From positions 124,001 through 188,000 of the forward strand of contig JAJZAJ010000001.1 in assembly GCA_021799475.1 (NCBI GenBank): 64,000 bases of DNA, written 5' to 3'. A program made the translations under genes and the position numbers. The DNA comes from Microcaldota archaeon. Its GTDB lineage: Archaea > Micrarchaeota > Micrarchaeia > Micrarchaeales > Micrarchaeaceae. Positions 1 through 64,000 of this stretch are shown here, piece by piece (positions within the stretch are counted from its first letter, which is position 1; every line of letters begins with the position of its first letter). The notes below the pieces were generated by a model. It had not been told where the DNA came from, made no database searches, and saw only the letters and a list, made by a program, of their open reading frames with translations.

Positions 1-754
1 CTAGGGCGTCTGCTCCATCTGCCTGGACAGCTATTAGCCTCGGGTATCCGCGTATTGCGCCTGTTGAGCGCATGCGTTCATATGCTTTGAAGATCCCTGA
101 GAATAGGGTTGCGTTGCCCACAGGCACGAATACATTCCTTATTCCTTTCGACTGGAGCGCAATCTCAAACCCGATCGTACTTTGACCCTCCTTCCTGTAG
201 CAGTAGTCGCCTGCGAGAAACGCCCTTTTCCTTTTTGAATACTCCTCTGCAAGCTTTACCGCTTTCGTATAATCCCCTTCCACCAGGACCACATCCGCGT
301 TGTGCGTATCGCGTATGTATTTTATTTTGACTTTATTTGTATATTTGCTTAAGTACACCTTCGCTCTTATACCGGATAGTTTTGCGAAGTATGATAGAGA
401 TAGCGCCATGTTTCCCGTAGACGCACATACTATCTCTTTGTATCCGTATTCCTTTGCCTTCGAAATCTCGACAAGCGATCCCCTGTCCTTGAATGATCTT
501 GTCGGCCATGAGGTTTCATCTTTTAACGCCAATCCGGCAAGATGGGATATGTGGGTCAGCGCATGGTTTTTTATGCGGTACCTGCAATGCGGAATGGCGC
601 TGGAGAAATCCCAAAATGCCTTTGGAGATTCCGGCAATGTGAGCTTTCCTTTGTACTCGACTTCCAGCATGCTGCCGCACTTTCCACAGAGCTGCGAATC
701 GTATGAGCTGTCGTATTCAGCATAGCACTTCCTGCATTCAAGGTAGTAGCGCAC
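1..754 (-). CDS. thrC: Threonine synthase (N-terminal part, runs off window)
   Basis: PLP enzyme that converts O-phosphohomoserine to threonine. The ORF track misses it because the 3' end lies beyond base 1. Translating the minus strand gives about 250 residues: an N-terminal Cys-pair zinc-type knuckle (CRKCYAEY and later CGKCGS), then the fold-type II PLP motif SFKDRG with the Schiff-base lysine, then STGNMALSLS, the phosphate-binding asparagine loop. I place the start at the GTG at 752-754, because no ATG lies in the open frame before the cysteine knuckle. The knuckle plus SFKDRG favours threonine synthase over other fold-type II enzymes. The reading frame is intact over the visible part. 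Confidence 0.88.
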   Translation of the reverse strand, partial: MRYYLECRKCYAEYDSSYDSQLCGKCGSMLEVEYKGKLTLPESPKAFWDFSSAIPHCRYRIKNHALTHISHLAGLALKDETSWPTRSFKDRGSLVEISKAKEYGYKEIVCASTGNMALSLSYFAKLSGIRAKVYLSKYTNKVKIKYIRDTHNADVVLVEGDYTKAVKLAEEYSKRKRAFLAGDYCYRKEGQSTIGFEIALQSKGIRNVFVPVGNATLFSGIFKAYERMRSTGAIRGYPRLIAVQADGADAL

Positions 755-821
755 GCAGATAATTAGTAGTCTGTATTTTTATTTGGAAGCGTTTGCTGGC
801 TGCTTTCTTCCGGAAGAGGAT

Positions 822-1307
822 TCATTTAGTCTCCAGCTGTACCGTGCCTTTTGAAGCACGCTTTGCCCTGATCCTGTCTCTTATCGATATGGATATAGAA
901 AGCACGATTCCGCAGAGGAATGCAGATATGAAAAATATGTTTAGGTATGATAGAGGGACGAAGAAGTTGTAGACATCTCCGTTGAATGCTGCGAATGCGT
1001 TCGGCAGTGCGACATAATAGACAGCGAAGAACAGCGGCAGGATTATGAACATGGCTTTGAACTGGTGCTTCATGCTCTCACTCATCAACGGCATTAACTC
1101 CTTCTGCTTTTCCGTGATGTCCTCTTTCCTTTTCGACATCTCCTGCATCTCCTTCGTGAGTTCCTTCATGCGCAGCTGTATTTCCTTTACTCTTTTCTGA
1201 TTGACAAGCCTTCTCTGGAGGAACAGTGCAAAAGACGCATAGGCTACACCTATTACAAGCATGACTAAGACTATTTCTAGGGGCAATGGAGTTACTACAG
1301 CAACCAT
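822..1307 (-). CDS. DUF106 / EMC3-like membrane protein insertase
   Basis: 161 residues with the layout of archaeal DUF106 proteins, relatives of EMC3, TMCO1 and YidC that help insert membrane proteins. One N-terminal membrane helix (about 10-30) is followed by a charged Lys/Glu/Met-rich coiled coil (about 35-75), then two C-terminal membrane helices (about 83-105 and 118-142) and a basic tail. It follows adenylate kinase on the same strand. In many archaea this gene is found with adk near secY, so the pairing supports the call, although no secY is seen here. The substrate-insertion role is taken from the family. Confidence 0.82.
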   Translation of the reverse strand: MVAVVTPLPLEIVLVMLVIGVAYASFALFLQRRLVNQKRVKEIQLRMKELTKEMQEMSKRKEDITEKQKELMPLMSESMKHQFKAMFIILPLFFAVYYVALPNAFAAFNGDVYNFFVPLSYLNIFFISAFLCGIVLSISISIRDRIRAKRASKGTVQLETK

Positions 1308-1395
1308 GTCAAAACCAACAGCTCTGCTATCTAGCCAGTATAAGCACCTGTATGCTCATCTGCATATGCCATATGCATTTACAGATATATATAGA

Positions 1396-1977
1396 TTACT
1401 TTTCTGCTTCGTCGAAAGCATCTGCCGCGTGTTTTAGGAAAGCGCTGACCGTCTGTTTCATCCTCCCCTCTACGTTGTCTATTATATATAGAGGGATGTT
1501 TAGCGAAGATGAATAATAGGAGAGTATTGCGATGTTTATGCTCCTTTGCCTGTCAAGGATCAGGTCTGATTCTATCTCGCGTTTCCTTTTCCTGTCCCTT
1601 CTTCGCCTATCCCTTATCTCGTCATTGCTTGCATCGATGTAGACAAAGCCGACCGTATGCTTCATCACGTACAGCAGGTTAAAGGTTATCCCTGGAGAGA
1701 ACCTGCCGTTTTCTTCTACAGAAGCGTGCGTGTCAAGTATAGTATTTCCTTCCATCTTTGGAACATGCTTTGCTGCCTCCGTCTGCAGCTTTGTGCTGAT
1801 GCTATGCGGCAAGTACCTTATCTGATCCCTGTTCGTGACGTACTTCTTTTTGATAGCTATATCTAACAGGATATCGCCAAAGTTTACTACCTTGTAGTTT
1901 TCCCTTATGCGCCTGCTCGAGAGGATGGTTGTTTTTCCTGCGCCGGGAGAGCCGATCACTATGAGGAATTTTGGCAT
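1396..1977 (-). CDS. adkA: Adenylate kinase, archaeal type
   Basis: Cytosolic enzyme that interconverts ATP and AMP with two ADP. The protein opens with a P-loop (GSPGAGKTT, about residues 9-17), and its 193-residue length fits the archaeal AdkA family rather than the longer bacterial Adk. A basic lid-like stretch (RDRRRRDRKRKRE) follows in the middle. It lies between ftsZ and the DUF106 gene on the same strand, with about 60 bp to ftsZ. An AT-rich stretch just upstream could carry its promoter. Another small P-loop nucleotide kinase is possible, but neighbour and length favour AdkA. Confidence 0.85.
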   Translation of the reverse strand: MPKFLIVIGSPGAGKTTILSSRRIRENYKVVNFGDILLDIAIKKKYVTNRDQIRYLPHSISTKLQTEAAKHVPKMEGNTILDTHASVEENGRFSPGITFNLLYVMKHTVGFVYIDASNDEIRDRRRRDRKRKREIESDLILDRQRSINIAILSYYSSSLNIPLYIIDNVEGRMKQTVSAFLKHAADAFDEAEK

Positions 1978-2039
1978 ATTCTCAATAAGTAATAAATGTA
2001 AAGATTTAAAATCAGGAGCATCTGTACAGAGTTGGAAAG

Positions 2040-3137
2040 TTACCTCTGGCGCCTCTGCGGCTGCGTGTCTTCAAAAACCTCGTCGAGTTCCACGTTCTCC
2101 ACCTGCTGCATTTTCTTGCGGAGCCCGGAATCGGTATAATCTGGGAACTCCACTCCCGATACCACCAGCATTATCCTGAGCGCGTCCTTCTGCATTTCAG
2201 GGTCTATTCTGGCGCCCCATTTGAGCAGCGCATCGCTGCTTATCCTGCTCGATACCTCTTGGAAGACGGATTCTGCTTCCCGAAGGGTTAGACTTTCTCC
2301 GCCGACTATGTTTACTATCGCCTTCCTCGCACTGCCAAGGTCCGCATCTAGCATCGGGCTCTTTATCGCATTTTCCAGTGCGACTATTGCCCTGCTTGTG
2401 CCATTCGATGTCGCTATGCCCTCGCCGCTGCCTATGACTCCATACCCGGCGTCCTTCAGCACGCTGCGCACATCGGCAAAATCTATATTCACCATTCCTG
2501 GTTTTGTTATCATCTCGACTATCCCTTTGGTAGCATTTGCAAGCACTTCGTCAGAGACCCTGAACGCCATGTTGAGCGGCAGGTCCGGAGCTACAGAGAG
2601 CAGCTTGTCATTGTGTATGATTATTATCGTATCGGTTACCTTCTTCAGTTTTGAGAGCCCTTCTAAAGCATTCTTCATCCTTGTTTTGCCTTCGCTTGAG
2701 AAAGGCAGTGTCACTATACCTACCGTCAGGGCACCGATATCTTTTGCCTGCTGCGCGATGGTGCTTATCGAGCCGGTGCCTGTTCCGCCTCCAAGACCGC
2801 AGGTTATAAAAACGAGCTGCGCATCCCCGAATAGGTGCTTTATCTCATCCTTGCTCTCAATGGCTGCTTCTTCTCCTATTCTGATATCGCTGCCCGCTCC
2901 CAATCCTTTCGTTATCCGCTTCCCGAGAAGCAGTTTTCTCTCTGCTTTCGTCTTTACAAGATGCGGTGCATCGGTATTCATGGCAACCAGGTTGGCGCCC
3001 TGCACTCCTATGCTGGCCAGCCTCGTTATCGTATTGCTGCCGCTGCCTCCTGTACCTACTACGTATATCTTTGGTTTTGCGCTTTCTATGAAGCGCAATA
3101 TCTCTTCGTCATCCGGGCTGAGAGTCGCTGAGGTCAT
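2040..3137 (-). CDS. ftsZ: Cell division GTPase FtsZ
   Basis: Tubulin-like GTPase that polymerises into the division ring. The tubulin signature GGGTGTG is at about residues 116-122, the N-terminal Rossmann start reads VVGTGGSGSN, and the T7 synergy-loop motif NIDFADVRSVL is present, so GTP hydrolysis across subunits should work. At 365 residues it is a normal FtsZ core. The tail (VELDEVFEDTQPQRRQR) is short and has no obvious bacterial-type C-terminal peptide. Transcribed divergently from dys. The large plus-strand ORF 2221-3171 is its antisense shadow. Confidence 0.96.
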   Translation of the reverse strand: MTSATLSPDDEEILRFIESAKPKIYVVGTGGSGSNTITRLASIGVQGANLVAMNTDAPHLVKTKAERKLLLGKRITKGLGAGSDIRIGEEAAIESKDEIKHLFGDAQLVFITCGLGGGTGTGSISTIAQQAKDIGALTVGIVTLPFSSEGKTRMKNALEGLSKLKKVTDTIIIIHNDKLLSVAPDLPLNMAFRVSDEVLANATKGIVEMITKPGMVNIDFADVRSVLKDAGYGVIGSGEGIATSNGTSRAIVALENAIKSPMLDADLGSARKAIVNIVGGESLTLREAESVFQEVSSRISSDALLKWGARIDPEMQKDALRIMLVVSGVEFPDYTDSGLRKKMQQVENVELDEVFEDTQPQRRQR

Positions 3138-3186
3138 GAAAACACCTTGGTCAGAGGTTGTTGGTCGATAACGGTTTGGCTCTAAA

Positions 3187-3220
3187 AGGATATAAACCTA
3201 TTGCACTTTACTATGTATCG
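3187..3220 (+). promoter_or_regulatory. TATA box of dys, leaderless layout
   Basis: The sequence AGGATATAAACC centres a TATA box at about 3193. The likely start codon is at 3220-3232, so archaeal transcription (about 25-27 bp downstream of TATA) would begin at or next to the start codon. This fits a leaderless mRNA. Inferred from spacing only. Confidence 0.5.
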
Positions 3221-4185
3221 TGTTGATGCGTATGGCTACGAAAAAAGGAACGGATGGAAGGCTGGTCCCTATAAAAGACATCAAGATCAAGAAAGGCATG
3301 AGCGTGTCTGAGCTTATCGGCTCTATGGAACATATCGGTGGTTTCTCGGCGCAGCACATGATTGATGGGATAGATATAGCAGGCAGGATGCTCCGCGACA
3401 AGGATTCGTTCAATTTCCTGTCCTTCCCGGCTGACATAGTTTCTACCGGCGTCCGCGGCATCCTTGCCAGCTCTGTCAAATACTTCGATGCGATAATAAC
3501 AACAGGAGGGACACTTGACCATGACATAGCAAGAGCGCATGGCGGAGTCTACAGCATGGGCTCTTTCAATGCGGATGACGCCGCCCTCCACAGAAAGAAA
3601 ATATACCGGCTGGGCAACGTTTTCATAAAGAATGACGAGTACGGTCTCGAGCTTGAAAATGCTTTTGTAGAGACTATGGAAGACATATATAGCAAGGAGG
3701 GGCATAAGACGGAATATAGCGCAAGCGAACTCATAAGGGAATTCGGGGCTAGGATAAAGGATGAGGGTTCGATAGTGAGGCAGGCATACCTGCACAATGT
3801 CCCGATATTCTGCCCGGGAATACTCGACGGGGCGTTCGGCACCCAGATGACCCTCTTCTCGCAGAACCATGACTTCAAGCTAAACCTGATAAAAGACGAG
3901 CTGGAGCTCAGCAATATATCGTTCGACAATAAGGTAACTGGGGCGCTTATGATAGGAGGAGGAATAAGCAAGCATCACGTCATATGGTGGAACCAGTTCA
4001 AGGATGGGCTCGATTATGCGGTTTACATAACTACGGCAACGCAGTATGATGGCAGCCTTTCCGGAGCGAGGCTTTCGGAAGCCGTATCATGGGGAAAAAT
4101 CAAAGAGAAGGCGAAGTATACCACTATAGACGGTGACGCGACTATAATACTGCCGGTAATGTGCGCGGCGCTGGATCTTGTATGA
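3220..4185 (+). CDS. dys: Deoxyhypusine synthase
   Basis: NAD-dependent enzyme that transfers the aminobutyl group of spermidine to one lysine of aIF5A, the first step of hypusine formation. The C-terminal active site is clear: GGGISKHH with the catalytic lysine, then DYAVYITTATQYDGS and the GARLSEAVSWGKI block typical of DHS. Length (about 320) is normal. The frame allows starts at GTG 3220, ATG 3226 or ATG 3232; TATA spacing favours 3220 or 3226. Its stop codon overlaps the start of the polyprenyl synthase, so the two are translationally coupled. Confidence 0.95.
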   Translation: MLMRMATKKGTDGRLVPIKDIKIKKGMSVSELIGSMEHIGGFSAQHMIDGIDIAGRMLRDKDSFNFLSFPADIVSTGVRGILASSVKYFDAIITTGGTLDHDIARAHGGVYSMGSFNADDAALHRKKIYRLGNVFIKNDEYGLELENAFVETMEDIYSKEGHKTEYSASELIREFGARIKDEGSIVRQAYLHNVPIFCPGILDGAFGTQMTLFSQNHDFKLNLIKDELELSNISFDNKVTGALMIGGGISKHHVIWWNQFKDGLDYAVYITTATQYDGSLSGARLSEAVSWGKIKEKAKYTTIDGDATIILPVMCAALDLV

Positions 4186-5126
4186 TGCGTGAGCAAATGA
4201 AAGTAAAGATAAGCACCGCGTTGCCAGTTCCTGAGCAGATACGGATCGCGCTTGGGCTTACCGTCAGAAAGCTGTCTCTTCTTGATAAGAAGGATTTCCT
4301 GATAGAAGAGCTTACAGAACCCGCTACGCATTTGTTAAGGTACCCGGGAAAGCTTGTGCGCTCAGGGCTTCTTTTTACTTCTGCAGTGGCCCTCGGGCAG
4401 CGTCAGGAAGATTTTGTGGATCTTGCTGCTGCAATAGAGCTGATACACACTGCATCACTTATCCATGACGACCTGGTCGATGATGATTCGATAAGAAGAG
4501 GGGTCGAAGCTGTGCATTCGCGCTTCGGGATTGAAAAGGCAGTCCTCTCTGGAGATGCGCTGATTGCGAAGGGCGTGAATTTGGCAAGTAAGTACGGCGC
4601 CGCGGTAGTATCCCGCGCATCTGAAGCTTCGATGGCAATGTGCGCCGGAGAGATTCTGGATATGAAGTTCCAGAAAGAGAAGACACCCGTCAGCATAGAC
4701 CAGTATCTTGATGTTGCAAGACTCAAGACAGCTACTTTCATGGCAGTATCCTCCAGCATAGTTGCTGATTGCATATCGCACAGCGCACATGACACATTGT
4801 ACCAGATCGGGCTCAATATAGGCCTGTCATTCCAGATACGTGACGATATAATGAATTATCTCGGAGTAGAGGAACCGGGAAGAAAACCGGTGAATACAGA
4901 TGCTATAGGTTTCCGTCCCAATGTAATAAGCGCTATGCTAAACATAAGGAGGCAGGATGCGCTTATGGATGCGGTTGCGCTTAACAACAAGTTCCTTGAT
5001 GAGGCTGATGCCCTCCTTGTGCATCTCGAGCACCCGGAGCTTTTCCGTCAGTACATTGAGTTCCTTAGGATCAAGTGGATTGAAAGCGCCAAGATGGAAC
5101 TTGGAAAGGGAGCGAATAAGGAATGA
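4182..5126 (+). CDS. Polyprenyl diphosphate synthase (GGPP synthase type)
   Basis: Condenses isopentenyl diphosphate with allylic diphosphates. In archaea the usual product is geranylgeranyl diphosphate for ether lipids. The first Asp-rich motif DDLVD is at about residues 96-100. The second reads DDIMN (about 221-225), where the last Asp of DDxxD is replaced by Asn. I chose the ATG at 4182, which overlaps the dys stop in an ATGA arrangement; the track's GTG at 4161 would overlap dys by 25 bases. Product chain length cannot be read safely. The geranylgeranyl reductase at 26.6 kb fits the same pathway. Confidence 0.88.
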   Translation: MMREQMKVKISTALPVPEQIRIALGLTVRKLSLLDKKDFLIEELTEPATHLLRYPGKLVRSGLLFTSAVALGQRQEDFVDLAAAIELIHTASLIHDDLVDDDSIRRGVEAVHSRFGIEKAVLSGDALIAKGVNLASKYGAAVVSRASEASMAMCAGEILDMKFQKEKTPVSIDQYLDVARLKTATFMAVSSSIVADCISHSAHDTLYQIGLNIGLSFQIRDDIMNYLGVEEPGRKPVNTDAIGFRPNVISAMLNIRRQDALMDAVALNNKFLDEADALLVHLEHPELFRQYIEFLRIKWIESAKMELGKGANKE

Positions 5127-5159
5127 TTACTGATATCTGTCCTATCATATGCTGGCGTG

Positions 5160-6416
5160 CTATTCCCCTATCTTTATAGTATCGCCTATTTTTGGCGCAT
5201 ATGCTTCGTATCCTTCAAGTCTAAGCGACTCGGCCATAGATTTTGCGTTCTCCTTGTCGCCGTGCACGCAGATTACGACCGACGGGCTGCTTTTCCTTAC
5301 ATATTCGTAGAGGTCGCTCTTTCCAGCATGTGCAGAGAAATCATACAGCGTTACCGGAGTGTCTATCTTTTTCTTCTGACCTTCCATCGTCACATATCCT
5401 TTTTCTATGAGAGTCCTGCCGTTTGTACCCTCCTGCTGGAAGCCCGTAAGCAGTATGCTGGAGTTTTTGTTCAGCCTCCCTATATAGTTCAGCACCGGTC
5501 CTCCAGTCAACATCCCGCTGGTGGTCAGTATTATAGAGGGTTCGTCCAGCACCCCCTTCCTTTCGCTGTGTTCGCTTATCCAGTTCACCTCCCTGATCGC
5601 CTTTGCGAGCTCTTCGTGGTTGCTTATGAACTTCGGAAAATTTGAAACTATCGAGGTAGCTTCCTTTGCCATGCCATCTATGTAGGTCGAGGAAGCGAGG
5701 CCGTTTTTATGCAAGAGCGTTAATATCTCCTGGCTCCTGCCAACCGCGAAGACGGGAAGCAGGACATTGCCTCCGTTATCCAGCGTCTCATTTACCTGTT
5801 CTATGAATTCCTTTGTCGTCTTCCTCTTGTCCATATGCTCCTTTTCTGCATATGTAGACTCTGTTATCAGAATATCGCTCTTGACTATTTCAGCGCCGTT
5901 GTGCAGAAGCTGAGGCTCAAGCTTGAAATCCCCGGTGTACACTATCCGTTTATGGCTCTTCGCCTTTGCACGCTCCACAAGAGTGATAGAGCTGCCGCAT
6001 ATGTGGCCAGCATCATACAATGTTATATCGAAGTTGCCTAGATGAGCAGTATGTCCGTAATCGAGCGCGATGAACTTGTCGATCATGGCCTTGACCTGCT
6101 GTTTGTGGAAGCGTGGATTCGTATGGTTCTTTTTCGCTATGCTCAGCGCGTCGTCGAGCAGCAGGTTTGACAGCCTGAGCGTAGGCAGGGTTCCGAATAT
6201 CGGTGGGTGCTCTTCTGAATACATCCCTGGAGTAAAACCGCTATGGTCCAGGTGAGCATGGCTTAGAATCATCCCGTCGACTCTCGGTATGCTTGCAGGG
6301 TATTCCATCTTTTTCTCTATCTTTACCCCGAAGTCCAACATAAGGCTCCTTTCATCCTTGAGCATTATTGCGGACCTCCCAACCTCCTGGGCACCTCCAA
6401 AAAACTTGAAAATCAT
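5160..6416 (-). CDS. Beta-CASP metallo-beta-lactamase RNase (aCPSF2-like)
   Basis: RNA-processing nuclease of the CPSF73/RNase J superfamily. Motif 2 is SHAHLDHSG (about residue 52), the fourth MBL motif is in YTGDFK, and beta-CASP motif A follows in TESTYAEKEH. The C-terminal motifs are FSAHAGKSD (B) and VHGDKE (C). At 418 residues it has no N-terminal KH domains, so it resembles archaeal aCPSF2 more than KH-bearing aCPSF1. An RNase J-type 5'-exonuclease remains possible. It converges on the polyprenyl synthase with about 30 bp between the stops. Confidence 0.88.
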   Translation of the reverse strand: MIFKFFGGAQEVGRSAIMLKDERSLMLDFGVKIEKKMEYPASIPRVDGMILSHAHLDHSGFTPGMYSEEHPPIFGTLPTLRLSNLLLDDALSIAKKNHTNPRFHKQQVKAMIDKFIALDYGHTAHLGNFDITLYDAGHICGSSITLVERAKAKSHKRIVYTGDFKLEPQLLHNGAEIVKSDILITESTYAEKEHMDKRKTTKEFIEQVNETLDNGGNVLLPVFAVGRSQEILTLLHKNGLASSTYIDGMAKEATSIVSNFPKFISNHEELAKAIREVNWISEHSERKGVLDEPSIILTTSGMLTGGPVLNYIGRLNKNSSILLTGFQQEGTNGRTLIEKGYVTMEGQKKKIDTPVTLYDFSAHAGKSDLYEYVRKSSPSVVICVHGDKENAKSMAESLRLEGYEAYAPKIGDTIKIGE

Positions 6417-6488
6417 TTCCTGACCTTAAACCATTAGGATTTCCTGTGAAATGTATTTAAAGGCTCTCATTTCAATAGTAGCGATGAA

Positions 6489-7238
6489 ATGTCGGATGAG
6501 ATTAATTTTATTGACTTGGCAGCACTCATGAAAATAGGCCCTGATACTACGGCTGAAAAGTTCGGTTCGCTGATAAATTCTTCGTATTTTGACGGAGCTA
6601 ACCTTTTAGGGGTGCTATACCAAAAAAGGCTTGTTAGCCTTTCTACGTCTTTCCCTGGGCCCAATCCCGTAACAGTAACAGACAATGGAAAGGCGCTTAT
6701 TTCTGAAGCAGAAAGCAGGTCGAAAGAGGAATTTGACCATTTGGACATGGCATTGCTTACACAGCTGGCAAACGGAAAACGGTCGCTGACGGACTTATCG
6801 GGTGTGGTGAATGTCAGACCGAAGGATCTGGCGATGCATCTTTACAAGATGATCAAGAACAACTATGCGAGTTACGATTTCAGGAGCGGAACGGTAGACC
6901 TGATGCTTACTGAAAAAGGATTCCAGCAGGTACGTACGGGGATGCCGCAGAAGGCGTCTGCAACAGCCGGAACTGCTCCTGTTACGTCAACTATGCCTGA
7001 AGGTATGTTGCCATCTCCGCCGCAACAGAATACAGGAATGATAGGTGCAGCGGAGCATCCTGAAAAGGCCGGAGCTGCAGCGGGATCCGCACAGGGGCAG
7101 GCTCAGCAACCAATGAGCGCACAGGAAGTTGAGGCGCAGGTGAAGGCGAAGAAGATGAGAAGCAAGCTCGCTGTGCTGGGCATAATAGTGATAGTTATCA
7201 TAGTCGCTGCCGTCCTGTTTTACATGAAGGTGCTGTGA
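6489..7238 (+). CDS. Membrane-anchored winged-helix protein
   Basis: 249 residues, family not recognised. Residues 1-75 and about 85-155 look like two helical, winged-helix-type units: the first ends in the wing-like VTVTDNGKALISEAE and the second in VDLMLTEKGFQQV. A low-complexity Ala/Gly/Gln/Pro linker (about 160-218) leads to a single C-terminal membrane helix (about 225-245) with a basic flank before it. This suggests a cytoplasmic, possibly DNA-binding, module tethered by its tail. The next gene starts inside its stop (TGATG), so they form an operon. Confidence 0.6.
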   Translation: MSDEINFIDLAALMKIGPDTTAEKFGSLINSSYFDGANLLGVLYQKRLVSLSTSFPGPNPVTVTDNGKALISEAESRSKEEFDHLDMALLTQLANGKRSLTDLSGVVNVRPKDLAMHLYKMIKNNYASYDFRSGTVDLMLTEKGFQQVRTGMPQKASATAGTAPVTSTMPEGMLPSPPQQNTGMIGAAEHPEKAGAAAGSAQGQAQQPMSAQEVEAQVKAKKMRSKLAVLGIIVIVIIVAAVLFYMKVL

Positions 7239-7639
7239 TGGTGCTGTACACAACTGAACCTTATGTCAGTGACCTGCCATCAGCAGATCAACCGAAGCGC
7301 GGGCTTACCAAAGATAAACCTAAATTATCTGGATATTTCGAGGAGGCAGAAGGGGAACGGGAGAGGCTGTTGCGCAAATCCGAATCTGCAAAAAAGATAC
7401 CTGAGACTGTCTTCAACTTTACCGGCAAGTATATCGAATATTTAGGAGAGGAGTACGGAAAGCTGTTGAGATGCACTGCTTTCGAGCTTGAAGGCGGAGG
7501 AAGGATGTCGCTCTTGACCGGCAGCGATGCAGAACGGCAGGTCAGGGCCGCGGTTGCGAAAGGACCGGTGTCCCGCAGACTTGATGTTGTTGATCACCCC
7601 AGGCACAGCATAACCAACTATGTATTTCTGGGCAAGTGA
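7238..7639 (+). CDS. Hypothetical protein coupled to winged-helix gene
   Basis: 133 residues, not recognised. The N-terminus is charged and probably disordered; the middle holds a Tyr/Glu-rich helix (TGKYIEYLGEEYGKLL) and the C-terminus mixes beta and helix. No membrane segment. I use the ATG at 7238, which overlaps the upstream TGA by one base, instead of the track's GTG at 7235. Tight coupling suggests a shared job with the membrane-anchored winged-helix protein. Confidence 0.55.
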   Translation: MVLYTTEPYVSDLPSADQPKRGLTKDKPKLSGYFEEAEGERERLLRKSESAKKIPETVFNFTGKYIEYLGEEYGKLLRCTAFELEGGGRMSLLTGSDAERQVRAAVAKGPVSRRLDVVDHPRHSITNYVFLGK

Positions 7640-7656
7640 CCTGAAAATTACGAAAA

Positions 7657-7848
7657 TTACCCTTTTTCCTTCTGCTGAAGAACTGAGCCAGACTTTTGCT
7701 TCTGCACCTTGCGGTTAAACCTCCTCTTCATCTGCGTATGGAAATTCCAGCACTTGTTGCTGCAGTAATAGGCTATGTTGCCGTCCCTGTGAACGTACAT
7801 TATCCCGGTTCCTTTCCTTATTTCATCTGCACAATAAACACATTTCAT
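7657..7848 (-). CDS. rpl24e: Ribosomal protein eL24
   Basis: Small zinc-ribbon protein of the large subunit. Two CxxC knuckles (CVYC near the start and CSNKCWNFH) frame the eL24 core, and the basic run [12 protein letters not shown] follows. Its 63 residues are the typical archaeal short form. Third gene of an eL8-eS28-eL24 run on the minus strand, an arrangement conserved across archaea. Confidence 0.93.
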
Positions 7849-7882
7849 TTAACCACTGACTGTAGCCCTCGCCCGTCTGTAT

Positions 7883-8206
7883 TTATTTTACTTTTATCTC
7901 TTTGGCTTCCTTGCTCGTTTCTGGCAACCTTATCATATCCCCTTTCTTTGCAGGTCCGAGCAAAGTCCTCCTTATGATTCTGCCCTTGTCCTTACCCTCA
8001 AGGATTCTGCACGACACAAGATATATCTCGCCGTATATTCCGGTCTTGTGACCATCCTGCACATCTACTATTTCTGCCAGGAAGCCGGCGAACATTGGCT
8101 GTTGCGCCTGCTGTTGCGGTTGTTGCGGCTGTTGCTGTTGCTGCTGTAGCGGTTGTGGCCGCTGCTCTGGTTGTTTCGCGCTTGCCGGTTGTGCGTCGTC
8201 AGCCAT
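7883..8206 (-). CDS. rps28e: Ribosomal protein eS28 with Gln/Pro-rich N-terminus
   Basis: Small-subunit OB-fold protein near the mRNA exit site. The C-terminal 70 residues are a complete eS28, ending RRTLLGPAKKGDMIRLPET plus a basic tail. The first 35 or so residues are an unusual Gln/Pro/Ala-rich tract (QPLQQQQQQPQQPQQQAQQP) that ordinary archaeal eS28 lacks. An internal start at MFAGFLAEIV would give a near-standard protein, so the true N-terminus needs checking. Lies between eL8 and eL24. Confidence 0.9.
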   Translation of the reverse strand: MADDAQPASAKQPEQRPQPLQQQQQQPQQPQQQAQQPMFAGFLAEIVDVQDGHKTGIYGEIYLVSCRILEGKDKGRIIRRTLLGPAKKGDMIRLPETSKEAKEIKVK

Positions 8207-8217
8207 TCAAATCATCT

Positions 8218-8691
8218 TTATTGCTGCTTTGTCTCTTTTTCCTTAGGGCTTTCCTTTTTCTGTGGCGCTGCTTTCTCCTTTATCTTCTTTTCCTGCGCAG
8301 GCGCCTGCTGCTGTGCTGGCTCAGCTTTCTGGGATTTCCCTGTTATTTTTGAGACTATCTCCTTTATGGCACTGCTGGCGCTGCCTTGGTTCTCTACGGA
8401 AATGGCAGCGCATGGGACTGTGAGCCCTATAGCCTTGCCAAGTTCCTCCTTCGTAGGTACGAAGGAGTATGCTATCTTCTTCTGCTCGCATAGCTTCGGT
8501 ATGTGCATGACCACTTCCTCTGGTTCTACATCTTCAGCAAGGACCACGAAAGTGGCGAGGCTCCTTTCCACGCTCTTTGTGACCTCGTTGACACCTTTCC
8601 TGATGCTGCCGTTCTGCTTTGCGAGCTGCAGCGCTTCCACGGTCTTTGCGACCACTTCGCCAGATACACTAAAGTTTACATATGCTTTTGC
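8218..8691 (-). CDS. rpl7ae: Ribosomal protein eL8 (L7Ae), kink-turn binder
   Basis: Binds kink-turns in rRNA and in box C/D and H/ACA guide RNPs and RNase P. The L7Ae core is complete (GVNEVTKSVERSLATFVVLAEDVEP, then the C-terminal strand region around VPCAAISVE). A Lys/Gln/Glu/Ala-rich tail of about 35 residues extends past the normal end. The track starts at 8718; the internal ATG (MAKAYVNFSVSG, 8691) fits the family N-terminus better. First gene of the eL8-eS28-eL24 run. Confidence 0.92.
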   Translation of the reverse strand, partial: AKAYVNFSVSGEVVAKTVEALQLAKQNGSIRKGVNEVTKSVERSLATFVVLAEDVEPEEVVMHIPKLCEQKKIAYSFVPTKEELGKAIGLTVPCAAISVENQGSASSAIKEIVSKITGKSQKAEPAQQQAPAQEKKIKEKAAPQKKESPKEKETKQQ

Positions 8692-8808
8692 CATTAAAAC
8701 ACCGTCGGTTTCCTTCATCCAGTGTGAAGAAAGTAGACTGTAAAGTTAGTATCTGTCTTGAAGGTATATAAAGCTTTTGAGATAGCGGAACGGCGAGTAG
8801 AAGCTGCA

Positions 8809-8852
8809 TAGGATATAAATATTTCAGAGGTAGGATATAAATATTTCAGAGG
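8809..8852 (+). repeat. Tandem 22-bp repeat carrying a TATA box
   Basis: The unit TAGGATATAAATATTTCAGAGG occurs twice back to back without a mismatch (8809-8830, 8831-8852). Each copy holds a TATA-like ATATAAATAT. The second copy ends about 27 bp before the ATG at 8879, so it could drive that gene, and the first would be a duplicated promoter. Confidence 0.85.
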
Positions 8853-8878
8853 CAGAGTATATAGAAAGGTGATTACTA

Positions 8879-9397
8879 ATGACAAGGGAGACCACATGGA
8901 CAGCACGGCGCGACAGTGCTACAGTCGTAATCGAAGCTGTTTCCGATATGAGATATACAATTGGTATGTTCAGCAGAGATGAATTGAAGCGTTGCGCTGA
9001 AAGAATTACTGATTCGCCCGCATTCCGGGACTCCATATACGCCAAGCTCATGACTTGCTTGAAGGAAGATCCGAAAGAATTCGGGAAGCTCGTATCAAAA
9101 CAGGGCGACTTGGGAAAAGAGGCATTGGAAAACATGATTGAATGGGGATTCGTTGCCAAGGGAGTGACCTCTGATGTTGGTATGGAATTCGAATATGTGT
9201 ACAACCCGATCAGGGTGGAGTATTATTATCTCGACAATTTTGGGATTGAGATTGTATCTTGCCTATCGAGGAAATGCAGTAAAAAGACTTTATCGCTTGC
9301 GCGGAAAGGGGAGGAGGCAGAAGAGCAGAAAAAGAGCCTACGGTGGCTTTGGAGGCAACTGGGGATTTATAGCGGCTTACAACGACATCCGGAGTGA
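8879..9397 (+). CDS. Hypothetical protein, first gene of unknown pair
   Basis: 172 residues, not recognised. No signal peptide or membrane helix. The N-terminal half is helical (RDELKRCAERITDSPAFRDS, KEDPKEFGKLVSKQG); the middle is Tyr-rich and probably beta (EFEYVYNPIRVEYYYLD); the tail is basic with a Trp pair (LRWLWRQLG). A pair of cysteines (CLSRKC) sits at about 134-139. The ATG is placed by the duplicated TATA repeat just upstream. About 35 bp separate it from the next unknown gene, so the two are probably cotranscribed. Confidence 0.55.
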   Translation: MTRETTWTARRDSATVVIEAVSDMRYTIGMFSRDELKRCAERITDSPAFRDSIYAKLMTCLKEDPKEFGKLVSKQGDLGKEALENMIEWGFVAKGVTSDVGMEFEYVYNPIRVEYYYLDNFGIEIVSCLSRKCSKKTLSLARKGEEAEEQKKSLRWLWRQLGIYSGLQRHPE

Positions 9398-9432
9398 TTA
9401 CAGATAGAACCTGGAACGATTAGAAATATACA

Positions 9433-10608
9433 TTGCAATTTGGTGTTATGGCTGATACTACAAAGGAACTGCATAATGTCTTCTCCAGGGCAGTAATCGA
9501 CGAGCTAGGTTACAGGCTGGCGGACTTCATACCTTCGATAACCCATGAGAAGGAGGAAGGGTGGAAGGTATCGGTTAAGCTTCCAGGTGGCAGACTGGAA
9601 GATATTACACAGATACTGGCTTCCAACTCGCGCAGGAGGAAGTATGTGGAGGACCAATTGAAGAATATAATTGGAGGAGCAAGGATGATAAAAAACTATG
9701 ACAAAGACTCTTCCAAACATACGGACAAGAACATTGCCATAGATATGCTGTGGGGCAATAATGGGATAACGCTTTTTGCATACGGAGACGCGGAAGGGAA
9801 AGTGCTGCCGGTTGTAGGCAACGGGTACGCCTCTCTTGCGAGTGTCGGAATCAAGGATGCCGATGTAGCTGTGCTGTTTGCGACTGCAATGACAATATAC
9901 ATGAACAACCTGTTTACAGCAGGAGATGCTGGGATAGAAAAGGAGAAGCGGCTTGAAGGGACAGTAAGAACAAATATTCGTTCGTTTGCAGATGCGAATG
10001 CGCCGAACCTCACTGAAAACGTCCTCCGGCTTCCGAACGATACAGCGCGCCTGGCTAGGGCTGAAAATGGCATGTCGAAAAAGGTTGTGATGGGAAGTAG
10101 TTATATGGGAGTCGCTCAAGCGCTCCCGCAAATTGGTGGGAACGAGCGTTTTTATTACACAGGATTGCGAATTTCCAATTATAATCATGTGTTGGAAGAG
10201 CCAGTCATGAAACTCAATGCTTCTGAGTCATTCAGAAAGCCCATAATGGATGAAATTAGGCATCTCAGTAGCGAGAGCGATTTTTATAGATTCGTAAGCC
10301 TTGGAAGCAGCTGGGGCGAATACGGGCCATTTTTTGACTGCAGCGGTAATGCCTGCAACCTTTATCCTGATCCAATCGCTTCTTCCATGCACTACATGGG
10401 CGGCAAGTCAACAGAGTACAAATACGAGTGCCATAATGTAGATTCACCTACACAGGCAATTGCGCTGATGGTGCCGTTCCTCATCTATCTAAGGCACTTG
10501 TATACTGCATTTGATGAACTTGAAAAGAATCCTGGTTTGTTTTCTGACAGCGAACCGTTTTCAGAAAAGTTTTTAAACCGCAGGTTCAACTGGCTCATGC
10601 GATGTTGA
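9433..10608 (+). CDS. Hypothetical protein, second gene of unknown pair
   Basis: 391 residues, not recognised. Mostly soluble with mixed helix and strand. A hydrophobic stretch VAVLFATAMTIYMNNLF (about 148-164) is too weak alone to call a membrane helix. Small-residue-rich loops (GNGYASLASVG, GSSYMGVAQALPQIGG) suggest an enzyme or ligand-binding core. Three cysteines lie close together near residues 305-335. An in-frame ATG at 9448 (MADTTKEL) is a likelier start than the first codon at 9433. No remote homology can be claimed from motifs. Confidence 0.55.
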   Translation: MQFGVMADTTKELHNVFSRAVIDELGYRLADFIPSITHEKEEGWKVSVKLPGGRLEDITQILASNSRRRKYVEDQLKNIIGGARMIKNYDKDSSKHTDKNIAIDMLWGNNGITLFAYGDAEGKVLPVVGNGYASLASVGIKDADVAVLFATAMTIYMNNLFTAGDAGIEKEKRLEGTVRTNIRSFADANAPNLTENVLRLPNDTARLARAENGMSKKVVMGSSYMGVAQALPQIGGNERFYYTGLRISNYNHVLEEPVMKLNASESFRKPIMDEIRHLSSESDFYRFVSLGSSWGEYGPFFDCSGNACNLYPDPIASSMHYMGGKSTEYKYECHNVDSPTQAIALMVPFLIYLRHLYTAFDELEKNPGLFSDSEPFSEKFLNRRFNWLMRC

Positions 10609-10718
10609 GACTCGCGCTTCTGTCTGTTGTTTGTGGAGCATGATTATGACTTCAGAAACGCCCGTTTGATCTTTAGGTCTGGCGGCGCGTATATGTATTC
10701 ATATTGAATACCTGAAAC

Positions 10719-10928
10719 TTGCCGCAGAGGTCGCGGAAGGAAAATTGTGCGAAGAGTAAGCTTAGAAAGGGCACGCTGGAGAGACTCAGGGAAAGGAGAC
10801 GACTTAGGAATCAGATAATACACGCATACGCTCTTGCGGAGAGCGATGAGGAGATCTACTCGCAAGCAAGCGATTTCGATGATGTGAAAAGCTTCATTTC
10901 GGAAGCGAAGCGGCCGGCTGGCAAGTGA
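10719..10928 (+). CDS. Small basic ORF with HEPN-like RNxxxH motif
   Basis: 69-residue ORF between the unknown pair and EF-2, ending 5 bp from the convergent EF-2 stop. After a basic N-terminus it reads LRNQIIHAYALAESDEEIYS. This resembles the R-x4-H catalytic loop and following helix of HEPN/HepT (DUF86) minimal nucleases, but the upstream helices of that family are missing. It may be a decayed fragment or a chance ORF. The first 110 bases before it show no clear coding signal. Confidence 0.3.
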   Translation: MPQRSRKENCAKSKLRKGTLERLRERRRLRNQIIHAYALAESDEEIYSQASDFDDVKSFISEAKRPAGK

Positions 10929-10933
10929 CATAA

Positions 10934-13126
10934 TCAGTCCATGAACATCTGCGGGGTTGGCGGCTCTTCCGGCTGCCCCTTTCTTTTTCTTATCTCCCTG
11001 ACGATCTTGTTCTGCAGCTCTGGCGGCAGCTTTTCATATCCAGCGAACTCATCGTACCATATCGCCCTTCCCTGAGTGCTTCCCCTCAATTCGTTTGAAA
11101 ATCCCTTTATCATCTCGGCTACAGGTATCTTTGCCACTATAGATACCTGTTCCCTATCCTGAGTGATGTTCTGCACCTGTCCCCTTTTGCTCTGAACCAG
11201 AGTTATTATGTCTGACATATAATCCTGCGGCACGTTTATCGTGAGGTTCCTCTTCGGCTCTATCAGGCTTACCCCTGCGGTGAGTAGAGCCGCCCAGATC
11301 CCCCTTCTTATTGCAGGCATTACCTGAGCAGGACCCCTGTGCACCGGATCTTCGTGTATTGTGGCGTCTACTATGCTCACCATTATGCCGTTGCATTTCT
11401 CCCTTGCTAGCGGACCATCAGTGACAGCCTCCTCGAACCCATCGATGAGCAGCTCCATGACTTCGTTCATGTACTGGACACCTTTTGTTGCATCGACAAG
11501 CAGGCACCTGCTGCAGACGTCGACAACCCCTTTCGCTGTTGGTCTGTCGAGGCCGGCTTTTATGAACGCGTCTATCGCCGCCTGCCCTTTTGGCTTCCCT
11601 TCGCGGATATGCCCTTCGTCCATAGCCTTTACCACTTCCGGCTTTAGAGGTTCTACAGTTATGTAGAATTTAGTGTGCTTATTGGGGCTTTTGCCCTCTA
11701 TCGGCCCGATTTTCTTCTCGATCGTTTCTTCATATACTACAATAGGAGGGCTGGCTATTATGTCGATGCCGGCATCATCTTTGATCTTTGTCTCTATGAT
11801 TTCAAGATGCAGCTCCCCCATTCCAGAAACAAGATGCTCTCCGGTAGTCTGGTCTATCCTTACGACTATCGTCGGGTCCTCCTTAGAAAGGGACCTTAGC
11901 GCCTCTATCAGTCTTGTTGTATCCCGCGTGTCCTTCGCTTCTATAGACTTTGTCACTACAGGAGGAGAATAGTGGGTTATCTGTTCGAACGGCTCTATCT
12001 CATTCTCGCTTATAGTGTCGCCGACTGATACATCCTTCAAACCTATCAGGGCAGCTATATTGCCGGCAGGTATCTGATCTACTATCACGCGTTCCGGTCC
12101 CATGAATACGCCTACCTGCTGCACCTTCTGCATGTTGGATCTGCCGGATACGTGGAATTCCGATCCTTTCTTTACTAACCCGGAAAAAACTCTGCCGGTT
12201 GCCACTTCCCCGGAGTGCTGATCGTACTTTATGTCAAAAACCACTATGTTGGTTTTCGCTTTCTGGTCTACCTCCATCATCGCCTTGCCGTCCTCGCTCT
12301 GCAGGTCGCCATGCCAGAGGTGCGGTATCCTGTAAGCTTGCGCTACTTTCGGGGTAGGCAGATGCTCGATTATCATTGGCAGGACTGCGTCTTCAACAGG
12401 GCAAATCTCCGCGAGTTCCGCTTGCTTGCCCTGCTGTGTAAGCTCGAATATCTTCTTAAACGATATTTTAGTCTTGTCCATCGTTTTTTTCGACACCGCC
12501 CATTTGTCTGCAGCGCTTCCGATGCAGACGCTGCCATTCTCTACGCTGACTCTCCATTCTTTCGCAAACTCGATTGGAGCGTACTGCTCTATCAGATGGT
12601 TGACATCGTTTATCAATTTTAGCAGTTTCTCGAAAGTCTGTTCCGGTGTCAGCCTAAGTTCATTCAGCAGCCTGTCAGATTTGTTTATGAAAAGGACAGG
12701 TTTTGCCTTCTCCTTCATAGATTGTTTGAGTACGGTTTCTGTCTGCGGCATTATCCCTTCAACCGGATCGACAACAAGTATTACTCCGTCGACTGCTCTC
12801 ATTGATCTTGTGACATGACCGCCGAAGTCCACGTGCCCTGGCGTGTCTATCAGGTTTATTATGTAGTCCTTGCCGTTATGGGTATAACCTAGGGAAATTG
12901 CTGCGGATTTTATCGTCATCTTCCTTTCCTTCTCTATCGCCTCGTAGTTAGTGTATAATGCCTCTCCGGCCACTGCCCTCGAGATTAGGCCTGCTTTGGC
13001 AAGCAGCGAATCCGTTAGCGTGGTCTTCCCATGGTGTACGTGCGCTATTATCGCTATGTTCCTTATCTGCTCCGGATTACCCATGAGCTTTGATATTTCT
13101 GATACAACGAATTCTTTCCGCGCCAT
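10934..13126 (-). CDS. fusA: Translation elongation factor EF-2
   Basis: GTPase that drives ribosomal translocation. 730 residues, full length for archaeal EF-2. G1 is HVHHGKTTLTD, G3 is DTPGHVDFGG and G4 reads NKSDR in place of the common NKxDR forms with V or M. The domain IV loop DATIHEDPVHRGPAQVMP carries the histidine that archaea modify to diphthamide. The region about 500-650 covers domain IV and the C-terminus is basic and Pro-rich. Last gene of the eL30-uS12-uS7-EF-2 run; uS7 ends about 10 bp before its start. Confidence 0.97.
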   Translation of the reverse strand: MARKEFVVSEISKLMGNPEQIRNIAIIAHVHHGKTTLTDSLLAKAGLISRAVAGEALYTNYEAIEKERKMTIKSAAISLGYTHNGKDYIINLIDTPGHVDFGGHVTRSMRAVDGVILVVDPVEGIMPQTETVLKQSMKEKAKPVLFINKSDRLLNELRLTPEQTFEKLLKLINDVNHLIEQYAPIEFAKEWRVSVENGSVCIGSAADKWAVSKKTMDKTKISFKKIFELTQQGKQAELAEICPVEDAVLPMIIEHLPTPKVAQAYRIPHLWHGDLQSEDGKAMMEVDQKAKTNIVVFDIKYDQHSGEVATGRVFSGLVKKGSEFHVSGRSNMQKVQQVGVFMGPERVIVDQIPAGNIAALIGLKDVSVGDTISENEIEPFEQITHYSPPVVTKSIEAKDTRDTTRLIEALRSLSKEDPTIVVRIDQTTGEHLVSGMGELHLEIIETKIKDDAGIDIIASPPIVVYEETIEKKIGPIEGKSPNKHTKFYITVEPLKPEVVKAMDEGHIREGKPKGQAAIDAFIKAGLDRPTAKGVVDVCSRCLLVDATKGVQYMNEVMELLIDGFEEAVTDGPLAREKCNGIMVSIVDATIHEDPVHRGPAQVMPAIRRGIWAALLTAGVSLIEPKRNLTINVPQDYMSDIITLVQSKRGQVQNITQDREQVSIVAKIPVAEMIKGFSNELRGSTQGRAIWYDEFAGYEKLPPELQNKIVREIRKRKGQPEEPPTPQMFMD

Positions 13127-13135
13127 AGCCGGTCA

Positions 13136-13903
13136 CTACTTGGCGCTTCTCGCCATCCTTTCTATCTCGTTTTTCCGCTTTATCGCATAGCTGTTGACAT
13201 CATTCTTTGATGCAAGGATCAGTTCGCTGGCCAGCGCATTGACTATGTCCTTCTTGCTCGCAAACGAGGCGATTACCGTAGCCATCGCCATATTCCTTAG
13301 AGCGACGTCAAGCCTCCTGCTTGCGCTTATGTCGACAGGGACGTTTGATATTATACCGCCGTACCTTACTCTTGTTGTGTCCTCTATCGGCGATGCATAC
13401 TCCAGCGCGTTTACCAGCACCTGTATAGGGTTCTTTCCGGTTTGCTTGTGTACGATGTCGAACGCCTTCTCTATTATCGCCATTATCTTGATCTTCTTTC
13501 CCTGCAGCCTTCCCTTTGTCCTTATTATCCTGCCTCCTATCTTTCCTCCCGTACCTCCTCTCATCATATCGTTAGCAAGCCTCTCTACGATGTTTATGCC
13601 TGCCTTCGAGAACTTCTTCTTTGACGTCCTCCTGAATGATGTAGGGTATGTCATCGGCCTAAGGTTGATGTAATTTTTTAGGCTTGGATCTAGAACCTCG
13701 ACATTGTAATCGTATTTCTTGAACAGCAGTATCTCCCCTCTTTCCGCGGTTCTCGTTTGTTCATTATTCTGCATAGCGGGTTTTGGCACCCTCTTCCTTA
13801 CCTGTTTCTTCAGGGCTGGCGCTTCCTCCGCTGCCGGTGCACTTGGCCCCTTCGGCGCAGCGTCATCCTTTCCCGTGACAGGAACAGTTGCTATATCAGC
13901 CAT
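13136..13903 (-). CDS. rps7: Ribosomal protein uS7 with N-terminal extension
   Basis: Small-subunit head assembly protein that binds 16S rRNA and contacts E-site tRNA. The uS7 core runs from about residue 60 to the end, with VRYGGIISNVPVDISASRR and the closing NEIERMARSAK typical of the archaeal family. The first 45 residues are an Ala/Pro/Lys-rich tail (APKGPSAPAAEEAPALKK) beyond the usual length. Sits between uS12 and EF-2 in the universally conserved str arrangement. Confidence 0.95.
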   Translation of the reverse strand: MADIATVPVTGKDDAAPKGPSAPAAEEAPALKKQVRKRVPKPAMQNNEQTRTAERGEILLFKKYDYNVEVLDPSLKNYINLRPMTYPTSFRRTSKKKFSKAGINIVERLANDMMRGGTGGKIGGRIIRTKGRLQGKKIKIMAIIEKAFDIVHKQTGKNPIQVLVNALEYASPIEDTTRVRYGGIISNVPVDISASRRLDVALRNMAMATVIASFASKKDIVNALASELILASKNDVNSYAIKRKNEIERMARSAK

Positions 13904-13907
13904 TTGA

Positions 13908-14336
13908 TCATCTCTTTGGTTTCTCCTTCTTTCCGCTCCTTATCTGTTCCAGGTCTGTACCGTTGACGGCTATAACCTTATACTTCCACCCCGGTATTCT
14001 TCCCATTTGCCCGCGCTGGCTTCCTCCAAGGCCGGCTATCGTCACTTCGTCGTGCTCGTCTATGAAGTTTATTGTTCCGTCTCCAGGACAGAATGCGGAT
14101 GCGGTCTTTCCGTTCTTGACCAGCTGCACCCTTACTCCTTTTATTATCCCGGAGCTTGGCTGTTTCTGTTCCGCGGTTATCTTCTGCAGAACTATGCCTT
14201 TTGCCATAGGGACTGTGCCCATAACGTCATATTTCTGCTTGAGCTTGAGTTTTCTCCTCTTTAGCCATTTGCTGAGCAGTCTCTGATGCTTTCTCTGCTG
14301 CACCAGTTTCCTTGCTGCAAATTCTCCGTTTGGCAT
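13908..14336 (-). CDS. rps12: Ribosomal protein uS12
   Basis: Decoding-centre protein of the small subunit. The protein from ATG 14336 (MPNGEFAARKLVQQRK) is 142 residues, the usual archaeal length. The track start at 14432 would add 32 residues overlapping the eL30 gene and is rejected. uS12 landmarks include VQLVKNGKTASAFCPGDG and the GLGGSQRGQMGRIPG loop. Directly follows eL30; nusA, often found between these two in archaea, is absent. Confidence 0.94.
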   Translation of the reverse strand: MPNGEFAARKLVQQRKHQRLLSKWLKRRKLKLKQKYDVMGTVPMAKGIVLQKITAEQKQPSSGIIKGVRVQLVKNGKTASAFCPGDGTINFIDEHDEVTIAGLGGSQRGQMGRIPGWKYKVIAVNGTDLEQIRSGKKEKPKR

Positions 14337-14356
14337 CTTATCACTAAATATTCGTT

Positions 14357-14653
14357 TTATGCTTCCTCCAATATTTTTGAGTTTCCAGGGTCTATTATAG
14401 ACAAGGCGGAAACAGAGTAAGGTTTTCCGCATACCGCACCGAGCTCTATCGAATTACCTTCGAATTTTACCAGTTTTATGTTCGCTATCTTTGAGAGATG
14501 CGCTATGTCGCTGACAGTGTCGCCCCTCCCGTTTGCCGCTGTGATTATCATTTTTGAGGTATTTTTCTTTATGGTAGATACTACTCCCCTGGCTCCCATG
14601 GCTACCTTGCCGCTGTCCACAGCTAAGCGTATATTGGTTGATAAATCAGCCAT
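14357..14653 (-). CDS. rpl30e: Ribosomal protein eL30
   Basis: 98-residue L7Ae-superfamily protein of the large subunit. It shows the eL30 pattern: TNIRLAVDSGKVAMGARG at the start, IITAANG in the middle and the ELGAVCGKPYSVSALSI end. Leads the uS12-uS7-EF-2 run. A TATA-like TTTATACTTTA on the minus strand at about 14725-14735 is a plausible operon promoter. Confidence 0.94.
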   Translation of the reverse strand: MADLSTNIRLAVDSGKVAMGARGVVSTIKKNTSKMIITAANGRGDTVSDIAHLSKIANIKLVKFEGNSIELGAVCGKPYSVSALSIIDPGNSKILEEA

Positions 14654-14721
14654 TCAATCAGTCGCAACTTCCGTAGAAAAAGCATAGCTTTAACGAGGGA
14701 GTTACGGATAGATTCTATCAG

Positions 14722-14737
14722 TAAAGTATAAATAGGT
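14722..14737 (-). promoter_or_regulatory. TATA box of the eL30-uS12-uS7-EF-2 operon
   Basis: On the minus strand the sequence CCTATTTATACTTTAC sits about 70-80 bp before the eL30 start. It is the only clear TATA-like element in the 124-bp gap between eL30 and the signal peptidase gene. Implies a leader of about 45 nt. Inferred from sequence only. Confidence 0.4.
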
Positions 14738-14777
14738 ATTGAAGAAGTGGAAGTGCTGCAGGTTGTGCGGCTTTGGT

Positions 14778-15848
14778 TCAGCCGGTTATCGTGCTGTTGC
14801 ACCCGGGAGGCTGCTGGAAGGAATTGCTTAGTATGAGTTTTATGTATCCCAAATAAGGGATGTCGCCAACCACCTTGCCCTCGACCTCGCTCTGGTTTAC
14901 GGGGTAGTTGTAGTAGCCGGCAGCATGGAACTGAATATCTAGCCCTGGGTTGTTGTCCCCTTTAGTGAGATAATAATAACTGCCGCTCGCGTTCAGTATC
15001 GCATATATCCTATGGACCACGTAGCTGTCGCCTTCCGCATAGAACAAGCTGTTTGGATCTGTCTGATATACTATGATGCTGTTGTTCCTGTCTCCGTATA
15101 TCATCGTATTTCCGACAGTTATGCCTGTAAGGGATGCTTCCTGCACAACCGACCCGTCCTGCAGCGTGACATTGACAATACCGCAGAGGTATTTCACTAT
15201 GCCGGTCTGTGAACCGTATGGCACCATCTGTCCCGAGGACGTGCCGCCGCTATACAGGCCTATGCTATCCCCTTTGTTGTAATACTGGTAAAATGTCACT
15301 TTTCCGTTCGAGACGCTGTAAGAGACGCATTCCAGGGCAAGGTTCTGCAGGTTTGTGATGTTGCTCCGCATCGCTTGGGGGCTGACATTTATTATAGGGG
15401 CTTTCAGATTCGATGGACCTGCGCCTTGCAGTACTATCATATCGCCCCTATGCAGCACAGGGAGCATGCTGCAGCTCGGGACTACATCTAAAGGATATGG
15501 CGTGTTCAGCAAGAACCTCATGCCGAACCATATGATGGCGACTATGATTATCGCGATTGCTACCTCTGCCAGGTTCTTCTTGTAGCCTTCCTCTTTTATC
15601 CCTATTGAAAACTCGATGACCAGGGCTATTATTATAAGGAAAAACAGGATGGCGCCGAACAGGATTGATAGGACGCCTGAAGACTGCGAGAATACGTAAA
15701 AGATGAAAACAATTACCAGAGCGACGTATATCGGCCATGTAGTTATTCCTGAACCGTGCTTGGGAGCGGCTGCATTCGATTGTTTCTGTTGATCTGGCTG
15801 GGGCGGCTGAAGATGCCGCATCTTCCTACTTTGCCGTCTGCCTGCCAT
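14778..15848 (-). CDS. Signal peptidase I, archaeal type, long insert
   Basis: Membrane serine protease that removes signal peptides outside the cytoplasm. A Gln/Pro-rich N-terminus is followed by about three membrane helices (residues 38-110), then the catalytic Ser box PSCSMLPVLHRGD (about 130). The His box SYVVHRIYAIL and the Asp box TKGDNNPGLD come about 125 residues later. A Ser-His-Asp arrangement marks the archaeal/ER (Sec11-like) type. The gap between Ser and His boxes is much longer than in the usual minimal enzymes and is Ser/Thr/Asn-rich. The start overlaps the smc end by 23 bp; ATG 15821 would avoid overlap. Confidence 0.82.
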   Translation of the reverse strand: MAGRRQSRKMRHLQPPQPDQQKQSNAAAPKHGSGITTWPIYVALVIVFIFYVFSQSSGVLSILFGAILFFLIIIALVIEFSIGIKEEGYKKNLAEVAIAIIIVAIIWFGMRFLLNTPYPLDVVPSCSMLPVLHRGDMIVLQGAGPSNLKAPIINVSPQAMRSNITNLQNLALECVSYSVSNGKVTFYQYYNKGDSIGLYSGGTSSGQMVPYGSQTGIVKYLCGIVNVTLQDGSVVQEASLTGITVGNTMIYGDRNNSIIVYQTDPNSLFYAEGDSYVVHRIYAILNASGSYYYLTKGDNNPGLDIQFHAAGYYNYPVNQSEVEGKVVGDIPYLGYIKLILSNSFQQPPGCNSTITG

Positions 15849-18800
15849 ATGCTATTTCACCATCTTTCCCTGTAAGTTTTATCCCGACTATCTGCGCTTC
15901 ATTGTTTTTCTTTTGGTCTTTCTTAACTACCCCTATAGCAGTATCTGCCGCCACTATCATCGAGTCGTTGTGGCTCACTACTACGAATTGCGATTTCTTG
16001 CTCATCTCGCTTATCAGCAATGAAAGCTTCTTGCTGTTCTCCTTGTCGAGTGCGACATCTATCTCGTCGAATATGTAGTAAGACATTGGCTTCCTTAACT
16101 GTATCGCAAAAACCAATGCAAGCGCTATAAGCGATCTCTGGCCTCCGGACAGGCTTTGTTCGCTCAGTTTCCTGTTTCCACCCATCGTCAGCGATATCGA
16201 TAAGCCGGAATTGAACGGATCGTTCGGATCATCGAGGTGCAACGAGGCATTTCCATTGAATATGTGGCTGTACAGCTTACTGAAGTTTTTGTTTACCGAG
16301 TCGAGCGTCTCCATGAATATGCTGAGCTTCTTCGATTCTATCTCCTGCATCATTGCGATTATTGAGTCTTTTTCGTTTGAAAGCGTGTTCATCTTCTGCT
16401 GCGCCTCATCAGCATCCTTTTTCTTTGTATCGTACATCTCGGGAGCCCGCATGTTTACTGCGCCGAGATGCTCCAGGTCGTTCTTTGCTATTATCACTTC
16501 TTTCTCCATATCATCTATTCTTCCATCTAAAAGCTCCATCTTAGGATACGCTGCGAGCTCCGCTTTTATGTCGCTCAGCCTGGTATGCAGCTGCACCTTC
16601 TTCGATTCCGTTTCTATCATGTCTCTGTTTATCCTATCTAACTCGCTAGAGAGTTTCCCTCTCTGCATGCTCAATGTGTTTATCTCCTGCTCCAAAGAGG
16701 TTATTTCGCTATATATCTCTTGAGTCTTCTTACCGTGATGCTTTATCTGCTCATCAAGCTCCGTCTTTTGCTGTTCCGCTCTCCTGATTTCGGCTTGTAC
16801 CTCAACGCATTTTTCCGAATTTCTCCGGAGAAGCTCTTTCTCAGAGCTTATCTCTTCCCTGAGTTCCTTCTCTCTCTGCGCCATCATCTCCTGCTCTTTT
16901 GACAGTTCCGCTATCGCTATCTTGAGCCGTTCGATATCCACCCTCTGCGCATTCGCCTTTGCAGCTTCCTCCTTGGACGCCCTGCTCGACTGCTGTTTTC
17001 CGGAAAGTAGTTTTTCCAGCAGCGCCTGCGATTTCTCCGTGCGCTCCTTTGCCTGCTGAGCCTCCGTATCTATGCGTTTCTTCTCTTCCGTTATCTTTGA
17101 TATGTTCTTCTTTGCTTCGGCAATCCTCTGTGAAAGCTCACCTGCGTGTTCCGAAGTGCTCTTTATCAAGCCGTTCAGCTCATTCTCCGCTTGCAGCCTG
17201 CCTTTTATTTCGGTATTTAGCCTCATCTGCTCCGTTTCGCATTTTGCTATTGTCCTCCTGTAGTTGTCCATCTTTGCTACCGTGTTCTCTTGTATCGCGA
17301 ACTGCTTCTTCCTCTCTTCTTCGATGGCGCTGATCTTTGCCTCTATCATGGCGGGTGTCTGTACCTTGCCTATGCTGCCGCCGGTTATCACTCCCGATGT
17401 CTCGACCAGCTCGCCTTCCATCGTAACGTAGCGGTATTGCCCGAAACCCACCTTCTTTGCCTCGTTCAGGTCTACCGCAAGGTAGGTATTTGAGAATATG
17501 TAAGAGAAAGCGGCAGCGTGTTTCTTGTCATACCTTATTGTGTCGAGAAGGGGCCGCAAGTCTTTTGGGCCCTTCTGTGGTTTTGAGACAACGCTATCCA
17601 ATGGTATGAACGTGGCTCTGCCGAGCCTCTGCTGCTTTAACAGCTGGATCGCCTTGTCCGCTACGGCAACACTATCGACTATGAAATAATTTAACCTGCT
17701 GCCTGCTGCTGCCTGCACTGCCACGGCATAGCGCTCGTCGTAGCTGCATAGCTCGTACGCTCTGCCATTGAACCCGACAGTGATATTCTTCTTCAGGAAT
17801 TCGTATACTTTGTCATTCTCCTTTCCGGCCATGACAAGCCGTTCCCTAAGTTCTATGTGTTCCGCATCGAGTGCGGAAAGGGATTTCCTTACTCCGGAAA
17901 GCTGCACCTCCCAATCCTTCAGCAGCTTCTCCGCAGCCCTTTTCATGTCTTCCTGTTTCGCAAGTTCCTCCTGCATTGATTTTATCTCGGTAAGAAGCTC
18001 CGACTTTCTCGCTTCGGCGCTCTTTAGCCGTGCATCTATATCTGAAGCATTTGCTTCCATTGATGAAAGCTCCGTGGAGAGCCGCGAATAGCTCTCCGAT
18101 GCTGTTGCATATTCCTTATTTAACCTTTCGACGATGGCCATTGATTCCTGCAACCTCTTGGAATATTCCTGTGCATCGGTAAATGAATCGGTTTCCGGAG
18201 GAACATCGGTAAAATCCTTCTGCTTCACTTCTAGCTCGAACTTCAGTTTCTTTGATGATTCAGCTCCTGCCTTTAGTGACTCTGACAGCTTTTCCCTTTC
18301 CTTCTGCAGCACCTCTATATGCTCCTTGAGCTTTGCCTCTTCCCCATGCAGACCGTCGAGTTGCACGGTTCCTACCGCAATGCTCTTGTTTGCCTCTTCC
18401 ATGAGACGGTTTACCGATGCGGCTTCTGCAGATTTTGCAGCAAGGCCATTTGACTTGCTCTCGCGCTCCTTGGACAATGCCTCTATCTTTGATGATATCG
18501 AGGATATTTCCAATTCTGCTTTCTTTTGCGCTTCCTTCCTTTCTTCGAATGCGCTTATAGCTGCCTTATAACTGTCAGTGATCTCTGTCTCCTTTTTCTT
18601 AAGAATCGTGTAATTTATTGACTTGATCCTTGTAGTCAGGTGTTCGTATCTTTCCGCATCGGCCTTCTCATTTTCAAGTTCCTTCAGAAAACCGAGCCTC
18701 TCATTTAGCATTATTCTTGATTCGTTTAGCTTTCCGTCCACCTTCGCGAGTTCGCGCATGGCGTCGTCCCGTTTGTCGTTGAACTCCTGTATTCCAGCCG

Positions 18801-19272
18801 TTATGTCTATCAGCCCCCTGCGTTCCTTTGGCGTTAGCCCGAGATAATAATTTATCTCGCCTTGCGCTATCGTGTTGGTTTCATTGACATCGCCGTTCAC
18901 TTCTCTCAGCGCATACACCACGTCCTGTCTAGTCGCGCTCTTGCCATTGAGCCGGTATTTGACCTTTCTGTCGGACCAGACGGTTCTTGTTATCTCCAAG
19001 GTTTTTTCCCCTGCGAATTTGATGCTGACTGAGCTCTTCTTCCTGCCGTCTTCTTCCGTGGATTTTACGAAGTCGCTTATTAAATCGGTCGAAGAATTTA
19101 TTCTAAGGCGTTTTAAGGAGGTCTCGCCAAGGGCAAAAAGCAGGGCATCACAGACGTTTGACTTGCCGGACCCGTTTGGCCCGACTATGCAGTTGAAACC
19201 GGGGCTTAGCTTTATCGCACCGTTCCGGAATGACTTGAAATTGTGAAGCGTTATCTCGTCTATGTAGAGCAT
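15826..19272 (-). CDS. smc: SMC chromosome segregation ATPase
   Basis: 1148-residue SMC for chromosome compaction and segregation. Walker A is GPNGSGKSN (about 32-40). Two long coiled coils (about 165-490 and 670-1000) flank a hinge near 500-660 containing AAGSRLNYFIVDSVAVADKA and a Gly-rich TSGVITGGSIG. The C-terminal head has the signature SLSGGQRS and Walker B YYIFDEIDVALD, then VVVSHND. Full length and intact. No scpA or scpB is visible nearby. Confidence 0.97.
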   Translation of the reverse strand: MLYIDEITLHNFKSFRNGAIKLSPGFNCIVGPNGSGKSNVCDALLFALGETSLKRLRINSSTDLISDFVKSTEEDGRKKSSVSIKFAGEKTLEITRTVWSDRKVKYRLNGKSATRQDVVYALREVNGDVNETNTIAQGEINYYLGLTPKERRGLIDITAGIQEFNDKRDDAMRELAKVDGKLNESRIMLNERLGFLKELENEKADAERYEHLTTRIKSINYTILKKKETEITDSYKAAISAFEERKEAQKKAELEISSISSKIEALSKERESKSNGLAAKSAEAASVNRLMEEANKSIAVGTVQLDGLHGEEAKLKEHIEVLQKEREKLSESLKAGAESSKKLKFELEVKQKDFTDVPPETDSFTDAQEYSKRLQESMAIVERLNKEYATASESYSRLSTELSSMEANASDIDARLKSAEARKSELLTEIKSMQEELAKQEDMKRAAEKLLKDWEVQLSGVRKSLSALDAEHIELRERLVMAGKENDKVYEFLKKNITVGFNGRAYELCSYDERYAVAVQAAAGSRLNYFIVDSVAVADKAIQLLKQQRLGRATFIPLDSVVSKPQKGPKDLRPLLDTIRYDKKHAAAFSYIFSNTYLAVDLNEAKKVGFGQYRYVTMEGELVETSGVITGGSIGKVQTPAMIEAKISAIEEERKKQFAIQENTVAKMDNYRRTIAKCETEQMRLNTEIKGRLQAENELNGLIKSTSEHAGELSQRIAEAKKNISKITEEKKRIDTEAQQAKERTEKSQALLEKLLSGKQQSSRASKEEAAKANAQRVDIERLKIAIAELSKEQEMMAQREKELREEISSEKELLRRNSEKCVEVQAEIRRAEQQKTELDEQIKHHGKKTQEIYSEITSLEQEINTLSMQRGKLSSELDRINRDMIETESKKVQLHTRLSDIKAELAAYPKMELLDGRIDDMEKEVIIAKNDLEHLGAVNMRAPEMYDTKKKDADEAQQKMNTLSNEKDSIIAMMQEIESKKLSIFMETLDSVNKNFSKLYSHIFNGNASLHLDDPNDPFNSGLSISLTMGGNRKLSEQSLSGGQRSLIALALVFAIQLRKPMSYYIFDEIDVALDKENSKKLSLLISEMSKKSQFVVVSHNDSMIVAADTAIGVVKKDQKKNNEAQIVGIKLTGKDGEIAYGRQTAK

Positions 19273-19308
19273 GCCTGCACCGGTTCGCCGACGTGTTATC
19301 GACGGCTC

Positions 19309-19320
19309 TTTATAAAATAC
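19309..19320 (-). promoter_or_regulatory. TATA box of smc
   Basis: Minus-strand GTATTTTATAAA about 40 bp before the smc ATG, in the divergent gap with vapB. Predicted transcription start near 19288, giving a leader of about 15 nt. Sequence-only inference. Confidence 0.45.
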
Positions 19321-19427
19321 TTTCCTCCCCGGAACTGGTAGGGATGTGATCCGTTCCTGCCAATGAAGGGTGCGGACATATGGACGCAGTTGAAGTTCCT
19401 GAGGGAACTTGTTGGCTGAGGGCAGAA

Positions 19428-19452
19428 AGATTTAAATATATGTTTAAACATA
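19428..19452 (+). promoter_or_regulatory. vapBC promoter with 14-bp palindromic operator
   Basis: AT-rich promoter (AGATTTAAATATA) runs directly into a perfect 14-bp palindrome TATGTTTAAACATA at 19439-19452, which ends 8 bp before the antitoxin ATG. A palindrome overlapping the promoter and start is the standard layout for self-repression by a VapB-VapC complex. Binding itself is inferred. Confidence 0.6.
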
Positions 19453-19460
19453 AACATAAT

Positions 19461-19676
19461 ATGGTAAAAACAATCACCATCAGGGAAGAAATATACCGTG
19501 AGCTGCTTACCGTCAAGAGGAGTAATGAGAGCTTCAGTGAGCTATTCGACAGGCTGGTTAAGGGAGGGTCCGCACATGCGCTTTTGCTGAAAATGCGCGG
19601 TTCCGTGACATTTAGCAATAAAAAGGCACTTCTTAAAGAGATTCGTGAAAGTCGAAAAGGCAGGAGATTTGCATGA
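19461..19676 (+). CDS. vapB: VapB-type antitoxin
   Basis: 71-residue antitoxin with a ribbon-helix-helix-like N-terminus (MVKTITIREEIYRELLTVKR) and the SFSELFDRLVKG motif of archaeal VapB/DUF217 proteins, then a basic C-terminal toxin-binding tail. The track starts at 19380, but that extension covers the promoter; the ATG at 19461 right after the palindrome is chosen. It overlaps the toxin start by 4 bases (ATGA). Confidence 0.85.
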   Translation: MVKTITIREEIYRELLTVKRSNESFSELFDRLVKGGSAHALLLKMRGSVTFSNKKALLKEIRESRKGRRFA

Positions 19677-20053
19677 TAATCTTAGATAGCGATGTGCTGA
19701 TAGAGATATACGACAAGGAGTCTGTGCTGGGCGACCGGCTCGTTACTGAACTGGAAAACAGCCGTGAAGAGTATTTAACAACTCCGATAAACATCCATGA
19801 GGTTTTTTATAGTCTATTGAAATACGCTGGCAAGAGCGAGTACGTGGAGCAATTTCCTACTTTACCATTCACAGGAGATGATGCGCTCTTGTCTGCTAAA
19901 TTAGCATATTCCTGTGAGAAGGTCGGCAATCCAGTTGAAAAAGAAGACTGTATGATAGCGGCAATAGCAATAAACAATAACGCTAAAATATTTACGCTGA
20001 ATAGAAAACATTTCGATAGGTTTAAGGAGTTCGGCCTGAAGCTTTTTGACTAA
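19673..20053 (+). CDS. vapC: VapC toxin, PIN-domain ribonuclease
   Basis: 126-residue PIN nuclease that cleaves RNA when free of its antitoxin. Acidic residues of the PIN active site are visible: ILDSDVLIEIYD (first Asp), INIHEVFYSLL (Glu), KEDCMIAAIAI (Asp) and a last polar pair near TLNRKHFDRF. Intact frame, ATGA overlap with vapB. Target RNA unknown. Confidence 0.9.
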   Translation: MIILDSDVLIEIYDKESVLGDRLVTELENSREEYLTTPINIHEVFYSLLKYAGKSEYVEQFPTLPFTGDDALLSAKLAYSCEKVGNPVEKEDCMIAAIAINNNAKIFTLNRKHFDRFKEFGLKLFD

Positions 20054-20060
20054 CTATTTA

Positions 20061-21140
20061 TCACTTCCCGCCCATGATCTGCGGCATGTGCAGCGCTATT
20101 ATGGTTTCGAGATGCTCTGACATGAGCAGGCCGACCAGCTTTCCGCCGCGTGTGACGGTTACCGCTGGGGCATCCTCATATCTGATTATTTCTATCGCTT
20201 TGGACAGCGGTTCGCTCTCTTTCACGGATGGGATTTCTTCCGCGAATTCAGTTACTTTCTTTTGCAGCATCTCCTTTGTGCCCTGATTTAGAGGGTTGAT
20301 AGGTATCCTTGAGACAAGGGCAAAATTATGTCCTTTCCTGACTATTACTATATGCGTCTTTCTGGAGAGCAGTAGCTTGTACAGCGCAATCATAGTAGTG
20401 GACGGCTTTACCAGGATATAGTTGCTGCCCATCACTTTGCTTACTTTGATATGCTTTGTGTATTTCTTTATGTATGCTGATTGCAGCTCCGCTTGCCCTG
20501 CTGTGTAAATGAAGAATACTATTAGCAGGTCCCACAGCAGGCTTATCTCTATATCATATACTGAAAGGTTTGTCAGATACACGGTGTAAGCTACAGTGCC
20601 TGCTATGAAAATGATGATTATATACTTGCTTATCGTGACTGCTTTTTTCGTGGCGCTCAGGTCGTCGCTCCTTTCTTCTAGGTAGCTTTTGAGTACCCTG
20701 CCGCCATCCAATGGGAAGGCAGGCAGGAGGTTGAATATACCTAACAGCAAGTTTATCTCAGCAGAAAACAGCAGTAAATCCGACAGAGGCCCCGAGGAAT
20801 ACAGCCATGCAAGGCCAAATAACCCAGACAGCGCAATGCTTAGCAGCGGGCCTGCAAACGCAATCCATAACCCTTGCTCCGGCTTGACATTTTCCAAATC
20901 TATTATCGATGCTCCGCCCAAAGGGAACAGGATTATCTTCTTTACAGGTATCTTATAGTGCTTCAATGAGACAATCGAATGGGAGAGCTCGTGCATGACT
21001 ACGAATACGAATAGGAGGATGATGATGACAAAAGTACCGATTCCTGCTATCAGGGCTATAAGCAGCAAGAGGATGAACGTCCAGTGCAGTTGTATGTCTA
21101 TTCCTGCTATGTTTGCTATCTTGGGCGACATGTATGCCAT
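20061..21140 (-). CDS. Site-2-type membrane metalloprotease with CBS domains
   Basis: Intramembrane zinc protease of the S2P/M50 family. The zinc motif HELSH sits in the second helix (VVMHELSHSIVS, about residue 49), and the third ligand region is PAFPLDGGRVLKS (about 140-152). About five to six membrane helices fill residues 10-215. The C-terminal 130 residues look like a CBS pair (MGSNYILVKPSTTMIALYKLL, then DAPAVTVTRGGKLVGLLMSE), as in archaeal MJ0392-type S2P, suggesting control by adenine nucleotides. Divergent from the phosphoesterase gene. Confidence 0.9.
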   Translation of the reverse strand: MAYMSPKIANIAGIDIQLHWTFILLLLIALIAGIGTFVIIILLFVFVVMHELSHSIVSLKHYKIPVKKIILFPLGGASIIDLENVKPEQGLWIAFAGPLLSIALSGLFGLAWLYSSGPLSDLLLFSAEINLLLGIFNLLPAFPLDGGRVLKSYLEERSDDLSATKKAVTISKYIIIIFIAGTVAYTVYLTNLSVYDIEISLLWDLLIVFFIYTAGQAELQSAYIKKYTKHIKVSKVMGSNYILVKPSTTMIALYKLLLSRKTHIVIVRKGHNFALVSRIPINPLNQGTKEMLQKKVTEFAEEIPSVKESEPLSKAIEIIRYEDAPAVTVTRGGKLVGLLMSEHLETIIALHMPQIMGGK

Positions 21141-21187
21141 TCCAGCACCAGTTATAAAGAGTGTTCAGTATATTTATTAATGGTGGC

Positions 21188-21970
21188 ATGGAATTCGATG
21201 AGAGGCTCCGGTTTGTTTTCGGCGAACCTGCGGCTGTTGTACGTGCGGATGGAAAATCGAGGCTGGTCGTGGGAGACCTGCATATAGGGATGGAACAGAG
21301 GATAATAAGGGAAGGGATAAAGGTCTACGACGCAACGAATAAGATGGCAAAGAGCCTGACACATATCGCAAAAGAATTTGGTTGCAAATCAATCATCATA
21401 CTTGGTGATGTGAAGGAAAGCATACTTTATCCTGACGCGCAAGAACAGAAGATGATTTCAGGATTTTTTTCCGAACTATCCCATTATGAGGTAAGCATAA
21501 CGAAAGGCAACCATGACCCGCATATAGAGGAGATTATCCCTAAAGACGTGTCAGTATTTGATGAACTCGTTGTTGAGGATTTTGCATTCCTGCATGGACA
21601 CAGATGGCCCACGAAGGAAGCATTAGACTGCGATTACATATTTACTGGACATAACCATGCAGCTATCAGGCTTATGGACAAAAATAAAGGGATATATGCG
21701 CAGAAAGTATGGCTCATTTCCAAAATAAATGCGAAAGAAGCAGGGAAAAAATACGAAACGTTCAACATGGAATGCAGGCTTGTAACCGCTCCTTCCTTCA
21801 ACCCCCTGATTCTCGGTACTCCTGTGAACAGGACATTGCCGGACAGCGAAAACATCAACCCTCTGTACAGGAATAAAGTATTCCCTTACAGGAGAGCTGA
21901 AATTTACGGGATAGAGGGAGATACGCTCGGAGTAGTTGGCAGGCTGCCTGCCCATAATGCGCAATATTAA
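21188..21970 (+). CDS. Calcineurin-like metallophosphoesterase
   Basis: Soluble two-metal phosphoesterase; substrate unknown. The five metal-binding motifs appear in order: GDLHIG, GDVKES (with an Asp), GNHDPH, a lone histidine in HGHRWP, and GHNHA. This spacing fits the archaeal YfcE/ICC-type group. The track starts at 21161; I use ATG 21188 (MEFDERLRFVFG), which precedes the first strand directly. Its last 4 bases overlap the convergent small ORF. No DNA helicase neighbour is seen to hint at DNA repair. Confidence 0.87.
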   Translation: MEFDERLRFVFGEPAAVVRADGKSRLVVGDLHIGMEQRIIREGIKVYDATNKMAKSLTHIAKEFGCKSIIILGDVKESILYPDAQEQKMISGFFSELSHYEVSITKGNHDPHIEEIIPKDVSVFDELVVEDFAFLHGHRWPTKEALDCDYIFTGHNHAAIRLMDKNKGIYAQKVWLISKINAKEAGKKYETFNMECRLVTAPSFNPLILGTPVNRTLPDSENINPLYRNKVFPYRRAEIYGIEGDTLGVVGRLPAHNAQY

Positions 21971-22215
21971 CTGTCGTCTATATCGCAGTGCCAGCGTAGG
22001 TTAGTACGTACTCCTTTCTCCGGATCTTTGCGTGGCTCGCAGGGAAGCAGAAGCGTCTTTGCTATTTTATCCACTTTGCTTGCCAGGTTAAACGTGTCGC
22101 TTGGTGTATTTTTGTCTGTTTTTGCTTCTGTCTCTGCTTCTGTTTCGGCAGCAGGCTGCGCGGTTTGTTCTTCATTTTTTCGGTCGTAAACTTGTCGTGA
22201 TCTGGATGTTGTCAT
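21967..22215 (-). CDS. Small acidic hypothetical protein
   Basis: 82 residues, not recognised. Low-complexity charged N-terminus (AAETEAETEAKTDKN), then a short amphipathic helix (NLASKVDKIAKTLLLPCEP) and a polar C-terminus. Converges with the phosphoesterase gene with a 4-base overlap. Codon use looks like its neighbours, so I keep it at modest confidence. Confidence 0.4.
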   Translation of the reverse strand: MTTSRSRQVYDRKNEEQTAQPAAETEAETEAKTDKNTPSDTFNLASKVDKIAKTLLLPCEPRKDPEKGVRTNLRWHCDIDDS

Positions 22216-22626
22216 GTTACCACTGACTATGCTAAGCTATGGCGGGTTTTTAAAACTTGTGTGGTAAACGACGAACGGCGGATTAGACCTGGTTCTTTGC
22301 ATATGCCCTGAAAGTATAGCTTGGCACCGAAGTTTTCCTTTCTTTTTGGTTACCGCTTTGATGATATCGTTATCGTACAGGTGTGATGTTTTCGTGGTAT
22401 GCAGGAAACGCTACCGGCAGCGAAACTATGTTGTGCAGCCCGTGCGGGTCATGGTCAAGAGGCATCTGCGGCTGCTTGTGCCTTCCCACTACTATTTTGT
22501 TGTGGCCTCAATGTGCTTTGGCGACAGCCTGAACACGAGTGTCTTGAATTTCTTATTAAAGCATTCGAGGCTCTGGGAAAAGGAGCTACACTTCGTCAAT
22601 CGTGGGAAAGCAAGGCTTTGGCAGGG
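22216..22626. other. 411-bp gap without a confident gene
   Basis: Plus-strand ORFs 22346-22630 and 22399-22884 are rejected as shadows. On the minus strand two short open stretches in different frames lie end to end: one ends KFKTLVFRLSPKHIEA, the next reads GLHNIVSLPVAFPAYHENI before a stop. Together they could be a frameshifted relic of about 75 residues, but no family is recognised. No RNA-like structure was noticed. Confidence 0.3.
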
Positions 22627-23283
22627 CTAAAACAGCGCCATTGGCTTGAACTCCTTTGGCACCTCTGTCTTTCCTATGAAAACTACACGGTCGCCTTCCT
22701 GTCTCCTGTAATCAATAAGTGTTATGCTTGCCCTTGGTATCCGTATGCCTCCATCGGTTTCTGGAAGCTGTTCCCTCCTGATTATGTCCACTATGCTGCA
22801 CCCCTCATCAACAGCAATCGCACCCCTTATCCATTCCTTATGGGAAACCACGACATGGACTCCGTCTTCGCTATAGCTTTCTAGGAACCCGGCTACCCGC
22901 TGGCGCATGTGCTCATCAGTCTCTATGCCATACTTTTCCGGTAATTCCCTCCAGTCTTTTGGCATTTTAGCATCGGTCGTTCCGTCCCATTTGCCGAAAT
23001 GTATATCTGTCAGGAGCTCGCTTTCCGCCTGCTGCGTACTTGTGCCGACATAGTTAATTATTATAGCGGCTGTTTCCCTTGCCCTGTACAACGGGCTTGA
23101 AACAATGGAATCGACACGCTGGAACATAGCGGCTATCTCAGCACCAGTCTGCATCGCCTCTCTATGTCCTTGTGGAGTCAGATGGTACGGCTTTTCCGGG
23201 TCCTCCTCTGATGTATTGATGCCAGCTCCAAGATTCTTTTCGCTGTGGGCGTGCCTTACCACAATATAGACTGATTTTGTCAC
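22627..23283 (-). CDS. Histidine phosphatase (phosphoglycerate mutase-like)
   Basis: Phosphotransfer enzyme with a phosphohistidine intermediate. The N-terminal signature reads VVRHAHSEKN (the catalytic histidine in RHA instead of RHG), with the second conserved Arg-type motif SSPLYRARETA and the late histidine in VVVSHKEW. 218 residues is usual. Cannot be assigned to glycolytic dPGM with certainty; broad-specificity phosphatases share the fold. Lies just outside the left end of the 2.6-kb insertion sequence, about 100 bp away. Confidence 0.82.
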   Translation of the reverse strand: MTKSVYIVVRHAHSEKNLGAGINTSEEDPEKPYHLTPQGHREAMQTGAEIAAMFQRVDSIVSSPLYRARETAAIIINYVGTSTQQAESELLTDIHFGKWDGTTDAKMPKDWRELPEKYGIETDEHMRQRVAGFLESYSEDGVHVVVSHKEWIRGAIAVDEGCSIVDIIRREQLPETDGGIRIPRASITLIDYRRQEGDRVVFIGKTEVPKEFKPMALF

Positions 23284-23383
23284 ACTCTCACCAGATGTAA
23301 TGGATGGTTTTATTCAAATACTTATAAGTTCCTCAGCGCGGTATTGTCAATAAACTCATTACCTAACTTCATTTTATAGCCCA

Positions 23384-23399
23384 TGTCGCATTCATTACC
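23384..23399 (+). repeat. Left terminal inverted repeat
   Basis: TGTCGCATTCATTACC, the exact reverse complement of 25985-26000. It abuts the stop of the 72-aa ORF (23400). A partial echo, CTCATTACCTAA, lies about 30 bp further left. Confidence 0.8.
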
Positions 23400-23618
23400 T
23401 TAATCTGACCAAATAATTGAATTAAAGATTATTGTCTTTTTAATCTTGTGGGCTTCATGCTTTCCTTTATGACCTCTTGCGAGTTCACATTTTATTGCCC
23501 CTAAATTAAGGTCATGCCAAACATCATCAAAATAAGTTCTACCATCAATAGATAGACCATTAATTCCTCTGGTATTTGATGATGGCGTTATTGTTTTATT
23601 ACATTTTTGGATTGCCAT
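23400..23618 (-). CDS. Small Cys/His protein of the insertion sequence
   Basis: 72 residues, family not recognised. The KCELARGHKGKHEAHK segment (Cys-x5-His-x3-His) looks like a small metal-binding knuckle found in phage and mobile-element proteins. It starts 5 bp after the transposase stop and ends at the left terminal repeat, so it is probably cotranscribed with the transposase. Role unknown. Confidence 0.55.
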   Translation of the reverse strand: MAIQKCNKTITPSSNTRGINGLSIDGRTYFDDVWHDLNLGAIKCELARGHKGKHEAHKIKKTIIFNSIIWSD

Positions 23619-23623
23619 TTATC

Positions 23624-24820
23624 TCACTTCGTATAATTATTGGTGCTCAACTTTATTAAATTCATCCATCGGTTTCTGTTATTACCGATAGATATACCAG
23701 CGACCTCTGATGGTGTTAGTCCTTTGAAAGTCATGTGTGGCTTCACGAAATTGTAGTAGGTTCTCCAATTGCTCATATACTGCTCTGCGGTCTTCTCGTT
23801 CTTTAGACCTCTGATTACCTTATCACGTTCTCTGAATGTTGCATGGTATCTTTCTATGAGTTGATTGTCCATTTTGGTAGTAAGATGGCTACCACTTTTA
23901 TGAAGTCGGTCTTTAAGTCTTGGTATATTCAGATGTGAACGACCATGCCCACCTACACTACCAAACTCTTTTCTTACTGCTTTTATGTAAAAGTGACCTT
24001 TATCAGTAGCAATTTCCTTTGGTCTTTGTGATATGACTTGTTTTGATTTTTGCATTATGTGTCTTGCATCTTCTATCGTTCTTGTTTTTGTTATCTGTGT
24101 AGCCAATAGGAACCTTGTCTTATTATCAAGTGCATTCCAGCACCACTCGTTTTCTTTGCCTATATGTAGGCACTGCTCATCTAAGTGCATCTTTTCGCTT
24201 GTTTGTGGCTTTAGAGTGTTCGTATATGCATTTATCTTTTCCATAAAGCGATTATTCCAGCGTCTTATGGTTTCGTGATGCAACTTTAGACCGAAACTCT
24301 GATATAAGGTGTTTTGAATATCCCTAAGACTATTGCCTTTGTAATACATATCCATCGCAAGGCACACTATACGAGCATTACCCTTTATCCCTTTTAGAGG
24401 GTCAAGGACAAAGAAAGAACCGCACTCACGGCAATTATAACCCTGTTTATTGCCTGATTTGTTATGCCTTATCCCTTTCTTGATTATGTTCTCTGATTTG
24501 CACTTAGGGCATATCTTTTCATCCATAACGCTATCAACCTCAAAGTCATCCATCTCTACCTTGTTCTTTAGCTTGTTGAACAGGATTATAGCGTTAATGT
24601 GTTTGCAGTATAGACCACTGTCCTTGCACCTGTTCGTATAGTCTGGGCAGGTGCAGGAATAACTGTCTAAGTGCCTGACTTTGTATTTTGTCGCTCCATC
24701 GCTTGATGGTATAAGATAGGTGCTTTCATTAACTACCTCTGGCACTCTGCTGTTAAGGACTTCTTGCGCCCTTTCCTTCCTTTTAGCCGATTCGCCTATA
24801 AGGTCTGCTTGGTTTCCCAT
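23624..24820 (-). CDS. DDE transposase with SWIM zinc finger
   Basis: 398-residue transposase. Order of parts: a SWIM-type finger (CTCPDY...YCKHI, about 56-75), a zinc ribbon (CPKC...CRECG, about 104-133), then an RNase H-like core with D214 (MHLDEQ), D273 (ATDKGHFY) and E323 (NQLIERYHATFRER). The core resembles IS6-like enzymes. The track starts at 25303, but that N-terminal 161-residue extension runs over the promoter and the divergent small genes; ATG 24820 (MGNQADLIGE) is chosen. All catalytic residues are present, so it may be active. Confidence 0.88.
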   Translation of the reverse strand: MGNQADLIGESAKRKERAQEVLNSRVPEVVNESTYLIPSSDGATKYKVRHLDSYSCTCPDYTNRCKDSGLYCKHINAIILFNKLKNKVEMDDFEVDSVMDEKICPKCKSENIIKKGIRHNKSGNKQGYNCRECGSFFVLDPLKGIKGNARIVCLAMDMYYKGNSLRDIQNTLYQSFGLKLHHETIRRWNNRFMEKINAYTNTLKPQTSEKMHLDEQCLHIGKENEWCWNALDNKTRFLLATQITKTRTIEDARHIMQKSKQVISQRPKEIATDKGHFYIKAVRKEFGSVGGHGRSHLNIPRLKDRLHKSGSHLTTKMDNQLIERYHATFRERDKVIRGLKNEKTAEQYMSNWRTYYNFVKPHMTFKGLTPSEVAGISIGNNRNRWMNLIKLSTNNYTK

Positions 24821-24831
24821 TATATCACTTG

Positions 24832-24921
24832 TTTCTATACAGAATATAGGCGACGAGGTATTTATATCTTTCTGTATAGAAGATGTATCGGCAGAAGCTT
24901 TATATATGTTTCTGTATAGAA
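24832..24921. promoter_or_regulatory. Three 13-bp operator-like sites in divergent promoter
   Basis: TTTCTGTATAGAA occurs at 24869-24881 and 24909-24921, and its inverted form TTTCTATACAGAA at 24832-24844. They lie in the gap between the transposase and the divergent DUF2080-like gene, interleaved with TATA-like TATATAAAG and GATATAAATA on the minus strand. Spacing is 37 and 40 bp. Probably sites for a regulator or for transposase binding. Confidence 0.6.
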
Positions 24922-24925
24922 TACT

Positions 24926-25105
24926 ATGTGTGGAACGATGAAAACTATTGCTACTTTTAAGGTTAAAATCCATAAGACCACCGACACTAAAAAGCTGAAA
25001 GAAGGGAAGAAGGTTTATAACTATGGGGCTATAAACATTCGTGCGCCAGAATTGGCTAAATATGTTGGAAGGGTTGTTAAGGTAAGGATTATTGAGGTCA
25101 TTTAG
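24926..25105 (+). CDS. DUF2080-like transposon-encoded small protein
   Basis: 59 residues, below the ORF-track cutoff. Reads MCGTMKTIATFKV and ends APELAKYVGRVVKVRIIEVI, an AbrB-like swapped-hairpin pattern seen in DUF2080 proteins that travel with archaeal transposons. It may start at ATG 24926 or 24938. Its stop is followed at once by the next ATG (25106). Divergent from the transposase and possibly its regulator, binding the repeats just upstream. Confidence 0.55.
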   Translation: MCGTMKTIATFKVKIHKTTDTKKLKEGKKVYNYGAINIRAPELAKYVGRVVKVRIIEVI

Positions 25106-25315
25106 ATGGCTGATTTTATTAAAGAGGTAAGTGAAACGATAGGTGCTTTGATAGCTATGATAGTCTTGGTCTATGTCTTTTATACTATACCCTCTCCAAT
25201 TCAATCGTCTTTTCAAAACACCATAAATACAATAGCGATAGGAGTAGCACTTGCCGTTATTATAGCTATTGTAATCTATCTCATTCTTCGTCATGCTAAT
25301 CAAAACCCACTCTAA
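25106..25315 (+). CDS. Two-helix membrane protein of the insertion sequence
   Basis: 69 residues with two membrane helices (about 12-28 and 42-62) and short polar ends. It begins directly after the DUF2080-like stop, so they share an mRNA. Ends 4 bases into the convergent 206-aa membrane gene. Family unknown; its size and layout recall small phage or toxin-like membrane proteins, but nothing more can be said. Confidence 0.6.
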   Translation: MADFIKEVSETIGALIAMIVLVYVFYTIPSPIQSSFQNTINTIAIGVALAVIIAIVIYLILRHANQNPL

Positions 25316-25932
25316 GTAAATCTTTCGTAGATAATATCTAATATGTCAGTTCTGCCTTTCCTTATTTCATTTATTATATTTATCATTTGTTTAATTTTTG
25401 TAAAATTAATTTCGCTTTTTTGACCTGTTATGAATGCAATAACTACACAAACAACACCCACGCTGATAACTATTAGTGATTGGTAAGCAAAAGGTTCTGC
25501 ATCTCCAATACCTATTATAAATGCGATTGCAAGGATGGTAATTAAAATTGCGGTAATTAGATTAAATATAGCAGGATGGAAAATATAGTCTTTTTCGTGT
25601 GCTAAATCATCAACATATTTATTTGCAATTCGTATTTTATTTTCTATTTCTACTATCTCTTTGTGGTCATTTATTTCTTTTAAACTTTGTTTTGTTAGTG
25701 TTGCTGTATCTATTGCTTGTTGGACTAGAATAATATGTTTATCTGCATAAACATTAACATGTTTTTCTCTGTCTTTTAATACCCACCATATACTCCCAGC
25801 TAATGCTCCAACTACCGTTATAATTGCAATTATGTAAGGTGATAGGTCAGCCATAAAAATCAAATAGTAATAGATTATTATACCAATTACAATTAAAGCC
25901 CATTCCAACCATCCTTTTTGCTTCATTCTCAT
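25312..25932 (-). CDS. Four-helix membrane protein of the insertion sequence
   Basis: 206 residues from ATG 25932 (MRMKQKGWLEW). Two N-terminal membrane helices (about 10-28 and 32-50), a soluble helical middle of about 70 residues (KHIILVQQAIDTATLTKQSL, then KIRIANKYVDDLA), two more helices (about 123-143 and 150-170) and a basic helical tail. The track start at 26172 would read through the terminal repeat and is rejected. Not recognised; the 2TM-helical-2TM layout suggests a sensor or effector membrane protein carried as cargo. Confidence 0.6.
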   Translation of the reverse strand: MRMKQKGWLEWALIVIGIIIYYYLIFMADLSPYIIAIITVVGALAGSIWWVLKDREKHVNVYADKHIILVQQAIDTATLTKQSLKEINDHKEIVEIENKIRIANKYVDDLAHEKDYIFHPAIFNLITAILITILAIAFIIGIGDAEPFAYQSLIVISVGVVCVVIAFITGQKSEINFTKIKQMINIINEIRKGRTDILDIIYERFT

Positions 25933-25984
25933 ATCTACCACTACATTTTTAAAGAGTGCGTAACGACCCCCAGCTTGCGCTCTG

Positions 25985-26038
25985 GGTAATGAATGCGACA
26001 GCCAGAGGGTTTTGCCTTTGGGTAAGGAATATGCGACA
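25985..26038 (-). repeat. Right terminal inverted repeat plus imperfect copy
   Basis: On the minus strand TGTCGCATTCATTACC (26000-25985) is the exact right TIR. A second, imperfect copy TGTCGCATATTCCTTACC lies just outside at 26038-26021. Both are followed by CCA-rich, hairpin-prone sequence. The tandem could be a second transposase-binding site or the end of an earlier, related insertion. Confidence 0.7.
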
Positions 26039-26053
26039 GAACCCTCAGCGCGT

Positions 26054-26242
26054 CTATGGGCTCCAGAAGCGGAAGCCCAGGGGGCGAACGAAGCGAGGGG
26101 TGAATTTGGGCGTATTGATAATCCTGATTTCCATGTGCTTGTATTTCCTGAATGCAATGCGCTTTGCGCCAAGTTTTTTCAGGCATTCCACTGCCCCTTT
26201 CAGGTCTATGTCGATGATTCTGAGCTCTATCTCCTTTGGCAT
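26054..26242 (-). pseudogene. Truncated CYTH-domain phosphatase gene
   Basis: From ATG 26242 the protein begins MPKEIELRIIDIDLKGAVEC and continues LKKLGAKRI. This is the start of the CYTH (class IV cyclase / thiamine triphosphatase) family, whose first motif is ExExK-like. After about 50 residues homology fades into a GC-rich stretch and stops at 62 residues, whereas CYTH proteins run about 170-190. The loss point lies within 90 bp of the insertion sequence, so truncation by that event is likely. No C-terminal half is found in the window. Confidence 0.65.
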
Positions 26243-26434
26243 AGTTAATGTTGCCGGAAAGAGTTTAAAAAAGCTATACTCATCCGAATGTGAACGTGTA
26301 CGGCATGAATCCTGGGCTTGCATCTATCTCTAGCTTGTGCCAACCGTAGCTAGGCAGAGAAAAAAGAAAACCTCTTCTCCTTCACTAAACACCGTACAGA
26401 ATCAAATATTGAACGTTACCTGCATGCGTTCATT

Positions 26435-26614
26435 TTACTTTATTATAGTGATAGGGATTACGTTGTGGTCGAACTCTATCTCCGCCAAGTCCAGCGGATT
26501 GTAGATTTTTTCTGGCACCTTGATTAGCGGCGGGGCACCGTACGCAAGCTGCAGTGCTCTCGCGCCTATTATCCTGGCTTTCTCGAATTTCGTGAATGTT
26601 GTTTTCTCTGTCAT
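26435..26614 (-). CDS. rpoK: RNA polymerase subunit K (Rpb6 homologue)
   Basis: 59 residues, missed by the ORF track for size. Starts MTEKTTFTKFEKARIIGARA, then LQLAYGAPPLIKV, and ends in an acidic strand (EIEFDHNVIPITIIK). This is the classic RpoK/omega fold that clamps the largest subunit. Located about 20 bp after the geranylgeranyl reductase on the same strand. In many archaea rpoK sits in the rps9-rpoN cluster, whose start is at the far right of this window; here it is separate. Confidence 0.93.
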   Translation of the reverse strand: MTEKTTFTKFEKARIIGARALQLAYGAPPLIKVPEKIYNPLDLAEIEFDHNVIPITIIK

Positions 26615-26634
26615 TTGCTCTCCTTATTTGTAAT

Positions 26635-28077
26635 TTAAATCGGATTCGGCTTGAACTTCTCTTTGAACGCCTCCATCTCTCTTGTGACTGTGGCTTTCCA
26701 TGCTGGGAACTCTTCCGGAGTCTTTGGATAATTCTCGTAATGCGTATTGAACATCTTCATCTTCCCTACAGTGTAAACAAGATTCTTGAAGGCGTTTATG
26801 TTCGCTATCCCTGATAATATCATGCTCATCTTCGACATCACGGAAAGTTCCGTGGTCCTGCCGTATGCCAGGTCCTCGGCTTCCTTTCGAGAAAGGAACT
26901 TTTCCATGCCGTAGTTTATCAGATCGTTGTTCAGGCTTTGCAGGTAGACTCTAAAGACTTCCATGGCTGCCATCTTCTTTCCATACTCCCTGTTGAAATC
27001 TATATTATACTGCCACATTCCTTTTATGCTGACGTCGCCCTTCTCTACTGCGGTCGCAACATTTTCGCCTGCTAGTACTCCGGCTACAAGTGCCGGTCCT
27101 ATTCCTCCGGCGCTTATCGGGTTCGGCATTGCCATACTGTCCCCTGCTCCAACATACCCGTTGAACACAAGGCACTCTATATTGCGCCTGACAGCTACAG
27201 ACCAGTATCCTTTGCCGTTGTTGTCCTTGCCGAATAACTTTGGCGACTTTAGGTTAGGTATTGACCTGACATATTCATCCATTAGCGTGTGGAGAGTATC
27301 CTTTTTATTGAGTTTCTTGTTTCTTATTTCTATCGAGGATTTCTGCACGCCGATGCCGATGTTAACCCTGCCGTATTGGCTCTTCGGGAACACCCATCCG
27401 TATCCGCCAGGGGACACGTTTTGGTTAAGGTGGATTATTGCATATTTAGGATCATAGTACCTTAAGTCCTCGTGGCTGACTTCGCAATCGTATATGTATC
27501 TGCCGGTTGACTCTAGATCGTCAACGTCGACTATTCTGTCAACATACTGGTTGTCCGGCAGTTTCCTGCGTATGTTCGTTGATACCCCAAGCGCATCTAT
27601 GACTGCTTTGGCCCTTATCTCCTTGTGCACCATGCTCTTGTCCTTTCCGAATATCCCTGCAACGGAGTTATTCTCTATTATAGGTCCCTCCACATCAAAC
27701 TGCGATACGTATTCAGCTCCAGATTTTACTGCGTAATCCCTTAGCCTCTTCTCAAATTCTGGCCTGTCGAGCACATATCCTTCCCCATCGAAGTTAATCT
27801 TCGTCTTCATGTCTGGAGAATATGCCACAACCCCATCAACTTTCACATCAAGCTCCGGTTTCGAGAAACTGATGCCTATGTGCTTGCGCACGAAATCAAG
27901 ATGGCTTGTAGCGACAGCATCGCCGCATACCCATCCCCAGTTAGTTTTCTTCCCTACCTCCTCTTCCTTGTTCTTGTCGAGCAGTAGGACTTTCAGGCCT
28001 CGCTTCGCAGCGCCTGCTGCGGCAAGGTTTCCAGCCAATCCTGCTCCTGCGACTATTATATCGTACTTATCAGGCAT
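26635..28077 (-). CDS. Geranylgeranyl reductase family flavoprotein
   Basis: FAD enzyme that saturates the geranylgeranyl chains of archaeal ether lipids. Rossmann start IIVAGAGLAGNLAAAG (about 8-23), then WGWVCGDAVATSHLDF near 48-63 with the conserved Cys-Gly, the family's late FAD-contact GDSMAMPNPISAGGIGPAL, and a C-terminal helical region. 480 residues is on the long side but normal. It probably works after GGPP synthase (4.2 kb). rpoK follows on the same strand. Confidence 0.9.
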   Translation of the reverse strand: MPDKYDIIVAGAGLAGNLAAAGAAKRGLKVLLLDKNKEEEVGKKTNWGWVCGDAVATSHLDFVRKHIGISFSKPELDVKVDGVVAYSPDMKTKINFDGEGYVLDRPEFEKRLRDYAVKSGAEYVSQFDVEGPIIENNSVAGIFGKDKSMVHKEIRAKAVIDALGVSTNIRRKLPDNQYVDRIVDVDDLESTGRYIYDCEVSHEDLRYYDPKYAIIHLNQNVSPGGYGWVFPKSQYGRVNIGIGVQKSSIEIRNKKLNKKDTLHTLMDEYVRSIPNLKSPKLFGKDNNGKGYWSVAVRRNIECLVFNGYVGAGDSMAMPNPISAGGIGPALVAGVLAGENVATAVEKGDVSIKGMWQYNIDFNREYGKKMAAMEVFRVYLQSLNNDLINYGMEKFLSRKEAEDLAYGRTTELSVMSKMSMILSGIANINAFKNLVYTVGKMKMFNTHYENYPKTPEEFPAWKATVTREMEAFKEKFKPNPI

Positions 28078-28263
28078 TCTAACACTCTTATATGCTGCTA
28101 GCTCCCGTTCAAAAAGCGCTAAACCGTGTAGTATGAATCTGTTATTAGCATTTATAAGATTATGCTTTTACGTCCAGCGGCTTTCATATTGAAACTTCCG
28201 GTCGTTCCTCGTTGCTCCATCACAGAGCAGAGGAATGGTTTTGGTGCGCATTGATTCCGTGAG

Positions 28264-28650
28264 TTATGCTTTCTGCGGCTGCTGCGGGGGTTTCTGCAGG
28301 GGTTTCTGTTCTGTTTTCATTACATTTATACCCAGCAGGGAGATCTTGAAACCTATAGTTGCAAAGAGAAAGAGCAGTATCACCATTCCATACATGTAAA
28401 GACCTGATGATGTGAGTGTCTCGAGCGAGGAACCGATGCCGCCAAGCCCGCTAAGCGCTCCGATAGCCGAGTTGATTGAGCCATTTGAGGACTGGGATTG
28501 TGATTGGTACTGTGACTGTTGGATGGATTGCGCGGCTGCAAACGAGGACTGGAAGCTGTTGTACAGACCGATTCCGGTATAAAACGAATATAGTATCAGC
28601 GCTATTCCTGCAATGAGCAGCACATACCCTATCCCCTCCCTCTGTTCCAT
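28264..28650 (-). CDS. Two-helix membrane protein with Gln/Ser linker
   Basis: 128 residues. Helix one (about 8-28), a Gln/Ser-rich external loop (QQSQYQSQSQSSNGS, then a Gly/Ser stretch), helix two (about 83-107) and a Pro/Gln/Lys tail. Not recognised. Single gene between divergent or convergent neighbours. Codon use normal. Confidence 0.55.
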   Translation of the reverse strand: MEQREGIGYVLLIAGIALILYSFYTGIGLYNSFQSSFAAAQSIQQSQYQSQSQSSNGSINSAIGALSGLGGIGSSLETLTSSGLYMYGMVILLFLFATIGFKISLLGINVMKTEQKPLQKPPQQPQKA

Positions 28651-28758
28651 GCAACCGCAGCTATATGCACGTATAAATTTTAAAAACTTGTGTTGACGAA
28701 CACATATTCGTCTCTGTAAAGCTTATATATTATATGACTCCAAGCATAGTCTGATTTT

Positions 28759-29772
28759 ATGCCAGTAGATATTGTTAGGATAAACTCAGGAGCATTTGAC
28801 GATGTCAAGAATAGCAGGCACACGAAGGCGATAAGGCATCTTGTTAACGGTTCTGAACAACAGCCGTGGATAAAGGCGCTTCTCCCTTCAGAGATACATC
28901 TGCAGGAGAGAATCAGGGCACTGAAGACGCAGAAGACGGGAGAGAGATCTGACGAGATCTCATATATACACAGCAGGATAAAGCAGATAGAAAATGTCTT
29001 TGGTGAAGAGGCCGAACGGCTGAAGGAATCGAGAAAAATTCTGGAGAATGATCCTAAAATTCTGGAATTACGGGAGCTTCATGCCGCCGCTGAAGTCAGG
29101 CTTAAGGAATTTGAGGAAGTATGGCGCTGGTTTACCAGCAACTACGAGTATACGGAAAGACATCTTTCTCGTGATGTGAAGCGCCTTGACTCTTTTAGCA
29201 GGATGAGATGGAAAATGCTCAGCAAAGAATCGAAAGATGCCGCCTCGTTCTACGTTTCAATAAATTGGATGCAAAATCTGCACAAGAAGACAAAGACAAT
29301 TACTGAACCGTATATGGAAAGGAAGGCATATGTGATGCGCGAGATGGCCATTCCGTATATAAATTCTACGGAAGAGAGGAGCTATGGAGGTTTCTGCAAG
29401 TTTGTTGAAAGACGGCTTGCTGAATTAAGGGAGATTGCGGAAAATGCGAGACTTAAGGAACTGATAGCGCAGCGCAGGATATTTGAGCTGGATGCTTACC
29501 TTGACGATTTGGAGAAAAGAAGGGATTCTTTCATTGCTTTCGAGAACAAGAGAATTGGTAAAGTGATGACTGAAATAGACACAGACGTAGAGAAAGAACT
29601 CCGTCCTTTGATCGCAAGCGTGCTGCTGAGGCACGAAGCGGTAAATAAAAGCGTCTCAAAGCTTCCGGGATGGGCGGGACAGGATTGGAAGGTGAAAAGG
29701 CGCAGAGATATTAAGCTTGAACCTGACATCAAAACTTTGTTCAAAATTGGCAACGACACAAAGCTTCGGTGA
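28759..29772 (+). CDS. Hypothetical helical protein
   Basis: 337 residues, almost wholly charged helix, with coiled-coil-like stretches (about 65-125 and 215-275, e.g. SRIKQIENVFGEEAERLKES). No membrane segment and no enzyme motif. A TATA-like CTTATATATTATAT sits about 25-40 bp before the ATG. The next gene, a methyltransferase, has its own TATA, so the pair may not be an operon. Confidence 0.6.
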   Translation: MPVDIVRINSGAFDDVKNSRHTKAIRHLVNGSEQQPWIKALLPSEIHLQERIRALKTQKTGERSDEISYIHSRIKQIENVFGEEAERLKESRKILENDPKILELRELHAAAEVRLKEFEEVWRWFTSNYEYTERHLSRDVKRLDSFSRMRWKMLSKESKDAASFYVSINWMQNLHKKTKTITEPYMERKAYVMREMAIPYINSTEERSYGGFCKFVERRLAELREIAENARLKELIAQRRIFELDAYLDDLEKRRDSFIAFENKRIGKVMTEIDTDVEKELRPLIASVLLRHEAVNKSVSKLPGWAGQDWKVKRRRDIKLEPDIKTLFKIGNDTKLR

Positions 29773-29810
29773 TAAATATATATTTAAAGACGGCTCGCCA
29801 ATAGAATAGT

Positions 29811-30557
29811 ATGGCAGCAGAACAACAGCAGAGCTTTGTGATAGAGAGCTGGAGACGCAAGATAGAGGGGATTCGTCAGTATCCTCCGATAGACTATAAG
29901 CTTATTTTCAATGAAGCGGTAAAAAATCTGGCGCAGCATACGTATTCCCTGCTCGACATAGGTACTGGGACAGGAAGAGTGATATTCGAAAACGGGCTAA
30001 ATACTATTTACGGCAGAGTAACCGGAATAGACATACGAAGAGAAATGATAGACATATGTAGAAAGCACGCTGATGGGATGCGCAATGTCGAGTTCCGTGT
30101 GATGGACGATAGAAAAATGGACTTTAGGGATGAGAGTTTTGATGTTGTTACTTCCATGTTCTCCCCAAACTCCCCTAAAGAAGTATACAGGGTGCTTACG
30201 AATGGAGGCTATCTGATAGGGCTTTGGGGATTAAAAGGAGACCATAAGGAATTCGTCGGACAGTTTCCCGAGGCATGCGCCCTGTGGGACGGAGAATCTT
30301 TTGAGAAGCTGAAGCAGCGAAAGAGCAGGCTTGAGGAAGCTGGTTTCAAAGTAATATCTAGCACAGTAATGAAGTACAAATGGATTTTCAAGGATGAGGA
30401 AGTATTCAAGGAATTCTATCAGAAAATCTGTTTCGCCCCGATATTTGAGGGGAAGGAAGGAAGGCTGAAGAATATGAGGAGGCAGATAGACGGCAGCATC
30501 CACATAACAAGAGTAATAGGAACAGTAGTTGCGAGGAAGCTTATCGACAGGGCGTAG
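29811..30557 (+). CDS. Class I SAM-dependent methyltransferase
   Basis: 248 residues. The SAM-binding motif I is LLDIGTGTGRVIFE (about 45-58), motif II acidic end is GIDIRREMID, and motif III region reads FDVVTSMFSPN. The C-terminal third is basic. Resembles UbiE/Trm-type class I enzymes; the substrate cannot be told. TATA-like AATATATATTTAAAG lies about 25-35 bp before the ATG, again allowing a very short leader. Confidence 0.8.
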   Translation: MAAEQQQSFVIESWRRKIEGIRQYPPIDYKLIFNEAVKNLAQHTYSLLDIGTGTGRVIFENGLNTIYGRVTGIDIRREMIDICRKHADGMRNVEFRVMDDRKMDFRDESFDVVTSMFSPNSPKEVYRVLTNGGYLIGLWGLKGDHKEFVGQFPEACALWDGESFEKLKQRKSRLEEAGFKVISSTVMKYKWIFKDEEVFKEFYQKICFAPIFEGKEGRLKNMRRQIDGSIHITRVIGTVVARKLIDRA

Positions 30558-30640
30558 CCCCGAACCGGTGTATTCCTGGCTTATTTTTTATCAGATGGCG
30601 CTCTTCGGATTTTGACGTTTTTGCTGCGATGAATCTAATA

Positions 30641-30726
30641 TGCAGGGGGTGAGATTCGAACTCACGAAGGCGCTAAGCCACGGGATCTTAAGTCCTGCGC
30701 ATTTGACCAGGCTCTGCCACCCCTGC
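30641..30726 (-). tRNA. tRNA-Leu (anticodon TAA)
   Basis: Minus-strand cloverleaf: acceptor GCAGGGG pairs with CCCCTGC, discriminator A; anticodon stem-loop GGA-CTTAAGA-TCC gives TAA; T-arm GTGAGTTCGAATCTCAC. A long variable arm marks it as class II leucine tRNA. CCA is not encoded. Confidence 0.95.
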
Positions 30727-30850
30727 ACCGGATGATATTATGCGCAACTCCCTTTTAATATATGTTTCTGGATTGCCGGCAGCATAAGCAAACAGGAAAC
30801 CGGCGCAGCATTTATGACAGAAGAAAAGGGAAGCTATATTGCAATAGCGT

Positions 30851-31059
30851 TCACTCTATACATATTTGCATTTCTCCTTTGTCGACCCCTGTTATAAATG
30901 ATGAAAGGATCCCGCGGAGCTGTTCGTGCTGGTCCTTCGTAATTATCGATGCCCCAACCCTTAGTATGGTTGAGATGGATATAGCATCTTTGCCTTCTAT
31001 CGCAATTTTGGCTAGCTGTGATGGAAGCGGGCCAGGTATCTTTTCTCCTTCCCACTCTG
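30851..31059 (-). pseudogene. Small gene split by the TnpB element (3' part)
   Basis: Open frame directly downstream of the TnpB right end: EWEGEKIPGPLPSQLAKIAI near the start, then ISTILRVGASIITKDQHEQL, ending ICIE and a TGA. The matching first 16 bases, ATGAGTGATAACAGGC, lie beyond the left end at 32366-32381. Joining them gives a continuous 70-residue frame beginning MSDNRPEWEGE. So the TnpB element probably landed in codon 6 of a small unknown gene that followed the PAC2 gene. Function unknown. Confidence 0.6.
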
Positions 31060-32365
31060 TGACACCCTCTCCTAACTAAACTTTGATGCAGAGTATGTTT
31101 TCAGTTCCTCGACAACCGCCTCCCTTTGAGGTCTTACACTGTCTCCCTGAACGTGACTTCGGGAGTGTCCCTCCCTAGCTTTTGCAAGTATATTTATTGA
31201 TGCGTTTATGTCCCTGTCCTCAGTGAGACCGCATCCTTCGCAGAAGTAAATCCTTTTCGACAGCGGCATGTTCTGGAGATTGCCGCAATTGCTGCATGTC
31301 TTTGATGTCTCTCTTGGGTCTACTTCTATAACCTTCATACCAGCACTTTCAGCCTTGTATGAGAGGTATTGGAAAAACCTGTTCCAAGAAGCATAATTTA
31401 TCGACTTTGCAAGATGATGGTTCTTCATCATGTTTTGAATTTGCAGTTTTTCAACTGCGAATGAAGTGTATCCTGAGTTTATGAGTTGGTCTGTTATCTT
31501 ATGAAGATAATCATTTGCCTGGTTATTTGCGATTTCGTATTCCCTTGTCAATTTGTCTTTTGCAATCTGCCTTCTTCTTGAACCTTTCTTCCTTCTTGCA
31601 ACTATTCTTTGCCATCTTGCGATATGTTTTTCGGCGTTCTTCCTAAAGTTTGGTTTGGTTATTTTTGACCCATCGGAAAGGACTGCAAATGTCTTCAGAC
31701 CCATATCGATGCCGACTGGGTTCGTATCCTTGACCTCTGGAATCCTGATGTCCTTTATTGCGGTGAATATGGCATAATATTTCCCATCCTCCCTCTTTAT
31801 CGTCATCGTCTTTATTTTCCCTTCTATCTGCCTATGAAGTTCTATTTTCATAGTCCCTATCTTTGAAACCCTCAATCTGCCTTTTTCTATACTAAATGAA
31901 CCGTTGTTCTCTATGTGCATTACTGAATTGTATTTATCCCTGGATTTGAAACGTGGGAATCCGACTTTCACCTTTCCTCCTGACTTCTTCTGTTTGCACC
32001 TTCTGAAAAAGTTTTGGTATGTTCTTAACATCCTGTTCCGTATATCTACACGGACATGGGAATAGAGGTCATAATACCTTTCATCGTCTTTTAGGATTTC
32101 CTGCATGAATATATTTATTGTTCTTTGCGATATTTTTGATTGTGGCTTTTTCTTGTGCGCCTCTATAGTCTTCTCAAGAAGTTTGTTGTATAGCTGTTGA
32201 GAAAGAATAAGCGTATTATTTATCGCATCCTGCCTCTTTTCGTCAGGATACAATCTAAACTTATACGCTCTAATGCAGCCCATATCTTTATTTAGTTTCT
32301 TCATCTTTTTACACCTTTCTAACGCCCTTGTCCCCTATCTGAATGATAGGGGTTTGCGGGCTATT
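31060..32365 (-). mobile_element. IS200/IS605-type TnpB-only element
   Basis: Minus-strand element bounded by AATAGC (left end, first base 32365) and GTGTCA (right end, last base 31060). The bounds come from comparison with the 405-bp relative at 57029-57433, which shares both ends. The left end carries a hairpin CCCCTATC...GATAGGGG (32332-32352). Only tnpB is present; there is no tnpA transposase, so movement would need help in trans. Confidence 0.75.
31072..32304 (-). CDS. tnpB: TnpB, RNA-guided nuclease of IS605-type element
   Basis: 410-residue TnpB, the ancestor-type relative of Cas12. N-terminal helical domain (OrfB_IS605 HTH), then a RuvC core with all three acids: D200 in VGIDMGLKTFA, E285 in FAVEKLQIQNM and D365 in TEDRDINASINIL. 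A zinc finger (CSNC...CEGC, about 337-358) lies between the last two. Nothing is missing, so it should be able to cut. Its 3' end and right end would encode the omega RNA scaffold, with the guide read from flanking DNA after GTGTCA. Confidence 0.94.
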   Translation of the reverse strand: MKKLNKDMGCIRAYKFRLYPDEKRQDAINNTLILSQQLYNKLLEKTIEAHKKKPQSKISQRTINIFMQEILKDDERYYDLYSHVRVDIRNRMLRTYQNFFRRCKQKKSGGKVKVGFPRFKSRDKYNSVMHIENNGSFSIEKGRLRVSKIGTMKIELHRQIEGKIKTMTIKREDGKYYAIFTAIKDIRIPEVKDTNPVGIDMGLKTFAVLSDGSKITKPNFRKNAEKHIARWQRIVARRKKGSRRRQIAKDKLTREYEIANNQANDYLHKITDQLINSGYTSFAVEKLQIQNMMKNHHLAKSINYASWNRFFQYLSYKAESAGMKVIEVDPRETSKTCSNCGNLQNMPLSKRIYFCEGCGLTEDRDINASINILAKAREGHSRSHVQGDSVRPQREAVVEELKTYSASKFS

Positions 32366-32409
32366 GCCTGTTATCACTCATTAGTTTTACTCTTATCCCT
32401 ATTTCTTTT

Positions 32410-33153
32410 TCATGCATACATTGAAGGGCCTGCGGCATCTACGGCTTTTTTATGGGCATCCTGCACCTGCCTGTTCCTCTGTAAGAGTTCTCTTATCTTC
32501 TCCTCTACTTGTTTAGCTTCCTTGTCCAATTCCGTTATGTCGATGTTCAGACTCAGGAGCTTGTTAACAAAAACCATTGCGGTCTCTGCATATTTCGGAT
32601 CAAGAATGCTTGGATCCACAGGCACCAGTATGTTTATATCTGGAATCGCATCAAGCGTAGCGCTCATCAATATCAGAGCGCTTGTTCCAGTTGCAACCCC
32701 TTCAACAACTGGTTTCATTCCGGCTTTCTGCGCTTCTTTTCTTGCGGAGTCGGTTGATGCCATGGAGAAGACCTCGTTCTTTCCAGATGAGGCAATCTGG
32801 TTAGGTATCCCTGCTATTGATACTATTTTGCCGATTCCCGATTCCCTGACGAAGTCATAGACAGATTTGGAAAGCTCCGATGTCGCATTTATAGGTATTG
32901 CAAATTCTGCTAGTATTGCAAAGATCTTTGTTTTAGCATCTGAGTACATCCTTATAGGAGGCATTGGCTTATTTCCGTGTATAGCTATCAGTGGAGGAAA
33001 CATGCTGCTTTCTATATATCCTATGTACTCCATATCAAGCTTATCTATGAGATAGCTTATTGCCATCGGGCCGACCAGCCCTACGCCGGGAAATCCTTCT
33101 ATAAAAGTATATCCCTTGAGGGAGGATTTTTTCAGTAGCTTTACTTCTATCAT
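32410..33153 (-). CDS. PAC2-family protein (proteasome assembly chaperone-like)
   Basis: 247 residues from ATG 33153 (MIEVKLLKKSSLKG); the longer track start adds 17 unlikely residues. The PAC2 fold signature EGFPGVGLVGPMAISYLID opens the protein, followed by alternating strands and helices (ILVPVDPSILDPKYAETAM near the end) and a charged helical tail. Archaeal relatives are linked to proteasome assembly (PbaA/PbaB). A second PAC2 gene lies at 57.5-58.3 kb; two paralogues would fit a heteromeric chaperone. Confidence 0.85.
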   Translation of the reverse strand: MIEVKLLKKSSLKGYTFIEGFPGVGLVGPMAISYLIDKLDMEYIGYIESSMFPPLIAIHGNKPMPPIRMYSDAKTKIFAILAEFAIPINATSELSKSVYDFVRESGIGKIVSIAGIPNQIASSGKNEVFSMASTDSARKEAQKAGMKPVVEGVATGTSALILMSATLDAIPDINILVPVDPSILDPKYAETAMVFVNKLLSLNIDITELDKEAKQVEEKIRELLQRNRQVQDAHKKAVDAAGPSMYA

Positions 33154-33241
33154 GCAATCGGTAAACATTTGCTGCAAAACTATAAAAGCTTGTTTTCGGC
33201 GCAAAAAGCACCTATGCCTTAAATACTCTCGTAAAATCGAC

Positions 33242-33256
33242 GATAGATATATAAAG
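33242..33256 (+). promoter_or_regulatory. TATA-like element of the small repeat protein
   Basis: GATAGATATATAAAG lies about 40 bp before the ATG at 33292. Suggests a leader of about 15 nt. Sequence-only inference. Confidence 0.4.
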
Positions 33257-33291
33257 ATATGCTGATTATAGTAAATTGAAAAAGTGATTCT

Positions 33292-33513
33292 ATGGCAGAA
33301 AGAATAGGGAGTGAGAAATTAGCGCGCGAGGATGGGTATTTGTACTTCCTCGGAAAGGACGGATACGTCTGGAGGACGCCAATGAAAACGAACAAGAGAG
33401 GCAGAAAGGCCAGAATAGGCTCTGAAAAGATACAGAGGGCCAAAGGCTACCTTTACTACCTCGATAAGGCAGGGTACGTTGCAAGGGCGAAGATGAACAG
33501 GAAAGGCAGATAA
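33292..33513 (+). CDS. Small basic protein with internal duplication
   Basis: 73 residues built of two copies of one unit: RIGSEKLAREDGYLYFLGKD and RIGSEKIQRAKGYLYYLDKA, each followed by GYV, a basic patch and a KxxxKGR-like end. About 35 residues per unit, no cysteines. The basic charge and size suggest a nucleic-acid-binding protein, but this is a guess. A strong T-rich tract follows at once. Confidence 0.75.
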   Translation: MAERIGSEKLAREDGYLYFLGKDGYVWRTPMKTNKRGRKARIGSEKIQRAKGYLYYLDKAGYVARAKMNRKGR

Positions 33514-33590
33514 AGCTTTTCCTTTTCTTTTTTCTTTTTCTTTTGTTTTATTCTTTTATTCTTATTCCTATTTTTATTTTCATAGTTGAT
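33514..33590 (+). terminator. T-rich terminator after small repeat protein
   Basis: Directly after the stop come runs such as CTTTTCCTTTTCTTTTTTC and further T tracts up to about 33585. Archaeal termination uses T tracts without a required hairpin, so this is a strong candidate. Confidence 0.6.
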
Positions 33591-33652
33591 GTGTTTCCCA
33601 GGTTTGCCCATTCGTAGCAGGGTTTTAAATCTTTTACAGCAGATACCAATAT

Positions 33653-34057
33653 GTGGGCGGCGCTACAAACAGCTTTGGATTTCGCTTCGCTTGTGATAAA
33701 CGCAGGGAGGCGCACCATTCGTCGGGCTGGCCCGGCATACGCCATATAGGAAGGCAGACCTACGATAAACCAGACTCTGGAAAGGATAAGATTGAGACTT
33801 CTTCACTCCTGAGAAGGGCAGATTTAGTGTTGGAGATGGTCAAGTCCGATAATGCCGCTGGCGCCCTTGCTGAGGCACATCTGCTTGTTACTGATGCGAA
33901 ACGCATGGTGAGGAGGTTGAGCAGCAGGAGCAAAGCAAAAATTGTTGATGCGGCTGTCGAGGTCGTGACACTCCTGGAGGAGCGTAGAGAGCCATCTCTA
34001 TCAGGATCCAAGACGGCAAGAGAAGTGTCAATCTTCATTAAGAGGTTGCGAAACTGA
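33653..34057 (+). CDS. Hypothetical helical protein, start uncertain
   Basis: 134-residue track ORF. The part from about residue 50 (SLLRRADLVLEMVKSDNAAG) is a well-formed helical protein. The N-terminal 45 residues look odd (HHSSGWPGIRHIG). In another frame, ATG 33651 opens a natural-looking 32-residue stretch beginning MWAALQTALDFASLVINAGR. A frameshift near 33740 could join that start to the helical part, so this gene may be damaged or have a wrong start. Function unknown. Confidence 0.45.
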   Translation: MGGATNSFGFRFACDKRREAHHSSGWPGIRHIGRQTYDKPDSGKDKIETSSLLRRADLVLEMVKSDNAAGALAEAHLLVTDAKRMVRRLSSRSKAKIVDAAVEVVTLLEERREPSLSGSKTAREVSIFIKRLRN

Positions 34058-34235
34058 GCGCGACCAAGCCTTCATCGGGCTTTGGGGCAAAACTCTGGTT
34101 CTTCGATATGGCCACATACGCACGCCACCCAATGTAAACCTTTGGTGCATCTAGTTTCGCAGGATTTCCAAATTTTGTTATCTTTTTTTCGTAGAACGTT
34201 TCAACTTCTTTGCCTAGGGCTAATGCCTCCTTCAT
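34038..34235 (-). CDS. DUF2080-family transposon-associated protein
   Basis: 65 residues: ETFYEKKITKFGNPAKLDAP then KVYIGWRAYVAI matches the AbrB-like DUF2080 pattern (KKxTKFGNxAxxxxPKxYIG). Such proteins travel with archaeal transposons. It converges with the previous ORF (20-base overlap) and lies about 500 bp from an insertion-sequence relic. It lacks a transposase neighbour, so it may be a leftover or a recruited regulator. Confidence 0.65.
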   Translation of the reverse strand: MKEALALGKEVETFYEKKITKFGNPAKLDAPKVYIGWRAYVAISKNQSFAPKPDEGLVALSFATS

Positions 34236-34271
34236 AATTTTAACATCTTTCTTCTTGGCTATGTAATCACA

Positions 34272-34550
34272 TTACAGATAAACCTCTTGCGGCTTTACCT
34301 CTCTCGATAGGGAAACCAGCAGATTCTCGCCATTGTTCCCCTCTATGACTACCTCCTCCGCCCTTAAAAAGTATCCTTTATCCGTGGTTATGCTGTGTAT
34401 GCTGGGCAGCGGTCGTCTGTTCCTTAAGTCGTAGATGGGATCGAATACCGTTACCTTACCCAAGCTCTTCCCGCCGACAGTTTCGACCTCGGTGCCGAAT
34501 GTCAGTCTCGCATCAGCCTTGCACTTGATCGTTTTCTCAGTTTCAGCCAT
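34272..34550 (-). CDS. Small beta-rich protein, PRC-barrel-like
   Basis: 92 residues from ATG 34550 (MAETEKTIKCKADARL). The stretch GTEVETVGGKSLGKVTVFDP looks like the start of a PRC-barrel (G-x-V...GK-x-LGKV), followed by strands and a C-terminal VSLSREVKPQEVYL. The 28-residue upstream extension in the track covers a TATA-like TTATATATTTG and is rejected. Family call tentative. Confidence 0.5.
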   Translation of the reverse strand: MAETEKTIKCKADARLTFGTEVETVGGKSLGKVTVFDPIYDLRNRRPLPSIHSITTDKGYFLRAEEVVIEGNNGENLLVSLSREVKPQEVYL

Positions 34551-34847
34551 ATTATTCAAAACGATGAGTGTTTTCAAATATATAAGAGTTTTGGAAAGCT
34601 CGGCCTTGTTTAAAAACTCTGAGTTCTTAGACAAGAAGTCTTATGGCAGAAGCGGAACGATAGGATTGATACTGCGATAAGTTGCATCGCAGCACTGCAT
34701 AACCTTTTCAGGATGGGTTATGGGTGACTTTTGTCCCAGAATCCCTTCATCGTGCTTTGTAGTTTAATTATCAATAAAACTACAGATTTGGGAATAAAAC
34801 TACAAACCAAACCATTCAAAGCTATGAAAACCTGAATTGCTGTTGCT

Positions 34848-35027
34848 ATGGCTATTACTACAGTTAATACTATGAGCAAATTTACGGACTTGGTAAGGAG
34901 CAAGGATAAGGCAGCACAGATCAACGAGGTGCTTCTAAAGGTCTTGTGCCATAATATCTGTGTATTGATAAGTGCCATGTTTGAGTTTGGAATTGAACCT
35001 AATCTCATAAACGATGCCATCTATTAG
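34848..35027 (+). pseudogene. Transposase C-terminal fragment
   Basis: 59-residue frame: KFTDLVRSKDKAAQINEVLL then KVLCHNICVLISAMFEFGIE, the typical last helix of DDE transposases in the IS4/IS5/IS1182 broad group (NEVLxKxLCHNxxVLIxxMxExGI). The rest of the catalytic domain is missing. Too short for the ORF track; the minus-strand ORF 34718-35020 is its shadow. Confidence 0.7.
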
Positions 35028-35253
35028 GCTCAATTTCATCAAAGGTTAAGGTATAATCAGGCTTTTCCACCTTTGCATAATACTTGTTCTTTTTCAAAAA
35101 AGCAACGAAATGTTTTGCATCTGTAGCTGTTCTACCAAATTTCTTGACATATTCTTGACATAACTCTAACAACTCATCCTTCTTTAAATCAGTCTCTATA
35201 ACTTCGTAGTAATCCCTTAGCCAGATTATTTCTACTCTATATTTTCTTTTCAT
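35005..35253 (-). CDS. Hypothetical protein inside the IS relic
   Basis: 82 residues, not recognised: RKYRVEIIWLRDYYEVIETD, a helical charged middle and an aromatic end. It overlaps the transposase fragment by 23 bases tail to tail. A TATA is not obvious, but repeats ATAAAACTACAG lie just upstream. May be a passenger gene or a regulator of the element. Confidence 0.5.
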   Translation of the reverse strand: MKRKYRVEIIWLRDYYEVIETDLKKDELLELCQEYVKKFGRTATDAKHFVAFLKKNKYYAKVEKPDYTLTFDEIEPNRWHRL

Positions 35254-35382
35254 GTTAAAACTGTAAATAAAACTACAGAAACATTAATAAAACTACAGAA
35301 AATCAATTAAACTACAAAGCGCCTTCATCGGGAAGATTTAAATAATGATTTCTTATCAACATTACTGTTTTCGGTGAGCAAT

Positions 35383-35754
35383 ATGTTCAATGTAACAGGA
35401 ATACCAAGGAACCAAGTTAAAAGAGAAAATTACGGAAGAGCGCTATTGAGGAATAGCAGGAGGATGGACAATACCTCTGAAAAGAACGGAATCGAAGAGG
35501 CAGCCGCTCTTGCGTTGTGGCATGCGGCAGTTGCGGAGAAGAACTATGTAAAGAAACTGAATCTGCTCAGCGAATCATACGCTCACGCAGGCATGCAGTC
35601 AGTGCTGAAGGATCAAATAGTCAATGATTTGCAGATGCTCCTTTCAGAACATGCGGGAGACGGTAAAGTAAAGTTTGCCGCGCTCGCTAAGGCTATTGAG
35701 CATGCGGAAAATATCGTCAGAGATTATAAAGGACCAAGAATCCGGAAAGGCTAA
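35383..35754 (+). CDS. Hypothetical helical protein
   Basis: 123 residues from ATG 35383. Almost entirely helical (EEAAALALWHAAVAEKNYVK, LKDQIVNDLQMLLSEH), basic ends, no membrane helix. A TATA-like AGATTTAAATAATG sits at 35335-35348, just beyond the right end of the IS relic. It converges with the DUF192 gene with a 4-base overlap. Function unknown. Confidence 0.5.
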   Translation: MFNVTGIPRNQVKRENYGRALLRNSRRMDNTSEKNGIEEAAALALWHAAVAEKNYVKKLNLLSESYAHAGMQSVLKDQIVNDLQMLLSEHAGDGKVKFAALAKAIEHAENIVRDYKGPRIRKG

Positions 35755-36158
35755 ACGGAAACACGCTGTCCGGTATTTATTTTTATATTTTTTGCGGTAC
35801 CAGATGGCAGCTCCAGTACATATCTGGCAATTGCTGAAGGCCTGTGTGTAGTGAAATCTAACCCTCTTGCCGGTTTTGCATTGTGTTTGATGTAGACTAC
35901 CCGTTTCTGCCCATCAAGCCATATTATGTCTATTGGAAAATTCATGTTGCGCATCCATATCCCGTATTTCTGCGCGGTGCGGAAGGCAAACACCATACAC
36001 TCGTTTTTCCTGAGTTTCGCTCGGAACATGAGACCCACAGCCTGTTTTAAGGGAGTATCTGCTATGTAAGCAGTAAACCCCCTGTTATTTATCGATATTT
36101 TCCTTGTTTTAAACTTTGTCATCTTTGAAAGAAGATACATCACGCACATTTTTTCCAC
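35751..36158 (-). CDS. DUF192 family protein
   Basis: 135 residues. The DUF192 landmarks are clear: QAVGLMFRAKL, then MVFAFRTAQKYGIWMRNMNF and IDIIWLDGQKRVVYI, ending in ARYVLELPSGTAK. A small beta protein of unknown role, often exported. This copy has no clear signal peptide. The window has a second, membrane-anchored DUF192 copy at 44.7-45.2 kb. Confidence 0.88.
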   Translation of the reverse strand: MEKMCVMYLLSKMTKFKTRKISINNRGFTAYIADTPLKQAVGLMFRAKLRKNECMVFAFRTAQKYGIWMRNMNFPIDIIWLDGQKRVVYIKHNAKPARGLDFTTHRPSAIARYVLELPSGTAKNIKINTGQRVSV

Positions 36159-36225
36159 TTGTTGCCGACTGTGATTTCATCGGTCTCATCATATCGTGCC
36201 GAATTGTTAACCAAACTATAAAAAT

Positions 36226-37848
36226 CTACTTAGTTAGGGAAATGCTCTGCTCCCGCATGAACTGCTGAAGGTAGAACTTGCTTCCAGAGCCCTTTCCTCC
36301 GACGCTGCTGCCCTTCCATCCTACGAAAGTATGCAGACCGACTATCGCACCGGTAGTTGCGCTAGTCTCCCTGTTTATATAGACGGTTCCTGCCTGTATC
36401 TTGTTGATGAATTCCTTGATTTCTGCACCTTTCTTGCTGTAAAGCCCGGCAGTTAGGCCGTATTCCGTGTCGTTAGCCTGTCGGAGCGCATCGGAGAAGT
36501 CTTTGAACCCCTGCACTATCAGTATAGGGACAAACAGCTCCTTCTTGACGAGCTCGTGGTCTGACCTTACTTCTATAAGAGTAGGTTCCACGTATGCGCC
36601 GTTTAGACCCGTGTCTACCTTATTACCGCCATAGAGCACCCTTCCGGATCCCTTTGCCTTTTCCACTGCCTCGGTATAAGTCTTGAGTGCGTTCTGGCTG
36701 ATGAGCGGACCAAGGTATATGCCCTTGACAAGCGGATTCCCTATATTTAAGTTCCTCATATTGTCAACAAGTTTGCTGATGAAAAGCTCCTTTATCGATT
36801 CGTGGACATACACGCGCGATACTGCGCTGCATTTTTGCCCGCAGAAGCCGAATGCGGCGCTCGAGATGCCTGAAACCGCCAGGTCGATGTCAGATGACCT
36901 TGAAACCACGACCGGATTCTTGCCTCCCATCTCGACTATGAATTTTTTCTGCAGTCCTGCAGAGTACGCCTTGGTTATCATGCCGACCCCTACGCTCCTT
37001 GATCCGGTGAAGGCTATACCTGCCACATCCCTGCTGACCACCATCTCATCGCCAACTTCCGATCCGGGTCCGCTCACGTAGTTGAAAACTCCCTGTGGTA
37101 TTCCGGCTTCCTTGAAGCACTCGTATATCTTTAATCCGGTAAGCATCGTCATGCTGTCCGATGATGATGGCTTGAATACTACAGTGTTCCCAGTTATCAT
37201 TGCTCCTGTGCTCATCCCGACTGATATTGAAACAGGAAAATTGAACGGTGCGATGACGCCGAAAACCCCGAGCGGCTTCATGGCAATCGTTACTTTTTCT
37301 CCCTTCAATGAAGGAGCGCCTTGGAATCCAGCATCTACCTTAACCGTGCTTCTTGCTTGCGAGGTTTTTCTGGAATAACCCTTGTTGATTTCGAGTTCGT
37401 TGGCATAGTAGTGCAGGAAATCTATGGCTTCATCCACTTCGCCTATAGATTCATATCTGGACTTCCCGTTCTCGTAGCTAAGCACTGCACCTATCTCGAA
37501 TTTCTTTTTTGAGAATATTTCTGCGACCTTCCTGAATAGCGCTGCTCTTTCCGCATAATCGGTATTTTTCCAGCTGTCGAACGCCGTAGCAGCCGCATGT
37601 ATCGCCTGTCTTGCATGTTCCCGTGTCCCTTTCTGGAACAATCCGATGACCGTTCCGTCTATAGGGGACCGCTCGGTTATCAGCTCCTGCGCATATACTT
37701 CCTTCCCGTTTATGAACATGGGATGTTTGGCACCGAATGTGCGTCTCGCGTTGCTTACCGCAGCATCGAAGAGCGCATCAAACTCGCTATCTTTTCCGTG
37801 TTCTAGGAAATTCTTGTAGGTAAATTCGTTATGGAACTCTGGCTTCAT
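36226..37848 (-). CDS. Aldehyde dehydrogenase, P5C dehydrogenase type
   Basis: 540-residue NAD(P)-dependent aldehyde dehydrogenase. The catalytic Cys lies in GFCGQKCSAVSRVYVH, the general-base Glu in FIVEMGGKNPVVV, and the cofactor loop is FTGSRSVGVG. N-terminal length and the sequence PMFINGKEVYAQELITERSP match 1-pyrroline-5-carboxylate dehydrogenases (proline to glutamate). Another semialdehyde is possible. No proline dehydrogenase is seen. Divergent from the SUF operon. Confidence 0.85.
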   Translation of the reverse strand: MKPEFHNEFTYKNFLEHGKDSEFDALFDAAVSNARRTFGAKHPMFINGKEVYAQELITERSPIDGTVIGLFQKGTREHARQAIHAAATAFDSWKNTDYAERAALFRKVAEIFSKKKFEIGAVLSYENGKSRYESIGEVDEAIDFLHYYANELEINKGYSRKTSQARSTVKVDAGFQGAPSLKGEKVTIAMKPLGVFGVIAPFNFPVSISVGMSTGAMITGNTVVFKPSSSDSMTMLTGLKIYECFKEAGIPQGVFNYVSGPGSEVGDEMVVSRDVAGIAFTGSRSVGVGMITKAYSAGLQKKFIVEMGGKNPVVVSRSSDIDLAVSGISSAAFGFCGQKCSAVSRVYVHESIKELFISKLVDNMRNLNIGNPLVKGIYLGPLISQNALKTYTEAVEKAKGSGRVLYGGNKVDTGLNGAYVEPTLIEVRSDHELVKKELFVPILIVQGFKDFSDALRQANDTEYGLTAGLYSKKGAEIKEFINKIQAGTVYINRETSATTGAIVGLHTFVGWKGSSVGGKGSGSKFYLQQFMREQSISLTK

Positions 37849-38155
37849 GATTTTTCACTTTAAAACTAGTCGTAGATGGATAAACACAGATTAAATTATT
37901 AAGTACTATTGTCTGGAGTCTAGAATATTTACTTCCATTCTGATCCGGCATTATTCTGCGGTTCGTTCTCATCCCACCCATAAAGAGCGTGGTTTTCCCG
38001 CTCATGTTGATAAATATAGAAGATTGATGCGTTTGCCATGATACAACTCTTCGGTGCATCTGACGTATTTGGAAGCTAACTTCTCTGGTACGCATACGTT
38101 GTTTTAAATATCTAGACCTGTTAGTATAACTCAGTTATAATCTTAGTGTGGAAAA
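37849..38155. promoter_or_regulatory. 307-bp divergent gap between aldh and sufB
   Basis: No gene seen; the minus ORF 37829-38095 is a chance frame. For sufB, GTTTTAAATATCTAG at about 38100-38114 and AGTTATAATC at 38133-38142 are TATA-like. For the dehydrogenase, the minus strand has an AT-rich AATTTAATCTGTG-like stretch around 37885-37900. Palindromic operator not identified. Confidence 0.4.
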
Positions 38156-39577
38156 ATGGCCGATGACAACCTGAAGGCAATATTTGAGCAGCAGAGTAGC
38201 GAGTACAAGGAGCTGTACGGATTCAAAGGCAATGATACATATGCCCATAGAAGTGAGAAGGGGCTCTCTGAGAAAGTAGTGAGAGAGATATCGGAGCTCA
38301 AGGGCGAACCAGAATGGATGTTGGAAAAGAGACTTACTGGTTATAAGGTGTTTATGAGCAAGCCAACGCCTAAATGGGGGGCAGATTTAAGCAGGATAAA
38401 TTTTGACGATATTTATTATTATATAAAACCCGGTGGGAAAAAGACAGATGTGTGGGAGCAGGTGCCGGACGAGATCAAAAAAACATTTGATAAGCTCGGT
38501 ATCCCTGAGGCAGAGAGAAAATTCTTCGCGGGCGCGGAGGCGCAATATGATTCGGAGGTAGTCTACCACCATGTGAAGGAAGATCTGGAGAAGCAAGGGG
38601 TAATATTTACCGATACAGATACGGCGCTCAAGAAATATCCTGAACTGATGAAAAAATACTTTGGCACGGTTATACCGCCTACGGATAACAAGTTTGCGGC
38701 GCTTAACACCGCATGCTGGTCAGGAGGCAGCGTTATCTACGTGCCGAAAGGCATCAAAGTCGCGATGCCGCTGCAGGCATATTTCAGGATAAATGCCGAG
38801 AAAGCGGGGCAGTTTGAAAGAACGCTCATCATAGCAGATGAAGGCGCTGACGTATGTTATCTTGAAGGCTGCACCGCAGCTATTTACAGCGCATCCGCTC
38901 TGCATTCTGCTGTTGTAGAGCTTATAGCAATGAAGAACGCCCATATCAGATATGTGACAATCCAGAACTGGTCGAAGAACGTATATAATCTCGTGACACA
39001 GAGGGCATTTGCTTACGAGAATGCGCATGTGGAATGGATCGATTGCAATATCGGCAGCATGATAAACGAAAAGTACCCTAGCGTGTACCTGAAAGGCGAA
39101 GGTTCTAAAGGAGAGGTCCTTTCCATAGCTGTCGCAGGTGAAGGACAGGTGCAGGATTCGGGCGGTAAGATTCTGCACCTTGCGCCGAATACGTCCTCAA
39201 AGATAATCTCCAAGAGCGTTTCTAAGGGGACGGGAGTCGCATCATACAGAGGTCTGCTTTATATAGGCAGGGATGCGGCGAATGTTAAAAGTTCTGTCCG
39301 GTGCGATGCCCTATTATTGGATGAGACATCCAAGACCAACACCTACCCGTATATGGAGGTGTACCGCGATGACGCAAGCATAAGCCATGAGGCGACGGTT
39401 GGCAAGATAGGAGAGGAGCAGCTCTTCTACCTGATGTCAAGGGGGATGAGCGAGGACGATGCGGTAGCCACAATCATACTTGGCTTCGTGGAGCCGCTCG
39501 TAAAAGTATTGCCTCTCGAATATTCTCTCGAGCTGAAGAGGCTCATCAAGCTCGATACCTCGAATTCGGTAGGTTGA
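38156..39577 (+). CDS. sufB: Fe-S assembly scaffold SufB
   Basis: 473-residue subunit of the SufBCD scaffold that builds Fe-S clusters. It has the SufB N-terminal block (SELKGEPEWMLEKRLTGYKV), the FTDTDTALKKYPELMKKYFG block and the long right-handed beta-helix core ending with LFYLMSRGMSEDDAVATIIL. A conserved late Cys sits in SVRCDALLLDE. First gene of the suf operon; its stop abuts the sufD ATG (TGAATG). Confidence 0.97.
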   Translation: MADDNLKAIFEQQSSEYKELYGFKGNDTYAHRSEKGLSEKVVREISELKGEPEWMLEKRLTGYKVFMSKPTPKWGADLSRINFDDIYYYIKPGGKKTDVWEQVPDEIKKTFDKLGIPEAERKFFAGAEAQYDSEVVYHHVKEDLEKQGVIFTDTDTALKKYPELMKKYFGTVIPPTDNKFAALNTACWSGGSVIYVPKGIKVAMPLQAYFRINAEKAGQFERTLIIADEGADVCYLEGCTAAIYSASALHSAVVELIAMKNAHIRYVTIQNWSKNVYNLVTQRAFAYENAHVEWIDCNIGSMINEKYPSVYLKGEGSKGEVLSIAVAGEGQVQDSGGKILHLAPNTSSKIISKSVSKGTGVASYRGLLYIGRDAANVKSSVRCDALLLDETSKTNTYPYMEVYRDDASISHEATVGKIGEEQLFYLMSRGMSEDDAVATIILGFVEPLVKVLPLEYSLELKRLIKLDTSNSVG

Positions 39578-40882
39578 ATGGAGTATTATAAATCGTTTGT
39601 TGCTGAAGCGAAGGAGCTTTCGGCGAAGCTGCCTGAAGAGCAGAATGAGCTCTACAAGCGCTACATAGTGACGCTGCCGTTATCGGATTTCGCCGCAGCG
39701 CTCGACACGAGTTTGGAGGATCCCGAAGAGGAAAGAGCGCTTGTTGCGTACACTGAAAGAATACATAAGAGCTTCGGTGTCAGGTTTGATCTTATCTTCG
39801 GCAGCACAAAGGCGATATCTACCGGCAGTAGCTTCATCAAGGTAATAGATGTAGGCAGGCTAACTGACGACTTCTTCTCCAGGAAAATGCACAGGAGCGA
39901 TGAGGATAAGATAATAGCGTTCATCCACGCGTGTTCCAGGAAGATAGTCCTTATTGATATACCAGAAGGCCAAAAGGCCAGCCTTAATGTGCTTTTCGCG
40001 AACGGAAAGCTTCCGCTTTCAGCACAGGTCGCAGTGAAAACAGGTAAGGATTCGCAGCTTTCGCTCTTCGAATGGTGCGGTACTGTGGAAAGCATAACAG
40101 CGTCATCGTTCTCCGGGATAATCCATGAATTTGACATAGGGAAGCATTCGAGCGCCGAGGTGAATATAGTAAGGAATGAGGATTCGAAGAGTTGCGTATC
40201 CGGATTCACAAAAGGCGTAGTAAAGGATGGAGGAAAACTCCTTGTTAATTATGTGTATAATGGCGGAGCATGTTCCCGGGTCAAGAACGAGTTTGATGCG
40301 GAGGGTTATGGAGCACAGGCAGTAGTGACTGAGATGATAATAGGCTCTGCAGAGCAGAAGTTCGACATTGGGACGGTGGTAGTAAATTCATCGGGAGACA
40401 CGATAACCGACCTAGAATCGAAGGCAGCGCTGATGGAGCGTTCGATGTGCTTGCTGAAAGGTTTTGCGGATATACGGGAAACCGCACCGGGAGCGAAGTC
40501 TTTCGTGAACGAGCGTGGCATAGTGCTCGACAAAGGAGCGCATATTGATTCTATTCCAGGGATGTCGATAAACAATAGAAATGTCAAGGCTAGCCATTCG
40601 TCCGCAACGGCTCCTGTTGATGAGGACTCCCTTTTTTACCTGATGTCAAGAGGCACCAGCGAAAGGGATGCGAAGGAACTGCTCATTGCCGGATTCTTTG
40701 CAGGCAGCATTTCCAAGATATCGGCTCCGTTTGTGAAAGAGATAGTATCTTCGCTCGTACAGGAGAAAATCAAGAACAGGGGATTCGGGATCATTCCGGA
40801 AGCGCGGACGTCGAATATATGGGGCGTGAGCGATAGCAGGCATATGATGTTCAGGGAAAATTATAAGATGCAGAGCGATTGA
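39578..40882 (+). CDS. sufD: Fe-S assembly protein SufD
   Basis: 434-residue partner of SufB, with the same beta-helix and SufBD C-terminal block (SLFYLMSRGTSERDAKELLI AGF-type; conserved His in VKASHSSATAPVDE). The N-terminal half is divergent, as usual for SufD. Immediately follows sufB and precedes the HTH regulator by one base, so the genes are cotranscribed. Confidence 0.93.
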   Translation: MEYYKSFVAEAKELSAKLPEEQNELYKRYIVTLPLSDFAAALDTSLEDPEEERALVAYTERIHKSFGVRFDLIFGSTKAISTGSSFIKVIDVGRLTDDFFSRKMHRSDEDKIIAFIHACSRKIVLIDIPEGQKASLNVLFANGKLPLSAQVAVKTGKDSQLSLFEWCGTVESITASSFSGIIHEFDIGKHSSAEVNIVRNEDSKSCVSGFTKGVVKDGGKLLVNYVYNGGACSRVKNEFDAEGYGAQAVVTEMIIGSAEQKFDIGTVVVNSSGDTITDLESKAALMERSMCLLKGFADIRETAPGAKSFVNERGIVLDKGAHIDSIPGMSINNRNVKASHSSATAPVDEDSLFYLMSRGTSERDAKELLIAGFFAGSISKISAPFVKEIVSSLVQEKIKNRGFGIIPEARTSNIWGVSDSRHMMFRENYKMQSD

Positions 40883-40883
40883 A

Positions 40884-41198
40884 ATGAGCGAGTACGAACA
40901 CATGGTGAAAGAGTTCATGCCTGCGCTGAGGGCGAAGTCTGCAAAGCTCATGGATAACAGGGGGCTGAGCCAGAAGGAGATCGCGCATGCGCTCAACATG
41001 ACACAGGCGGCTATAAGCAAGTACCTGTCAGGTAAATATTCCCATGAAGTAAAGATAGTAGAGAAAACGCTCGACAGCCACGAGGTTGGGGGTTTCGTGG
41101 AGCGGCTCGGGGAGCATGATGCGTATGGTGCGCAGCGCCACGTATGCAGGATGTGTGCACGCAACCTGTCGTTCAGATGCAGGCTTATGATCAAGTAG
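40884..41198 (+). CDS. HTH regulator with clustered cysteines in suf operon
   Basis: 104-residue predicted transcription factor of the COG2522-like archaeal type. The helix-turn-helix is GLSQKEIAHALNMTQAAISK (about 33-52). The C-terminus carries three cysteines, CRMCARNLSFRC (about 87-98), a plausible metal or Fe-S site. Lying between sufD and sufC, with a 1-base gap before and 7 bases after, it is the obvious candidate for sensing Fe-S status and controlling this operon. The sensing role is inferred. Confidence 0.8.
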   Translation: MSEYEHMVKEFMPALRAKSAKLMDNRGLSQKEIAHALNMTQAAISKYLSGKYSHEVKIVEKTLDSHEVGGFVERLGEHDAYGAQRHVCRMCARNLSFRCRLMIK

Positions 41199-41205
41199 TG
41201 ATGCA

Positions 41206-41964
41206 ATGGATAAAGACACAGTATTGGAAATCCGGGACCTTCATGTATCAACCGCAGAGGGCAAAGAGATAGTGAAAGGAGTTAACCTTACGGTAAGGCA
41301 GGGAGAGTTTCATGTGATAATGGGGCCGAATGGCTCAGGCAAGACCACGTTTGCGAAGGCAGTTATGGGATACCCGTCGCTTAAGGTGACGAAGGGAGAC
41401 ATACTTATCGATGGAAAGAGCATACTTGGCTTGAAGGCAAACGAACGGGCGAAGCTCGGCATTTTCCTCCAGTTCCAAAATCCCGTTGAGATAGAAGGAG
41501 TGGGTTTTGTGAATTTCGCGCGGTCTGCCAGAGAGTCCGCAACCGACAGCGCCATTGATATGAAGCAGTTCATGAGCGAGATAAGGAGCTATACCGAGAA
41601 GCTTGGCATAACCAATGGGATAATAGGAAGATCGCTGAACCACGGATTTTCGGGAGGTGAAAAGAAGAAGGCCGAAGTGCTGCAGATGGCCCTGATGAAA
41701 CCAAAGATAGCAATGATGGACGAGCCTGATTCCGGTCTTGACATCGATGCGATAAAGGTAGTGGCTAAGAACGTGAATGAGATAGCTGAGAGCAACAGGA
41801 CCGGTCTTCTCGTCATAACGCATTACAGCAGGATCCTTTCATATATGAAGCCGCAGCATGTGCACATAATGGCCGATGGAAAAATAATCGCGGAGGGAGG
41901 GAAGGAACTTATAGATAAGCTTGAGAAGGAAGGATATGACTCCTTCCTGAACGGAGCAGAGTAA
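41206..41964 (+). CDS. sufC: SufC ATPase
   Basis: 252-residue ABC-type ATPase that powers SufBCD. Walker A GPNGSGKTT, Q-loop FLQFQNPVE, signature GFSGGEKKKAE, Walker B AMMDEPDSGLD and the H-loop VITHYSR are all present. The NPVEIEGV stretch is characteristic of SufC. Cotranscribed with sufS, 4 bases apart. Confidence 0.97.
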   Translation: MDKDTVLEIRDLHVSTAEGKEIVKGVNLTVRQGEFHVIMGPNGSGKTTFAKAVMGYPSLKVTKGDILIDGKSILGLKANERAKLGIFLQFQNPVEIEGVGFVNFARSARESATDSAIDMKQFMSEIRSYTEKLGITNGIIGRSLNHGFSGGEKKKAEVLQMALMKPKIAMMDEPDSGLDIDAIKVVAKNVNEIAESNRTGLLVITHYSRILSYMKPQHVHIMADGKIIAEGGKELIDKLEKEGYDSFLNGAE

Positions 41965-41968
41965 TTGC

Positions 41969-43207
41969 ATGCCGATTGATGTTGATTCTGTAAGGGAGGA
42001 CTTTCCGATACTGTCAATAAAGAACGATGGAAAGCCGCTTGTTTATCTCGATAGCGCTGCAACATCGCAGAAGCCCAAAAAAGTCATCAATGCAGTGACA
42101 AGGTTATACAGGAAGTATAATGCAAACATACACAGGGGAGTGTATCGCATATCGGAGCTTGCCACCGGGGAATATGAGAATAGCAAGAAATCCGTAGCGA
42201 AGTTCGTTAACGCCGCTGGGATGGAAGAGATCGTATATACCAGAAATGCGACCGAGGCGATAAATATTGCCGCACTCTCGTGGGGAGAGCAGAACATAGC
42301 ACGGGGGGACAGGATACTGATAACTGAGATGGAACATCACAGCAACATAATACCATGGCAGATGCTGGCAGCCAGGAAGGGAGCATATCTCGACTATGTG
42401 AAGATTGACAGGGATTCCTATACTCTCGATTATGCGAGCCTGGAGGAAGGGCTTGCGAAGTCGCCGAAATTGGTTTCTGTGACCCATGCATCGAATGTTC
42501 TTGGGACAATAAATGATGTAAAGAGCATCGCGAGAAAAGCTCATGAGGCAGGCGCAAAAATGCTGCTCGATGCTGCGCAGTCGGTCCCGCATATGCCTGT
42601 TGATTTCCGTGACATTGACACTGACTTCGCCGCATTTTCAGGGCACAAGATGCTTGCTCCATCCGGCATAGGCGTCCTTTATGCGAAGCGCGGTCTGCTA
42701 GATCAGATGCAGCCCGTGCTCGGTGGAGGGGATATGATAAAGACGGTCGATTACCAGGAATTTTCCTCTAATGACCTGCCTTGGAAATTCGAGGCGGGAA
42801 CGCCGAATATAGAGGGGGCGATAGGGCTCGGAGCTGCAGTCAAATACCTCAAGAAACTCGGGATGGAAAATGTCAGGGAACATGAAAAGGCGCTTACGCG
42901 TTATGCTCTAGACAAACTGTCAGGCATCAAAAACGTATCGGTCTTTGGGCCGGAAGACGTGGAGATGCGCGCAGGCGTTGTGCCGTTTGAGATTGACGGG
43001 GTGCATGCGCACGACATAGCGACGATATTTGACAGCGAAGGAGTGGCGATAAGAGCAGGGCATCATTGCGCTATGCCTCTGGTGACGCAGGTGCTGAAGA
43101 GGACCTCGCTTTCAAGGATGAGCTTTTATGTCTACAACAAAGAAGAGGAGGTGGACAAAGCTGTTGGAGCGGTAACGAAAGTTAAAAATAAGTTTATGAT
43201 AGAGTGA
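41969..43207 (+). CDS. sufS: Cysteine desulfurase SufS
   Basis: 412-residue PLP enzyme that takes sulfur from cysteine for Fe-S assembly. PLP lysine in FSGHKMLAPSGIG; catalytic Cys in AGHHCAMPLV, the SufS-type short loop. N-terminal landmark YLDSAATSQKPKKVI. Fifth gene of the suf operon. Confidence 0.96.
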   Translation: MPIDVDSVREDFPILSIKNDGKPLVYLDSAATSQKPKKVINAVTRLYRKYNANIHRGVYRISELATGEYENSKKSVAKFVNAAGMEEIVYTRNATEAINIAALSWGEQNIARGDRILITEMEHHSNIIPWQMLAARKGAYLDYVKIDRDSYTLDYASLEEGLAKSPKLVSVTHASNVLGTINDVKSIARKAHEAGAKMLLDAAQSVPHMPVDFRDIDTDFAAFSGHKMLAPSGIGVLYAKRGLLDQMQPVLGGGDMIKTVDYQEFSSNDLPWKFEAGTPNIEGAIGLGAAVKYLKKLGMENVREHEKALTRYALDKLSGIKNVSVFGPEDVEMRAGVVPFEIDGVHAHDIATIFDSEGVAIRAGHHCAMPLVTQVLKRTSLSRMSFYVYNKEEEVDKAVGAVTKVKNKFMIE

Positions 43208-43220
43208 GTATGGTGGCTTT

Positions 43221-43391
43221 ATGAAAGATGCGCAAAAGTCCCCGGAATACATAATTGGATATCCATCCAATTTCCTGATGTTTGCTGCATATGCGAGTAG
43301 TGAAATCATAGCAAACAAGCCGCCTCGTTCGGGATTGAATAGATTTACGGTTGAACAGCCTGCAGATGCTATAATCAGGCACGGACTTTGA
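43221..43391 (+). CDS. 56-aa ORF between sufS and sufU
   Basis: Too short for the ORF track. Reads MKDAQKSPEYIIGYPSNFLM, a helical middle and NRFTVEQPADAIIRHGL. No cysteines, so not a SufA- or SufE-like sulfur carrier by motif. It begins 13 bases after sufS and ends 28 bases before sufU, in operon spacing. Not recognised; may be a real small Suf-associated protein. Confidence 0.5.
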   Translation: MKDAQKSPEYIIGYPSNFLMFAAYASSEIIANKPPRSGLNRFTVEQPADAIIRHGL

Positions 43392-43419
43392 TTCTTTCAT
43401 TAATATAAACACTGATTTC

Positions 43420-43797
43420 ATGGATATCTATGCCGAGGAGATAATATCACACTATGAGCATCCGCACAACAGAGGAAAGCTGGCAACCGCGAACGCCGAG
43501 TTCCATGATTACAACCCAGTCTGCGGAGATGACATAACTATGTTTCTTGACGTAAAGGATGGAATAATAAAGGACGCTAAGTTTGATGGAGCAGGATGCG
43601 CTATAAGCATAGGCGCAGCGAGTATGTTGACCGATCTTATCAAGGGTAAAAGCGTAAAGGATGTTGAAAAGATGGGTGTGCACACCGTGGTCGATATGCT
43701 CGGTATAGACCCGGGTCCTGCAAGACTGAAATGTGCAACACTTTCTCTGAAGGCGGCACAGAAGGCGCTTGTATCGTATTCACGGACAGTCACGTGA
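43420..43797 (+). CDS. sufU: SufU/IscU-type scaffold
   Basis: 125-residue IscU-fold protein that accepts sulfur from SufS or carries nascent clusters. The three conserved cysteines are in YNPVCGDD, GAGCAIS and RLKCATLSL, with the family's N-terminal helix YAEEIISHYEHPHNRG. Last gene of the suf run. A short gap before it could hold its own weak promoter. Confidence 0.93.
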   Translation: MDIYAEEIISHYEHPHNRGKLATANAEFHDYNPVCGDDITMFLDVKDGIIKDAKFDGAGCAISIGAASMLTDLIKGKSVKDVEKMGVHTVVDMLGIDPGPARLKCATLSLKAAQKALVSYSRTVT

Positions 43798-43862
43798 TCC
43801 TTCGCTGCTTTATCTTATTTTTACTAGCAGCGGTAGATGGCGTTGTATTCCCGTGCGTTACG

Positions 43863-43880
43863 TGAAAGTATAAATACTTT
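43863..43880 (+). promoter_or_regulatory. TATA box of the secreted Ser/Thr-rich protein
   Basis: AAGTATAAATACTTTG lies about 27-40 bp before the ATG at 43905, so transcription should begin at or next to the start codon (leaderless). The inner AGTATAAATACT is nearly self-complementary. Confidence 0.55.
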
Positions 43881-43904
43881 GCTGCTGCTTTTCTTTTCGA
43901 TAAT

Positions 43905-44669
43905 ATGGCAAATACTACAACTTTGGCAATTGGTGCGATAGTCGTTATTGTAGTTATAGTAGCTGTTGTTGCTCTTTCATCTGGAGGGAAGCATACGACA
44001 ACTACGATACTGCAAACAGCCTCTTCTACCGTTTCTTCAGGATCGGGATCGAATAGCTCCACGGTGAACGCAACGACCACGTCTTCTGGAGGGCAGCAGA
44101 GCGGCGCTTCCGGAAGCGTTGGAAATATTACTTATGACAGTCTTAGCGCAAGCGGATACAGCACGTCAAGCGGCACATTTAACCTGACGCTGCCATGGAG
44201 CGGATCCAGCACAGGAGCGTTTGGAGGAGCGTCATGCGCGATTGCAGGATCAAATAGCAGTTCTACATTCTCGATGGATGACCCTGCGCAGTATTCTAAC
44301 GGAAAGGTGTACTGTCTGGGCGGAGAGAATAGCACGCCGATGTCTTTAGTGCTTGATACAGTCACAGGATATGCAGGCTTCAATGACAGCGTTACGCAGC
44401 CATTTTCGGCGCCGTATGTTATGAACTACAGCATAAACAACAGTTACAGCACGTGGCTGGTTGCCATACCGGTCGCATGCGGAGGTGGCACATGTTCCGT
44501 AAGCCTGCCATCAGGATGCCAGTTCGTACAGAATGCCAGCTACCTGAATACCAGCGCTTCGTTGGCGATATGCAAGGATCCATCACCAGGCAGATATCAA
44601 GTAACAATCACGCCACACGGGACAGGATCAGTCAGCATAGGCAGCACGGTCTACTTGTACTATAAGTGA
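43905..44669 (+). CDS. Secreted or anchored Ser/Thr-rich surface protein
   Basis: 254 residues. One N-terminal membrane helix (about 6-26, LAIGAIVVIVVIVAVVALSS) is followed by a Ser/Thr/Gly/Asn-rich linker with many N-glycosylation sequons (about 27-80), then a beta-rich domain with six cysteines, including CGGGTCSVSLPSGC. Pilin-like or membrane-anchored extracellular protein; disulfides likely. Family not recognised. Follows the suf operon but has its own promoter. Confidence 0.65.
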   Translation: MANTTTLAIGAIVVIVVIVAVVALSSGGKHTTTTILQTASSTVSSGSGSNSSTVNATTTSSGGQQSGASGSVGNITYDSLSASGYSTSSGTFNLTLPWSGSSTGAFGGASCAIAGSNSSSTFSMDDPAQYSNGKVYCLGGENSTPMSLVLDTVTGYAGFNDSVTQPFSAPYVMNYSINNSYSTWLVAIPVACGGGTCSVSLPSGCQFVQNASYLNTSASLAICKDPSPGRYQVTITPHGTGSVSIGSTVYLYYK

Positions 44670-44707
44670 AATGGTACAAGCGGTCCGATAAGGTTTGTTC
44701 CGGCTTT

Positions 44708-45208
44708 CTAGCTGTTCAACTTTACAGTGTCTCCGATAGCTATCCTTCCGGGCAGCGTTTCCAACACCATGGTGCCGTTCGCACATACATTCTTAGTCGA
44801 ATACGCCTGGGCTTCGTAGGCATATGTTACTATGCCGTTCTGCGCTATCCATGATTGTTCTAAGGGGATTTCCGTATTTGCCATCCAGAAGCATTGCTGC
44901 GACACATTTCCGAACAGGAAGAGCATTCCGATGCAGTCTTTCCGGTTGCCACAATCTCCTATGCTGCTCTGGTTCATATATCCCTGCAGCTGCTGCGGAA
45001 TGGTTTCAGCTAAGTATACGGAAAATATTGATGAAGCGTTGTTATTTTCCAGTGTTATGTTACCCGTAGTAAAAAAGGAATCAAGAGATATCCTGCCTTT
45101 ATCGCCAGGCTGTGAGAGAATGATAATGGCAACTAACAAAACTAACAAGATTGCCGCAGGTATTAGGATAGAGAGCTTGATTCTAACCATTTTTGTGTCT
45201 GAAGCCAT
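44708..45208 (-). CDS. DUF192 protein with N-terminal membrane anchor
   Basis: 166 residues. A membrane helix or signal anchor at about 12-32 (LSILIPAAILLVLLVAIIIL), then the DUF192 domain: FSVYLAETIPQQLQGYM, GMLFLFGNVSQQCFWMANTE, IPLEQSWIAQNG, and LETLPGRIAIGD. Contains four cysteines that could pair outside the cell. Second DUF192 gene in the window, and extracellular by topology. Next to the transporter gene, 9 bases apart. Confidence 0.8.
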   Translation of the reverse strand: MASDTKMVRIKLSILIPAAILLVLLVAIIILSQPGDKGRISLDSFFTTGNITLENNNASSIFSVYLAETIPQQLQGYMNQSSIGDCGNRKDCIGMLFLFGNVSQQCFWMANTEIPLEQSWIAQNGIVTYAYEAQAYSTKNVCANGTMVLETLPGRIAIGDTVKLNS

Positions 45209-45217
45209 TGGCGCACC

Positions 45218-46084
45218 TCAATTAGTTAGCATGTAAGCAGACATTAGAAGGACAAGTGACAAAACCAGCTTGCGCTTTATATCCTTTTCGTTGAACCATA
45301 TGCCTCCGGAGAGCACCATTACTACTACATATATAGTGTTGAGCATAGGGGAAACGAGGCTTATGACAGCAAGGCTTACCGCAATATAGTAGAGCACGCG
45401 GTACGCTGAAGTTAGTATCCCTATCGAGGTGATTGAGGCGAAGTTGTCTCTGAAGTTTCTCATTATTTCCCTGAAACCTCCATACCTTAACTGCATGTAA
45501 GCGAACATCTCGAAAAAGCCGATTGCCTGATACAGTATTACGAACGCTATTGTGTTCACACCTCCAAATAAGATGTATCTTGACAGAACCGCCGCCACTG
45601 CGTTGATGAATGAGATAATTGCCATGTACGAGACATACTTCTTGCCTTCAAACTGCTCGTTGAGCTTTGCTCCGCGTACAAAAAGCAGAAGGTATGTAGC
45701 GATTATGATTATCGTTATACCAGCATAATTTATGTAGCTCAGGCGTTCTCCGAGGAAAATGAAAGCAAGCATGACTGTGAAAAGCACCGGAAGGGAGCTG
45801 AATATCGAAGAGGAGACGGATATGCTTCCGTGTTTGAATACCCTGGCTATCAGCAGGTAGCTTGCAGTCGATAACGTGCTTATCACAAATATAATAGCGA
45901 TATTCGTATAGGATATGCTGAAATTCGCGAATGGCACTAGTGCCAGAGAGACAAGGAAGGCGATAAACGCGAAACTGGCGCTGTATGCGGACGCGTGTTC
46001 CTTCTGCAGCGTTTTTTTCTCTATTATGGTAGAGATCGCCATCAGAACTGACGCGGCTAAAGCAAAGTAGTACCACTGCAGCAT
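45218..46084 (-). CDS. EamA/DMT-type membrane transporter
   Basis: 288 residues from ATG 46084 (MLQWYYFALAASVLMA); the track's 46330 start would read through tRNA-Gln. About ten membrane helices in two halves. The first half has ASYLLIARVFKHGSISVSSS and the EamA-like PVLFTVMLAFIFLGERLSY block. Likely exports or takes up a small metabolite; the substrate is unknown. Ends next to the DUF192 gene, so they may share an mRNA. Confidence 0.78.
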   Translation of the reverse strand: MLQWYYFALAASVLMAISTIIEKKTLQKEHASAYSASFAFIAFLVSLALVPFANFSISYTNIAIIFVISTLSTASYLLIARVFKHGSISVSSSIFSSLPVLFTVMLAFIFLGERLSYINYAGITIIIIATYLLLFVRGAKLNEQFEGKKYVSYMAIISFINAVAAVLSRYILFGGVNTIAFVILYQAIGFFEMFAYMQLRYGGFREIMRNFRDNFASITSIGILTSAYRVLYYIAVSLAVISLVSPMLNTIYVVVMVLSGGIWFNEKDIKRKLVLSLVLLMSAYMLTN

Positions 46085-46222
46085 TGAATCTGCAGTATTT
46101 GTGCGTTCCTGTTTAAATCTTTTGGGAAACAGAACTTTTGGCAGGTGATTTGAATGAATGCGAAGGACGCCCGCGCCGTTCGCTGGTTGTTGGACGCCGC
46201 ATATTATGAATAGCGCCGATAT

Positions 46223-46295
46223 TAGCCCCAGCCGGATTCGAACCGACGTACGTGGGTCCAAAGCCCACGGTCCTGGGCCGCTAGACGATGGGGCT
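46223..46295 (-). tRNA. tRNA-Gln (anticodon TTG)
   Basis: Minus-strand cloverleaf: acceptor AGCCCCA/TGGGGCT with discriminator A, anticodon arm GTGGG-CTTTGGA-CCCAC giving TTG, T-arm CGTCGGTTCGAATCCGGC. CCA not encoded. 73 nt. Confidence 0.95.
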
Positions 46296-46353
46296 GCGGC
46301 TTTGCACTCCTTAGCATTTGAAAACTTCAATATTTAAACTTCTCTTTTCAATT

Positions 46354-46998
46354 ATGCGTGATTCCATGAGGTCTGCAGACGCGGCGACGCTGTTCCGTGT
46401 TTTACTTGCTGTTGTTGTAGTATATCTTGTGCTTGGCAGATTTAGCCCGTATATTATCTTCATGATAATCCTGTCGGAACGTGTTGTTGACGGGCTTGAT
46501 GGATATCTTGCGAGGAGGCAGGCAAGCAGAGGCAGGCTTGGTTTCGCCATGTACTTGAAAGGAGTGATGGGCAACGCAGAAGCAAAGAAAGGGATTGCGA
46601 AATGCAATGCGGCGCTGAGGAAAATAGCGCCGCATGGCAGCAGGCTGGATGTGGCGGGGGACAGATCAGTCGAATACATATTCTGGGCACTGTTCAGCTA
46701 TCTTGGACTTGTACCTCTATTCGTATTCATCATAGTGATAGTAAGGCATTCGTTCGTTGATGCTCTGATGGGATCCAAAGGCACGTCTTCGAAAATGAAA
46801 AGCAGGTTTGCGAATTCTATATACGCCTCTAATTACAGCCGGTTGCTCATAAACGTTCCGAAGGTACTGGCATTCGGGTATCTGCCTTTCGTCTACATAT
46901 ACGGATGGCCTTTATACATTGGTTACCTGCTCGTAGGTATCCTGGTTGCAGGCATACTTATCAGGGGGGCAGCAGAAGCGTATGAAAGCCTTATTTGA
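46354..46998 (+). CDS. CDP-alcohol phosphotransferase with split motif
   Basis: 214 residues from ATG 46354. Membrane enzyme that joins a CDP-activated lipid to an alcohol such as inositol phosphate or glycerol phosphate. The first half of the signature is VVDGLDGYLARR and the second is HGSRLDVAGDRSVE. Normally only 8-9 residues separate the AR from the next Gly; here about 40 do (QASRGRLGFAMYLKG onward). Around five membrane helices. TATA-like CAATATTTAAAC about 25 bp before this ATG supports the shorter start. Confidence 0.78.
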   Translation: MRDSMRSADAATLFRVLLAVVVVYLVLGRFSPYIIFMIILSERVVDGLDGYLARRQASRGRLGFAMYLKGVMGNAEAKKGIAKCNAALRKIAPHGSRLDVAGDRSVEYIFWALFSYLGLVPLFVFIIVIVRHSFVDALMGSKGTSSKMKSRFANSIYASNYSRLLINVPKVLAFGYLPFVYIYGWPLYIGYLLVGILVAGILIRGAAEAYESLI

Positions 46999-47041
46999 AT
47001 AATGAATCGGAATCTGAAAAGGCTTTGGGCTACAGCACGGG

Positions 47042-47716
47042 TTACGCGTGATAATTTGTGTTTTGCGCAGGTTCATCATCAAATGAGCCCGTATTCTGTC
47101 TTGAGCGGAGGCGGTTTGCTGACAGGTCTGTGAACATTTCCATTATTTTTATCTTTAGCTCCTCATCGGGAAGCACAGCCATGGTCTCAGGTAGGCACAT
47201 GTAACCGAGAGCCGCTTCCGGATGCAGCAGCCTCGTCTCATTGACTATCTCCGCGAATACCCATGCGGGTTTGAATGAACCTTTTTTTGTCCTGACCGGC
47301 TGCCGTGAGATATCGTCAGCATATCTGTCCAGCCTGTCCTTAAGGACCAGGTAAAAATCAGGTATCTGCTCCGGCTTTGCACGCATAGAGAGGTCATCCG
47401 ATATTCCGCGCAATACTTTTATCGTAAGGGTTCTTGCAGTTTCCCTGCTGTTCGGATATGATGGGTTTTCTGTTGTTGCGTTCTCTATATGTGCCTTTAT
47501 AAGATCGCCGACTATTTCGATGCGCATGCGCGGTTCGTTGTATGGAAGCTTGACTATATCCTGCCACCACAGGTTTATTGAACCTGGTCTGCTCTTCTTT
47601 CCGTTGTGCCTGCCCTGCAGCCTTGTCAGTATGCAGTACATCGCCTTTGCAGGGGTAGTCGCTTTGTCTTCGATATCGCCGTTATATAACTTAGGTTTTT
47701 CAGCCACAGAACTCAT
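47042..47716 (-). CDS. Hypothetical protein
   Basis: 224 residues, not recognised. Soluble and helix-rich: LWWQDIVKLPYNEPRMRIEI, ISDDLSMRAKPEQIPDFYLV, and a long acidic C-terminal helix. One cysteine near the N-terminus and one in GYMCLPE. No enzyme motif. Single gene between convergent and divergent neighbours. Confidence 0.5.
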   Translation of the reverse strand: MSSVAEKPKLYNGDIEDKATTPAKAMYCILTRLQGRHNGKKSRPGSINLWWQDIVKLPYNEPRMRIEIVGDLIKAHIENATTENPSYPNSRETARTLTIKVLRGISDDLSMRAKPEQIPDFYLVLKDRLDRYADDISRQPVRTKKGSFKPAWVFAEIVNETRLLHPEAALGYMCLPETMAVLPDEELKIKIMEMFTDLSANRLRSRQNTGSFDDEPAQNTNYHA

Positions 47717-47862
47717 ATGTATCCTAGTATGCTTATTTCCAGTCCATAATATATAAGGTTTTTGCAGTACCTCGCTTTAGTGTGTATCGTTGGTTCCGTG
47801 CCGCTACTTGCGCAGCTTTATATATCTTTATACGCTAAAGAGAAAAGACAGAAGTGAGTCCT

Positions 47863-48288
47863 ATGATAACGAACTTTACAATAGCGACAGTAGAAGGAAG
47901 AATCGAGTCGGCAGAAGCGCTTAGCAGACAGAGGTTCCCGAAATTAAACGTCAACCTTGACAGTGTTAACGTAGATGGGACCAAGATAAAGGTATCTTAT
48001 ACGTTCCTAGCAGACTACTTTGACAATGACGGAAAGGACGCAAAGAACATCGGCCAGGTTAAGCTCGGTGGATTGATAGAGCTGACTGAGAGCAAGGATA
48101 ACGCTGCAGCAGTGCAGAAGAAGTGGAACGAGAAGAAGATGCTGCCTGTCGAGCTTGCTGAGGAGATAATAAACGGGCTGAACTTCCGGTGCAGCGCAAC
48201 AGGAACTCTTGTTGCATACGCTCTTGGGCTAATCCCGCCAATAGTAATAAGCCAGACAAAGATAAGCGAACAGCAGTCTGCCAAATAG
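47863..48288 (+). CDS. SecB-like or beta-sheet chaperone-type protein
   Basis: 141 residues from ATG 47863 (MITNFTIATVEGRIESAEAL). N-terminal strands KLNVNLDSVNVDGTKIKVSYTF, then an acidic loop and a last helix LAEEIINGLNFRCSATGTLV followed by GLIPPIVISQTKI. The order of strands plus C-terminal PP-containing segment recalls SecB-fold proteins, but identity is low. A TATA-like TTTATATATCTTTATAC at about 47817-47833 fits a short leader. Function tentative. Confidence 0.5.
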   Translation: MITNFTIATVEGRIESAEALSRQRFPKLNVNLDSVNVDGTKIKVSYTFLADYFDNDGKDAKNIGQVKLGGLIELTESKDNAAAVQKKWNEKKMLPVELAEEIINGLNFRCSATGTLVAYALGLIPPIVISQTKISEQQSAK

Positions 48289-48427
48289 GAGCAGTAGACA
48301 ACAGGTTTAAGACGTCTGTTCTGCTATTTTTATTTTCATAAGCGGCAGAGCCCTGCGCGTCTCTCGAAAGCGGACATGCCGTGCCGCTATGAGATAAGCT
48401 TTAAGCTTTCACCGGTGATTCTTTACC

Positions 48428-50902
48428 ATGCCTGGTTCTAAATCAGATGCAGAGCGCCAGCCGCAGGAAGCGGAAATGCAGCTTGAACTATCAATAATAG
48501 ACGTAGACTATCTGCTCGGAGGAGATGGAGCAGTGATACGGATGACCTGCAAAGGAAGCGATGGCAGGGCATATGAGGTATTTGATGAGGATTTTCTGCC
48601 CTATTTCTTCTTCATACCTTCTGGAGACATGGATGAAGCGATGATAAAAGGAATGCGGAAAACGGAGTTTGGGACAGTTATTGCGGTGAAAAAAGTAGAG
48701 AGGGCGGAAAGGCAGGTATTCGGAAAGAAGGAATCTGGCTTCAATATCTATACGTCGGCCCCCGCGGAAGTGCCAAAGCTCAGTGCAGAGTTCAAGAAAT
48801 ACGGAAAGTGCTTCGAATACGACATCCCGTTCGCGAAAAGGTATATTATAAACAAGCAGATAACGCCATTCGTTCCATACTCGATGAGAGTTGCCAAGAG
48901 AGGCAGCGCTTTCCTGCTTAGAGAAATGTCCCGTATGGATAAGGATACAATGCCGAGTCTGAACGCCCTTGCGTTTGATATAGAGGTTTATAACCCCAAA
49001 GTAGTAACGATGGCGGAAAAGGATCCGATAATCATGATAAGCTACTGGTACAGTGCAGGAAAAATGAGTAAACGAGGGGTTCTTACATGGAAGAAGATAG
49101 ACAGGCCTTTTGTAGAGACCGTGTCTGATGAGAAAGAGATGGTGCGCAGGTTTGTCTCGCTGGTAAACGAGCTCGATATAGACATAATATCCGGATATAA
49201 TTCGGCCAGTTTCGACATCAAGTACCTAATCGATAGGTGTGCAGTATTAGGGATAGAGTTTGACCTGAGCAGATACAAAGGAGGTACGAAAATAGAGAGG
49301 CATGGCATGGTCGACAGGGTTAAGATATCTGGAAGGGTGCATGTTGACATGTACCATGTGGCGAAATTCATTTCCGTGGTCGGTTCCTCTGAGTACATGC
49401 TGAAACTCAACAGGTATAGGCTCAAGGATGTATACGAGGCGATAAGCGGAGGCAAGAAGATGATGGTTGACAAAGCAAATATCTGGGCGCTATGGGATGG
49501 GACAAGGGAAGACCTGGAAACGCTTGCGGACTACAATCTTAATGACAGCGAGGCGCTCATGTCGGTGTATAACGCCCTGGTGCAGATAATGATAGAACTA
49601 TCAAGGACGACAGGAGATATGCTTACAGATACCGCAGTTTCCACTACCGGCCAGCTTGTTGAGTTCTCACTGATGCGCTGGGCGCATAAATACAAAGAAG
49701 TAATACCGAACAAACCGGAAGAGAGGGATATCAGGAGCAGGGGGGATAACCCGATAGAGGGTGCATATGTAAAAACGCCCGATCCTGGTATTTATGACAA
49801 CCTTGTCGTGTTTGACTACAGGGGGCTGTATCCATCAATAATCATCTCGCACAATATTGATCCGTCTACGGTAACAAATGATGGTGCAGACTGCTTCGAA
49901 TCCCCTATAGGGGTCAAGTTTACTAAGAGAAGGAAGGGAATAATGCCGATGATACTGCAGAACCTCATGGACCAGAGGGTCGAGGTAAAGAAGGCTTACA
50001 AGAAGGATCCGTCGAATATGTCAGTAGGAGCAAGATCGCAAGCGCTTAAGATATTATCAAACTCTTTTTACGGTTACTTGGGATACGCGCGCTCCCGCTG
50101 GTATTCTAGGGAGTGCGCCGGCAGCGTTACCGCCTATGGCCGTCAGTATATCAAGGATACGATAGCAAAGGCAGAGGATTTCGGCTTCCGGGTATTGTAC
50201 TCCGATACAGATTCTGTCATACTTCTGCTTGGCGGAAAGCCGAATGAAGACGCCCTGCGGTTCATGAATGAGATAAACATGAAGCTGCCTGCCCCTATGG
50301 AACTGGAGCTCGAGGATTTCTACAAGAGAGGCATTTTCGTAGGAAAGAAAACAGACAAGGAGTCTAAAGGGGCGAAGAAGAAATACGCTTTGATATCCGA
50401 TAAGGGAAGGATAAAGATCCGTGGTTTTGAGCTGGTGAGGAGGGACTGGTCGAAGATAGCCAGGGAAACGCAGAGGAAAGTGCTTGAGACGATACTCGAA
50501 CAGGGAAGCAAGGAAAAAGCCGCAGAGATAGTAAGAGAAGTAGTAAAAAGGCTCAAGGAAGGGAAAGTGCCGCTTAGCGAGCTTGTTGTCAGCACACAGC
50601 TCAAGAAGAGCATATCTTCTTATGACCTTACCTCACCGGAGCTGGAAGCTGCAAGAAAAGCGATAAAATCAGGGAAAAAGACGAGGGAGGAGATGGAGCA
50701 CGGAGTGATAAACTACGTTATAACGAAACACGGCTCAACGATATCAGATAAGGCGCAGCTTGAGGAATTTGCGGACGGATACGATGCCGATTATTACATA
50801 AACAACCAGGTTCTGCCTGCCACTATGAGGATCCTGAAAGAGCTGGACTTCAGCGAGGAAGAGCTTAAGAACCTTGGAAAACAGAAGAAATTGGGAGGTT
50901 GA
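48428..50902 (+). CDS. polB: Family B DNA polymerase
   Basis: 824-residue replicative-type polymerase. Exonuclease acids: ALAFDIEVY (exo I), SGYNSASFDIKYLI (exo II) and ADYNLNDSEALM (exo III). Polymerase motifs: DYRGLYPSIIISHNI (A), LKILSNSFYGYLGYARSR (B) and LYSDTDSVIL (C), then the KKKYALISDKGRIKIRGFE region. Proofreading and synthesis should both work. The ATG of the next gene overlaps its TGA. Confidence 0.97.
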   Translation: MPGSKSDAERQPQEAEMQLELSIIDVDYLLGGDGAVIRMTCKGSDGRAYEVFDEDFLPYFFFIPSGDMDEAMIKGMRKTEFGTVIAVKKVERAERQVFGKKESGFNIYTSAPAEVPKLSAEFKKYGKCFEYDIPFAKRYIINKQITPFVPYSMRVAKRGSAFLLREMSRMDKDTMPSLNALAFDIEVYNPKVVTMAEKDPIIMISYWYSAGKMSKRGVLTWKKIDRPFVETVSDEKEMVRRFVSLVNELDIDIISGYNSASFDIKYLIDRCAVLGIEFDLSRYKGGTKIERHGMVDRVKISGRVHVDMYHVAKFISVVGSSEYMLKLNRYRLKDVYEAISGGKKMMVDKANIWALWDGTREDLETLADYNLNDSEALMSVYNALVQIMIELSRTTGDMLTDTAVSTTGQLVEFSLMRWAHKYKEVIPNKPEERDIRSRGDNPIEGAYVKTPDPGIYDNLVVFDYRGLYPSIIISHNIDPSTVTNDGADCFESPIGVKFTKRRKGIMPMILQNLMDQRVEVKKAYKKDPSNMSVGARSQALKILSNSFYGYLGYARSRWYSRECAGSVTAYGRQYIKDTIAKAEDFGFRVLYSDTDSVILLLGGKPNEDALRFMNEINMKLPAPMELELEDFYKRGIFVGKKTDKESKGAKKKYALISDKGRIKIRGFELVRRDWSKIARETQRKVLETILEQGSKEKAAEIVREVVKRLKEGKVPLSELVVSTQLKKSISSYDLTSPELEAARKAIKSGKKTREEMEHGVINYVITKHGSTISDKAQLEEFADGYDADYYINNQVLPATMRILKELDFSEEELKNLGKQKKLGG

Positions 50903-51807
50903 TGGAGCACAAGCATGAAACAGTTGATCCGGAACTGGTAAAGGAAGTAGGCAGGGCTTCGTACGAGGCACTGATGAAGGCGAAGGCGATGGTGAAGCCC
51001 GGAGTGAGGCTGCTCGACGTGGCGGACGCCGCTGAGGGGTTCCTTAAGGAGAAGGGATTTGGTTGTGCCTTCCCGCTTAACCTTTCGATAAACGAGCAGG
51101 CTGCGCACTACACGCCTAGCGTCGAGGATGAAACCGTGTTTCCGGATAACGCTCTCGTTAAAGTTGACTTCGGTGCTGCAAAGGAGGGAGTGCTCGGGGA
51201 CTGCGCATTGACGGTAGACTTGTCAGGCAAATACGGAAAGCTGGTGGAATCCGTGGATGATGCATTGAAGAACGCGATAGCGGTAGTCAAGGCGGGAGTC
51301 AGGGTAAGCGACATAGGAGCGGAGATAGAGAAGACAATAGAAGCTGCTGGATTCCTGCCGATAAAGAACCTTGGAGGCCATGAGGTCGCGGTGCACGATT
51401 TGCATTCCAGTACGTTCATACCAAACTATGACAATGGAGATGACACAGTACTGGAAGAAGGGATGACGGTGGCGATAGAGCCGTTTGCTGTAGACGGTAA
51501 GAAGCAGGCAGTGTACGAATCAGATATATGCGACATATATAGCTATAATGGAGCGACGGGGGTAAGGAACCCTGACGCCAGGAAGATACTTGAGGAAATA
51601 GACGAGAGATATCAGAGCGAGCCGTTCGCGGTGAGATGGCTCTCCATGGTAGTCCCTGCAAAGTTCTCCCTTTATTTGGCGATAAAGGAGCTGCAGAGAT
51701 ATGAGATGTTGCAGCCGTATCCTACCTTGGTCGGCTATGGAATGATTGCGCAGGCGGAAGCCGAGGTGCTGGTTACGGCAGACGGGTGCGATGTTCTCAC
51801 AAAGTAA
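50902..51807 (+). CDS. map: Methionine aminopeptidase (type II)
   Basis: 301 residues from ATG 50902. Removes the initiator methionine. Metal ligands in order: VKVDFGA (Asp), GDCALTVDL (Asp), LGGHEVAVHDLHS (His), VAIEPFA (Glu) and AQAEAEVLVT (Glu). The insert between the histidine and glutamate ligands marks type II, the archaeal form. Coupled to polB by a 1-base overlap (TGATG). Confidence 0.95.
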   Translation: MEHKHETVDPELVKEVGRASYEALMKAKAMVKPGVRLLDVADAAEGFLKEKGFGCAFPLNLSINEQAAHYTPSVEDETVFPDNALVKVDFGAAKEGVLGDCALTVDLSGKYGKLVESVDDALKNAIAVVKAGVRVSDIGAEIEKTIEAAGFLPIKNLGGHEVAVHDLHSSTFIPNYDNGDDTVLEEGMTVAIEPFAVDGKKQAVYESDICDIYSYNGATGVRNPDARKILEEIDERYQSEPFAVRWLSMVVPAKFSLYLAIKELQRYEMLQPYPTLVGYGMIAQAEAEVLVTADGCDVLTK

Positions 51808-51877
51808 CTAAGTAACTGTGAATAACCGTGAAGGAGATAGCAGCGCATATGTGCATGCTGTGAGTCGCTGTCAGCGC

Positions 51878-54148
51878 TTAGCCGCACTTGCTGTAGCTGC
51901 ACTTCGGACATGTGTAGCAGCCTTCCAGCGCAACCATGATCGTGCCGCATTCCGGGCACGGGTTCTCCTTGGTCATCACCAATGAGTAGCCCATAGCATT
52001 CTCTTTCACAGCCGCTATAGTCATTGTCTCTTTCTTTCCTTCATCCGTTTCGTGCTTTTCTTTCACGTTTTTGAGAGTGTGCTGCTGGTTGTTCGTCTGC
52101 AGCACCTGCACGCTCTTGCTGCTGTCCCTGTATATCGTTATACCCTTGCACCCAAGGTCATATGCCATCATATACACCTTCTCTATGTCCTGTGGCGTTG
52201 CCCATGCAGGAAGGTTTACTGTCTTTGAGACTCCGTTGTCAGTATACTTCTGGAATGCCGCCTGTGTTTTTACGTGCCATTCTGGCGCGACATCGAAAGC
52301 GGTTACGAAAAGCCTTCTTATGTTCTCCGGTATCTCCTCTATATCCTGTATGGATACCCTTCCTATTAGCTTCTGCACCAGCTCCTCGCTATAGAAACCG
52401 TTCTCCAGCGCAAGGTTCTCGAACTCGTTATTAACCTCTACGAGATTTGAGCCTATCGTGTCATGCACGTTTCTTACATAAGCAAGAGTGAATATTGGCT
52501 CTATCCCTTGCGTTGCACCACCTGCTATGATGCTCGTGGTTCCGGTAGGCGCTATTGTCGTGACTGTGCAGTTCCTTAGAGGCTTATGCCCCAGCCTTGC
52601 CCAGATACTGTTCTTGAATTCCGGGAAGGGGCCTCTCTCTACTGCCAGCTCCTCGCTCATCTTCCTGCCGTTTTCTGTTATGAATGACATTACCTTTTCT
52701 GCCAAGACCAATGCTTCGTTGCTGTCGTATCTGATGCCCAGTCTTATCAGCATGTCTGCCCAGCCCCTTACGCCGAGCCCTACCCTCCTTATCGCCCTGC
52801 TTACCTCCTCTATCTGCTTGAGAGGGTAGCTATTCGCCTCAATTACATTATCGAGGAATCTTACCCCTAGCCTTGAATAATAGCGTAACAGCTCCCAGTC
52901 CACCTCCATATGGTTGTCCACATGCTTTACCATCTTAGCTAGGTTTATTGACCCGAGGTTGCATGAGTCATATGAATACATCGCAACCTCTCCGCATGGG
53001 TTTGTTGACTCTATCGGACCGTAAGCTGGAACCGGGTTGCTGTAACTCGAGTTCGTCTTGTCTATGAAGAAGAGCCCGGGATCTCCAGTCTTCCAGGCCA
53101 TTGTAACTATTAGATTCCACACCGCCCTCGCATTCAGCCTTCCGACCGCACGCTTGTCTTTCGGGTTTATTAGGCGGTAGTCCTTCCCTTCCTTGAGCGC
53201 CTTCATGAATTCGTCGGTTATCGCAACCGAGATGTTGAAGTTCCTTATTTCCCCTTCAGTCTCTTTGCACATTATAAACTCTAGTATGTCTGGATGGTCT
53301 ACACGCAGGATGCCCATGTTTGCTCCGCGCCTCTTCCCTCCCTGTTTTATCTGTTCGGTAGAAGCATTGAACACTTTCATGAAAGATACCGGGCCGGATG
53401 CTATGCCGCCTGTGGCACGCACTACGTCATTTGCTGGCCTTAGCCTCGAGAATGAGAACCCGGTGCCCCCTCCCGTCTTGTGTATCATTGCCTGGTATTT
53501 TAGCGCATCGTATATCCCTTCTATAGAATCGTCTATCGGAAGGACGAAGCATGCGCTGAGCTGTCCATCTTTCGTTCCTGCGTTCATAAGCGTAGGAGTA
53601 TTTGGCATGAAAGTGTCGTTCGTCATAGCCGTATAGTATTCATCGGACAGCTTCCCTATTTCTTCGTCGCTCTTGCCCCATTTGCGTTCCACTCCGGCAA
53701 CTGCCACAGCCACCCTCTTGAACAGCTGTTTCGGAGTTTCGATTATTTTACCGTTGCCGTCCTTCAATAAGTATCTTGCAGCAAGCACAACCAGGGAATT
53801 GAGAGGCAGTTTTAAGTCGTCGTCACCTATTCCTATCGAGTTCTTGAACATCCTTATCTGTGAATGCTTGTTCCTGTATAGTATGTACGATTTGGCTACT
53901 GCAGGATCCCTCTTCATAAGCACGCTTTCGACCACGTCCTGTACTGCTTCGACATGGATCTCCTCTACGCCCTTTTCCGCCATTTCTTTGACTATAGAAT
54001 TTGCGGCTTCCTTGGCGCTGGCCATGTTCTCGTTGTCCGATCTGTTCACATAGATGCTGCAATATCCTTTGAATACTGCATTCACTATTTTATTCTCATC
54101 AAAAGCGACTTTCTCCTTGTTCCTCTTTATAACATATTTCGGCACCAC
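51878..54148 (-). CDS. nrdJ: Ribonucleotide reductase, class II (B12-dependent)
   Basis: 756 residues. N-terminal ATP-cone ([16 protein letters not shown], about 10-95), then the catalytic barrel with [20 protein letters not shown] and the second-Cys and radical-site regions ([16 protein letters not shown]). The C-terminal zinc-knuckle tail CPECG...CPKCSYSKC is typical of NrdJ and may relay electrons. No nrdB-like or nrdG gene is near, supporting the cobalamin class. Makes deoxynucleotides for DNA synthesis. Confidence 0.93.
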
Positions 54149-54314
54149 AATAACACCCAGAACCAGTCACGGTGCTAATTTAATCGCACGCAAGCTTTAA
54201 AAGGAGGATTCCGATGTTCGTACTTTTTTATGTTACTTTTGTGTATAATTTGCCACAAAAATATACAACACGACATCTTTGCTGTCGGAAAAGTAGCTTT
54301 TTTACCGTTTCTTT

Positions 54315-54743
54315 TTAACAGTCCTCTATGTCGTCGCAGTTGCCATTGAAGTCCTTCTTGAGGGACCCCCATGCCTCTTTGTACTCGTCGTAATGATCCT
54401 TCGGAACGTTGAAGAAAAGCCATTCCGAGAAAACGTTATCTTTTATACCGAGATTTGATACCTCGACTATGTCGAAAGGAGTTATTGATCTCCATTTGCT
54501 CGATGATGCTTCTTCGTGCTCTTTCTTTATCTCCGGTCTATTCAGTTCTCTAGGAGGTGGTGACTTCAGTGCTTTGAAAGTCTGCCATGAGTGCCCTGAA
54601 GCGAATGTCGCTATCAGCACGGCTTTCAGCATTGTCAGTTTTTCGTCAGCCTCTGGTTGTTCGCCGTTGTGCTTCTTCGCAGATACTTTCTTGACTTTTG
54701 TAGAGAGAAGGTCAAATTTCGTCAAATTATATTTTATAGGCAT
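54315..54743 (-). CDS. Hypothetical protein
   Basis: 142 residues, not recognised. A basic N-terminus, a hydrophobic helix LTMLKAVLIATFASGHSWQT too short to be a sure membrane segment, an acidic C-terminus (GNCDDIEDC). Alone between nrdJ and a divergent gene. TATA-like AT-rich DNA lies upstream at about 54750-54870. Confidence 0.45.
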   Translation of the reverse strand: MPIKYNLTKFDLLSTKVKKVSAKKHNGEQPEADEKLTMLKAVLIATFASGHSWQTFKALKSPPPRELNRPEIKKEHEEASSSKWRSITPFDIVEVSNLGIKDNVFSEWLFFNVPKDHYDEYKEAWGSLKKDFNGNCDDIEDC

Positions 54744-54938
54744 GCACTCGTCCGCTGCAACATTTCTGTTCTTACGGTATGTATGTGCACTGCTGCTCTC
54801 CGATACACGGTGTTGTTCCGTACGGGGGTCGTTGGTCGTTTCTGCCTGTAATATGTTTACAACAGCTAAATATAAAAAGTTGCTTCATGCAATAGAATAT
54901 CGTAAAATGGAGCTTTTGCGGCTTTTTTAGATGATAAG

Positions 54939-55352
54939 ATGGGACTTTTTAACATATTCGGAAAGCGGGATGTGTCATCTGAATTGACGAAGAGCTCTCC
55001 GTACAGGTTGGCTACTGAATGGGTGCCGTACAGGATTTACGCCAACAGGAAGAGCTCGTCTACGCTTGTTGTAAGGATAAAGAACGTGACGGAAGAACCG
55101 TTGATGACTTCGGTTGTGGTTGAGCTTCCAAAACAGCTGGGTTTTGAGTCTATAGGGATGACGAAAGAAAGGGAGATAAGGTTTGGTGATATAGCCCCTG
55201 GCGAGGAGAAAGAGGCGAGGTTTGAGGTGTTTTCCGGTCCGCAGTCCGATGCCGGAGACTACACGCTAGGGCTTACCGCAATAGCGCATTATCGGGATTA
55301 CGGCCATGTGATCAACGCAGTAAAGAAAAAGGTAATAGCGAACGTTGTGTGA
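54939..55352 (+). CDS. Beta-sandwich protein, CARDB-like
   Basis: 137 residues; begins MGLFNIFGKRDV, then an Ig-like strand pattern: TLVVRIKNVTEEPLMTSVVV, GDIAPGEEKEARFEVF, and DAGDYTLGLTAIAHYRDYG. Resembles archaeal CARDB/NEW3-type domains but with a cytoplasmic-looking N-terminus. A TATA-like GCTAAATATAAAAAG sits about 55-70 bp before the ATG. Function unknown. Confidence 0.6.
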   Translation: MGLFNIFGKRDVSSELTKSSPYRLATEWVPYRIYANRKSSSTLVVRIKNVTEEPLMTSVVVELPKQLGFESIGMTKEREIRFGDIAPGEEKEARFEVFSGPQSDAGDYTLGLTAIAHYRDYGHVINAVKKKVIANVV

Positions 55353-55365
55353 GTTAGCCGCTTTC

Positions 55366-55713
55366 TCAGAAATCCGTATGGTTCCTGTTTGCCGTTTTTT
55401 CTGTTTGTAAGTCTTTTGGTGGCTCGGGTTTCGCTGCGTTCTGTGTCTTGATTATCGTGTAGATGTTTGAAAGCATGTTCGCTATCTGGATGCCTTTCTC
55501 CGTTAGCTTTATCTCTTTAATCTTTCCATGCTTCTCGTTTGTCGTTATGCCGAGTATTTCGCATTTCTTTAGAAAGTTGCTCGTGTGGACATATGTGGCA
55601 TCGGATGATTTTGCTAGTGTCGATATATACCATGGCTGCTGGTTGTTGCGCAGCGATAAGAGTATCCTAGTCTGTTTGCTTTTGAATAATATCTCTCCGT
55701 TGCCTTCCGACAT
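55366..55713 (-). CDS. Winged-helix transcriptional regulator
   Basis: 115 residues from ATG 55713 (MSEGNGEILFKSKQTR); the track start at 55770 runs into tRNA-Arg. A winged helix is visible: ISTLAKSSDATYVHTSNFLK (recognition region) and then KHGKIKEIKLTEKGIQIAN (wing and C-helix). The Pro/Glu/Lys tail is probably disordered. MarR/ArsR-like in outline; target unknown. Confidence 0.7.
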   Translation of the reverse strand: MSEGNGEILFKSKQTRILLSLRNNQQPWYISTLAKSSDATYVHTSNFLKKCEILGITTNEKHGKIKEIKLTEKGIQIANMLSNIYTIIKTQNAAKPEPPKDLQTEKTANRNHTDF

Positions 55714-55743
55714 CCTATCCCCTGTTATGCCTTTATCCTCCTG

Positions 55744-55818
55744 TGGACCTGGCGGGATTTGAACCCGCAACCTATGGGTTCGAAGCCCATCGCGCTATCC
55801 AAGTTGCGCCACAGGTCC
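55744..55818 (-). tRNA. tRNA-Arg (anticodon TCG)
   Basis: Minus strand: acceptor GGACCTG/CAGGTCC with discriminator A, anticodon arm ATGGG-CTTCGAA-CCCAT giving TCG, T-arm TGCGGGTTCAAATCCCGC. CCA not encoded. 75 nt. Confidence 0.95.
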
Positions 55819-55943
55819 TGTGAATGCACAGGATGGATAGAAAGCCTGCTGCAGCCAACTATATATACTGATTGCTGTTTCTTTCTATTGCGGGTATTCC
55901 CTGCGTACTGTTTGTTAGTACATGCCTGCGCAAACTGCCTGAA

Positions 55944-56639
55944 TCATACGAATGACGCTATCCTAGCTTGTTTTATGTTGTCTACCGTGCTCCAGTGTTC
56001 ACGCAGCTGCGCCTTGAACTCCGGATTCTTTAGGTTCCTTCTCACTACTTCCATCGTCTTGTAATCGGAAGGATAGCCTGAGCCGAGTTTTATGCCGAGT
56101 TTTATGCTTAGCTGCCTTATCGCCTCGTCCCTTGACACTTTTGCCATTATACTGGCAGCAGAGACTACAGGATACGTTGCATCTGCCTTGTGCTCGGCTA
56201 TTATCCTGGTATACTTGATGCCCTTCTTGCGTTCCGTCTTCCCGGACACCGCCGTGGGCTTCTGGCTATACATGTTTACCCTAAGGCCAAACTTTTCCTG
56301 AACTACATCAGGAGAATCAAGATAGACTGTGGACACCTCGCTTTGCACCTTGTCCAGAAGACGGGAGAAATGAACTGCTTCTAGTTCATTCAGGGATATT
56401 TTGTTCTGCATCGCCTCGTTTATCTCTTTCGGAGATATGTGGCTTATCAGCACTTCCTGTGCCAGTTTATTTATCTTCTTGAATAGCAGTTCCCTCTGTT
56501 CAGGCCTCAGGAGTTTTGAGTCCCTGACACCTATTTCCGCAAGCTTGCGCTCGTTTGATTTTTTTACAGCCACTATAGATACTGTCAACGGACCTAACAC
56601 TGCGCCCCTGCCCGCTTCGTCACCGCCGCAGATTATCAT
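55944..56639 (-). CDS. rnhB: Ribonuclease HII
   Basis: 231 residues from ATG 56639 (MIICGGDEAGRGAVLGP). Cleaves RNA in RNA-DNA hybrids, including single ribonucleotides. Active-site acids: D and E in GGDEAGRG, D in VYLDSPDV and the later DATYPVVSAASIMAKV block. The track's earlier start adds nine residues outside the family pattern. Followed on the same strand by nothing coupled; PRC-barrel gene lies upstream. Confidence 0.94.
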   Translation of the reverse strand: MIICGGDEAGRGAVLGPLTVSIVAVKKSNERKLAEIGVRDSKLLRPEQRELLFKKINKLAQEVLISHISPKEINEAMQNKISLNELEAVHFSRLLDKVQSEVSTVYLDSPDVVQEKFGLRVNMYSQKPTAVSGKTERKKGIKYTRIIAEHKADATYPVVSAASIMAKVSRDEAIRQLSIKLGIKLGSGYPSDYKTMEVVRRNLKNPEFKAQLREHWSTVDNIKQARIASFV

Positions 56640-56687
56640 AGCTTCACCGACTGGACATTGCGACAAACGCTACGGCAGCCTGTGGGA

Positions 56688-56939
56688 TCAGATATTCTTC
56701 CTGTCCACGACACAGTAGTCGTTGACTGCAAGCACAGAGTTATACGGTACTCTTATCTGCCCGCTTTCTATCTTCAGCTTGTTCGCTATGCTGCTGTCCA
56801 TATTTGGTTCAACAACAAGATTGACGATCTTTCCCGTCACTTCGCTTATCTCCACGTCAAACAATCTGCCGACATCAAAGCCGTCATTAGTTATGACCTT
56901 CTTCCCTACCAGCTGCTTTGCAATGATGAATTTTACCAT
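56688..56939 (-). CDS. PRC-barrel domain protein
   Basis: 83 residues from ATG 56939 (MVKFIIAKQLVGKKVITNDG). The PRC-barrel outline is clear: GFDVGRLFDVEISEVTGKIVNLVVEP and the closing IRVPYNSVLAVNDYCVV. In archaea such stand-alone proteins can bind FtsZ-type division machinery (CdpB) or RNA, so a role with ftsZ is a possibility. Upstream of RNase HII with about 50 bp gap. Confidence 0.82.
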   Translation of the reverse strand: MVKFIIAKQLVGKKVITNDGFDVGRLFDVEISEVTGKIVNLVVEPNMDSSIANKLKIESGQIRVPYNSVLAVNDYCVVDRKNI

Positions 56940-57028
56940 CGTGTCACCTCTTGGTCGCTGATTATATTGCAATCATCTCATTTATAAAGTTTTGTACTTC
57001 GGGCTTGTAGTCGTGAAGTTGGGTTTTC

Positions 57029-57433
57029 TGACATCCTCTCCTATCTGAAAGATAGGAGGTTCCTCTTGCTCTTGACTCTGTGTCCGTCCTCATCTGTTAC
57101 CATCGGAGCGGGTTTCGGAACCTTTTTACTGGGTTCGGGGTCGCAGAGCATCCTTGCGTTGCCTCTTTGGAGGTATCAGTGCTCTCCTTGCATACATCCC
57201 TGTCTGTATGCAATCGGGATATACCCTTATTCCGCACCTTTTGGATGGGTGCGGGGACATTCCCTACTGTGGATTTCGTGCCACAGCGCATCTCATTTGG
57301 GCATATCGCACTCAATTCTGGATAGTCCTTTTCAGGGCGTATTCCAGATATATGCGAGACCAATATCATTATTTCACCAGCAAAATTTATATGCATTCAT
57401 CCCCTAACTGAAGATTAGGGACTTTCTGCTATT
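57029..57433 (-). mobile_element. 405-bp TnpB-less relative of the TnpB element
   Basis: Shares both ends with the tnpB element: left end AATAGC with hairpin CCCTAA...TTAGGG (57402-57420), right end TAGGAGAGGATGTCA, compared with TAGGAGAGGGTGTCA there, preceded by hairpin CTCCTATC...GATAGGAG (57038-57058). Internal minus-strand ORF (57097-57396, MHINFAGEIM...) contains MRCGTKSTVGNVPAPIQ and looks like the tail of another TnpB 3' region. So it is an internal deletion product, possibly keeping the omega RNA part. It sits 15 bp from the 3' end of tRNA-Gly. Confidence 0.7.
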
Positions 57434-57447
57434 CATTTTGTAATATT

Positions 57448-57520
57448 TGCACCAGCCGGGATTTGAACCCGAGTCGATGGCTTGGGAAGCCATAGTCCTA
57501 CCAGGCTAGACTACTGGTGC
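57448..57520 (-). tRNA. tRNA-Gly (anticodon CCC)
   Basis: Minus strand: acceptor GCACCAG/CTGGTGC with discriminator A, anticodon arm ATGGC-TTCCCAA-GCCAT giving CCC, T-arm CTCGGGTTCAAATCCCGG. CCA not encoded. 73 nt. Confidence 0.95.
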
Positions 57521-57545
57521 ATCTAAGTGAGTTTTGCTGTGCCTA

Positions 57546-58337
57546 TTACCGTATATATTTCGGATTTTCACCGCTTTGGATGGTCGGTTGATCCGGTGCA
57601 GCTATTGCGCCCTGCATCTGCTGCAGCTGCAGCTGCATCTCGTGTGCGGCTTTCTTTGTCTTCTCTATGAGCTTGTCAAGATTCTGCATGTTCGTGGTGA
57701 TTCCGAGTTGCTTGGCGAGCACGCTTAGCACCGCTTTTGCCGCAGCGGCATCCACGTCGGCAAACAAAGTCTCGCCCATTATACATACCCCATCGATACC
57801 CTTTTCCTTTGTGAAAGATATTAAAAGCCCCGCAGAGCCCATTATGACCCCTCTAGACTTTCCGAACAGAACACCTTTTGCCTTCAGGCTCTCCGCAGCT
57901 TTTTCGCTTGTCGCATATCCGAATACGCGCGGGTGCTCCTTGATCCTTTTTGCTATATTGTAACCGCCTAACGTGTATACTAGCTTTCCGTTAAGCTCAT
58001 TCTTGAAGAAGTCGACTATCTTGTCATTTACTATATAGTGGCCTTCCTGCGTGACGGACTGGCAGTCTCCCGTAAGTATGATGATGTCGCGTTTTATGTT
58101 TTTGTTTTTTATGAGATAAAATCTATTGTTGAAAAGCCTTGTTCCTCCGTGTTTGGTCATTATTACCTGTGCCGGAAAATGTGTGGAATAAAGAGTGGCG
58201 AAACGTTTTGCTTTGTTTTCCTTTATTAGATGGTTTGCTATAAGCCTGCCTACGCTTCCGATTCCTGGAAGACCGACAATCAATATAGGATCGTGCATGG
58301 TTGGACGCGACCTCATTATTATCTTTGTGGTGTCCAT
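57546..58337 (-). CDS. PAC2-family protein (proteasome assembly chaperone-like)
   Basis: 263 residues from ATG 58337 (MDTTKIIMRSRPTMHDP); the longer track start reads into aif2a. PAC2 signature ILIVGLPGIGSVGRLIANHL, later YTLGGYNIAKRIKEHPRVFG and GVCIMGETLFADVDAAAAKA. C-terminal Gln/Lys-rich helix. It directly follows aIF2-alpha, its usual archaeal neighbour; nop10, normally between them, is missing. Paralogue of the 32.4-kb gene. Confidence 0.88.
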   Translation of the reverse strand: MDTTKIIMRSRPTMHDPILIVGLPGIGSVGRLIANHLIKENKAKRFATLYSTHFPAQVIMTKHGGTRLFNNRFYLIKNKNIKRDIIILTGDCQSVTQEGHYIVNDKIVDFFKNELNGKLVYTLGGYNIAKRIKEHPRVFGYATSEKAAESLKAKGVLFGKSRGVIMGSAGLLISFTKEKGIDGVCIMGETLFADVDAAAAKAVLSVLAKQLGITTNMQNLDKLIEKTKKAAHEMQLQLQQMQGAIAAPDQPTIQSGENPKYIR

Positions 58338-58345
58338 TTGCTCAC

Positions 58346-59140
58346 TTATATCGTCTCCATTATGTCTTCTTTCTCCTTCTTTAGCTTCTCCTTCTCTATC
58401 TCCAGCATCCCGTGTTTGAGCAGTGACTTCGCAGTATCCGTAGCTGACTTTATCTTGCTTTCTGCGTCCACATAGTTCTCCCCCTCGCATAATAAGTGGT
58501 ACTTAGGAGCGCTTATGTAGCTTACAGACACGCCTTTGGATTTTATTGCTGATACGATGCTGCGTAGTTCAGTTGCTCCTTTTTCGGTGTTGTATGTCGA
58601 CAGCTTCATCAAATACGATACTATATACTTCTTCTTCTTTTTGCTGGCCGTTATGAGGTCGGTGACTGAATTCTTCAGTTTCTTCGGTAATTTAGATTCT
58701 TCGAATGCCGGAGTTAAATCGGATGCATTCCTCACGAATTCGGTAAAGGTACCGAACTCGGACCTGACTTGCTGCTGCAACGCTTCTTTATCGGTTTCCA
58801 TCTTTGATATTTTTACCGCACGTTGGAATAATGCGGCAAGCCTTTTTTCCAGGTTATATGCACCTATTCGGTCTTTTGCCTCTTTCGGAGTCACTTTTTT
58901 TAATGATATGTCTACCGTGCCGCGCTCTTTGTCGAAGAAATAGACCTTGCAGACTACCATCTGCCCTTCGTGGATGTACTCCCTGATATTTTTTATCCAT
59001 CCGGAAGATACCTCTTTTATCGGAAGAAAAACCTCGAGATTCTCGTATTCCGGTAGCTTGCAGTATGCACCGAACTGTGCCACTTTTGATATTTTTGCAA
59101 TTACTATATCGTTCATCCTTGGCAGTCTAGCGTCAGTCAT
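58346..59140 (-). CDS. aif2a: Translation initiation factor aIF2, alpha subunit
   Basis: 264 residues from ATG 59140 (MTDARLPRMNDIVIAKISKV). Part of aIF2, which brings Met-tRNAi to the ribosome. N-terminal S1 domain (GAYCKLPEYENLEVFLPIKE), helical domain, then a C-terminal alpha-beta domain starting near STYNTEKGATELRSIVSAIK. The acidic C-terminal tail is long in Lys/Glu. Ends 8 bp before the PAC2 start. Starts 7 bp after eL42, with no eS27 gene between. Confidence 0.94.
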   Translation of the reverse strand: MTDARLPRMNDIVIAKISKVAQFGAYCKLPEYENLEVFLPIKEVSSGWIKNIREYIHEGQMVVCKVYFFDKERGTVDISLKKVTPKEAKDRIGAYNLEKRLAALFQRAVKISKMETDKEALQQQVRSEFGTFTEFVRNASDLTPAFEESKLPKKLKNSVTDLITASKKKKKYIVSYLMKLSTYNTEKGATELRSIVSAIKSKGVSVSYISAPKYHLLCEGENYVDAESKIKSATDTAKSLLKHGMLEIEKEKLKKEKEDIMETI

Positions 59141-59147
59141 CCTGTCA

Positions 59148-59441
59148 TCACTCCTGTTTGAGCTCAAGCTTCTTCTTCGTTCTTGAGCCGATCACGCGCT
59201 CCACGGAGTATCCGCACACTTTGCATTTTAGCAGCACTTTCTGCCTTTTCGCCAGTTTCGTGACTGTGGCTTTGCCTTTTACCTTTCCTATGTAACCAGT
59301 CCTCTTCCTTACCGCTACCCGGTTGCCCCTCTTGAGACCGCTGACTGGGCCTTTCGAGTATAATTTTAGTGTGTGCTCTGTGTGCTTCGCACATTTCGGG
59401 CAGTATGTCGACATTTGTTTGACTATCTTCATGACTTTCAC
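59148..59441 (-). CDS. rpl44e: Ribosomal protein eL42 (L44e)
   Basis: E-site protein of the large subunit. Zinc residues: STYCPKCAKHTEHT and KCKVCGYSVERV, with the basic middle SGLKRGNRVAVRKRTGY. The likely start is one of the early Met codons (MKIVKQMSTYCPKC). Normal length about 94. Partner of aIF2-alpha in the archaeal rpl44e-rps27e-aif2a cluster, where rps27e is absent here. Confidence 0.94.
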   Translation of the reverse strand: MKVMKIVKQMSTYCPKCAKHTEHTLKLYSKGPVSGLKRGNRVAVRKRTGYIGKVKGKATVTKLAKRQKVLLKCKVCGYSVERVIGSRTKKKLELKQE

Positions 59442-59488
59442 TTTACAATAAGTAGTAATATTCTATCTAATTCCTTATTTATATTTAT

Positions 59489-59986
59489 CTATACCGGAAC
59501 ACATAATGAGTTGTTGATGAGGAACTCTGCATCTTCGTTTTTATCAGTCATTTCCAACAGCTGGTCTTTGTTAAGAGGACCTATCTTCTTGCCTGATGGC
59601 AGTATTATTTCAGGGATGGCCTGCAACGATTTCAATGTTTGTTTTTGTTTGGTTTCGTCGCTATTCGGCAATTTGGTGGTCTTTATTGTTTCGGATATTT
59701 TGTTGTAAAACTCCTGTTCTGAAGGCACTGCAGGCTGCGGCAGTGGTTTCTTATACGCCGAGTATATTAGTATTTTTTGCTTCCTTTTCTCGAACAGTTC
59801 CATAATCATCCTGGTCGTATTCTTTTTTATTGATTGGTCTGATTCTGTCAGTTCCTTGTTGTTGAAGGAGTTTATGAATGTGTTTATATCATCATAAAAA
59901 GTTTTGGGGAGTTGTTGTATCTCGCTGGTTTGTTTTTCTTTTTGTGTTATCTGCCACAAAAGATCGTATATATGATATTCAGTCAC
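59489..59986 (-). CDS. GINS complex subunit (Gins51-like)
   Basis: 165 residues. GINS binds MCM and helps the replicative helicase. N-terminal MTEYHIYDLLWQITQKEKQT and helical core with KKNTTRMIMELFEKRKQKIL, the typical GINS helix, then a linker and a small beta domain (LPSGKKIGPLNKDQLLEM), the B-domain order of Gins51. AT-rich codon use compared with ribosomal neighbours. Identity low, so medium confidence. Confidence 0.72.
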   Translation of the reverse strand: MTEYHIYDLLWQITQKEKQTSEIQQLPKTFYDDINTFINSFNNKELTESDQSIKKNTTRMIMELFEKRKQKILIYSAYKKPLPQPAVPSEQEFYNKISETIKTTKLPNSDETKQKQTLKSLQAIPEIILPSGKKIGPLNKDQLLEMTDKNEDAEFLINNSLCVPV

Positions 59987-60140
59987 TTACTACACCCCAG
60001 AGTTCCGCTATTCGGACTTTTCTTATCTTATATTGTATAGTAATCGAACCCTCTTTTAAACTTATCTATGCGATTCTTGACTTGCTAGAAACACTGACGA
60101 CAAAATAGTGGAATTATGGCCTGTCAAGCCGCATGATTAA

Positions 60141-60215
60141 TAGCGAGGAGTGGATTTGAACCACCGATCTTCGGGTTATGAGCCCGACGGGCACTCCAAA
60201 CTACCCCACCTCGCT
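60141..60215 (-). tRNA. Initiator tRNA-Met (anticodon CAT)
   Basis: Minus strand: acceptor AGCGAGG/CCTCGCT with an A1-U72 pair and discriminator A, anticodon arm TCGGG-CTCATAA-CCCGA giving CAT with the three G-C pairs of initiators, T-arm TCGGTGGTTCAAATCCAC. 75 nt, CCA not encoded. Confidence 0.94.
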
Positions 60216-60314
60216 ACACAACAAATAGCAATAGTTATCTATCGGTTAAATATAAAAAGACTTGAGGACACACGATTCTTATTTTTATTTTATGGTTTTA
60301 TTTTATTATCGTTT

Positions 60315-61103
60315 TTATTCTGTTTGTGTGGCCTGTACTTCTACAAGCTTAGCCGCATCCTCTTTGTTTATCATAACAAGACCGCTTCTACATCCACTAC
60401 ATTTGAAACTTTCTTCAAAAGCAGAATCAAAGGTAAATATCATCTTATTATGTTCATAACATTTATCGCAGACGAAATAATCATTACACTGGTCGTTTAT
60501 TATAGTGTCCTTGGCTTCCAACTGGCTTATATACTCAAAAAACGGATCGAGTTTGCTAACATTTATGTGCCATGCAAAAGAAAGCCACCCATTCACATTC
60601 TTCGAAACATAATAATTAGTTATCCCGGAATCCTGCATCATGTTGAGTATTCTCCTAACAGCATTTATCTTAATATCGAGTTTCTCCGCTATTTCCTCAT
60701 CTGTTTTCGGCTCTTCGAGGAGGTTCAATACATCGAGAACCCTCTTACTCACTTTCCTCTTTAGATATCTTACAGCAGAATCATTAGAGGCGAGCCTGGC
60801 AAGCGCAACTCTAACCTCTTCCGGCGGACAGATATTTATTTTGGCAGTACTAGCGTGAGTGCTTTTTACACCTGGGACGGATCCATCCGATTTTACCGGT
60901 CTTACTTCTTTTATCATTTTCACTGTTTTCGGTGCCCTCTCTCTTTTATTAATAATCTCTCTCATGCTCCTCGAACTCTTAACGCTCTTTCCAGCCGCCT
61001 TGCTCCTTATTTTCGCATGAGGGTTCCTAACGGACTTCGCTCCCTTAGCCTGATTACTCCTAATCTTCTTATTGTTACCTGCTTTTTTTCTATTTTTATT
61101 CAA
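60315..61103 (-). CDS. tfe: Transcription factor E alpha with basic N-terminal extension
   Basis: 262 residues. Winged helix in VLDVLNLLEEPKTDEEIAEK then KINAVRRILNMMQDSGITNY, then a zinc ribbon (FVCDKCYEHNKMIFTF and FKCSGC). TFE stabilises the open promoter complex with RNA polymerase. The first 85 or so residues are a Lys/Arg-rich tail not usual in TFE (about 170-180 aa). The TTG start at 61103 is the only in-frame start near; the frame stays open further up without ATG, so the N-terminus is unsure. Confidence 0.86.
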   Translation of the reverse strand: MNKNRKKAGNNKKIRSNQAKGAKSVRNPHAKIRSKAAGKSVKSSRSMREIINKRERAPKTVKMIKEVRPVKSDGSVPGVKSTHASTAKINICPPEEVRVALARLASNDSAVRYLKRKVSKRVLDVLNLLEEPKTDEEIAEKLDIKINAVRRILNMMQDSGITNYYVSKNVNGWLSFAWHINVSKLDPFFEYISQLEAKDTIINDQCNDYFVCDKCYEHNKMIFTFDSAFEESFKCSGCRSGLVMINKEDAAKLVEVQATQTE

Positions 61104-61265
61104 AAAACCACGTGGGGATGGACTTACGTCAGCAATATCGTACTTCAGTACAGTTAAAGATATGAACGCTCTAGTATTTAAATACTATTATTAAATCCAA
61201 TTTTTAAACAGTGTTTTGGGATTTTGATAATACTAACATTTAATGGTCAATACTAGATATCTACA

Positions 61266-61853
61266 TTACGGCAGCAAAGATCTCTCAAACTGCTCCTTTG
61301 TCATCATATTCTCGAGTTCGCCTTGCTTATAGAGCCTGTCAAACACCAAAACATTGAAACTTGCGCCACGGTGCACGTCCACCGCCACATTACGCGTCTC
61401 TTTACCAAATATATCAATTTCAACAACGGCCGCACCTATCCTCTTTACAAACCCAAAAACACCGACCAATTCCGAATGCCCTTCACTATCCTGCATCCCT
61501 ATTATCCTAACTTCAAGGTTACGCGGCATTTTTACCGACGCGATAAAACTTTCAAACTTTTTCCTAACACCTATATCGAAATCAATGAACCTGCCTGCTA
61601 TGAGCGAATGGCGATTAACATCGTAGATTGACATAAAGATGTCGTAAGTCAACCCCAACGCGGCCGTGTAAGAGATCCCAACAGCAGATTCTTTCAATTC
61701 AACAGAATCGCCTATCTTTAGATAGGCGGTTCCCGAGTCGTCATTAAGCTTTATCTTAGATATATTAGGCCTAGGCTTGAAGCTGCGCAGATACCTTAAT
61801 GACCCGAATCCGACAGAGGCGGAATCCCTACCAAAGTCCTCTAAAAGCCCCAT
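61266..61853 (-). CDS. Hypothetical protein
   Basis: 195 residues from ATG 61853 (MGLLEDFGRDSASVGFGSLR). Mostly beta with short helices: KIGDSVELKESAVGISYTAA, IAGRFIDFDIGVRKKFESFI, LEVRIIGMQDSEGHSELVGV. Not recognised; no membrane segment. TATA-like AATATTTATATAC on the minus strand at about 61870-61885 gives a leaderless start at 61853, which is why I prefer it over the track start. Confidence 0.55.
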   Translation of the reverse strand: MGLLEDFGRDSASVGFGSLRYLRSFKPRPNISKIKLNDDSGTAYLKIGDSVELKESAVGISYTAALGLTYDIFMSIYDVNRHSLIAGRFIDFDIGVRKKFESFIASVKMPRNLEVRIIGMQDSEGHSELVGVFGFVKRIGAAVVEIDIFGKETRNVAVDVHRGASFNVLVFDRLYKQGELENMMTKEQFERSLLP

Positions 61854-62003
61854 AAATGCCCCTAATAACCAATGTATATAAATATTATCCTTCAAATATC
61901 TATCTGAAGCTCATCTAAACTCTGCTTGCTTTTTGCGTTGCCGTGCGGCATCTGCCGCATCAGATTTACGAAAGAGGAGAGCTCAAACCCAACAAGTGAT
62001 TCG

Positions 62004-62579
62004 ATGAAGGTAGAGGTATTGGAAAATAATCCCGTGACTTTCCGTTTTTCAGTCAAGGGGATTGATACAAACCTAGCTAACGCAATAAGAAGATCATCGA
62101 TGGGGATGGTCGAGTGTTTCGCGATAGATTCTATCACGGTTTATGAAAACACGAGCGCCATGTTCGACGAATACATAGCTCATAGGATCGGCATGATACC
62201 GATAACCACACCGAGCAAAGGATACAGCGGGACAGATCAAATAATGTTCACATTAGATGTAGTCGGTCCGAAGACGGTTTACTCGGAAGACATGGAGACG
62301 CGGGACAAGGAAGTGGGCGTAGCCGATGAACACATACCGATAATAAAGTTAGCTGACGGGCAGAGACTCCGTCTGGATGGAAAGGCAGTAATGCGCCCAG
62401 GATCGAAACACGCTAAGTTTTCTCCTGGAATAGTTGCTTATGAGGAAAAAGATAATGCGACATATGAATTCAGCACAGAATCGTTCGGACAAATGCAAGC
62501 CAAAGAAATGATTAATAATGCCATCGAAGCAATTAGAGCACACATTAAGGAGCTTCAGAAGGAAGTAAAGAAGCTCTGA
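62004..62579 (+). CDS. rpoD: RNA polymerase subunit D (Rpb3 homologue)
   Basis: 191 residues from ATG 62004 (MKVEVLENNPVTFRFSVKGI); the track's upstream residues do not fit the family. Forms the D-L assembly platform of RNA polymerase. D-subunit landmarks: NLANAIRRSSMGMVECFAID, AHRIGMIPITTP, and the C-terminal dimer helix MINNAIEAIRAHIKELQKEV. It lacks the cysteine-rich Fe-S domain seen in some archaeal D subunits. Leads the rpoD-eL18-uL13-uS9 run with tRNA-Leu inserted. Confidence 0.94.
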   Translation: MKVEVLENNPVTFRFSVKGIDTNLANAIRRSSMGMVECFAIDSITVYENTSAMFDEYIAHRIGMIPITTPSKGYSGTDQIMFTLDVVGPKTVYSEDMETRDKEVGVADEHIPIIKLADGQRLRLDGKAVMRPGSKHAKFSPGIVAYEEKDNATYEFSTESFGQMQAKEMINNAIEAIRAHIKELQKEVKKL

Positions 62580-62591
62580 TTTTTGCTAAAT

Positions 62592-62676
62592 GCGGAGGTG
62601 GCAGAGCTTGGTCAAATGCGCTGGATTGAGGTTCCAGTGCCTTAGGGCTGCAAGGGTTCGAATCCCTTCCTCCGCA
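62592..62676 (+). tRNA. tRNA-Leu (anticodon GAG)
   Basis: Plus strand class II: acceptor GCGGAGG/CCTCCGC, anticodon arm CTGGA-TTGAGGT-TCCAG giving GAG, long variable arm, T-arm GCAAGGGTTCGAATCCCTT, discriminator A at 62676. 85 nt. Sits inside the rpoD-eL18 gap, so it is probably cut from the mRNA or uses an internal promoter. CCA not encoded. Confidence 0.94.
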
Positions 62677-62680
62677 AGTG

Positions 62681-63037
62681 ATGTTCATGAATACAATACA
62701 GGAAAAAGAAAATGTCAGGGAATGGCTCTCTGTCTTCAGCAGCGCAGCCAAGACCGGCAACTATTCCTCTTTCTACAAGAGGGCATACAATCTGCTTTCC
62801 GTTCCATCAAGGAAAAGAAAGGCGGTAACGCTATACAAACTGGACAGATACACGAAAGATGGAGACAATGTGATAGTTCCTGCCAAGCTGCTGTCCACAG
62901 GGAAACTGTCCCACAAACTGAACATAACGGTATTGGAATGCTCTTCAAAAGCGGAAGCCGCTATAAAAGCGTCAGGCAGCAGGATAATAGATGTTAAAGA
63001 CATGGTAAAGAACGGGAAAGTGCACCTTATAATTTAA
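62681..63037 (+). CDS. rpl18e: Ribosomal protein eL18
   Basis: 118 residues from ATG 62681 (another ATG at 62687 is possible). Large-subunit protein with ENVREWLSVFSSAAKTGNYS, the KAVTLYKLDRYTKDGDNVIV strand pair and the end KASGSRIIDVKDMVKNGKVH. Starts 4 bases after tRNA-Leu. Typical archaeal length. Confidence 0.92.
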   Translation: MFMNTIQEKENVREWLSVFSSAAKTGNYSSFYKRAYNLLSVPSRKRKAVTLYKLDRYTKDGDNVIVPAKLLSTGKLSHKLNITVLECSSKAEAAIKASGSRIIDVKDMVKNGKVHLII

Positions 63038-63047
63038 TGTGGTTTTG

Positions 63048-63503
63048 ATGGAAGTTTCTGAGCTCAAGAGTTACGATATATACGATGGAAAAGACAAAGT
63101 GCTCGGCAGACTCGGCAGCGCTGTGGCAAAGCAGCTCCTGCAGGGCAAAAAAATAGCGATAGTAAACGCAGAACAGATAATCATCAGCGGGAATCTGCCA
63201 GACATAGTACACAAATATAAGACGAGATTAGATCTCAGGGACGGCGCCGACCCGACTCACTCTCCGTACTGGTCAAGACGGCCAGATATGCTGGTCAAGA
63301 GAATAGTGAGAGGCATGTTGCCTTACGACAGGAAATCCGGAAGAAACGCATACAAACAGCTGCGTGTCTTTATAGGGGTACCGGAAGCGCTTAAAGATTC
63401 AAAACCGATAGAATTAAAATCAAAGTCGCCAAAGACACTGTACTCGGGGTATGTGAGCGTAGCGGAACTGACGGAAACCCTGGGATACAACACTCCAACA
63501 TGA
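63048..63503 (+). CDS. rpl13: Ribosomal protein uL13
   Basis: 151 residues from ATG 63048 (MEVSELKSYDIYDGKDKVLG). Large-subunit assembly protein. Landmarks: VLGRLGSAVAKQLLQGKKIA, VKRIVRGMLPYDRKSGRNAY and KQLRVFIGVPEALKD. Follows eL18 by about 10 bases and precedes uS9 by 7. Confidence 0.94.
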   Translation: MEVSELKSYDIYDGKDKVLGRLGSAVAKQLLQGKKIAIVNAEQIIISGNLPDIVHKYKTRLDLRDGADPTHSPYWSRRPDMLVKRIVRGMLPYDRKSGRNAYKQLRVFIGVPEALKDSKPIELKSKSPKTLYSGYVSVAELTETLGYNTPT

Positions 63504-63510
63504 TGATAAC

Positions 63511-64000
63511 ATGACAGAGCCTCAACAGCAAAACCAGCAGCAGAAAAAGACCTCTCAGCCCCAAACTGCAGCAGCCGCACCCGCACCCACACCTGCATCT
63601 ACACCGGCATCTATACCTGTGGACATGGCAGCATCAAACCAAGAAAACCAAGAAAAGAAAAAAACAACAAAGAAGAGGGCACAACCCAAAAACAAAGTAA
63701 TAATGGTTAAAAGCAAGAGGAAGACCTCAGTCGCAAGAGCTTCTCTAAAAGCAGGCTCCGGAAGAATAAGGATAAACGGGGTAGACATAAACGCCGTAGG
63801 ATCGGCCACCTTAAAGAATATTGCGCTAGACCCTATAGAGATATCGCCTACAGCAAGGGCAACAATCAGAAATATAGACATTAAAATAAATGTTTATGGA
63901 GGTGGGCCAAGCTCCCAGACCCAGGCGATAAGGGGTGCGATAGCAAAAGGGCTCGTCGCTTATTCGGATAACCCGGTGCTCAAAGCAGAGTTCATGCAGT
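63511..64000 (+). CDS. rps9: Ribosomal protein uS9 (5' part, runs off window)
   Basis: Open from ATG 63511 to the window edge, absent from the ORF track. About 163 residues visible. After a Gln/Pro/Ala-rich N-terminal tail of about 65 residues (QPQTAAAAPAPTPASTPAS) comes the uS9 core: VMVKSKRKTSVARA-type start, GSGRIRINGVDI and the INVYGGGPSSQTQAIRGAIA loop. The C-terminal P-site tail is beyond the edge. Next genes in this cluster are usually rpoN and rpoK; rpoK is at 26.4 kb instead. Confidence 0.92.
   Translation, partial: MTEPQQQNQQQKKTSQPQTAAAAPAPTPASTPASIPVDMAASNQENQEKKKTTKKRAQPKNKVIMVKSKRKTSVARASLKAGSGRIRINGVDINAVGSATLKNIALDPIEISPTARATIRNIDIKINVYGGGPSSQTQAIRGAIAKGLVAYSDNPVLKAEFMQ

What the first reader, a model, noticed from the sequence alone, without database searches (positions are those of the whole stretch)
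30851..32381. TnpB element caught in a small gene, with ends and guide readable
The element ends (AATAGC at 32365, GTGTCA at 31060) are fixed by comparison with the 405-bp copy at 57 kb. Removing it joins ATGAGTGATAACAGGC to CAGAGTGGGAAGG in one frame, restoring a 70-residue gene after the PAC2 gene. TnpB keeps D200, E285, D365 and the zinc finger, so it may still cut DNA with an omega RNA whose guide would start CAGAGTGGG. There is no tnpA, so its spread must rely on another transposase.
Basis: partly seen in the sequence, partly recalled or inferred. Interest (0 to 1): 0.75.

Follow-up and report, generated by a model that had tools for sequence, protein, structure and literature searches.

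The report
Decayed TnpB-only insertion sequence in archaeon
This is a decayed copy of a common bacterial and archaeal jumping gene whose RNA-guided DNA-cutting protein still looks intact, but whose built-in guide-RNA scaffold is broken, so it most likely can neither move nor aim itself; it did not neatly split a small gene as first proposed.

Summary
The element is real: a 410-residue TnpB (31072-32304, minus) with D200, E285, D365 and a four-cysteine zinc finger, in an 814-kb micrarchaeal genome, with no tnpA beside it. Comparison with about 70 related elements changes three claims. (1) The left end is wrong by 5 nt. All 16 elements with the same left-end core carry TGAT[A/G] (14 TGATAA) just upstream, and across 30 left ends at different sites conservation stops there. 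So TGATAA (32376-32371) is the target motif and the element runs 32370-31060 (1311 nt), not 32365-31060. A relative interrupting a methyltransferase gene confirms this register. (2) With these ends the ATGAGTGATAAC frame no longer joins the downstream frame. That ORF is instead a 5'-truncated relative of a 128-135-codon gene in the same place (PAC2 - gene - tRNA-Leu) in three congeners. (3) The right end has lost about 31-37 nt: one arm of each of two covarying omega-RNA hairpins, intact in the relatives. The cis guide RNA, and probably the TnpA-recognised end, are therefore broken. Overall: an ordinary, decaying TnpB-only IS200/IS605 (IS1341-type) element, in a TnpB clade with its own TAM. 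The 57-kb copy belongs to another left-end subtype, so it cannot fix the ends.

The parts
32371..32376 (-). TGATAA, the target/transposon-adjacent motif left of the element
   Evidence: 16/16 elements with the same LE core have TGAT[AG] (14 TGATAA) 16-20 nt upstream of it; among 29 LE copies at different sites conservation falls to background just upstream of TGATAA
31060..32370 (-). the inserted element by family-supported ends (1311 nt; the register 32369-31059 gives the same empty site)
32320..32370 (-). left end with subterminal hairpin (CCCCTATC..GATAGGGG)
   Evidence: sequence; same layout in relatives
31072..32304 (-). tnpB, 410 aa, D200/E285/D365 and C337/C340/C355/C358; dN 0.115 and dS 1.36 against the closest relative
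31060..31115 (-). right end / 3' part of the omega-RNA, missing one arm of each of the two 3' hairpins (about 31-37 nt lost)
   Evidence: alignment A1, fold z-score 0.11 versus -2 to -4 in relatives, CM 28.7 bits versus 94 for the closest relative
31044..31059 (-). putative 16-nt guide position if the cis omega-RNA worked (starts at C31059 or A31058)
   Evidence: guide length by analogy with ISDra2 (PMC8612924)
30855..31058 (-). open frame ..EWEGEKIPGPLPSQ..QICIE, a 5'-truncated relative of the PAC2-linked gene of congeners
   Evidence: 27% identity over 61 aa with the G008 protein, alignment score above all 1000 shuffles, same neighbours
32410..33204 (-). PAC2-family gene upstream
   Evidence: PF09754, E=3e-38; 54-62% identical in the genus
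30640..30727 (-). tRNA-Leu (TAA) downstream
57029..57433 (-). 405-nt tnpB-less LE/RE relic of a different left-end subtype, right-end hairpin intact

Best explanation
A TnpB-only IS200/IS605-family (IS1341-type) insertion sequence that entered 3' of a TGATAA motif between a PAC2 gene and its neighbour, presumably moved in trans by a Y1 TnpA that this genome no longer encodes intact. It has since decayed: a deletion of about 31-37 nt in the right end removed one arm of each 3' hairpin of the omega-RNA scaffold. The TnpB protein is probably still foldable and catalytically competent, but it cannot make a standard guide RNA from its own locus, and the element end is probably not recognisable by TnpA. 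The neighbouring gene is a 5'-truncated relic, not a gene split cleanly by the insertion. Shown by sequence: the TnpB gene, target motif, end register, loss of hairpin arms, absence of an intact tnpA in the assembly. Inferred: mobilisation in trans, loss of function, order of events.
For: TnpB by Pfam, NCBIfam guided_TnpB (1e-81) and solved ISDra2 TnpB (E about 6e-53). TnpB tree: the 14 TGATAA left ends are one group (83% of bootstrap trees; 0 of 500 shuffles as low). TAM boundary over 30 sites. End register confirmed by a relative interrupting a methyltransferase: only TGATAA|C (or TGATAAN| with GTCAC) restores Methyltransf_25 across the junction; the register one base off gives no hit. RE ends GTCA-C in 59 of 62. 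Covarying 3' hairpins (88% pairs, covariation 0.368 versus 0.163 shuffled and at most 0.187 slid) broken in this copy alone among the 28 aligned. Only a tnpA fragment in the genome. A complete tnpA+tnpB relative with the same kind of right end exists.
Against: No empty site of this very locus was found; the nearest species held are only 54-62% identical at PAC2. The right-end deletion is seen in one assembly only and could be an assembly error. The genome is 95% complete, so an intact tnpA could lie in the missing part.
Confidence: 0.82

Rival explanations
1. One reading: a mobile TnpB element cleanly interrupting a 70-residue gene starting at ATGAGTGAT, with a working cis omega-RNA.
Against: That removal leaves 5 nt of LE in the gene and conflicts with the TAM conserved in 16/16 relatives; the family ends put ATG out of frame; homologues have about 50 more N-terminal residues and G007 has the same TAATGAGTGAT string upstream of its start codon, where ATG-AGT-GAT is followed by a stop; the 3' hairpins are broken.
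Confidence: 0.08
2. Split system: TnpB from this locus works with omega-RNAs supplied in trans by tnpB-less relics with intact right-end hairpins (C3:17 kb, C1:197 kb, window 57 kb).
For: Relics with intact RE hairpins exist in the genome, 68.1, 48.6 and 27.9 bits; the TnpB reading frame is intact; TnpB and omega-RNA supplied from separate plasmids work for ISDra2 (PMC8612924).
Against: No expression data; one relic keeps only a right-end tip; dN/dS mostly reflects history before the insertion.
Confidence: 0.1
3. The missing right-end arm is an assembly artefact and the element is intact and mobilisable in trans.
For: Single assembly; hairpins can collapse in assemblies.
Against: The lost stretch covers parts of two hairpins and is not a simple palindrome collapse; the left-end hairpin and the other right-end hairpins of the same genome are intact.
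Confidence: 0.08

Closest known systems
ISDra2 / IS608 (IS200/IS605 family)
   Same: RuvC-type TnpB with zinc finger, subterminal LE and RE hairpins, insertion 3' of a short motif without duplication (TTGAT, TTAC), omega-RNA from the tnpB 3' end plus RE, UUUA loop in the hairpin next to the guide (PMC8612924, PMC10097598)
   Different: Target motif TGATAA, RE ends GTCA/C, no tnpA in cis, stem-3-like and stem-4-like arms deleted in this copy
IS1341-type TnpB-only elements of archaea
   Same: tnpB without tnpA, LE/RE ends shared with IS605 elements, tnpB-less short derivatives
   Different: This copy has a deleted right end and belongs to a distinct TGATAA-TAM TnpB clade of Micrarchaeota-type genomes
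Micrarchaeal IS605 element of G053 (L039) with tnpA, passenger ORF and tnpB
   Same: 59% identical TnpB, same RE consensus
   Different: TAM TTTAAC, LE AACGTGAGCGGG, tnpA present

Membership tests
TnpB RNA-guided nucleases | OrfB_IS605 / TNB domains with RuvC D-E-D and zinc finger | tested here: met
TnpB RNA-guided nucleases | intact cis omega-RNA scaffold overlapping the 3' end of tnpB | tested here: not met
   one arm of each 3' hairpin deleted; this lowers the claim of cis function, not protein family membership
TnpB RNA-guided nucleases | RNA-guided DNA cleavage | not testable with these tools
   needs biochemistry
IS200/IS605 family | subterminal hairpins at both ends | tested here: inconclusive
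   LE hairpin present; RE hairpin present in relatives but broken here
IS200/IS605 family | insertion 3' of a fixed short motif, no target-site duplication | tested here: met
   TGATAA in this copy and in relatives; empty-site register from the relatives L033 and L093
IS200/IS605 family | Y1 (HUH) TnpA in the element | tested here: not met
   none in cis; only a fragment in the genome; IS1341-type members lack it by definition
IS607 family | serine recombinase TnpA | not tested
   no PF00239 search was run; the fixed TAM and subterminal hairpins argue for IS605
Cas12f / CRISPR effector | adjacent CRISPR array | tested here: not met
   no CRISPR-like repeat family in the window; NCBIfam Cas12f2 score far below its cut-off

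The most novel reading that the evidence does not exclude
A split system in which this TnpB, having lost its own omega-RNA, is kept and guided by omega-RNAs from scattered tnpB-less relics in the same small archaeal genome.
Probability: 0.07. Interest if true: 0.55.

Novelty: new member of a known kind. Interest (0 to 1): 0.3.

Why it matters
By itself it is a routine TnpB-only element. It is useful because the family comparison fixes the ends and target motif of a micrarchaeal TnpB clade (TGATAA instead of TTTAAC) that follows the TnpB phylogeny, giving a test case for how TnpB and its TAM change together, and because it shows a catalytically intact TnpB gene whose cis guide RNA has decayed.

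Tried and rejected
Using the 57-kb copy to fix the ends: rejected, its LE (GCAGAAAGTCCC..GGATGAATGCA) is a different subtype and the shared AATAGC lies inside the LE in relatives. Searching for the downstream gene in 100 relatives with the right-flank peptide: no hit at E<=0.001 apart from its own genome; it was found only through PAC2 synteny. Searching 149 relatives with the 128-aa homologue: three congeners match at E<1e-50, four weak partial hits, and no N-terminal half elsewhere in the own genome. One genome-contig scan with PAC2: one new locus, more distant. A methyltransferase empty site in the genus of G272: not found. A TnpA in cis in the TGATAA clade: none in 30 fetched loci.

Full report
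What is there. The minus strand of 31072-32304 encodes a 410-residue TnpB. It matches OrfB_IS605, Cas12f1-like_TNB and HTH_OrfB in Pfam, NCBIfam guided_TnpB at 1e-81 and the solved ISDra2 TnpB chains at about 6e-53. D200, E285 and D365 are invariant in all related proteins that cover them, and the zinc-finger cysteines are C337, C340, C355 and C358. The window lies in an 814-kb, 95%-complete genome whose family members are micrarchaeal in size (the one named relative is a Candidatus Micrarchaeota MAG). It is the only full-length TnpB of this type in the genome. No tnpA adjoins it; the only Y1 match in the genome is a fragment covering 54 of 121 model positions.

The ends. I compared the copy with related TnpB elements from the same family and phylum. 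In 59 of 62 related right ends the base after GTCA is C. The closest elements share the left-end core C[CT]GCAAAC, and 16 of 16 have TGAT[A/G] (14 have TGATAA) 16-20 nt upstream of it. In 30 left ends of this type at different sites, conservation falls to background immediately upstream of TGATAA (the loci were fetched with a query that began with TGATAA, so the motif itself is slightly favoured, but not the drop upstream of it). TGATAA is thus the target motif, equivalent to TTGAT in ISDra2 and TTAC in IS608 (PMC8612924). In the window it is 32376-32371, so the element starts at 32370 (or 32369), not at 32365. In a TnpB tree the 14 TGATAA-type elements are one group (83% of bootstrap trees, 0 of 500 shuffles as low), and the copy is sister to L029 from another species of the genus.

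Testing the register. In L093 the element interrupts the antisense strand of a methyltransferase. Only removal to TGATAA|C (or the equivalent TGATAAN| with GTCAC) gives a continuous protein that matches Methyltransf_25 across the junction; the register one base off gives no match. In L033 the element sits at the start of alanyl-tRNA synthetase (identified from its sequence), and the same two registers give a start MI-TNKESLRKEF, against MLDKESLRKEF in congeners with the uninterrupted gene. For the window copy both registers give the same empty site...CTAATGAGTGATAACAGAGTGGGAAGG..., with 1311 nt removed.

The host site. In three congeners (G007, G008, G009) the gene between PAC2 and tRNA-Leu encodes 128-135 residues, and its C-terminal part aligns with the window peptide (27% identity over 61 residues with G008; alignment score above all 1000 shuffles). 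About 50 N-terminal residues are missing in the window. G007 has the same TAATGAGTGAT string just before its start codon, and there ATG-AGT-GAT runs straight into a stop. The flank is therefore best read as a 5'-truncated gene. Whether truncation preceded, accompanied or followed the insertion is not resolved.

The broken right end. The 3' part of the omega-RNA in relatives has two hairpins. Both show covariation (88% of cells paired, covariation score 0.368 against 0.163 in shuffles and at most 0.187 in slid controls). The last one carries a TTTA loop, as does stem 4 of ISDra2, whose UUUA tetraloop joins the two halves of the natural single guide and which is bound by the WED domain (PMC10097598). 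The window copy lacks about 31-37 nt: the 3' arm of the first hairpin and the 5' arm of the last. Its fold has a z-score of 0.11 against -1.96 to -4.08 in five relatives, and the covariance model, built without this copy, scores it 28.7 bits against 94 for L029 (L029 is among the sequences the model was built from). The TnpB C-terminal tail altered by the deletion corresponds to a dispensable part of ISDra2 TnpB (PMC10097598). So the protein may still work, but its cis guide RNA probably does not, and TnpA recognition of the right end is probably lost.

Other copies. The model finds right-end relics at C3:17107-17197 (68.1 bits), C1:196784-196853 (48.6), the 57-kb copy (27.9) and a doubtful one at C3:428956 (21.6). 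The 57-kb copy has a left end of another subtype, so it cannot fix the ends of the 31-kb element. In the wider phylum, TGATAA-type left ends occur in 29 of 302 genomes. None of 30 fetched loci has tnpA in cis, and several are short LE-RE elements without tnpB. This group looks non-autonomous, so mobilisation in trans by a Y1 TnpA is the likely mechanism (inference).

Verdict. An ordinary, decaying TnpB-only IS200/IS605 element. The gene-splitting and cis-guide interpretations are not supported.

Noticed in passing
window 57029-57433 (-): 405-nt tnpB-less IS605-type relic between tRNA-Gly and a small gene, with both end hairpins; its left end is of a different subtype from the 31-kb element.
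   Followed up: partly
own genome C3:17107-17197, C1:196784-196853, C3:428956-429017 (L128, L129, L132): Further right-end (omega-RNA 3' hairpin) relics; the C1 one is a bare right-end tip directly behind TTTCTTAAC.
   Followed up: partly
own genome C3:369012-369176 (L116): Truncated Y1 TnpA relic behind an IS605-type left end (CTTCTGAAATCCCTTGCGTTTACGCATG).
   Followed up: partly
L029, L031, L092, L099, L107 right flanks: In the TGATAA clade 5-6 of 12 elements sit within 4 nt of an ORF's ATG, against 3 of 54 other elements (post hoc, p about 0.001-0.004).
   Followed up: partly
L039:720-2755: Complete IS605 element with tnpA, a small hydrophobic passenger ORF and tnpB; TAM TTTAAC.
   Followed up: no
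window 33292-33513 (+): Small ORF with two similar ~34-aa halves (RIGSEK..GYLYFLGKDGYV / RIGSEK..GYLYYLDKAGYV), no Pfam match.
   Followed up: no
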